Virus record (IMG/VR): IMGVR_UViG_3300037296_000164
Coordinates: 1-25,612 of that record
DNA length: 25,612 nucleotides
Strand: one strand, 5' to 3'
Source: a virus
Positions 1 through 25,612 of the stretch are shown here, piece by piece. The first letter of the stretch is position 1, and each line of letters starts with the position of its first letter. Under the pieces are notes generated by a model. It did not search any database, had not been told where the DNA came from, and was given only the letters and a program-made list of their open reading frames with translations. The translations under genes and the position numbers were made by a program.

Positions 1-96
1 GTTGACCTGCTTGACCTCTGCAACTGCGTGCAAGATGTCTGATTGCATATTGCGTGACTGACGGCTTCTTTCGAGTGATAATTGATTTGTGGACAT
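1..96 (-). CDS. Partial small phage protein downstream of cro
   Basis: An open frame runs from an ATG at 94-96 on the minus strand to the window edge (32 residues, beginning MSTNQLSLERSRQSRNMQSD). The start is supported by a strong CTACTACTACGGAG ribosome-binding motif at 104-117, which also precedes several plus-strand genes in this window. It lies 24 bases after the Cro-like gene on the same strand, so it is probably the second gene of the lytic early operon. The visible part is polar, with no recognisable domain. The function is unknown, and the C-terminus lies outside the window. Confidence 0.55.
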   Translation of the reverse strand, partial: MSTNQLSLERSRQSRNMQSDILHAVAEVKQVN

Positions 97-120
97 GGTT
101 TAACTCCGTAGTAGTAGAGG

Positions 121-372
121 TTAAGCGTGCTCGGTTTGCTGTTGAGGTTGAGGTTGAGGTTTAAATCTATTTTTAATCTCATCTACCGAGACGCCTGAAA
201 GATCAGAAAGGTTTTTCGAGTAATTTGTTTCGCTGGTGAACTCAGTGCGCGGTAAAGACCCTTTTTTAGCCCATTTATAAATAGCGCGAACGCTTAGGTT
301 TGTTTTATCTGCTACAGCAAGCACACCACCGCATTCATCATCGATAAATACCTTTAATGGAGTTTGTTGCAT
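121..372 (-). CDS. Cro-like HTH transcriptional regulator
   Basis: This is an 83-residue protein with a helix-turn-helix at about residues 14-45 (GGVLAVADKTNLSVRAIYKW), of the Cro/YdaS kind in which the N-terminus reads 'gene activates only when next to an unsuitable partner'. It is divergent from the repressor gene at 476, which is the classical cro position. The C-terminus is a low-complexity Pro/Gln stretch (residues 71-79) encoded by a TTGAGG hexamer repeat. The ribosome site TAGGAA lies about 9 bases before the ATG. Its promoter (TTGTGT, 17-base spacer, TAATAT, minus strand 406-434) has a repressor operator at the expected transcription start. By analogy with other lambdoid switches it should start the lytic programme and repress the repressor gene. 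The role comes from position and HTH, not from a diagnostic motif. Confidence 0.8.
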   Translation of the reverse strand: MQQTPLKVFIDDECGGVLAVADKTNLSVRAIYKWAKKGSLPRTEFTSETNYSKNLSDLSGVSVDEIKNRFKPQPQPQQQTEHA

Positions 373-392
373 GTTAGTGATTCCTATATTAA

Positions 393-405
393 GAACAATT
401 GGTTC
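393..405. promoter_or_regulatory. Operator O1 (GAAC-N5-GTTC)
   Basis: GAACAATTGGTTC is an inverted repeat with 4-base arms spaced by 5, in the wider context TTAAGAACAATTGGTTCATA. It lies at the predicted start point of the cro promoter. The same arrangement recurs at 449-461 and 1881-1893. I infer that it binds the CI-like repressor, Cro, or both. Confidence 0.65.
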
Positions 406-434
406 ATATTAACAGGTACTGACTTTTCACACAA
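406..434 (-). promoter_or_regulatory. Promoter of the cro operon (PR-like)
   Basis: On the minus strand, TTGTGT (429-434) and TAATAT (406-411) are separated by exactly 17 bases. The predicted start falls inside operator O1, so bound repressor would block it. Confidence 0.55.
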
Positions 435-447
435 TAGAAAATATAAT
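419..447 (+). promoter_or_regulatory. Repressor promoter (PRM-like)
   Basis: CTGACT (419-424), a 17-base spacer and a perfect TATAAT (442-447) precede the repressor gene. The expected start near 454 lies inside operator O2, suggesting negative autoregulation at high repressor level. Confidence 0.6.
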
Positions 448-448
448 T

Positions 449-461
449 GAACAAACGGTTC
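449..461. promoter_or_regulatory. Operator O2 (GAAC-N5-GTTC)
   Basis: GAACAAACGGTTC has the same arms and spacing as O1, followed by ATAA as in O3. It covers the predicted start of the repressor transcript and lies just before the repressor ribosome site (AAAGGA at 464-469). Confidence 0.6.
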
Positions 462-475
462 ATAAAGGAACGAAT

Positions 476-1243
476 ATGAATAGTTCAGATGACGCGAAGG
501 TTGCATTTGCAAAAAGGCTGAACACTATTTTGGATGGCAAGGGCTACACAGCAAGAGGAAGGGCGCAACGACTAAAACGAGAGGCTGGCTTTGATATATC
601 TGACAGAGCTATAAATAAGTGGCTAAAAGCCGAGGCTCTACCCGATCATCACAACATAGAGGCGTTAGCTAAATTCCTAAATGTTAATTTTAACTGGCTT
701 GCTGCTGGGCAGGGAGAAGAGAAGGTTAAACCAACCGCTTCCGAGTTAATGCAAAGAATAAAAGATATTGAGAGTGGCGGTGTCAGAGATAGCAATATTG
801 CACCGAGAGATACAGTAAACGCACCTATGGCAGATACTTCGGATGAAGTACCTATATTAAGCTGGGTGGCAGCTGGCAGCTGGTCTAACGTAGAGGCTGT
901 CACTTTTGATGACGCTATAGGCAAAGTGTCAAGACCGAAAAACCTATCAAAGAATGGCTTTGCTTTGATTGTCCGAGGTGAGAGCATGTTGCCTAAGTTT
1001 GATCCAGACGACATTATTTACGTTGAGCCGCAAACTGGGTTGTTTGCGCTAAAAAACAACGATCTTGTGATAGTTCAGTGTAACGATGATACAGAAGCGA
1101 CCTTTAAGCAGCTGGTACTTGGCGAAACATCGGAAGATATGTACTTGCGCCCTCTTAACCCGAACTGGCATGAGCAAAAAATGCTACCAATGGGCGAATG
1201 TAACTTAGTAGGTAAGGTGGTGGGCAAATATGTCGAATACTGA
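476..1243 (+). CDS. cI: CI-like phage repressor, HTH plus S24/LexA peptidase
   Basis: This is a 255-residue repressor with two domains. Residues about 8-78 form an N-terminal HTH (DISDRAINKWLKAEALPD is the recognition region). Residues about 124-255 form a LexA/UmuD-type S24 autopeptidase. The self-cleavage site is Ala133-Gly134 (SWVAAGSW). The catalytic pair is Ser170 (RGESMLP) and Lys211 (ATFKQL), both present at LexA-family spacing, so it should self-cleave on RecA filaments and induce by SOS. The start is fixed by AAAGGA at 464-469. It is divergent from the Cro-like gene and its operators surround both promoters. A third matching operator at 1881-1893 suggests that it also controls the long plus-strand operon. 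I infer that it maintains lysogeny. The family assignment is secure; the operator specificity is inferred. Confidence 0.93.
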   Translation: MNSSDDAKVAFAKRLNTILDGKGYTARGRAQRLKREAGFDISDRAINKWLKAEALPDHHNIEALAKFLNVNFNWLAAGQGEEKVKPTASELMQRIKDIESGGVRDSNIAPRDTVNAPMADTSDEVPILSWVAAGSWSNVEAVTFDDAIGKVSRPKNLSKNGFALIVRGESMLPKFDPDDIIYVEPQTGLFALKNNDLVIVQCNDDTEATFKQLVLGETSEDMYLRPLNPNWHEQKMLPMGECNLVGKVVGKYVEY

Positions 1244-1349
1244 TGATTGGGCGTACGTTTGGATATGCCACTTTTTAAAACATGCTAAACCAGTCAGCAA
1301 TCTACCGGCTGGCTGGTGCGTGTATCGTGAGCCGCTAGACTGGGATTAG
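1230..1349 (+). CDS. Small 39-residue protein overlapping cI
   Basis: A short frame begins at ATG 1230, overlaps the end of the repressor gene by 14 bases and ends at TAG 1347-1349. The product begins MSNTDDWAYVWICHFLKHAK and is rich in Trp and other aromatics (4 Trp in 39 residues). AAGGTGG about 10 bases upstream can serve as ribosome site. It would be co-transcribed with the repressor and so expressed in a lysogen. No family is recognised. The overlap and ribosome site favour translation, but the length leaves doubt. Confidence 0.45.
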   Translation: MSNTDDWAYVWICHFLKHAKPVSNLPAGWCVYREPLDWD

Positions 1350-1361
1350 TTTTATGCGTAC

Positions 1362-1386
1362 TAGCCAGCACGCTTGAGACTGGCTA
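1362..1386 (+). repeat. Inverted repeat between small genes
   Basis: TAGCCAG and CTGGCTA form a 7-bp stem with an 11-base loop just before the ribosome site of the 75-residue gene. There is no T-run, so it is not a terminator. It may affect translation or RNA processing. Confidence 0.35.
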
Positions 1387-1401
1387 ACAAGGAGAGTAAT
1401 A

Positions 1402-1629
1402 ATGGCAGATAGTATGAATATTCAAGGACCTATTGAGGTGAAAGACAACAGCGCCGAGCGTGTTGCCTTTGATTTAATGTTGGTTATAGATAATCATGAA
1501 AACCCAGCAGGACTTGATGAGTGTCAAGCAAAAAAGAACAGCGATAGATTGTATTACCTAAACCTATATGCTGAATGCCTAACTACAGTTAAGCATCGCA
1601 AGGTTCCTGATTCTGACTCTTCCCTGTAA
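1402..1629 (+). CDS. Hypothetical protein in the repressor transcript
   Basis: This is a 75-residue acidic/polar protein beginning MADSMNIQGPIEVKDNSAER, with a good AAGGAG ribosome site 8 bases before the ATG. I recognise no domain. A conserved-looking middle (AFDLMLVIDNHENP) and a C-terminal helix (DRLYYLNLYAECLTTVKH) suggest a small folded alpha protein. With the 39-residue gene it occupies the place of rexAB in lambda: downstream of cI, before a terminator, expressed in the prophage. A lysogen-expressed trait such as exclusion is possible but unproven. Its 3' end overlaps an opposite-strand gene by 41 bases. Confidence 0.7.
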   Translation: MADSMNIQGPIEVKDNSAERVAFDLMLVIDNHENPAGLDECQAKKNSDRLYYLNLYAECLTTVKHRKVPDSDSSL

Positions 1630-1747
1630 TGAAATCGGTTAACTTTTCAGCACAGTCTGTGATTTCTTTGATGTTCTCAAAATTAAGCTTCGAGGTGGAA
1701 AGCAGCTGACGAACTACGTCTTGTTTTATTTCGATTTCAGATGGCAT
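1589..1747 (-). CDS. Small 52-residue protein, antisense to cI-operon tail
   Basis: A minus-strand frame begins at ATG 1745-1747 and ends at TAA 1589-1591. The product begins MPSEIEIKQDVVRQLLSTSK, and the following residues (NFENIKEITDCAEKLTDF) continue an amphipathic helical pattern common in tiny phage proteins. AAAGGTAAG lies 5-13 bases before the start. It converges with, and overlaps by 41 bases, the 75-residue gene. It is divergent from the operator region at 1834-1898, so a repressor-controlled minus promoter could serve it. No function is recognised. Evidence is the coding-like composition and ribosome site only. Confidence 0.55.
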   Translation of the reverse strand: MPSEIEIKQDVVRQLLSTSKLNFENIKEITDCAEKLTDFITGKSQNQEPCDA

Positions 1748-1789
1748 AAAACTTACCTTTAACAATTAATTTCACATCACTTTATCACC

Positions 1790-1815
1790 AAACCACCTTA
1801 ACGGGTGGTTTTTTT
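1790..1815 (+). terminator. Rho-independent terminator of the repressor transcript
   Basis: AAACCACC and GGTGGTTT form an 8-bp stem with a 6-base loop, followed by a T-run to 1815. It points in the plus direction and closes the cI transcript before the second operator region. The minus-strand reading has no T-run. Confidence 0.85.
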
Positions 1816-1833
1816 GTACCTAAAATTCATATT

Positions 1834-1862
1834 GGTTCTTATTATTTACATAATTGGTTCAT
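1834..1862. promoter_or_regulatory. Two degenerate operator sites
   Basis: ATTGGTTCTT (1831-1840) and AATTGGTTCATG (1852-1863) each carry the right half (GGTTC[A/T]T) seen in O1-O3, with a poor left half. With O3 they form three sites spaced roughly 22-24 bases apart, like a lambda OL or OR cluster. They may be weaker operators. Confidence 0.4.
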
Positions 1863-1869
1863 GTTTGGC

Positions 1870-1898
1870 TTGACGTATAAGAACCACTGGTTCATAAT
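1870..1898 (+). promoter_or_regulatory. PL-like promoter with operator O3
   Basis: TTGACG (1870-1875), a 17-base spacer and CATAAT (1893-1898) form a near-consensus sigma-70 promoter. The spacer holds GAACCACTGGTTC (1881-1893), the clearest of the three GAAC-N5-GTTC operators, so repressor binding would block polymerase directly. It should drive the plus-strand operon that starts at 2030 and leads through the recombination genes towards xis and int. Its 1.4-kb distance from O1/O2 recalls the OR-OL arrangement of lambda, where repressor-mediated looping occurs. Confidence 0.7.
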
Positions 1899-1976
1899 TA
1901 TCCTATCGAAACGGCAAACGCCCTGCGAGCAATCGCTAAAACTATTTAACAGCTAAATGTAAAACGTTAATAAAAA

Positions 1977-2005
1977 ATAGCCATTCATTTTAGACGGATG
2001 GCTAT
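1977..2005 (+). repeat. Hairpin in the leader of the PL-like transcript
   Basis: ATAGCCAT and ATGGCTAT form an 8-bp stem with a 13-base loop, about 75 bases after the predicted transcript start and 25 before the first gene. There is no T-run, so it is not a standard terminator. A leader hairpin here could act in antitermination (a nut-like role) or stabilise the message. That role is inferred. Confidence 0.4.
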
Positions 2006-2029
2006 GCCGTATTAACTAAAAGGAATCGT

Positions 2030-2182
2030 ATGAAAGAGTATTCAGATGATGAATTACAAATACGGCTTGACCGCTTAAGAGAGCGAGTTGAGCTAAAGCA
2101 AGCGAATCATATCAATGCTTATGAAGATATCGTTTTGCTAGAAAAGATTAGCGATGAGATAGCAAGTCGCAACGCTAAATAA
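2030..2182 (+). CDS. Small helical protein, first gene of the PL-like operon
   Basis: This is a 50-residue, highly charged protein beginning MKEYSDDELQIRLDRLRERV. It is predicted to be almost all helix or coiled coil, with alternating acidic and basic residues. The ribosome site AAAAGGAA lies 5-8 bases before the ATG at 2030. It is the first gene after the repressor-controlled promoter and leader hairpin, the place lambda uses for its antiterminator N. However, it lacks the Arg-rich N-terminus typical of N, so I do not make that assignment. Confidence 0.65.
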   Translation: MKEYSDDELQIRLDRLRERVELKQANHINAYEDIVLLEKISDEIASRNAK

Positions 2183-2213
2183 CGGTCTACGACCACTACT
2201 ACGGAGAAAAACC

Positions 2214-2420
2214 ATGTCAACGAATACATCTAAAACTAGCGAAAAAACTATCACGATAAGAATGGGCATATCTATTGATTGGCTCCTAAGCCTTCCAAAC
2301 TTGATGGATTATTTATCTTTTGAAGACGAAACAACTGAACAAGAGGCGCGCGATTATTTGCAGTCATTGAAGGATGACGGTCACGAGATTCTTCCTAGAC
2401 CAGAGAAGGTATCTGCATGA
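2214..2420 (+). CDS. Hypothetical protein with 'GH..LP' motif
   Basis: This is a 68-residue protein beginning MSTNTSKTSEKTITIRMGIS. The C-terminal half (TEQEARDYLQSLKDDGHEIL, then P) resembles part of the 142-residue product at 6460 (DAEARITLNKLLSKGHTVMP), so the two may share a small module. Translation starts after a CTACTACGGAG motif at 2196-2206, and the stop overlaps the next start (ATGA). No function is known. Confidence 0.75.
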   Translation: MSTNTSKTSEKTITIRMGISIDWLLSLPNLMDYLSFEDETTEQEARDYLQSLKDDGHEILPRPEKVSA

Positions 2421-2644
2421 GCGAAGAAACCATCATCAACAAGCTGTCCGACGGCATGCTCGTAAAGATCAAGCATTACCAATCAGTGCAAAAGAAGGTG
2501 AATTTTGAGACTGGAAATAGCTCAACCAAGCGTACCGATCATTACCAGTTCATTACCGAGTCAAATGGTAAGCAGAAGACAACGAACATACCCAAGCGTC
2601 TATATGTGGCGCTACGAGCGTTTGAGATAGACCCAAAATTTTAA
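2417..2644 (+). CDS. Hypothetical small basic phage protein
   Basis: This is a 75-residue basic protein beginning MSEETIINKLSDGMLVKIKH, translationally coupled to the previous gene by an ATGA overlap. Lys/Arg residues are spread along the chain and strand-like segments (MLVKIKHYQ, DHYQFITES) predominate. Nucleic-acid binding is possible but no motif supports it. Confidence 0.72.
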   Translation: MSEETIINKLSDGMLVKIKHYQSVQKKVNFETGNSSTKRTDHYQFITESNGKQKTTNIPKRLYVALRAFEIDPKF

Positions 2645-2654
2645 GGATAAAGGC

Positions 2655-2822
2655 ATGAGTGGATTAAGAGAAGATTATATAGAAGTACATAGGCAAGATG
2701 CTTTCCTTGTTATTGCTGCACTAGACGTACTTATCGAAAAAGGCAAATTAAACGGTAAATCTATGGATGATGAGCGGTTAGCGCTTAAACGATTAGAGGC
2801 AGCGGTAGACGCAACTAATTAA
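2655..2822 (+). CDS. Hypothetical small helical protein
   Basis: This is a 55-residue frame beginning MSGLREDYIEVHRQDAFLVI, with AAGGATAAAGG before the ATG and 10 bases after the previous stop. The sequence is amphipathic and helical (AFLVIAALDVLIEKGKLNGK). Same-strand packing, ribosome site and codon use support it. The function is unknown. Confidence 0.65.
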   Translation: MSGLREDYIEVHRQDAFLVIAALDVLIEKGKLNGKSMDDERLALKRLEAAVDATN

Positions 2823-2906
2823 GTTAAACCAGTTATTACAACATAGCCGATTGCTCGCAGTCGTCTATCTCGTAACAACTCAATCAGTCAAATAAGGGAG
2901 GCTTTA

Positions 2907-3077
2907 GTGAGCAACCAATCAGAACAGTTAAGTAGACGTGACCAGTTAGCTGCATCAGCAATGCAAGGTCTTATTCAGGCGCATGCTGGCAAGCAAGTGA
3001 ACAGCGTCAAGATAGCTGAGTCAGCAGTGCAACATGCAGACTCTTTAATTGCCGCCCTTGCCAAAATTCAGGCATAA
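2907..3077 (+). CDS. Small 56-residue protein, GTG start
   Basis: The frame opens with GTG at 2907, preceded by a strong AAGGGAGG ribosome site. The product starts MSNQSEQLSRRDQLAASAMQ and is helical and Ala/Gln/Ser-rich, ending in AESAVQHADSLIAALAKIQA. Small proteins of this form (a RDxLAAxAMQG-like N-terminus, a VAxxAVxxADALI-like C-terminus) are common hypotheticals in prophage early regions. The stop is followed at once by an A-run and a hairpin. Confidence 0.75.
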   Translation: MSNQSEQLSRRDQLAASAMQGLIQAHAGKQVNSVKIAESAVQHADSLIAALAKIQA

Positions 3078-3106
3078 AAAAACCCAGTCAATTCGCCTTG
3101 ACTGGG
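3076..3106 (-). terminator. Terminator-like hairpin facing the minus strand
   Basis: CCCAGTCAA and TTGACTGGG make a perfect 9-bp stem with a 6-base loop. The T-run exists only on the minus strand (A-run 3076-3082 on plus). It would therefore end minus-strand transcripts although no minus-strand gene is seen nearby. In the plus RNA it is a strong hairpin just after a stop codon and may act as a 3' stabiliser or partial terminator. Confidence 0.6.
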
Positions 3107-3131
3107 GTAATTCCTACTACGGAGATTCATT

Positions 3132-3413
3132 ATGGAACAATTATTAAAGTTAGTCAACGTCGAGCTGACAATCAAGCTGCTGGCAAGTGCGGTAGTCGTC
3201 GCCTCAATCGCAGTAACGGGCGCGAACGCTATCGATACTGGCATTGCCGCACAAGACGCGATCAGTTACGAGCACAAGGTTTATCTTGATGAAAACAGCA
3301 ACGACGATCATGCAGACGATATGAGCTGGGAAGAGTACGAGGCTAGCCAGCAAGCAAAGACTGCGGCTCACGCGAATGGTGTCATCGCTAAAGCGTATGG
3401 GAGAAAGTCATGA
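3132..3413 (+). CDS. Hypothetical protein with signal peptide or N-terminal anchor
   Basis: This is a 93-residue protein. Residues 12-33 (LTIKLLASAVVVASIAVTGANA) form a hydrophobic segment after a short Lys-containing N-terminus and end in a plausible ANA signal-peptidase site. The rest is acidic and polar (EHKVYLDENSNDDHADDMSW). It is therefore probably exported or membrane-anchored, which is unusual inside an early recombination operon. It starts after the CTACTACGGAG motif (3114-3124), and its stop overlaps the next start. An exclusion or envelope role is possible but unsupported. Confidence 0.72.
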   Translation: MEQLLKLVNVELTIKLLASAVVVASIAVTGANAIDTGIAAQDAISYEHKVYLDENSNDDHADDMSWEEYEASQQAKTAAHANGVIAKAYGRKS

Positions 3414-3679
3414 GTAAGCGTGTTGATAAATTATTTGTAATAAGAAAACCTGGTGTCTACTGGCGAGCTGATAGCTATGGCTATACGAATAGCCGAATGG
3501 AAGCAGGCTTTTATACAGAACAAGAAGCCAAAGAAGTTTGCGACCATCCTAGATCAACTTATAGCTACAAGCCTGTCGCTGAATTGTTTGATACAGAAGC
3601 CGAGATAGACGCGATTATAGTTAACTTGGAAATTATCAAAGAGCAAATGCGCTTGCACGCAAGTGAGGTGAGGTCATGA
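3410..3679 (+). CDS. Hypothetical phage protein
   Basis: This is an 89-residue protein coupled by ATGA overlaps to both neighbours. It begins MSKRVDKLFVIRKPGVYWRA; the segment VYWRADSYGYTN followed by FYTEQEAKEVC is typical of small conserved phage proteins of unknown role ('wr..s.GYT......G.yt..ea'). The C-terminus is helical. No catalytic motif is visible. Confidence 0.78.
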   Translation: MSKRVDKLFVIRKPGVYWRADSYGYTNSRMEAGFYTEQEAKEVCDHPRSTYSYKPVAELFDTEAEIDAIIVNLEIIKEQMRLHASEVRS

Positions 3680-4155
3680 GTACCAAAATTAGTTATAAAA
3701 CAATGACCCACGCTGAGCTTATCGATGAAGGTCTTGATTGTAACAATGACAGCTTAGCTTATGAGTTGGCTGTCACAATGGACACCCTACCGATTAGATA
3801 CGGCATGGTTTATCCCGTCGAAAACGTGACTTGTGATTGTAGTAGCGAGGATTGCGACAGTTGTAGTGATCTGCAAAACGAGGTCGATGATCTTGAGCGC
3901 GATATCTCTAGCCTGCGAAGTGATTTAGAAAAGAAGGTTGCCCACGTCGATAAAATTAAGCTGAAAGCAGCTTCTTGTCCCGACTGTAAAGCACCTATTA
4001 ACGCTGATGACTTTAAGGATTTAGCAGAGCAAACCATTATGAATGGCGGTGCTTACGCTCAGGCTTATTTTTGTAAGACGTGCGATCACCTAATGGTAGT
4101 TAATTCTTCCAGTAGTACGACTGTCACGCTAACCACTACGGAGCCAAAACCATGA
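3676..4155 (+). CDS. Cys-rich zinc-ribbon protein with coiled coil
   Basis: This is a 159-residue protein. Residues 53-63 carry four Cys (CDCSSEDCDSC). Residues about 64-98 form a charged coiled coil (heptads in NEVDDLERDISSLRSDLEKK). Residues 101-136 hold a CPDC...CKTC pair of knuckles that should bind zinc. The tail is Ser/Thr-rich. Phage early regions often carry such short 'coiled coil plus zinc ribbon' proteins, usually of unknown role, with nucleic-acid or protein binding suspected. It is coupled to both neighbours by start/stop overlaps. The domain picture is seen in the sequence; the function is not known. Confidence 0.8.
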   Translation: MSTKISYKTMTHAELIDEGLDCNNDSLAYELAVTMDTLPIRYGMVYPVENVTCDCSSEDCDSCSDLQNEVDDLERDISSLRSDLEKKVAHVDKIKLKAASCPDCKAPINADDFKDLAEQTIMNGGAYAQAYFCKTCDHLMVVNSSSSTTVTLTTTEPKP

Positions 4156-4325
4156 GTCAGTATCAACAGCAGCAAGCGGGATTTGAATGGCGCGATCAAG
4201 AAGAGGAACGTTGGCTAGCAGAGAATATTAGCGCGCAAGCCAGCACTGACGCTGAAAAACAAATGATGAGCAACATGCTAGCGCAGTTTGATAGCGTGTT
4301 TGGTCAAAGCAAGGGGAGTATCTGA
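4152..4325 (+). CDS. Small acidic protein upstream of the Sak4-like ATPase
   Basis: This is a 57-residue protein beginning MSQYQQQQAGFEWRDQEEER. Its start follows a CACTACGGAG ribosome motif at 4134-4143 and overlaps the previous stop. Its own stop overlaps the ATPase start (TGATG at 4323-4327), giving tight translational coupling. It is helical and acidic with a Gln-rich N-terminus. It may be a small partner of the recombination ATPase, but only position suggests it. Confidence 0.75.
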   Translation: MSQYQQQQAGFEWRDQEEERWLAENISAQASTDAEKQMMSNMLAQFDSVFGQSKGSI

Positions 4326-5278
4326 TGCAATTCAATAAAGCAGAAAGAAAGAAGTCACGCCTACGCCTCGCCCTTTGTGGCGTTAGCGGCTCAGGTAAAA
4401 CAATGAGCGCATTAATGGTTGCAAAAGGGCTGGGTGGCAAGACAGCTGTTATCGATACCGAAAATGGGTCTGCCAGTCTCTATTCGGACAGATTTGATTT
4501 TGATGTGCTTGAGCTTGAAGCACCCTACTCGCCTGAACGTTTTATCGAAGCTATTAACTTGGCTGAAAATGCGGGTTACGACAACGTTATTATTGACAGC
4601 ATGAGCCACGAATGGGTTGGTTCAGGCGGGTGCTTAGAGATTAACGACTTGTTAGGTAAGACAAAGTATAAAGGTAATAGCTTTGGTGCATGGGGTGAAA
4701 CAGGCTCGCGTCATATCAAGTTTCTTGAAAAAATCGTGACCAGTAAAATTCATATCATCGCAACTGTGCGTATGAAGAATGAGCATGTGCAGGATGGCAA
4801 GACCAAGAAGGTTCATAAGGTCGGCATAAAGTATGAAATGCGTGAGGACTTTGAGTACGAGTTCACTAGCGTTTTTAATATTGACCGTGATGGGCATTAC
4901 GCTATATCAAGCAAAGATCGCACAGGTATATTTTCTGACGAGCCTTTTATTATCACGCCAGCCACGGGGGAGCAGTTTGATAACTGGCTAAACAGCGGTA
5001 AAAACTACTATATGAGCGATGAAAATCTACGTGAGCTTGCGAGTATGTTGAGCCAGCTTAGTGATAACAACCAAGATCGCGTGCGTAAAAAGTACCCCAA
5101 CTTTGCTAACGAGCGTGATGACGATTTTGCGCGTATCAATCACGGCTTAGACGTTATGTTAGGCCAAGAAATAGCGGCTTTAGATGCTGCTAATAAAGCT
5201 AAGCAAGAGGCGGCTGACAATCGAACTGCTGATGAAAACGATCAACCAATGGCAGACAGCCAGACAGAAGGAGCTTGA
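4325..5278 (+). CDS. Sak4-like RecA-family ATPase (AAA_24), phage recombination
   Basis: This is a 317-residue P-loop ATPase. Walker A is GVSGSGKT (residues 19-26), Walker B is NVIID (87-91), followed by SMSHEW, and a basic segment lies near 149-175 (VRMKNEHVQDGKTKKVHKVG). This layout is that of phage Sak4-type, AAA_24 proteins: short RecA-like, single-strand annealing or strand-exchange proteins that often act with a phage exonuclease and SSB. A C-terminal helical extension (residues about 225-317) is acidic and Gln/Asp-rich. The start at 4325 overlaps the previous stop. A DEDDh exonuclease lies four genes downstream, which fits a recombination module. The family is confident; the role in this phage is inferred. 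Confidence 0.87.
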   Translation: MQFNKAERKKSRLRLALCGVSGSGKTMSALMVAKGLGGKTAVIDTENGSASLYSDRFDFDVLELEAPYSPERFIEAINLAENAGYDNVIIDSMSHEWVGSGGCLEINDLLGKTKYKGNSFGAWGETGSRHIKFLEKIVTSKIHIIATVRMKNEHVQDGKTKKVHKVGIKYEMREDFEYEFTSVFNIDRDGHYAISSKDRTGIFSDEPFIITPATGEQFDNWLNSGKNYYMSDENLRELASMLSQLSDNNQDRVRKKYPNFANERDDDFARINHGLDVMLGQEIAALDAANKAKQEAADNRTADENDQPMADSQTEGA

Positions 5279-5279
5279 T

Positions 5280-5543
5280 GTGACCAAAGATAATGACACG
5301 CCTATTCGATCTATCTTTGTCACTTTAAAGATGATTATAGATAGAGATACGCCCGTGAGTGTTGAAACATTGCGCAAGTCTACAGGATTTGGACAACGTA
5401 GAGTGCAGCGTCATGTTGAGCTGCTAACTGATATTGGCATGATTGAACGAACTGGCAAGTATGATTGCAATGGCTATCGCTATGCTAGCGCCCTACCTTT
5501 AGCTATTTGTCAAAAGAATACGTCCCTCGCGAGCGATTCCTAA
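5280..5543 (+). CDS. Small winged-helix DNA-binding protein
   Basis: I choose the GTG at 5280 because AGAAGGAG (5265-5272) sits 7 bases before it and the ATPase stop lies just upstream. The resulting protein has 87 residues. Residues about 10-70 form a winged helix: RSIFVTLKMIIDRDTPVSVE, then LRKSTGFGQRRVQRHVELLT and the wing IGMIERTGKYDCNGYRY. This resembles the small wHTH proteins near phage replication or recombination genes (helicase loaders, IclR-type HTH). It probably binds DNA, regulating the operon or assisting replication. The frame is open further upstream, but no better start is present. Confidence 0.72.
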   Translation: MTKDNDTPIRSIFVTLKMIIDRDTPVSVETLRKSTGFGQRRVQRHVELLTDIGMIERTGKYDCNGYRYASALPLAICQKNTSLASDS

Positions 5544-5748
5544 TTTAAATTCAACTAAGGGTAGCTAAAGCAATCTTAGTACCAATCAATCATCAATCGT
5601 TCAGGCAACTGGTATCAGCTAGTTGGTGAGGTGATGGCTCATAAAATGCGTGTCTGAGTTCAGGCGCACCAAGGCTATGACGCTGGGGTAACGTTAAAGT
5701 GGCGTTACCGCCTAAACACCCTATTTAACTTACTACGGAAGAATGATT
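5544..5748 (+). other. Intergenic region with hairpins, possible leader RNA
   Basis: This is a 205-base gap inside an otherwise packed operon. GGTAACG (5687-5693) pairs with CGTTACC (5703-5709), and TTGGTG (5623-5628) can pair with CACCAA (5667-5672). There is no T-run and no convincing promoter. A CTTACTACGGA ribosome motif (5729-5739) closes the region. It could be a structured leader, a small RNA or a remnant. No frame longer than a few codons with a ribosome site is visible. Confidence 0.4.
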
Positions 5749-6348
5749 ATGAAGCATTTTTTAAATTGTCACGTAAAGGGTGTTCACTCTCTATCTGTGG
5801 GCACTACTGAGGAAGGTAAATTAATACGGATGTTTGTGGCTGAAACACATCATACGCTTTGGCAAAACTCTATGACTAATTTCAGAAAGGGCGTGCAGTC
5901 ATTGGCTTTTCATAATCACAAATCAGATATTACTATTATTCCGTTAACTGGAATTGTAAGTAATATTTCGTTTCAGCCTAAAAATAATCATGAAGATAGC
6001 TTTGTATTCTCTGAGTTTATTTATCATTCAGCTATTGTCGATAGTGATGCAGGATATTTCAGTAAGACTGGCAGCGCATTTGTGATTGGCGTTCAGCGAC
6101 AAAGACTGGTGCAGCCTTTATTTTTAAAGGCTAATATTTTACATACAGTGCATGTGCCAAAAAACACTACTGCAAGCTGGCTGGTTATAGAGAGTGATGA
6201 TGCAGAAAGTGATGCTAATCACTTATCTTACTCGGTTTCTGATCTGTCTAGGTGGTCTTTAGATGGATTATATCAATTACCTACGGATCAGCAAGTAAAA
6301 GATTTGAAGAGTAAATATCTATTAGGAGCTAATCATGGCAAAAGCTAA
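5749..6348 (+). CDS. Hypothetical phage protein, possibly cupin-like
   Basis: The ATG at 5749 is preferred over 5743 because it is better spaced from the ACGGAAG ribosome site, giving 199 residues. The protein begins MKHFLNCHVKGVHSLSVGTT and shows many short strands: a GKLIRMFVAETHHTLW segment, a hydrophobic core (DITIIPLTGIVSNISF) and a late HTVHVPKNTTASWLVIES. These suggest a beta-rich, cupin-like or jelly-roll fold. Similar 'KGvHS..G' hypotheticals are known to me from other phages, with no established function. Codon use is somewhat more AT-rich than in the flanking genes, which may indicate separate acquisition. Confidence 0.8.
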   Translation: MKHFLNCHVKGVHSLSVGTTEEGKLIRMFVAETHHTLWQNSMTNFRKGVQSLAFHNHKSDITIIPLTGIVSNISFQPKNNHEDSFVFSEFIYHSAIVDSDAGYFSKTGSAFVIGVQRQRLVQPLFLKANILHTVHVPKNTTASWLVIESDDAESDANHLSYSVSDLSRWSLDGLYQLPTDQQVKDLKSKYLLGANHGKS

Positions 6349-6463
6349 GAATCGCGCCAGCCGCAAGAAGGCGCAAGTGAAAAAGGTGCCAATCATGGGG
6401 CTAGCAAAGCCTTTCGACTATGAATATTTATGGGATGAACTTACTAAAGGTGAAACAGCATGA
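6335..6463 (+). CDS. Small 42-residue basic protein
   Basis: This short frame overlaps the previous gene by 14 bases and the next by 4 (ATGA). TTAGGAGC lies 4-11 bases before the ATG. The N-terminal half is very basic (AKAKNRASRKKAQVKK) and the rest is acidic/aromatic (KPFDYEYLWDELTKGE). The coupling and clear ribosome site make translation likely. The basic head suggests RNA or DNA contact; nothing more can be said. Confidence 0.68.
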   Translation: MAKAKNRASRKKAQVKKVPIMGLAKPFDYEYLWDELTKGETA

Positions 6464-6888
6464 CAATTTTTCATATGAAGCAATCTATAGCAGGCTGCCT
6501 ACGCAACAACCCAGTTGGCACTATCGATTTTTCGGAAGACAGTGAAGGCAAGCCGCTATCTGACGCTGAAGCAAGAATTACATTAAATAAGCTGCTGTCT
6601 AAAGGTCACACCGTTATGCCAGTTGGCGACGACTGCGAAGGGTTTGATGTTTTTGGTGGCGGTTGTCCGGGTCATGAGCCGCTGACAGGAAGCGATTTGA
6701 CTCATGCAATGCTTAAACGTGGTGACAAAGCAATTATGTGTGGCGTAGGGGTTGGAAAATCTTTCTTTGTTGTTGTCACTGGTATTGAATTCGGAAAGTT
6801 TTTGACATCTACAGGTGCTTACTGGTTGAATCCAGTACCTATTAACAACCAAGGTGAACTATTAACAGCTAAGGAAGTCGGATTATGA
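6460..6888 (+). CDS. Hypothetical phage protein
   Basis: This is a 142-residue protein beginning MTIFHMKQSIAGCLRNNPVG, coupled at both ends by ATGA overlaps. The segment LSDAEARITLNKLLSKGHTV resembles the C-terminus of the 68-residue product at 2214. The second half contains a Gly/Cys-rich stretch (DVFGGGCPGHEPLTGSDLTH), then strand segments (KAIMCGVGVGKSFFVVVTGI). The GVGVGKS segment looks superficially like a P-loop, but it is not preceded by a nucleotide-binding strand pattern I trust. The function is unknown. Confidence 0.78.
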   Translation: MTIFHMKQSIAGCLRNNPVGTIDFSEDSEGKPLSDAEARITLNKLLSKGHTVMPVGDDCEGFDVFGGGCPGHEPLTGSDLTHAMLKRGDKAIMCGVGVGKSFFVVVTGIEFGKFLTSTGAYWLNPVPINNQGELLTAKEVGL

Positions 6889-7646
6889 ACACGCCAGCAA
6901 TGATTATAGATTTTGAAGCGACTGACGTTAGCAAGGAAGCTGAAGCGACACAGCTTGGGTGGCGTAACGTTCGGTTTGATAAACAAGGTTCCTTATGTGC
7001 AGACTTAGACCATCTGCCAAGTGCGCCTCGCAGTCTATCTATCCTTTGTACGCCTGATCGTACTATAAGCTATGGCGCTATGGCTGTAAGCCATATAACG
7101 ATGGATAACTTAAAAGGCACTTATAACCATAAAGACCTTATACCAACGCTACTACCAGTCGGTAAAGCCTACATCATCGGTCACAATGCAGACTACGACA
7201 TTCAAGTCGCTGCTAACGCTGGCGTCGATGTTAGCCAGTACAAAGCGATTTGCACACAAGCGCTGGCACGCGCAATGCTGCCGGACTTGGATAGTCACTC
7301 ACTAGGCGCACTCACCTACGCGATCAATCCTGAGCTGGCACGTCAGTATTGCCGCAATGCTCATGATGCGGGGTGGGATGTTACTTTCACACTTTGGCTG
7401 CTAGAGGAGATATGCGAGATTGGGTTTTTTACCAGCATGGAACAGCTGTATCTTGCCAGCGAAGAGGCGCGGATTCCTAAGATTATGCCGATTGGTAACG
7501 ATCATAAGGGAAAGTTGATTGCTGATATGGCGAAAGACACTAATGGTCGTGGCTTTCTACGCTGGGTGGTTAAGACTATCAAGGATAGACCTTACTTGGT
7601 GCAGGCTTGTGAGAAGGCGTTGGAGGTGAAAGGTGGGTGGTACTAA
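6885..7646 (+). CDS. DEDDh 3'-5' exonuclease (ExoX-like)
   Basis: This is a 253-residue exonuclease of the DnaQ/RNase T fold. ExoI is IIDFEATD (Asp9, Glu11). ExoII is IGHNADYD (Asp105). ExoIII is AHDAGWD (His160, Asp165), giving all four metal ligands and the catalytic His of the DEDDh group. The C-terminal extension (residues about 185-253) includes the EEARIPKIMPIGNDHKGK segment seen in exodeoxyribonuclease X-like phage proteins. It would degrade DNA from 3' ends, releasing nucleotide monophosphates. In this operon it probably works with the Sak4-like ATPase in recombination or processing of phage DNA. It overlaps both neighbours in frame order. Confidence 0.9.
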   Translation: MNTPAMIIDFEATDVSKEAEATQLGWRNVRFDKQGSLCADLDHLPSAPRSLSILCTPDRTISYGAMAVSHITMDNLKGTYNHKDLIPTLLPVGKAYIIGHNADYDIQVAANAGVDVSQYKAICTQALARAMLPDLDSHSLGALTYAINPELARQYCRNAHDAGWDVTFTLWLLEEICEIGFFTSMEQLYLASEEARIPKIMPIGNDHKGKLIADMAKDTNGRGFLRWVVKTIKDRPYLVQACEKALEVKGGWY

Positions 7647-8397
7647 TACCGTTATAGGGCAGCTACCCGAATTTATAGACGCCAGCAAGCTTGATTGCGA
7701 ATATTCGTGTACCGCACTAGATAAGATGCTAAAGATTAATGGCTCACGAGTAACTAGTTTTATAAATAAAAGAGCTAACAATAATGAGCCGATAGATCAC
7801 AAACAGTTGCCACACTATTCACAACGTGGCTTTAAGAGGGTTTATAGGTTGAGAGACGTATTGGCAGCTGCCTTAAATAGTGGTGGTAATTTGCAACCAA
7901 CCGATGAAAAGCAAAAAGATGATTTTGTGAAAAATCTGAGCTGGCAAGAAAGAAATTTAGCAAAAGAGGTTGCTAATCTAGAGGCTAAAAAGAAGGGATT
8001 ACTGAAAGAGATTGATTTTCTTTCTGGCAACCTTTCGGATATCAGCCCTGTATTGAGTCAAACAAATTTTTCACTGGTTCCTATTAATGAGATTGTCAGG
8101 AAGTCCAGTAGCTACGGCAATGTATGTGGCGTTTATTTTCTAATTAAGAACAGTGAAATTGTTTATATAGGCCAAAGTATAAATATAGCGGCACGTATTA
8201 CATCACATAAAGATAAGGACTTTGACAGCGTTAGCTATGTTACTTGCAAGCGATCAGAGCTGGATATATTAGAGTCTCTATACATTATAGCTTATAACCC
8301 TGTCCTGAATGGCGAGGTTAAGGCTGGCGGAGGCGTTACCACAAGAGCTTGCACGCCTATATCATTAGATAATATTGTGAGAATGTTCTCAGGTTAA
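7633..8397 (+). CDS. GIY-YIG nuclease-domain protein with coiled coil
   Basis: This is a 254-residue protein from GTG 7633, chosen because GGAGG (7622-7626) lies 6 bases upstream; it overlaps the exonuclease gene by 14. The N-terminal 1-85 is a possible DNA-binding region (RVTSFINKRANNN, RGFKRVYRLRDVLAAAL). Residues about 100-135 form a coiled coil. Residues 163-230 form a GIY-YIG domain: GVY (166-168), YIG (178-180), Arg188 and Glu214 in LDILESLYI, with YNPVLN after it. All core catalytic positions are present. Such proteins may be phage DNA nucleases or homing-like endonucleases. Fixed membership in the operon argues against a free-standing homing gene. Target and role are unknown. Confidence 0.84.
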   Translation: MGGTNTVIGQLPEFIDASKLDCEYSCTALDKMLKINGSRVTSFINKRANNNEPIDHKQLPHYSQRGFKRVYRLRDVLAAALNSGGNLQPTDEKQKDDFVKNLSWQERNLAKEVANLEAKKKGLLKEIDFLSGNLSDISPVLSQTNFSLVPINEIVRKSSSYGNVCGVYFLIKNSEIVYIGQSINIAARITSHKDKDFDSVSYVTCKRSELDILESLYIIAYNPVLNGEVKAGGGVTTRACTPISLDNIVRMFSG

Positions 8398-8407
8398 GGA
8401 GCTTAAA

Positions 8408-8683
8408 ATGGCTAAGAAGCTATGGAAGAACGTCACTGAAGACGAAAAAATGAAGATGAAGCAGTTTGTTATTAACAATCCACCAAACACGCCACTGACG
8501 CCTGAGTATGCAGCGAGTTATCTTGGTGTATCTACATCCACGCTGCAAAGTATGCGATGTCAAGATTCTAACGGCATACCATTTTTTAAACCGCGCCATA
8601 AGTGTATCGTTTACTACAAACGCGACTTGGACGAACACTTAGCGGGCGAGCAAGCCTACCACTGTACCGCGCAATACGCATAA
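8408..8683 (+). CDS. Excisionase-like (AlpA/HTH_17) DNA-binding protein
   Basis: This is a 91-residue protein with a MerR-type winged HTH: LTPEYAASYLGVSTSTLQSM (residues about 30-49), then a wing and recognition end in IPFFKPRHKCIVYYKRDLDE. This is the standard 'HTH_17/excisionase' pattern, in which a tyrosine-recombinase directionality factor bends att DNA. AAGGAGC lies 6-12 bases before the ATG. It is the last gene before the attachment region and the integrase, exactly where xis is expected, and shares the repressor-controlled operon so that it would be made on induction. It could also be an AlpA-like regulator. The excisionase role is inferred from fold and place. Confidence 0.75.
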   Translation: MAKKLWKNVTEDEKMKMKQFVINNPPNTPLTPEYAASYLGVSTSTLQSMRCQDSNGIPFFKPRHKCIVYYKRDLDEHLAGEQAYHCTAQYA

Positions 8684-8727
8684 CAGCGTATTGCGAATTT
8701 TTCTAAGAATGCCGTTACCGTTTTCCT

Positions 8728-8748
8728 GCCTTGGATCGCGTCCAAGGC
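8728..8748 (+). terminator. Hairpin ending the early plus-strand operon
   Basis: GCCTTGGA and TCCAAGGC form a perfect 8-bp stem with a 5-base loop, 45 bases after the last gene of the operon. The following sequence is not T-rich, so it is at best an imperfect terminator or a 3' end stabiliser. It may also be part of the attP arm. Confidence 0.4.
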
Positions 8749-8789
8749 GGAGTATGGCGTGCCTTCAAAACTACGTACATACCAGCAAG

Positions 8790-8806
8790 TATACTACTGG
8801 TATACT
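8790..8806. repeat. 17-bp direct repeat, left copy (putative integrase arm site)
   Basis: TATACTACTGGTATACT matches 15 of 17 bases of TATACTTTTGGTATACT at 9084-9100. The pair flanks the tRNA-derived core on both sides, as expected of integrase arm-type sites. Each unit itself holds TATACT twice and an extended -10 (TGGTATACT), so a promoter role is the alternative. Confidence 0.5.
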
Positions 8807-8860
8807 CTCAAAATGTCGTTACAAGTTTATATCTAAAATCATCTGTTGCCATTATTGATA

Positions 8861-8873
8861 TAAGTCATTGATA
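8861..8873 (-). promoter_or_regulatory. Consensus IHF-binding site in attP
   Basis: The minus strand reads TATCAATGACTTA, a full match to the IHF consensus WATCAANNNNTTR. It is set in a very AT-rich tract (8850-8890), 71 bases left of the tRNA-derived core. IHF bending between arm and core sites is usual in tyrosine-recombinase attP regions. Confidence 0.55.
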
Positions 8874-8943
8874 ATTATAATTATATGTAGTCATCTGTAC
8901 GCACCCGTTACCATTAAGTCGCACTTGTTTTAACCGAATATAA

Positions 8944-8990
8944 GACTCATAATCCTTTGGTCGTAGGTTCAAGTCCTACTGGGCCCACCA
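8944..8990 (+). tRNA. tRNA-Met (CAT) 3' fragment, not a complete gene
   Basis: This is the 3' part of an elongator tRNA-Met type gene: anticodon loop CTCATAA (CAT at 8948-8950), T-arm GTAGG-TTCAAGT-CCTAC (8963-8979), acceptor strand TGGGCCC (8980-8986), discriminator A and encoded CCA (8988-8990). The 5' acceptor strand and D-arm are missing, and the sequence before the loop no longer pairs with the anticodon stem. It is therefore a phage-borne fragment that can restore a host tRNA after integration. Confidence 0.85.
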
Positions 8991-8996
8991 AATTCA

Positions 8997-9030
8997 AACC
9001 CTTGTAAGCCACGTCTTATAAGGGTTTTTT
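8997..9030 (+). terminator. Terminator after the tRNA fragment
   Basis: AACCCTTGTAAG and CTTATAAGGGTT form a 12-bp stem (one G-T pair) with a 6-base loop and a T-run. This is a typical tRNA-gene terminator, probably captured with the att core. It also shields the integrase from read-through of the early operon. Confidence 0.88.
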
Positions 9031-9083
9031 GTTGTCTGTAGGTTTTAGGCTGGCTTGTCTATCAGTATCAAACCGTCTAAAAA

Positions 9084-9100
9084 TATACTTTTGGTATACT
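9084..9100. repeat. 17-bp direct repeat, right copy (putative arm site or int promoter)
   Basis: TATACTTTTGGTATACT is the partner of the 8790-8806 repeat. It ends in an extended -10 form (TGGTATACT at 9092-9100) 64 bases before the integrase ATG. It could therefore be the int promoter, with integrase binding giving autoregulation. I see no good -35. Confidence 0.5.
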
Positions 9101-9163
9101 TCTCATTTTTCCCGTTATCCTCTACTATACCTAGACAGATTCACACTACGGATAGCAACGATC

Positions 9164-10420
9164 ATGGCAAAAACTAAATTCACCAAACGGTTTATTGACA
9201 GCTTAGAGTACACAGAAAAAGCGGTCATCCATCAAGACGAAGTGGTCAACGGCTTTGCTGTCTGTACCAAGAGCGCCAGCAAAAACTATCTGATCAACAA
9301 ACGTATCGCTGGCAAGTTGCACCGCCGCGTCATTGGTGATTGCTCGATCATTACTCTGCAAGACGCACGTGAACGCGCTATGTCTGTCATATCTGATTTG
9401 ATGCAAGGCAAGGACCCGTTTAATGATGACATGAAAGACGTGGTAGTTCCGACACTTGGTGAAGCGTACGAATATTATATTACTCATAAGCCTGGACTTA
9501 AACCATCGACCATCGCCACCTACAATCGGCAGATATTAGATAAGCTGTCCGAATGGCAAAATCGGTCGATGAATGAGATCATGCAAAGCAATGTCACCGA
9601 AAAACACTTAGAGCTTACTAAGCTAAGCCCATCACAAGCCAATGCCACCTTTAGGGCCTTAAATGCAGTATGGAATTTTTCGCGCCTGAGTTTTTTAGAT
9701 AAGTCTGAATCCCCTATCATCAAGCCAAGTCCTATTGAGATACTGACGGCTAAGAAACTTTGGAACACGGTTAAGCCTCGTACCACATATCTAAGTGAGG
9801 ACACGATGGGCAACTATGTGCGTGTGCTGCTAGATTTTAGGAGTGAGGATTTTCACACCATGCAGCCGCACAGTAATAATGCACGCGATATCATGCTGTT
9901 ATTTTTATGCACTGGCATACGTGCCAGCGAAGGTTATACACTCAGATGGGATTTTATAGATTTAAAACACGGCACGATGACTATTCACGAGACTAAGAAT
10001 GGCGATACTTTGCATGTGCCATTGGGTAAAGTCATGTGCGCTATGCTCGCCCATCGGTATCATTACCGACAAGATGAGCCGTGGTTATTCCCTTCTCGCT
10101 TAAAAGAGTGTGACGGCAATCTAACGGACATATCAAAGCAGTATAAAAACATTGGTGACGCGGCTGGCATTCACATCACACCGCACGATCTGCGTCGGAC
10201 CTTCTCAACCATTGGTGATATTTTGAATCTAAATATATCGGTGATTAAGCGCTTGATGAATCATAGAACATCAAAAGCGTCTGATGATGTGACGCTGCAA
10301 TATATTCAAGTCAGTCAAAAGAGACTGCGCGCTGCTATGAATGATATTGAAGAGTTTGTTTTTAACGAGGCTGGCATGACGCAAGATGAGGTTTTTGAGA
10401 AGCTGTATAAAATTTACTAG
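9164..10420 (+). CDS. int: Tyrosine-recombinase integrase
   Basis: This is a 418-residue integrase starting at ATG 9164 (MAKTKFTKRF). An open frame extends upstream into the terminator, but this start has a CACTACGGA motif at 9143-9151 and begins the typical N-terminal arm-binding domain (residues about 1-85, GFAVCTKSASKNYLINKRIA). A core-binding SAM-like domain follows (about 97-200). The catalytic domain (205-395) has all six residues: Arg253 (TGIRASE), Lys278 (ETKNG), His341 and Arg344 (PHDLRRTF), His367 (LMNHRT) and Tyr380 (LQYIQ). It recombines attP with a host tRNA-Met site by way of a covalent tyrosine intermediate. It lies directly beside the tRNA-derived core. Confidence 0.95.
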   Translation: MAKTKFTKRFIDSLEYTEKAVIHQDEVVNGFAVCTKSASKNYLINKRIAGKLHRRVIGDCSIITLQDARERAMSVISDLMQGKDPFNDDMKDVVVPTLGEAYEYYITHKPGLKPSTIATYNRQILDKLSEWQNRSMNEIMQSNVTEKHLELTKLSPSQANATFRALNAVWNFSRLSFLDKSESPIIKPSPIEILTAKKLWNTVKPRTTYLSEDTMGNYVRVLLDFRSEDFHTMQPHSNNARDIMLLFLCTGIRASEGYTLRWDFIDLKHGTMTIHETKNGDTLHVPLGKVMCAMLAHRYHYRQDEPWLFPSRLKECDGNLTDISKQYKNIGDAAGIHITPHDLRRTFSTIGDILNLNISVIKRLMNHRTSKASDDVTLQYIQVSQKRLRAAMNDIEEFVFNEAGMTQDEVFEKLYKIY

Positions 10421-10506
10421 CAACTGCACATTCTTATGGCTCCCGGCTGATTTATAAGGGCTGTAGTTATTTTATGTCTAGCTTTTGGTGTAGTTTAGAC
10501 CAACTA

Positions 10507-10521
10507 TCCGGAAATTCCGGA
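10507..10521. repeat. Palindrome of TCCGGA units
   Basis: TCCGGAAATTCCGGA contains two self-complementary TCCGGA hexamers separated by AAT. It may be a protein site or a weak hairpin. No T-run follows. Confidence 0.5.
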
Positions 10522-10549
10522 CAGTTCACTTATAAAGCAACTACCATAA

Positions 10550-10582
10550 AAGAAAATAAAAATCACCCCAGTTGAGGTGCTG
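10550..10582 (-). terminator. Possible minus-strand terminator
   Basis: On the minus strand, CACC (rc of 10576-10579) and GGTG (rc of 10564-10567) form a short stem followed by a T-rich ATTTTTATTTTC tract. It could back up the main terminator for the lysis transcript. Confidence 0.35.
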
Positions 10583-10647
10583 ATCTTGGTTTTTGGGGTG
10601 GTATATAAGGACGTTTAGTTACCTTCTCTCTCACTCTTTCTCTCAAA

Positions 10648-10688
10648 TTTTGCGTTCTTTTGCGTTCTTTTGCGTTCATGAACGCAAA
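10648..10688. repeat. Three TTTTGCGTTC tandem repeats plus palindrome
   Basis: Three perfect 10-bp copies lie head to tail (10648-10677). The last copy is continued by its inverted form, giving the perfect palindrome TTTGCGTTCATGAACGCAAA (10669-10688). A 10-bp period places all copies on one helix face, as in iterons or cooperative operator arrays. Confidence 0.85.
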
Positions 10689-10698
10689 TTTTAGACAC

Positions 10699-10736
10699 AA
10701 AAAAAGCCCCACTCTAATTAAAGAATGGGGTTTTTT
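10699..10736. terminator. Bidirectional terminator between int and endolysin
   Basis: An A-run, CCCCA (10707-10711), a loop, TGGGG (10726-10730) and a T-run form a hairpin with T-tracts in both directions. It separates the plus-strand int transcript from the minus-strand lysis transcript, ending 12 bases from the endolysin stop. Confidence 0.85.
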
Positions 10737-10748
10737 AATTTTTTGTAC

Positions 10749-11624
10749 TTATAAATACCGCAAGCATTTTTCTAATGTCTCGCAAAAATCCTCATAGCCA
10801 TTAAAGCCACCGTTAACAGTATTACGAATGATGCGAGCACCATAATTCATTTTATAGTCTTTCGTTTCAACACCTTTTGATGTAAGCGTATTTAAGGTAT
10901 AGCCGTCAGAATAAACATTAATCTTTTCAGCTTTTTCATTGCAGCCATTCAGTTGCCAGAAGGCCATAGCAGCGCGTACTGAATTGTCTAGATCTTCAAT
11001 TAACTTAGGGTTATCACCAAACTTGATATCTGTCATGTTTTGCAAGATAAAGTAATTATCTCTAAATGTGTTCATGATCAGGCCGCCACCTCGATAATCC
11101 CAACCGTCATTTGTGTTTGCTCTATTGCCGTATCGACGACCATATAAGTAGTTAGCTGTAGCAACTTGGCCTTTTGCAAGTAGCGCCTGAGCTTGTGCGA
11201 TAGTTGGTACGCGAGACTTAAATACCGCAACAAGACGGCTTGCTGAATAAGCAAAGCTCTCACGCTTAGCATTAAATCCGCTTGACTCAACAATACAAGT
11301 GGCAATAAACGAGCACATCTGTTTGTGGGTGATAATGCCGTACTGTGGCGCGTATTTTAGAATAATAGGGATAGCATCAGGATTAACATTGGGGTAGATT
11401 TTTTTAAGATTATCCAGCGTTAGATCATACAACCTGCCAGCGGTTGAGCTTGGCGTCTCCACCGTTACTCCTAGTCGCTCAATAATCGTATTGCGGAAGG
11501 CGTCATCAGTCATCGCCTTATTGGTAATATCAACAAGCAGCTGTGATAGCTTGGCAGGCTCTAAGTGCTTGCGTAGCGCCTGAAATATATCATCGTCAGC
11601 GACACTAGATTGCATCTTGTTCAT
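10749..11624 (-). CDS. GH19 chitinase-type endolysin
   Basis: This is a 291-residue lysozyme of glycoside hydrolase family 19. I choose the ATG at 11624 (MNKMQSSVAD) because AGAGGTGGAA precedes it; the frame is open further upstream but that would overlap the membrane-protein gene by 88 bases. Residues about 60-291 carry the fold. The catalytic Glu113 lies in TCIVESSGF (normally AHESGGF) and the second Glu122 in RESFAYS; the family segments YGRRYGNRA and GWDYRGGGLI follow. The His that usually precedes the first Glu is Val here. It cuts peptidoglycan glycan strands at the end of infection. No signal peptide is visible, so it needs a holin. A 60-residue helical N-terminal extension is of unknown role. 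Confidence 0.9.
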   Translation of the reverse strand: MNKMQSSVADDDIFQALRKHLEPAKLSQLLVDITNKAMTDDAFRNTIIERLGVTVETPSSTAGRLYDLTLDNLKKIYPNVNPDAIPIILKYAPQYGIITHKQMCSFIATCIVESSGFNAKRESFAYSASRLVAVFKSRVPTIAQAQALLAKGQVATANYLYGRRYGNRANTNDGWDYRGGGLIMNTFRDNYFILQNMTDIKFGDNPKLIEDLDNSVRAAMAFWQLNGCNEKAEKINVYSDGYTLNTLTSKGVETKDYKMNYGARIIRNTVNGGFNGYEDFCETLEKCLRYL

Positions 11625-11919
11625 CGTCTTCCACCTCTTCAGTTTCTTTTGTCTCGCGTTTTTTAAGTAGTGGCATACAGCACCACAAGCCAATTAATAT
11701 CAGCAATCTTGCCACTACCGTTAAGCTGGTAGGCTGCAAATTCTGCACTGTGTCCGCAAAAAATAGCAGCACCCACACTGCACCTAGCGCCATTATTCCT
11801 ACTTGAATACGCATATCGTGGCCGGTCTTATATTTACTGAACCACCATACCCATACCCATCCAGCGCCACCAATAACAGCAAGAATCGTACTTAAAAAAT
11901 CTAAATTGAAGACGATCAT
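11605..11919 (-). CDS. Small 3-TM membrane protein, holin candidate
   Basis: This is a 104-residue protein with three hydrophobic segments (about 9-27, 39-56 and 65-84) and a charged tail (KKRETKETEEVEDDEQDAI). This is the profile of a class I holin, although I do not recognise a named family. It lies immediately upstream of the endolysin, overlapping its start by 20 bases. GGGAGGA precedes the ATG, which overlaps the previous stop (ATGA). Holin or antiholin is the best reading. The neighbouring 188-residue membrane protein is the rival candidate. Confidence 0.75.
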   Translation of the reverse strand: MIVFNLDFLSTILAVIGGAGWVWVWWFSKYKTGHDMRIQVGIMALGAVWVLLFFADTVQNLQPTSLTVVARLLILIGLWCCMPLLKKRETKETEEVEDDEQDAI

Positions 11920-12482
11920 TTATCATTCCTCCCGACAAACGCCATCAAGATACCTTTAAGGTAACCAAAGACAGCCTTTATCATTTCAGGCGCAGAGCTA
12001 TGGGCCTCTGTATTGATAAGCGCCCACAGTTTTTCACCCGTAAAGAAAGCAATCACGTAATAAATAACCACTGAGCCGATAGCAGCGCAAAACCCAGCCG
12101 GAACAATAAGGCTCCAGATAGTAATGTCTGGGTAAAAAATTGGCACAACGAATAAGGTGATTAATATACCGAACGACAAGCTATAAAACGGCTTTAGATA
12201 AGAGCGTTTAAATTTATCGTCGATAGGCGTTGGTTGATTCATTCCCATGATGGTGCCAAAGATAAGCGCAATCACAAAGAACACCACACCAAGCCAGTTA
12301 GGTACGGTAAAGCCGACCAGTAAATAAGGGTCAGCTAATTGAAATAGGTACACATTGTTTGTTGGCACGACCTCAACAACCGACGGGGCGGTGATATCTG
12401 CGGCAGATAATGCGGCGGCTTTGGTGGCAACATAACCGCCTACTGCGATAATGCCATTGCCGAAGGCTGCTCTAATGGTCAT
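11916..12482 (-). CDS. Multi-TM protein, putative holin or lysis membrane protein
   Basis: The ATG at 12482 is preferred (AAAGGAC spaced 7 bases), giving 188 residues beginning MTIRAAFGNGIIAVGGYVAT. Hydrophobic segments lie at about 64-82, 99-117 and 123-147, with a further weak one near 8-20. A basic loop (DDKFKRSYLK) separates the first two main segments. The C-terminus (MIKAVFGYLKGILMAFVGRN) is amphipathic. It resembles the larger phage 'holin/structural' membrane proteins found next to GH19 endolysins. Two membrane proteins in tandem before an endolysin suggest a holin/antiholin pair. No spanin (Rz/Rz1) pair is seen in the cassette. Confidence 0.72.
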   Translation of the reverse strand: MTIRAAFGNGIIAVGGYVATKAAALSAADITAPSVVEVVPTNNVYLFQLADPYLLVGFTVPNWLGVVFFVIALIFGTIMGMNQPTPIDDKFKRSYLKPFYSLSFGILITLFVVPIFYPDITIWSLIVPAGFCAAIGSVVIYYVIAFFTGEKLWALINTEAHSSAPEMIKAVFGYLKGILMAFVGRNDK

Positions 12483-12507
12483 TGATTTGTCCTTTACTGC
12501 GTGTGAT

Positions 12508-13164
12508 TTAAGCGAGGCACCAGTCGGTTGCGAGTGCGTCTGACACACTGGGTGACCATGTTGCTACGTCACCTTGCGCGGTTTTGAGTGCGAGATATTC
12601 ACGGTATGGCACCATATCGTTTTCAAACTCACCGCCCATCGTTTCTAGGTTGTTGCGCTCTACTGGGTAACTTGCGGCTGGCACGTAATAAACATACATG
12701 CCCTTGCCGTTCCAGCCAGCACGAGCGACTTTTTTGCCCATCTTTAGCAAGTAGACAGCTGAGCCAAAATCAAACTCATCACCTTCTTCAATAGGACAGT
12801 CGCCACCTACTTGCACAAACTCACAGCAATCACATAACGAGCCACCACTCGCCAGCGTAGCAACTTCATCTTCGGTCAATTCGTGGTCGGGATCGGAAGG
12901 TGCTGTGCATAACTTATTGGCCAAAAGATAACCTTCAAGCTCCCATAGTTTTTTAATGGCATTCTCAAGCGCATATGTCTCACCAAGTTCCTTGTTAAAG
13001 TTTTTCGCATCAACACAAGAAGCCTCACCAGTCACCTTAAACTTACTTGGCAGAGTAATAACCGCTACCGTTAGCTTTTTGCCGAATACTGCATACTCAA
13101 TCTTACTTTTAGCAACCAATTCATCTAACTGCTCTTTGGTCACTGTGTTTTTTACGTCTGTCAT
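12508..13164 (-). CDS. Gp49-family protein fused to a Tad2 (DUF2829) domain
   Basis: This is a 218-residue two-domain protein. Residues about 7-85 match the phage Gp49/66 family pattern (YAVFGKKLTVAVITLPSKFK ... ASCVDAKNFNKELGETYALE ... KLWELEGYLL). A Cys-rich linker (CDCCEFVQVGGDC, 111-123) follows. Residues about 130-217 are a DUF2829 domain: FGSAVYLLKMGKKVARAGWN, GKGMYVYYV, YLALKTAQGD and WSPSVSDALATDW. DUF2829 includes Tad2, a phage protein that binds the cyclic ADP-ribose signal made by Thoeris defence and so blocks it. The domain call is confident. Whether this copy sequesters a Thoeris signal is inferred from family. It lies in the late/lysis transcript, where Gp49-like genes are common, and has AGGATTAAT before its ATG. 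Confidence 0.85.
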   Translation of the reverse strand: MTDVKNTVTKEQLDELVAKSKIEYAVFGKKLTVAVITLPSKFKVTGEASCVDAKNFNKELGETYALENAIKKLWELEGYLLANKLCTAPSDPDHELTEDEVATLASGGSLCDCCEFVQVGGDCPIEEGDEFDFGSAVYLLKMGKKVARAGWNGKGMYVYYVPAASYPVERNNLETMGGEFENDMVPYREYLALKTAQGDVATWSPSVSDALATDWCLA

Positions 13165-13194
13165 AATTAATCCTTTCTTAGTTTTCTAATAGTG

Positions 13195-13488
13195 TTAGCG
13201 TTTGATGTATTCGTTTTTGCCAACATGCTCGTAAGTCTTTTCAAACACATCTGCCTTTACTGGATAAAACTCCCCATTAGCGCCCTTAACAACGTAATCA
13301 CCTATGCTGGCTTGCATGGCACCGCTAGAGTTATCGATAGTCATTTTAGGGTTTTCGCGGTCTTCATAGCTAATCTTCAGCCAGTCGGTTTTTCCACTTA
13401 TGAACTTAGAAAACTCTATTAATCGGGCTGGCTCATCGGTGAATACCAGTGCTTTAATAATGGTTGGCTTCTTACGAGACTTAGGCAT
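13195..13488 (-). CDS. Conserved hypothetical phage protein
   Basis: The ATG at 13488 (MPKSRKKPTI) has AAGGAC 6 bases upstream; sequence before it in the frame belongs to a neighbouring gene. The 97-residue product ends with GDYVVKGANGEFYPVKADVF and EKTYEHVG. That ending is a widespread phage motif ('GD.ivkG.nGE.yp.kpdiF..tYe') found beside Gp49/DUF2829 genes in lysis regions. The function is not established. It is beta-rich and probably binds something small or another protein. Confidence 0.82.
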   Translation of the reverse strand: MPKSRKKPTIIKALVFTDEPARLIEFSKFISGKTDWLKISYEDRENPKMTIDNSSGAMQASIGDYVVKGANGEFYPVKADVFEKTYEHVGKNEYIKR

Positions 13489-13490
13489 AA

Positions 13491-13625
13491 TTAGTCCTTG
13501 TTGGTAGTTTTGTTTGAAGGTTTTATTAGATTCCAAAAACCACCAACAGATAGTCTTGCAAGAATAAATCCAGCAGCAAGACCTACGATGTACGGCTCGG
13601 CTTGCGCCAACGTAATGCACTCCAT
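13491..13625 (-). CDS. Small 44-residue single-pass membrane protein
   Basis: The frame starts at ATG 13623-13625 with AAAGGA 5-10 bases upstream and ends two bases before the next start. The product begins MECITLAQAEPYIVGLAAGF and has one membrane helix (about 12-34) with a Lys/Asn/Thr tail. Its size and place near the lysis genes allow a role as lysis accessory or inner-membrane peptide. No family is recognised. Confidence 0.65.
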   Translation of the reverse strand: MECITLAQAEPYIVGLAAGFILARLSVGGFWNLIKPSNKTTNKD

Positions 13626-13723
13626 GGTTTATCCTTTTTCTGATTAATAGGTTTATATATCTTTTCAATAGTCACTATTTACTTGATAGCTCAACCGACT
13701 AATAATTCTTAATGTTGATTGGA

Positions 13724-14014
13724 TTATCTGTTTTTGTAGTCTTCTACATCTTCGTCATGTGGCACTATTGACTTGAAGTATTCGCGAACCATCTTGCCTG
13801 CTTCTGGGTGTTCATCTTCTAGCATCTGAGATAGATCATCTGAATGAGTCAGGCTATTACATTCCCATTGAGACTTTCTAATATCGGTAATGACTTGGTT
13901 GTGGTCATAGCACGATAACGGATTACTGATCCCAATCAAATCGTCAATCACCATCCCATAAGCTTTGATAACAGCATTAATAGTTTCTGCGGGTAAACCA
14001 CTATAGTCAGGCAT
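13724..14014 (-). CDS. Hypothetical acidic phage protein
   Basis: This is a 96-residue acidic protein beginning MPDYSGLPAETINAVIKAYG, with AAGGATT 5 bases before the start. It is predominantly helical; the C-terminus is charged (MVREYFKSIVPHDEDVEDYK). It is the first gene after the terminator of the giant virion gene and after a 14-bp promoter-like motif at 14093-14106, so it probably heads the lysis transcript. Function unknown. Confidence 0.78.
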   Translation of the reverse strand: MPDYSGLPAETINAVIKAYGMVIDDLIGISNPLSCYDHNQVITDIRKSQWECNSLTHSDDLSQMLEDEHPEAGKMVREYFKSIVPHDEDVEDYKNR

Positions 14015-14092
14015 CAGTCAATCCTTATTGGCCAATAAAATTAAATTTGATTTCAATAACCACTATTTAATCAAGGTAGGCGCTGGCTGGCG

Positions 14093-14106
14093 AACCTTAT
14101 AGGGGT
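14093..14106 (-). promoter_or_regulatory. Late promoter-like motif, copy near the lysis cassette
   Basis: On the minus strand this reads ACCCCTATAAGGTT, identical over 14 bases to a site at 24729-24742. It lies 79 bases before the first lysis-region gene and just after a minus-strand terminator. It contains a TATAAG -10-like hexamer but no good -35 here, so an activator-dependent or phage-specific promoter is possible. Confidence 0.45.
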
Positions 14107-14124
14107 GCATTGAAAAGGCAGGCA

Positions 14125-14153
14125 CAAAAAAGCCCACCGCTTAGGGTGAGCTT
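14125..14153 (-). terminator. Terminator after the giant virion gene
   Basis: On the minus strand, a stem with core CACC/GGTG extended by AAAGC/GCTTT (one bulge pair) is followed by a six-T run. It lies about 30 bases beyond the stop of the 3004-residue gene. Confidence 0.8.
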
Positions 14154-14183
14154 TGAAGTGTTGGGGTATTCCGAACAGTTGGA

Positions 14184-17100
14184 CTACATGCCGTCACGCA
14201 CACCGTTCAACTCTTGCGCCAATGTACCACGACCTGTCTTGGGTGCTCGCTTGATTACTCGATCCACCTTATCCATCTTCATCTCGCGCACACGTCTTGC
14301 GATATCGGTTGGCTTAATGATGATCTTTTGATTAGGGTTTTTGTTATTCCAGTCTTTGACAGCGGATCTCGCATCAGAAACCTTACTGCTATTACCCTCG
14401 ACCACGCCAGCCGCCCAAAGCGCTCTGATACTTGAGGCACGCAGATTATAGTAAGAGGTTGATGACTGCCCAAGATAGTTAGCCTCTTGTATCTTAGAGA
14501 TATCGCGTGGCTGGAAGCCAAAGAACTTAAATGCAGCATCAACTGGTGTGACATCAGCGACCTTATAGCCTTTGGTGTCTTTATAGATACCAGACGTTGC
14601 CATGCCAGTACCTTTCACAGCGTTTCTTACTGCGGTAGGGGCAAACTCTAATGCGCCTTTTTTAAGGCTGGTACTATCAAGATTGGCAACACCTTTAGCA
14701 ATATCTCTTGTGCCGGTAGCAACACGCCCCACAAAGTCACCAGCAGGACCAACTATCTCGAGTACATCACGCGAATTACTCGTGCGCTCTTTAAAGATAC
14801 CTGTGCCCGGTATTAGATTGCCAAGACCTAAGCGACCTGATACATCGGTTGGCGAGCCTGATACGCTCGAGATACCGCCATCAATAAAGTCTCCCATCAT
14901 TTCTCCCATCCATTCATCTAAGAACGCTTGGCGTACCTTTTTGGATGAGAAGTTATAGCCCATGATCTGCCCGATGCCATCTACCAAGTCTTCAGCATCT
15001 TCCATAAATGGCAAACCGCCAGCACCGCCCAGTAAGAACAACGTACCAATCATAATACCGACCGCCTTACGTCCAGCTGCACGCTCAGTCGATCCTTTCT
15101 CGCCCTGCGTCCATAATCTGTGCATCAGCTCCATGTATGAGACGGTGTAAGTCTTAAAGGTCATAAGCGTGCCACCAACAGCGCCGCGCCCCCAATTCAT
15201 GCGACTGGCTTTGTTGTAAACAAACTGCGTCTCTTTGATTGAGTTGGTCGCAAACTCTGCTGGATTGTCCATGCCTTGCTCTTTTGCCATGCGGTAAGCT
15301 GCCACAAATGTCACACGGCGGTTGACCTGTTCTGCCAAACTAAACAATGAACCCCATGCCAGACTGACACGTGACAGCGAGTTACCTGCCAGCGCTTTCG
15401 CGTTGCCAAGTTTGGTGCCATCGCCTGCGCGTAGTGGGTTTTTACCACTCGCCATCTTCATAAGGTTATGAACCTCTTGCGGTGACAGCGTGCCATCCGC
15501 CTCTGCACGTTCAATCGCATCTCGTAAGTCTGCTTCAAAGTGATCGTTGTTCTTATTCCTCAGCGACTTACCCCAATCGGTTGATGACTTGCTAAGCTGT
15601 GCCGCTGCTTTGACTGCACCACCAAACTGAGATAGGTATGGGAATGATACCGCGATAGGCTGTGTTAAGTTGACCACGGCTGAGGCGACAGAACCACCTA
15701 AGTATTGCGCAAACATCCAGCCACGGATAACCTGCCCCTCCTCTTGTGGGTTTTTAATGTACTGCGCCAATTTAACGGCTGCATCTTTTAACTGCCCTTC
15801 ACCTTTTGGTATGTCTGCAATACTACGATCAAGGTTGCCCATGTTAAGTGCGGCAGAGGTATGACGTGCATTAGAGTAGATGAACGAGGCAAGTACGCGC
15901 CCAACGTCCTCACTGTACCCTTTGATACCTTTACGGTGCATTAGGCGCTTCATGGCGCTACGGTTGTTCTTGGTGCGTTTTAGATACTCTTGGAATGCCT
16001 CGTCAGCGGCTTTGTCACCAGTAGCATCAAGCCCTAGCATTTCCCCAAACAATTCAGCCGTTTCCGGCGTCACGCCAGCGAATAATTTAAACTCTTCTTT
16101 AGACAAAGCGCCACGACTGACGGTATGAGTTACTGGGTCGTCGTACAGCGCTTTCATATCCTCTTCCATCTTACGAGCGTCATAAGCGGATTCAAACATG
16201 CCGAAGTATTCACGATTGCCATCGCTATCTACCACGTCAACCGTGTATTGACCAAAGCGTGACAGCGGTGCATAGCCATCGTCTTTGAGTTTATTGGTGC
16301 GGAACTGCGACTCTTTGATATCTTTCAACATACCTTTGAGCGCTTTTTCTTTTTTCGGGCTGGCTTGTATGAGTCCGTTGATATGCTGCTCGATAGTAAA
16401 GACCGCCTCGCGTAACGTGCCAGCCTCCATGACTGCCGCTTCGATATCGTTGGCATCTTTACCCAAGCGACGCAGCATGTCTGAGCGCGTCAAGCTGTCA
16501 AGGCTCTTATCGGTAGCTGCGCGGAACTCACGATACAATCCAATTTGCTCATCGTTCAAGTCAAACTTAGAACTCAGCTCGTTATCCGTCCAGACAAGGC
16601 CAGCGTTCACTTCTTCATCGATAATGCCATTGATAAAGCGGTTGGCTTGAATGTTATTTAGCGTGGCAAGCTCTTGCAACTGCGCTGGCGTGATTCTCCC
16701 TACATCTTGTAACATCTTCAATCTATCTTGCTTTGAAGCTGACATGGTTTTTTTACGCCAGTCTTCAATAAGTACCGCCTTGCCATCAAGGTCGCGGCCC
16801 CATAGCAATGTACCCTCAAAGATAGGTTTGCTTAGCGCCTCATTGTCCTTGGCACCGATAGCAGACTTTGTGATATCACGTAGCGAGTCAAGCTGTGGCA
16901 ACAATCTAGGCGCAAACTCACTGGCTTTTGAGGCGTAGTAAGATACGTCGTTGATAAACTTCTCAGTGTTTTCAAACACTGGCTTAAAGTAAGGGTTACG
17001 CTGTGCCAAGTTATACATCGTACCTAGTGTTTTGTGCCACCAAGAAAGCTTGCCTGGTGGGTTAGATGATGCCCAGTCGTAAAGGCGTGTCATGGATTCA

Positions 17101-20100
17101 CGAGCGATATTGCGTGGATCAAACTGATCGTCCATGCCAGCGGCGCGGCTAAACCTGATGTCAGGATTTTTCGGATCACTAAACTGTGGCATGGCGCTCA
17201 TGGAATCAAACGCTGAATTTTGTTTTTCAACCTCATTTACCATGCGCTCAGCGAGTGATAAAATATCTTGCGAGTTAATCTTGATCGACGCGCCTAGCAT
17301 ATTGCGCAAAAACGAACGAACCGCCATGACCATACGATTAATCATGCCAGCAATCTTGCCCTGCCTTGCCTGCTGGCGTGACGCGAGTGTTAGCAGGTAA
17401 GGCAGATATTCGTCTAACGCCTCTTGCTTACTACGTGCAACCTTGTCAGCGATAGCTTTTGCTTGCACAGCCAATGGGTCGCCCGCTGCTACGAGCGCAT
17501 CAAAGTCTTTCATTAGTGCGTTGTAAGTTTTTTTATCCATCAGCGACTGCATACCGCCATGACCACCAAGCTCATGCAGGAAGGTTGGGATTATCATTTC
17601 GTCAGATAAGTTGTCCGCAATCAAAGTCGCCTTGCCATTTAGGTATAAGCCATCGACATCACTAGGGATAGTGAGTCTGCCGTTTCGCACAAAATCAGAC
17701 AGCACCTTGATATCAAGCTTGCCGTCAGTCATGAGCTTACTGATAGTTTCTTTGCCAAATTTATCGCTCAACTTGGCAATGACTTGCTGGCGAGTGGTGT
17801 TGGTTGAGCCTATCGCATTGGCCTTTATATTCCCAATCGTTTGACTCATCTGTCCTGCGCGGCTAAACAAAGTCTTGCCGTTACCGTCTTCTGACGCCCT
17901 GCTATCAATGGTGGCAAACAGATTATCAAACGCTTCAGCAACCGGTGCCATCTCGCTTTCTAGCAAATATGGGTATCTGTCCATATTGCGAGGGAAAGCA
18001 TCCTCTGGTGTGACATTGGCTAAGAAGTCGCTACGAGCACCTTGCTTGTCTAACTTGTTAATGATATAGCTTTCAAAAGCACGCGCTGCACGCTCAATAA
18101 TGCGTGACCAATAACCGTCAACGGCGCCTTTATCGATGGTCATAGCACGAGATTTCATTGGAGATTCGTCTAACGCCTTGACCAGATCAGCAAACACCTC
18201 TTCAACTTTTGGTCGAACGCCCTCTTTATGGTTAGGATCAGGCATAAAGTTTTCAGGTAGATAAGCGTGGTTCTGATTCATGTCGTAAATTTGCTTGCGA
18301 CGCGCGTCAGTCATCGGACGCATACGACTAGGTTTACCGTTCTGATCTTTCATTATCAGCATAGGTTCAGGCTTATAGGTAATATAAGCGCTCTCCTTAC
18401 TGGTCATTCTGTTGGGGTCGTCACGGAACGAGGTGAAGTGATTGTCTAGCGCATGGAACCATTCGTGTGCAAGCGAGCCTGCACCTTTGGTTTTGGTTAG
18501 ATTGATAATCACTTGTGACGGCTCGTAGTGTGCCATAGCAGCGCCCTTACCACGGGCACCGAACGACATACCAAGCTTGCCGCCTAGACCGATTGCTTCA
18601 GATGGAATACCTAGCACGCCAGCCAAGTCCATAAAGGCGTCATAAGTATCGTTTAACATGCTCTGACGAGTGGTTGCATCTTTAGCGTTTTGCGTAACCC
18701 AGTTACCAAACTGACCACCACGCAAGCCGAACGCTTCCATGAATTGCTCAGTCGTTACATCCAAGCCACCACGATGATCGAGGCCTATGCGGTCGCGTGT
18801 TACCTTTGAGCGAATGTCGGATTTTTTGACGTTTACTTTTTCTTTGTGCTGATCCCACAGCTCAGATAGGTCGTTATTGTTGTCTTTTAAGAAAGCTCTA
18901 GCAGTATCTCTATCATTAAACTCAATCAGTGGCGTCTTATCTTTGTCGCTGGCTTGTGTGATAAACCATGATTTACTATCACCACGACCACGACTGTATA
19001 AATCAAACTTCAATGCTGGCGCTTTGGTTTCACCCTCCAGTAACTCGTTTACCTGCTCAGCAAGCTCGGACATTTCTCTAGTTTTCGTTTTAAGGATATG
19101 CACTTTCTTATCTATCGTAACCACAAAACCCATGAAAGGCGTGCGAGTTCCGTCCTCTTCTTTCTGCGTAGAGCCGATACGAGGATCAACCATAGTGATA
19201 CGTGACCACTGATTCCTATCTACCTCGTTAAGCAACTTTGCATGATAAGCGTAACCACGCATGGTCTCGCTTGCCATCAATCCATCCATAATCTTATTGA
19301 ATGGAATGGAGTCGCCAAGCATGGCTTGCATAACACCGCGAAAAGTTTTTACGGTATTAACCCAGTTTCTTAGCTTATAGCCTTTTCTTGGCTTGGTAGG
19401 TATAGCAACACGAAATACAGTGGCAAGTGCTGCCTGCTGCTTATCTTCAATCGATTCAACGTCTTTCTTAGGCCATATCTTGCTAAGCGGCTCATTGATA
19501 ATATCGTCGTCGCTTATCTCTTTTTGATGAAACGAGTCCATATCTTTACGAGCACCAGTTATCTTTTCGCCAAAGTCTTCAATCTCTGCGACTGGCTCAG
19601 TGGTCGCGGCCGGCTTGTCTGATTTTTTAGGTACAGGTTTTTTGGCTTCTGGTGCTGTTTCCGATTTTACTACAGAAGACTGAGGCGGTTTTGTTGGGCT
19701 AGCAGCGACAGTTTCTGATTGTTCTACATTCGATTGAGGTTCGCTTTGACTTTCTTGCGCCTCCATACGCTCACGCACCCGACCTTCCATCGCATCAAAT
19801 TGAGCGTCAGTAATATCATATTCACCATCTTCATTGGTGGTGATACCCATCTCGTCAGCGACTTCGGTTTGGAATTGCGCGTAGCTTTTTGGTGGATTGC
19901 TCTGCTCTACTTGCGCGCTTCCTACTTCATTAGATTCAACGGTCTTGGTGCTCGTTAGTTCTTTGAGACCTTTATCAACCAAAGCAACAACGCTCTTTTG
20001 TGTTTGCGCGTTACTATACTGCTGTTCTGTCAGCGCACCTCTTGCAACAAGCTCTTTGGCTATCCCTTTGGTTAACGTTGGCGTGTCTTGCCACTCTTTG

Positions 20101-23100
20101 TTGCCGCTGATAGCGTCAGACAACTCTTGCTCTGACGGCACTCTTGCATTTTCCTCAACTGTCTTGTTTGCGGCAGCTTTGACGTTAAGTGTTTGTCTAG
20201 GCGCTGGAATATTAACCGTAGGATTGTCATTGGTCAGCTGTGTGGATTCGGTGATCTGCTTGTCCACACCTACTAAGCTAGCTTCGTAGTTATCATTTAA
20301 TAATGGTTGAGCTTCGGAGGTTTGACCGTCACTCAATACGTTTGGCGTATCTTCGATATCATCAAACGATAGACCGCCTTGTTTTGGATTTCCCTTACCA
20401 GTGACCGCATTGATGCGTTGTTGGATATTCTCACCGATTGCTTTGGCTGAACGCCTGTTGTCTGATAACACGCTTAGTATCTCTTTGGCACCATCAGTTA
20501 GACCGTCATCCAATAAACTATCTTGCGATAGATAGTCGCTGACTTCTTTATCGCTATTCTTGATGTCCATGTAGGCTTGTGTGGCATCAGCGATATCACG
20601 TGCCAGCGTATTGTTAAAAGCGACGCCTGATTTTGCATCACTATTTAACTGGCTGATCTGTGGTGCCTTATCAGTGATTGCGCGTAGTACATTGGTGGTA
20701 TCGTTATCGAGCTTTTCTGATATGGCTGATACCAGCTTGGGATTGCTGTAAGCGTCCTGCACGATAGCCGCTTCAATACGGTTTTTGCCTTCACGCGATA
20801 AACCATCACTTTCATCCATCATGGCAGACTGCTCAGTGCTTGGTAGTCCTGACACAAAGTTTTTAAGGTACGATTGGCTTTGGTACAAGCTCATATTGCC
20901 GTCACCATTGAACGATAGTAGGCTGGCATCGGGCAGATTCTTAGCGTCACTTGCTGCTTGCTCTGTGCTACTCATACGTGCGGCAGTCGGCTTGTTCGCT
21001 GCTCGTGCAAACTCGTCACGGTTCATGTCTGAGGTGTTGCGACGTACCAATACTGGTGACTGCATCATGTTCACAGCGTCAGTATCAAGTCCGAACTTAC
21101 TTGCCTGCTCATTGACGAACTGGCGGTACTCTTGTGCCTTTGCACCATTCTCTTGATAGACTTTACGGATAGCCATACTTCGGCCATTACCTGAGTCAAC
21201 CACGTTGTCAGTAGCACCTACAAACGGTGCGCCTGTCGATACGTCTGGGCTTTCACCCAAGATATTTGGCTGTAGCTTACTGGCAATCTCATTGACTTGT
21301 TGTTGGGCGCTGGCACGTGTGCGGTCACGTGGCTGGCGAGACGCTGGGAAGTTAGGGTTAATGGTAAAGTTGTCAGTGTTACTGGTCACAAGGTCGCTAG
21401 CATCGACCACATCCCACTGCGCTTTCACTTCGTTACCTTCAGGCGTGTAGGCACGAGTTTGAGCGCGAGCTTCATCGAGGACGCGAGTATTCGGCTTGAT
21501 CTGTTTAATATCGGCATCAATTTTTGGTATGTCGTTAGCTTCGCGCATAAGGCGCGCTTTTTCTGATAGCGATGTCGGTTCGTTCTGTACGGCCTGTGCA
21601 AGTCTTGCATAGGTACTGTTATTTTGGTCTGCACCATCTAGCCTATCCATCATGCCAGATTGCCATGTGCTCATGGGTTGCTCGGCATTCACATCGCGCA
21701 TCTGATTACCGACTTCACTGGCACCGCTATCAACGGCCAATACTGCCGCTGCGGATAGACTGCCCTTATTGGCGTCAAGCCCCATTAGCTCAGACGGTTT
21801 TGGCGCTTCGGGTACTGGCGTTCTATCTACTATCTCGCCGCGAGCGCGACGCGCACGCTCATCGATACGTGCCTGCTGCTCGTTCTGTAGAGAAGTATTT
21901 ACATCGGCACCCGTTTGTACCGTACCATCAGGGGTAACGGTAAAGTCATTTGGTGCTGGCAAGCGTGGGTCATTACCGTACTGATCATAACCTTGTGGCG
22001 CTTGCGTTACATCATCAAAGTTTCTAGGCTGTGGTTGATTGGCATCACGCTCAGTACGCGCACGCTCTTGTTGCTGTGCCAGATACTCGTTGTACTGATC
22101 GCCTGTAAATACCTCGCCATCGGGACCTGCATTAAATTGATTGGTTGCTCGACCTTGGAACCCTAGTTGTAGTGCTGCTTGGTTACCAAGTAGTCCGGCT
22201 GGGCTGAAACTAGGGTCTAGCGGATTGGTTGAGCCATATCCTACATCCTCTTGCCCCATGTCTTCGGTTGGGGTGATTCTTTCATCTGGTCTGCGATTGC
22301 GAGCAAACGCGCCAGCACCAGCGCCCATCGCGGCACCTGAGAGCAAACCAAGTGCGGCTGCGTCAGTTACACCTTCATCAAGCGGACGACCTAGCGCCTC
22401 GTTTTGCAGGATAGTTTCAGATACCGATTGCGGTAGCTCTTCAAGCAAGCCTTCACTGAGCGCCCCTTCTGCACCGCGTCTCAAGATACCTTTGTCTTTA
22501 GAGGCATTAGCAGCAGCGCTACCTGCAATGCTAGCAGCTGGATTGGCAGTACGGCCACCACCAGCAATAATGGTGTCAAAGTCACCGATACCAAGCTCTT
22601 TGGCTAAGCGACCACCAGCATAACCAAAGCCTGCGGTAGTCGCGCCTGTTGCAGCGGCGATTCCTGCTTGCTTAGGCGTTAGTAATCCATCTTCGGTTTG
22701 TTGACGGATAGATTCGGCTTGCAAGCCTGCACCTAACGCACCCTCACCTAACGCACCAGCCACCACCCCAGAAACTTTTGGGGCAATCATACCAAGACCA
22801 CGACCAACCGCACCACCAGCAAACATAGAAGGTAGGGATTCAGCTACCGTATTAACGATCAGCGATGGGTTTTTTCTAGCGTAGTTAAGTTTTCCTCCAA
22901 AACCCTCGGTATTAGTAAAGTCTTGCAGCTGCTCTTTGCTTTTCTCGGTTTTGAAGCCGCCAATAAATTCATGTGTGGCTTTTGGGTCATACCCTGCTTT
23001 ATCTTCTAGGAATTTACCAGCGCGACCAAGCGTAGGTATGTTAGCTAGACCAACGGCAGCTTCACCAACACCAACCACACCATCAGCGAGAAGCGATAGC

Positions 23101-23198
23101 GCGGCATCTTTTACATAACCACCAGCGCCCTTATCTTTAGTGGTAGCGCCCTTTAGAAACAACTCACGCTGTTGTTGCTTGACATCTAGTTCTTTCAT
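14184..23198 (-). CDS. Giant polyvalent virion protein (DdrB-ParB, LPD1, PLxRFG, LPD38)
   Basis: This is one uninterrupted frame of 3004 codons. Recognisable parts, with approximate positions, are as follows. 30-320 is Gly/Ala-rich and membrane-active-looking. 590-950 is DdrB-ParB-like (SGNGR at 669-673). 1140-1200 is a Pro/Lys/Ser linker. 1470-1590 is LPD1 with a zincin site HEWFH (1578-1582; LGGKLGMSFGARGKG before it). 1790-1960 is a second protease-like region with HELGGH (1875-1880). PLSRFG is at 2311-2316. 2430-2740 is LPD38 with hydrophobic segments. The tail is basic (KMDKVDRVIKRAPKTGRG). Such 'large polyvalent proteins' of podovirus-like phages are thought to be packaged and ejected with the DNA, forming the genome-entry channel and delivering protective enzymes. 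The domain calls are from pattern memory; protease activity and the ejection role are inferred. Confidence 0.88.
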   Translation of the reverse strand: MKELDVKQQQRELFLKGATTKDKGAGGYVKDAALSLLADGVVGVGEAAVGLANIPTLGRAGKFLEDKAGYDPKATHEFIGGFKTEKSKEQLQDFTNTEGFGGKLNYARKNPSLIVNTVAESLPSMFAGGAVGRGLGMIAPKVSGVVAGALGEGALGAGLQAESIRQQTEDGLLTPKQAGIAAATGATTAGFGYAGGRLAKELGIGDFDTIIAGGGRTANPAASIAGSAAANASKDKGILRRGAEGALSEGLLEELPQSVSETILQNEALGRPLDEGVTDAAALGLLSGAAMGAGAGAFARNRRPDERITPTEDMGQEDVGYGSTNPLDPSFSPAGLLGNQAALQLGFQGRATNQFNAGPDGEVFTGDQYNEYLAQQQERARTERDANQPQPRNFDDVTQAPQGYDQYGNDPRLPAPNDFTVTPDGTVQTGADVNTSLQNEQQARIDERARRARGEIVDRTPVPEAPKPSELMGLDANKGSLSAAAVLAVDSGASEVGNQMRDVNAEQPMSTWQSGMMDRLDGADQNNSTYARLAQAVQNEPTSLSEKARLMREANDIPKIDADIKQIKPNTRVLDEARAQTRAYTPEGNEVKAQWDVVDASDLVTSNTDNFTINPNFPASRQPRDRTRASAQQQVNEIASKLQPNILGESPDVSTGAPFVGATDNVVDSGNGRSMAIRKVYQENGAKAQEYRQFVNEQASKFGLDTDAVNMMQSPVLVRRNTSDMNRDEFARAANKPTAARMSSTEQAASDAKNLPDASLLSFNGDGNMSLYQSQSYLKNFVSGLPSTEQSAMMDESDGLSREGKNRIEAAIVQDAYSNPKLVSAISEKLDNDTTNVLRAITDKAPQISQLNSDAKSGVAFNNTLARDIADATQAYMDIKNSDKEVSDYLSQDSLLDDGLTDGAKEILSVLSDNRRSAKAIGENIQQRINAVTGKGNPKQGGLSFDDIEDTPNVLSDGQTSEAQPLLNDNYEASLVGVDKQITESTQLTNDNPTVNIPAPRQTLNVKAAANKTVEENARVPSEQELSDAISGNKEWQDTPTLTKGIAKELVARGALTEQQYSNAQTQKSVVALVDKGLKELTSTKTVESNEVGSAQVEQSNPPKSYAQFQTEVADEMGITTNEDGEYDITDAQFDAMEGRVRERMEAQESQSEPQSNVEQSETVAASPTKPPQSSVVKSETAPEAKKPVPKKSDKPAATTEPVAEIEDFGEKITGARKDMDSFHQKEISDDDIINEPLSKIWPKKDVESIEDKQQAALATVFRVAIPTKPRKGYKLRNWVNTVKTFRGVMQAMLGDSIPFNKIMDGLMASETMRGYAYHAKLLNEVDRNQWSRITMVDPRIGSTQKEEDGTRTPFMGFVVTIDKKVHILKTKTREMSELAEQVNELLEGETKAPALKFDLYSRGRGDSKSWFITQASDKDKTPLIEFNDRDTARAFLKDNNNDLSELWDQHKEKVNVKKSDIRSKVTRDRIGLDHRGGLDVTTEQFMEAFGLRGGQFGNWVTQNAKDATTRQSMLNDTYDAFMDLAGVLGIPSEAIGLGGKLGMSFGARGKGAAMAHYEPSQVIINLTKTKGAGSLAHEWFHALDNHFTSFRDDPNRMTSKESAYITYKPEPMLIMKDQNGKPSRMRPMTDARRKQIYDMNQNHAYLPENFMPDPNHKEGVRPKVEEVFADLVKALDESPMKSRAMTIDKGAVDGYWSRIIERAARAFESYIINKLDKQGARSDFLANVTPEDAFPRNMDRYPYLLESEMAPVAEAFDNLFATIDSRASEDGNGKTLFSRAGQMSQTIGNIKANAIGSTNTTRQQVIAKLSDKFGKETISKLMTDGKLDIKVLSDFVRNGRLTIPSDVDGLYLNGKATLIADNLSDEMIIPTFLHELGGHGGMQSLMDKKTYNALMKDFDALVAAGDPLAVQAKAIADKVARSKQEALDEYLPYLLTLASRQQARQGKIAGMINRMVMAVRSFLRNMLGASIKINSQDILSLAERMVNEVEKQNSAFDSMSAMPQFSDPKNPDIRFSRAAGMDDQFDPRNIARESMTRLYDWASSNPPGKLSWWHKTLGTMYNLAQRNPYFKPVFENTEKFINDVSYYASKASEFAPRLLPQLDSLRDITKSAIGAKDNEALSKPIFEGTLLWGRDLDGKAVLIEDWRKKTMSASKQDRLKMLQDVGRITPAQLQELATLNNIQANRFINGIIDEEVNAGLVWTDNELSSKFDLNDEQIGLYREFRAATDKSLDSLTRSDMLRRLGKDANDIEAAVMEAGTLREAVFTIEQHINGLIQASPKKEKALKGMLKDIKESQFRTNKLKDDGYAPLSRFGQYTVDVVDSDGNREYFGMFESAYDARKMEEDMKALYDDPVTHTVSRGALSKEEFKLFAGVTPETAELFGEMLGLDATGDKAADEAFQEYLKRTKNNRSAMKRLMHRKGIKGYSEDVGRVLASFIYSNARHTSAALNMGNLDRSIADIPKGEGQLKDAAVKLAQYIKNPQEEGQVIRGWMFAQYLGGSVASAVVNLTQPIAVSFPYLSQFGGAVKAAAQLSKSSTDWGKSLRNKNNDHFEADLRDAIERAEADGTLSPQEVHNLMKMASGKNPLRAGDGTKLGNAKALAGNSLSRVSLAWGSLFSLAEQVNRRVTFVAAYRMAKEQGMDNPAEFATNSIKETQFVYNKASRMNWGRGAVGGTLMTFKTYTVSYMELMHRLWTQGEKGSTERAAGRKAVGIMIGTLFLLGGAGGLPFMEDAEDLVDGIGQIMGYNFSSKKVRQAFLDEWMGEMMGDFIDGGISSVSGSPTDVSGRLGLGNLIPGTGIFKERTSNSRDVLEIVGPAGDFVGRVATGTRDIAKGVANLDSTSLKKGALEFAPTAVRNAVKGTGMATSGIYKDTKGYKVADVTPVDAAFKFFGFQPRDISKIQEANYLGQSSTSYYNLRASSIRALWAAGVVEGNSSKVSDARSAVKDWNNKNPNQKIIIKPTDIARRVREMKMDKVDRVIKRAPKTGRGTLAQELNGVRDGM

Positions 23199-23211
23199 TG
23201 CATCTACCGCC

Positions 23212-24666
23212 CTATTCTAAGTAACTTGAAATATCGCCGCCATTCATATAGATATCGTATATCTCGCCCTTCTGCTCTTTTGTATATTTACCGCTTTGCT
23301 GTAGGGCTTGCATAGGTGGGTCATTGGGTGCTCTTTCGGCAGTTGGTTGGTCAGTAAATACGCCGCTATCTTTATTAAAAGACTTCATAGGCAAGTCGTA
23401 AGTTGCGCCAGTATCAGGATCGATTGCCTGCCCACCTGACACAGCTGCGTAGTTACCACCACCTTTGCTGCCAGTGTTAAGGATAGCCATTTGCTCCTCA
23501 ATCGCCGTCTTTTCTTCAGGCGTTTTTGCATTAAACCAAGATTCACGGAACTCGTTAAGCTTATTCACTCCATAGTTGGTTATCTGGTCATTAGACTTTT
23601 GCTGATCCAGCTTGCGACCATCTAGAGCCAATGTCTGCTGGAACTTTTCACTATCAAAACCAAGTTGATTGGCTTGTCGCTCGCCAGCGGCACGCTCATT
23701 AAGCTCAGCTCTTGAAGTAGCACCACGCTCAGTAAGCTGCGCTCTTGAATTGGCCCCGTTCTGTGTCATGCCTTCTTGTGCTAATTTTTGCGCGGTATTC
23801 ATCTGTGTGGTGTACTGCTCATTGGCATACTTTTCATCATCACCAGTTATGATGCTGTTCTTTAGCGCTATCTGACCGGTAGTTAGTCCCATGCCGTTCT
23901 TGTATGGCTTAATGTCCATAGCAAGTGCTTGCCTGCGACTGTCTTCGCCATAAGCCTTTCTAGGTGCTGCCATCACACCAAAACCTCGTGCGCTATTACC
24001 GCCATTCATTTGTGGTGCAAGCGGCTGCGCTACCGCTGCATTATTATCGACAGACAAACCGACCTTTTTATTATCAGGATTACCACGGGTCATGCCTTCG
24101 CTATAAACGGGGTTTAGCACACTGGCATCATCATCGAGTAGTGACTGCGATGGCGCGACTTTATCAGCCACCGACTTTGCGGCCGCATTGGCAACGGCTG
24201 GCTTAGTGATACTGTTTGGCGGCGGCACCATACCCATGACTGGCTTTGCAGCGGTATTATTGCTCGGTTTGATGTTTGGGGTAGGCTGTGGTTGCACGCT
24301 TGGTCTAACAGCGGTTTGCATTGCCGCAACAGCTTGTGGTTGCTGCGCGGCTGGCAAGCCAATAATCTTTTGCGCGTTTTGTCTAGCAGTTTGTACGTCA
24401 GCATCTCGTGTCGCTCTTTGTTGAAGTTGAGTTTTCTGCTGCTGAGCAATGTTTTGCTGTCTCTGGCTTGAGGCGATATTGGTTGCCATCTGCGGTGATA
24501 CCTGCGCTGGCTGAACAACTGGCGCTTTCGGCGCTGCCTGAGCCAATACGCCTGAGCTCATAAATCCTGCTGGCTGATTACCACCAAGACTTAGCTTTGC
24601 TCGGTTCTGCTCAAACACCTCGCGTCTCTTTCTTTTCTCTTCTTCGCTTCGTTGATCCAGTGCCAT
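23212..24666 (-). CDS. Ala/Gln-rich virion-associated protein
   Basis: This is a 484-residue protein from ATG 24666 (MALDQRSEEEKRKRREVFEQ), preferred over a GTG nine bases upstream because AGGTGA is correctly spaced. Residues about 40-200 are low-complexity Ala/Gln/Pro (with APKAPVVQPAQVSPQMATN). Residues about 270-360 are helical with a degenerate internal repeat: NSRAQLTERGATSRAELNER. The C-terminus (SGKYTKEQKGEIYDIYMNGG) is a compact helix that recalls short linker peptides. It ends 13 bases before the giant protein, so both probably form one late transcript. It is likely an internal virion or ejection protein, or a scaffold for the giant protein. No family is recognised. Confidence 0.75.
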   Translation of the reverse strand: MALDQRSEEEKRKRREVFEQNRAKLSLGGNQPAGFMSSGVLAQAAPKAPVVQPAQVSPQMATNIASSQRQQNIAQQQKTQLQQRATRDADVQTARQNAQKIIGLPAAQQPQAVAAMQTAVRPSVQPQPTPNIKPSNNTAAKPVMGMVPPPNSITKPAVANAAAKSVADKVAPSQSLLDDDASVLNPVYSEGMTRGNPDNKKVGLSVDNNAAVAQPLAPQMNGGNSARGFGVMAAPRKAYGEDSRRQALAMDIKPYKNGMGLTTGQIALKNSIITGDDEKYANEQYTTQMNTAQKLAQEGMTQNGANSRAQLTERGATSRAELNERAAGERQANQLGFDSEKFQQTLALDGRKLDQQKSNDQITNYGVNKLNEFRESWFNAKTPEEKTAIEEQMAILNTGSKGGGNYAAVSGGQAIDPDTGATYDLPMKSFNKDSGVFTDQPTAERAPNDPPMQALQQSGKYTKEQKGEIYDIYMNGGDISSYLE

Positions 24667-24687
24667 GACCGTCACCTATAATTCAAT

Positions 24688-24717
24688 TAGACTTTACCTA
24701 AGTATGATGGATATACT
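24688..24717 (+). promoter_or_regulatory. Promoter of the opposite-strand moron gene
   Basis: TAGACT (24688-24693), an 18-base spacer and TATACT (24712-24717) lie 44 bases before the ATG at 24761, on the plus strand against the late minus-strand genes. Confidence 0.5.
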
Positions 24718-24728
24718 AAGCCTCTGAA

Positions 24729-24761
24729 AACCTTATAGGGGTAAGCGTTGTGAGTAGACAA
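24729..24761 (-). promoter_or_regulatory. Late promoter candidate with 14-bp repeated motif
   Basis: The minus strand holds TTGTCT (24756-24761), 18 bases, then TATAAG (24732-24737) within ACCCCTATAAGGTT, the exact 14-mer also found at 14093-14106. It lies about 65 bases before the 484-residue virion gene and overlaps the moron leader on the other strand. Confidence 0.55.
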
Positions 24762-24955
24762 TGAAAGAGTTTAATACTGCTGATAAGTGGGTCGTGATAC
24801 TTTTGGTAGGCGTGTTTTACGCGATACTGGTTCGAGTGGTGCATCACGTGCTGTCTGCGTTTAGCGAAGGGCTGGCAAGTATTGCGGTGTTTTTAGCGAT
24901 TATTGCTTTTATTTGGTATGTGTTTTTTAACAAAGAGAACACCCATCAAGAATGA
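24761..24955 (+). CDS. Small 2-TM membrane protein, moron-like
   Basis: This is a 64-residue protein on the plus strand, between minus-strand late genes. Two hydrophobic segments (about 9-31 and 36-55; VVILLVGVFYAILVRVVHHV and LASIAVFLAIIAFIWYVFFN) fill most of it, with a short polar tail (KENTHQE). It has its own promoter candidate (24688-24717) and an own terminator whose stem includes the last codons. This is the hallmark of a moron: an extra gene added to a phage and expressed from the prophage. The ribosome site is weak (GAG 6 bases before ATG). Small membrane morons often change the host surface or exclude other phages. That function is inferred. Confidence 0.72.
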   Translation: MKEFNTADKWVVILLVGVFYAILVRVVHHVLSAFSEGLASIAVFLAIIAFIWYVFFNKENTHQE

Positions 24956-24966
24956 TGGGTATTTTT
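24941..24966 (+). terminator. Terminator of the moron gene
   Basis: ACCCATCA and TGATGGGT form a perfect 8-bp stem with a 4-base loop, followed by ATTTTT. The stop codon TGA (24953-24955) is inside the 3' arm. Confidence 0.88.
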
Positions 24967-25088
24967 ATGGCGAATGGCTCTTTATATTGACTAATTAAGG
25001 TTGCAATTCTAGTGCTCTTTATATCTGAGGAGCTACACTTGCACCTTGGTATTATTAACGTTCGTCGTATTTACAGAGCGCTTATACC

Positions 25089-25119
25089 AAAAAAACCCGC
25101 TAATAATTTAGCGGGTTTT
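25089..25119. terminator. Bidirectional terminator after the coiled-coil virion gene
   Basis: AAAACCCGCTAA and TTAGCGGGTTTT form a perfect 12-bp stem with loop TAAT. T-runs occur on both strands (seven T on the minus side). It closes the upstream late transcript that ends at 25140, so the genes below 24666 need a new promoter or read-through. Confidence 0.9.
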
Positions 25120-25139
25120 ATTTACATCAGGCTGGCAAG

Positions 25140-25612
25140 TTAATTGAAGTTATAGTTTGTTGATTCAGTTTCACTATCGCTAGACCCTAAGCTAGCGCTA
25201 CCAGTTGCTCCAATACTCGCTGACACATGCGCGGCACTCATCGCACCTGCGGCAAGTTGCGAGGTGTATTGACCAGCGGCTTTAGCAGCCTCCAATGCAA
25301 TACGTGCTTGCTCTTGTGCCTGAGATACCTTGGCATTGTACTCGCTCATCTGCATCTCAGCATAGGCCAAGTTGGTACGAGTATTCATATCGGTATAGCG
25401 TGACTGCATCTCACTGTCGGCAGTATTAGCAGCAACCTGTGCGCGCCAGCCATCGACTTGAGCTTGGAATACCTGCGTATTGTACTGCACCTCACTGAGT
25501 CCTGCTTGTAGCTCTGCCTTAAAGCCATCAACATCGGCTAAGTACGTGGTCACGTAAGCGCGTGCGGCATCAATATTAATCTGAGCCTGCTTAACCTTGA
25601 CATCGCCTTTAG
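25140..25612 (-). CDS. Coiled-coil virion protein, C-terminal part
   Basis: The frame is open to the window edge with no stop, so only the last 157 residues are seen. A GTG near 25553 is internal: the upstream codons (KGDVKVKQAQINIDAARAYV) continue the same heptad pattern. Long helices with QAQVDGWRAQVAANTADSEM and similar repeats run to about 100 residues before the end, followed by an Ala/Gly/Ser-rich tail (AAGAMSAAHVSASIGATGSA) and an Asn-rich end. This kind of 'A-x-V-D-G-[WY]-[RK]-A' coiled coil is typical of phage structural or ejection proteins. It is the last gene of its transcript, ending at a strong terminator. Confidence 0.78.
   Translation of the reverse strand, partial: KGDVKVKQAQINIDAARAYVTTYLADVDGFKAELQAGLSEVQYNTQVFQAQVDGWRAQVAANTADSEMQSRYTDMNTRTNLAYAEMQMSEYNAKVSQAQEQARIALEAAKAAGQYTSQLAAGAMSAAHVSASIGATGSASLGSSDSETESTNYNFN

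Follow-up and report, generated by a model that had tools for sequence, protein, structure and literature searches.

The window analyzed here (the whole stretch of 25,612 nucleotides of IMG/VR virus record IMGVR_UViG_3300037296_000164) contains an open reading frame (ORF) in which a Gp49-type domain precedes a Tad2-type domain, and the question it raises is what a phage protein built in this way might do. The Gp49 family is that of Acb4. Acb4 and Tad2 have been known as sponges that share no structural relationship and occur as separate proteins; if their fusion recurs and its halves can be swapped, phages would pack counter-defense against two signaling systems in one protein.

One reading frame joins an Acb4-family and a Tad2-family domain

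The initial annotation had placed a Tad2-family domain and a Gp49 domain on a single ORF, and Pfam recovered both of them there above the gathering cut-offs (27 bits for PF13876 and 25 bits for PF11195; Table 1). The frame contains no internal stop, and the ribosome-binding site AGAAAGGA lies just 5' of its ATG. The Tad2 motifs that had been quoted were found in the C-terminal half (RAGWNGKGM at residues 148 to 156, LKTAQG at 192 to 197, and WSPSVSDALATDW at 203 to 215), and the linker does carry the Cys residues that had been described; that they bind zinc is only a guess. Outside the Psychrobacter set, the Cys-containing linker showed no relatives except for a weak match in locus L138.

An AlphaFold2 model computed from an alignment of 49 sequences, taken from the window and the fetched loci, gave pLDDT values of ∼97 for the N-terminal domain and of 82 to 97 (block values) for the C-terminal domain. 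Confidence was low in the linker (pLDDT of <50 at residues 86 to 88 and 108 to 121), with the exception of a helix at residues 98 to 107, and the pTM was 0.49, with the geometry between the domains left undefined by the model. Single-sequence folding of the N-terminal domain was poor (pLDDT of 51) and was set aside. In a Foldseek search of the PDB, the C-terminal domain led to Tad2 structures and the N-terminal domain to the Acb4 structure 9e4w, and all matches with an E value of <0.001 were Tad2 or Acb4 structures. Because the pLDDT is high and the significant PDB fold matches all belong to these two families, a chance origin of the ORF is excluded. No model matching the fusion protein was found in PADLOC or NCBIfam.

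The gene is part of a tight run on one strand that comprises, in order, a phrog_419-type gene, the fusion, two three-transmembrane (three-TM) proteins, and an endolysin, so that its earlier placement in a lysis cassette was fair. For the three-TM protein directly downstream of the fusion, no family match was found among Pfam and PHROG profiles. The position of the fusion gene in a late operon ahead of the lysis genes suggests that it is expressed late. This Psychrobacter phage is temperate, since integrase and S24-type repressor genes are present (Pfam), and the nearest syntenic locus is found in Psychrobacter sp. 4Bb (L081). An ORF of 3,004 amino acids on the minus strand (14184 to 23198), which ends just upstream of the fusion cassette, probably encodes a virion protein, judging from its size and position; L081 encodes a syntenic homolog of its C-terminal part. 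Elsewhere, an ORF on the plus strand (7633 to 8397) has a weak C-terminal match to the phage endonuclease family phrog_1111 and adjoins a DNA polymerase exonuclease-subunit-type gene at 6885 to 7646.

Table 1. Features of the fusion gene and its cassette in the window
Feature	Position	Strand	Details
acb4-tad2 fusion gene	12508..13164	-	218 aa; single open frame, ATG and ribosome-binding site, both Pfam domains above cut-off
N-terminal Gp49_66/Acb4 domain	12913..13143	-	residues 8-84; PF13876 (Phage_gp49_66), 71.1 bits
Linker	12772..12912	-	residues 85-131, 47 residues; Cys 86, 111, 113, 114, and 123
C-terminal Tad2-like domain, predicted ModTad2 class	12514..12771	-	residues 132-217; PF11195, 80.2 bits
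Small gene, phrog_419 type	13195..13488	-	30 bp upstream of fusion; RKKPxxI...GDYVVKGxxGEFYPxKxDxFExTYE
Three-TM protein, putative holin-type	11916..12482	-	hydropathy and ribosome-binding site; start 25 bp past fusion stop
Three-TM protein, putative second holin or lysis membrane protein	11605..11919	-	hydropathy
Endolysin	10749..11624	-	phrog_181, E 3.7e-43

Predicted ligands of the two halves

The description of the Gp49 domain as one of unknown function has to be replaced. PF13876 has been defined as the Acb4 family, in which tetramers act as sponges for CBASS cyclic dinucleotides; all eight Acb4 homologs tested bound 3'3'-cGAMP, and cAA was also bound by homologs from phages of Gram-negative hosts (PMC11722364). 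The SPO1-type Acb4 itself matches PF13876 (35.5 bits). When the N-terminal half was searched against the PDB with phmmer, it matched Acb4 9e4w (E value of 5e-4), and a profile of 24 of its relatives, from which SPO1 Acb4 had been left out, had 9e4w as its only significant PDB match (7e-10). Foldseek matched the model to the same structure (E value of 2.6e-5, probability of 1.00, TM score of 0.65 to 0.74 by target length), the only significant fold match besides Tad2. This family assignment, from which ligand binding is predicted, fits the earlier suggestion of a second signal-binding anti-defense domain in the Gp49 half.

Acb4 of Bacillus phage SPO1 (gp1.3, 9e4w) is a stand-alone protein, whereas the window domain, with 27% identity to it, is joined to Tad2. 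Of the ten SPO1 pocket residues (PMC11722364), four are identical in the window protein (K36=K30, F48=F42, F62=F56, and N63=N57), one is replaced conservatively (I66 by L60), and the remaining half are changed (E49 to K43, V56 to C50, Y57 to V51, T70 to Y64, and K81 to E75). These losses could mean that the Tad2 half alone is an active sponge and that the Acb4/Gp49 half has drifted to a scaffold or to another ligand, e.g., RNA, to which the dsRBD-like topology of Acb4 (PMC11722364) and weak Foldseek matches to dsRNA-processing complexes would also point. We consider such a drift unlikely, as most natural members of the family likewise differ from SPO1 at the changed positions and yet 8/8 of those tested bound 3'3'-cGAMP. 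Moreover, the N-terminal half looks constrained, with 89% protein identity to the fusion protein of locus L137 at 80% DNA identity, and the recurrent Acb4-Tad2 pairing (see below) argues for a related role.

For the Tad2 half, phmmer placed ModTad2 of Myroides odoratus (9eib/8v3e) first (1.4e-24) by a wide margin (90 versus 48 bits), with HgmTad2/AcrIIA7, SPO1 Tad2, and SptTad2 well behind. Foldseek likewise ranked the ModTad2-hisADPR complex 9eib first (1.9e-10, ∼51% identity), and the top 24 matches to the model were all Tad2/AcrIIA7 structures. The ligand-side loop and following helix of Tad2 were located from PMC12043709, and in the alignments the loop region reads WSPSVSD in the window protein, WTPSVSD in ModTad2, WVPSQTD in SPO1 Tad2, and WLASQTD in HgmTad2. 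ModTad2 and the window domain thus share the Tad2 fold, an identical PSVSD in this loop, and a KTxxxDxATW block; ModTad2 is a stand-alone protein of 88 amino acids, whereas the window domain makes up the C-terminal part of a fusion protein and carries an insert four residues longer. The Tad2 half appears to belong to the ModTad2 class, an assignment that rests on ∼50% identity and one loop.

MoTad2 binds His-ADPR, the signal of type II Thoeris, which is linear and not cyclic, and blocks this system, and SPO1 Tad2 binds gcADPR (PMC13299392). Because the sequence, the fold, and the WxPSVSD loop are nearest to ModTad2, the predicted ligand of the window domain is of the ADPR type and not cyclic, most likely His-ADPR; in this way, a Tad2 ligand class is predicted from a short loop. 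The initial annotation's Tad2 assignment stands, but the signal that it named is cyclic, and the nearest relative of the window domain, ModTad2, takes linear His-ADPR as its ligand (9eib; PMC13299392). Tad2 relatives bind several ligands (gcADPR, cGG, and His-ADPR), and the broad range of the family (PMC12043709), together with the solving of HgmTad2/AcrIIA7 and SptTad2 with cADPR isomers and cGG, would be in keeping with binding of another signal by the window domain (gcADPR or a cyclic dinucleotide), or with inhibition of type II CRISPR, as AcrIIA7 was named. We rate this as improbable, much like a drifted Acb4 half: ModTad2 comes first by a wide margin in both sequence and fold, the loop motif is that of ModTad2, and the long insertion of HgmTad2 that is tied to dinucleotide binding is not present at that length in the window protein (alignments).

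According to published work on the Acb4 and Tad2 families, each domain type is a tetramer that binds immune signals. We infer from this the oligomers, ligands, and anti-defense effect of the fusion protein, which in our judgment probably combines, in a single chain, two sponge domains that form tetramers, one for CBASS dinucleotides and one for an ADPR-type Thoeris signal. The N-terminal domain would assemble as an Acb4-type tetramer that takes up CBASS cyclic dinucleotides, and the C-terminal domain, of the ModTad2 class, as a Tad2-type tetramer that captures an ADP-ribose signal, with the His-ADPR of type II Thoeris as the most likely one; the flexible linker would allow both tetramers to assemble from one chain. 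One late gene would then block two abortive-infection signals at equal dose, which would let the phage escape both CBASS and type II Thoeris. The fusion also lends itself to testing whether sequestration is improved by a covalent link between the domains.

Recurrence of the fusion and exchange of its halves

Altogether, 16 distinct fusion sequences were recovered (∼14 without near-copies), from Psychrobacter types, a Moraxella metagenome-assembled genome, Pasteurella phage Pm86 and a relative, Bacillus, Neobacillus, and uncultivated or environmental phages. Every fusion scanned exceeded the cut-off for both PF13876 and PF11195, and one of them (L224) recurred in another genome from the Psychrobacter genus set. 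For an unbiased count, two Tad2-only queries yielded 160 loci; an Acb4-family domain lay within 5 kb of Tad2 in 44 of them (fused to it in 10, immediately next to it on the same strand in 31, and elsewhere in 3), a count whose independence is overstated because the contigs are partly redundant. Among the 34 unfused Acb4 neighbors, 31 were located within 300 bp of Tad2 on the same strand, compared to 3.2 expected under random placement, and none of 200,000 simulations of such placement reached 31. The phages with adjacent genes are diverse (N4-like, Bacillus, and others). In N4 gp48-gp49 and similar pairs, the Acb4-family and Tad2-family genes overlap in one operon as two proteins, and the Tad2 partner often has an N-terminal domain, termed SWSPK here, that is absent from the window fusion.

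The fused state corresponds to 9 changes on the Acb4 tree (at least 5 on supported branches) and to 6 changes on the Tad2 tree (at least 4 on supported branches), both built from few alignment columns and with gains and losses not distinguishable. As judged from these trees, the fusions appear to have arisen or been lost several times. The fusion was not found described in the open-access literature, in which papers naming Acb4 and Tad2 together exist; since both families are already known and adjacent pairs are common, it is the fused and shuffled architecture that is new. P1-type phage-plasmid "DUF2829" proteins, to which the window protein was matched over 96 to 98% of the length, seemed to be Escherichia coli Acb4 fusions and were rejected: in the one that was scanned (L406), Pfam gives Tad2 only, and its N terminus is without Gp49 and by eye resembles the SWSPK segment.

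In the Psychrobacter sp. 4Bb prophage L081, acb4 (5111 to 5608) and tad2 (5605 to 6414) are separate genes with a 4-bp overlap, at the same cassette position ahead of the same lysis genes as in the window. Its Tad2 half and linker are 91% identical to the window protein; the genes differ from the window in being unfused and in carrying additional domains, crAss001_48 on Acb4 and SWSPK on Tad2. In this unfused tad2 gene, the linker segment of the window separates the SWSPK domain from Tad2; in the window, the C-terminal LLANKL of the Acb4 domain is followed directly by the linker start (CTAPSDPDHELTEDE), with the SWSPK domain dropped. The same segment is present in the fusions L219 and L222, which have nearly the same linker and different flanks on both sides. 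At the DNA level, the identity of the window to L081 is 61% for the Acb4 half and 90% for the Tad2 half, and that to fusion L137 is 80% and 68%, respectively; the Tad2 half of L137 is 89% identical to that of L222. The Acb4 half of the window is closest to that of a fusion carrying the other Tad2 class, and both Tad2 loop classes occur behind similar Acb4 halves. L137 and L222 are of the WLASQTD class, for which a Thoeris signal other than that of the window protein would be predicted, together with an unchanged CBASS signal. The DNA identities that differ by half and the linker pattern of L219 and L222 therefore indicate that halves have been exchanged between phages. Under the two-sponge reading, acb4 would have been joined to the neighboring tad2 gene inside the linker of the latter, and the halves would have been swapped between phages thereafter.

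The join could instead be incidental, i.e., a deletion connected two cotranscribed anti-defense genes with no functional gain, and it would be lost again. The separate genes of the near-neighbor L081 would agree with this, as would the trees, which do not distinguish fusion from fission in every case. We hold an incidental join to be doubtful, though less so than the two alternatives raised above for the individual halves, since fusions recur in phages of Proteobacteria and Bacillota with the same domain order and differing linkers, and the fusion frames remain open while the halves are swapped.

Partner domains and targets in the host genus

The Acb4-Tad2 pairing points to uncharacterized partner domains that are possibly further anti-defense proteins. 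The SWSPK domain (GTKxIxAxPMTRxxYNxxRGW...GYLVEYxDG...GYISWSPKxVFExAY; e.g., L005, 6192 to 6686; L054, 6243 to 6725; and L081, 5605 to 6414) has no Pfam match; it lies N-terminal to Tad2 in 133 Tad2 ORFs, and 4 other ORFs join it to Gp49/Acb4 (redundant counts). It may be regarded as another candidate signal-binding or anti-defense domain. Proteins of the phrog_419 type (RKKPVVIEA...; 25 further letters not shown) are fused to Tad2 in L188 (3608 to 4258) and L184 (3797 to 4387), and phrog_4159 links this type to nucleotide pyrophosphohydrolases. By eye, the phrog_419-type protein seemed homologous to the SWSPK domain, but hhalign did not support this (probability of 1.3%), nor did it support a link of either of them to Acb4 or Tad2. 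The unfused Psychrobacter Acb4 of L081 has a C-terminal crAss001_48 domain (PF21825, 66 bits), which is a small phage domain. It is possible, and we propose it tentatively, that phages fuse and swap a modular set of sponges (Acb4, two Tad2 ligand classes, and perhaps SWSPK, phrog_419-type, and crAss001_48 domains) to match the immune signals of their hosts; the window protein would then be one two-signal combination, and the uncharacterized partners would be further nucleotide-signal sponges.

Matches to the presumptive targets were counted in 105 genomes of the genus of Psychrobacter sp. 4Bb. Irrespective of operon completeness, ThsB-type TIR matches were present in 13 of these genomes and SMODS (CD-NTase) matches over the cut-off in 14. 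In one genome, the gene for a ThsA protein (TM and macro; L393, 1276 to 2118) overlaps that for ThsB (TIR; 2108 to 2674) in a complete-looking type II Thoeris operon, and this genome also has an SMODS match.
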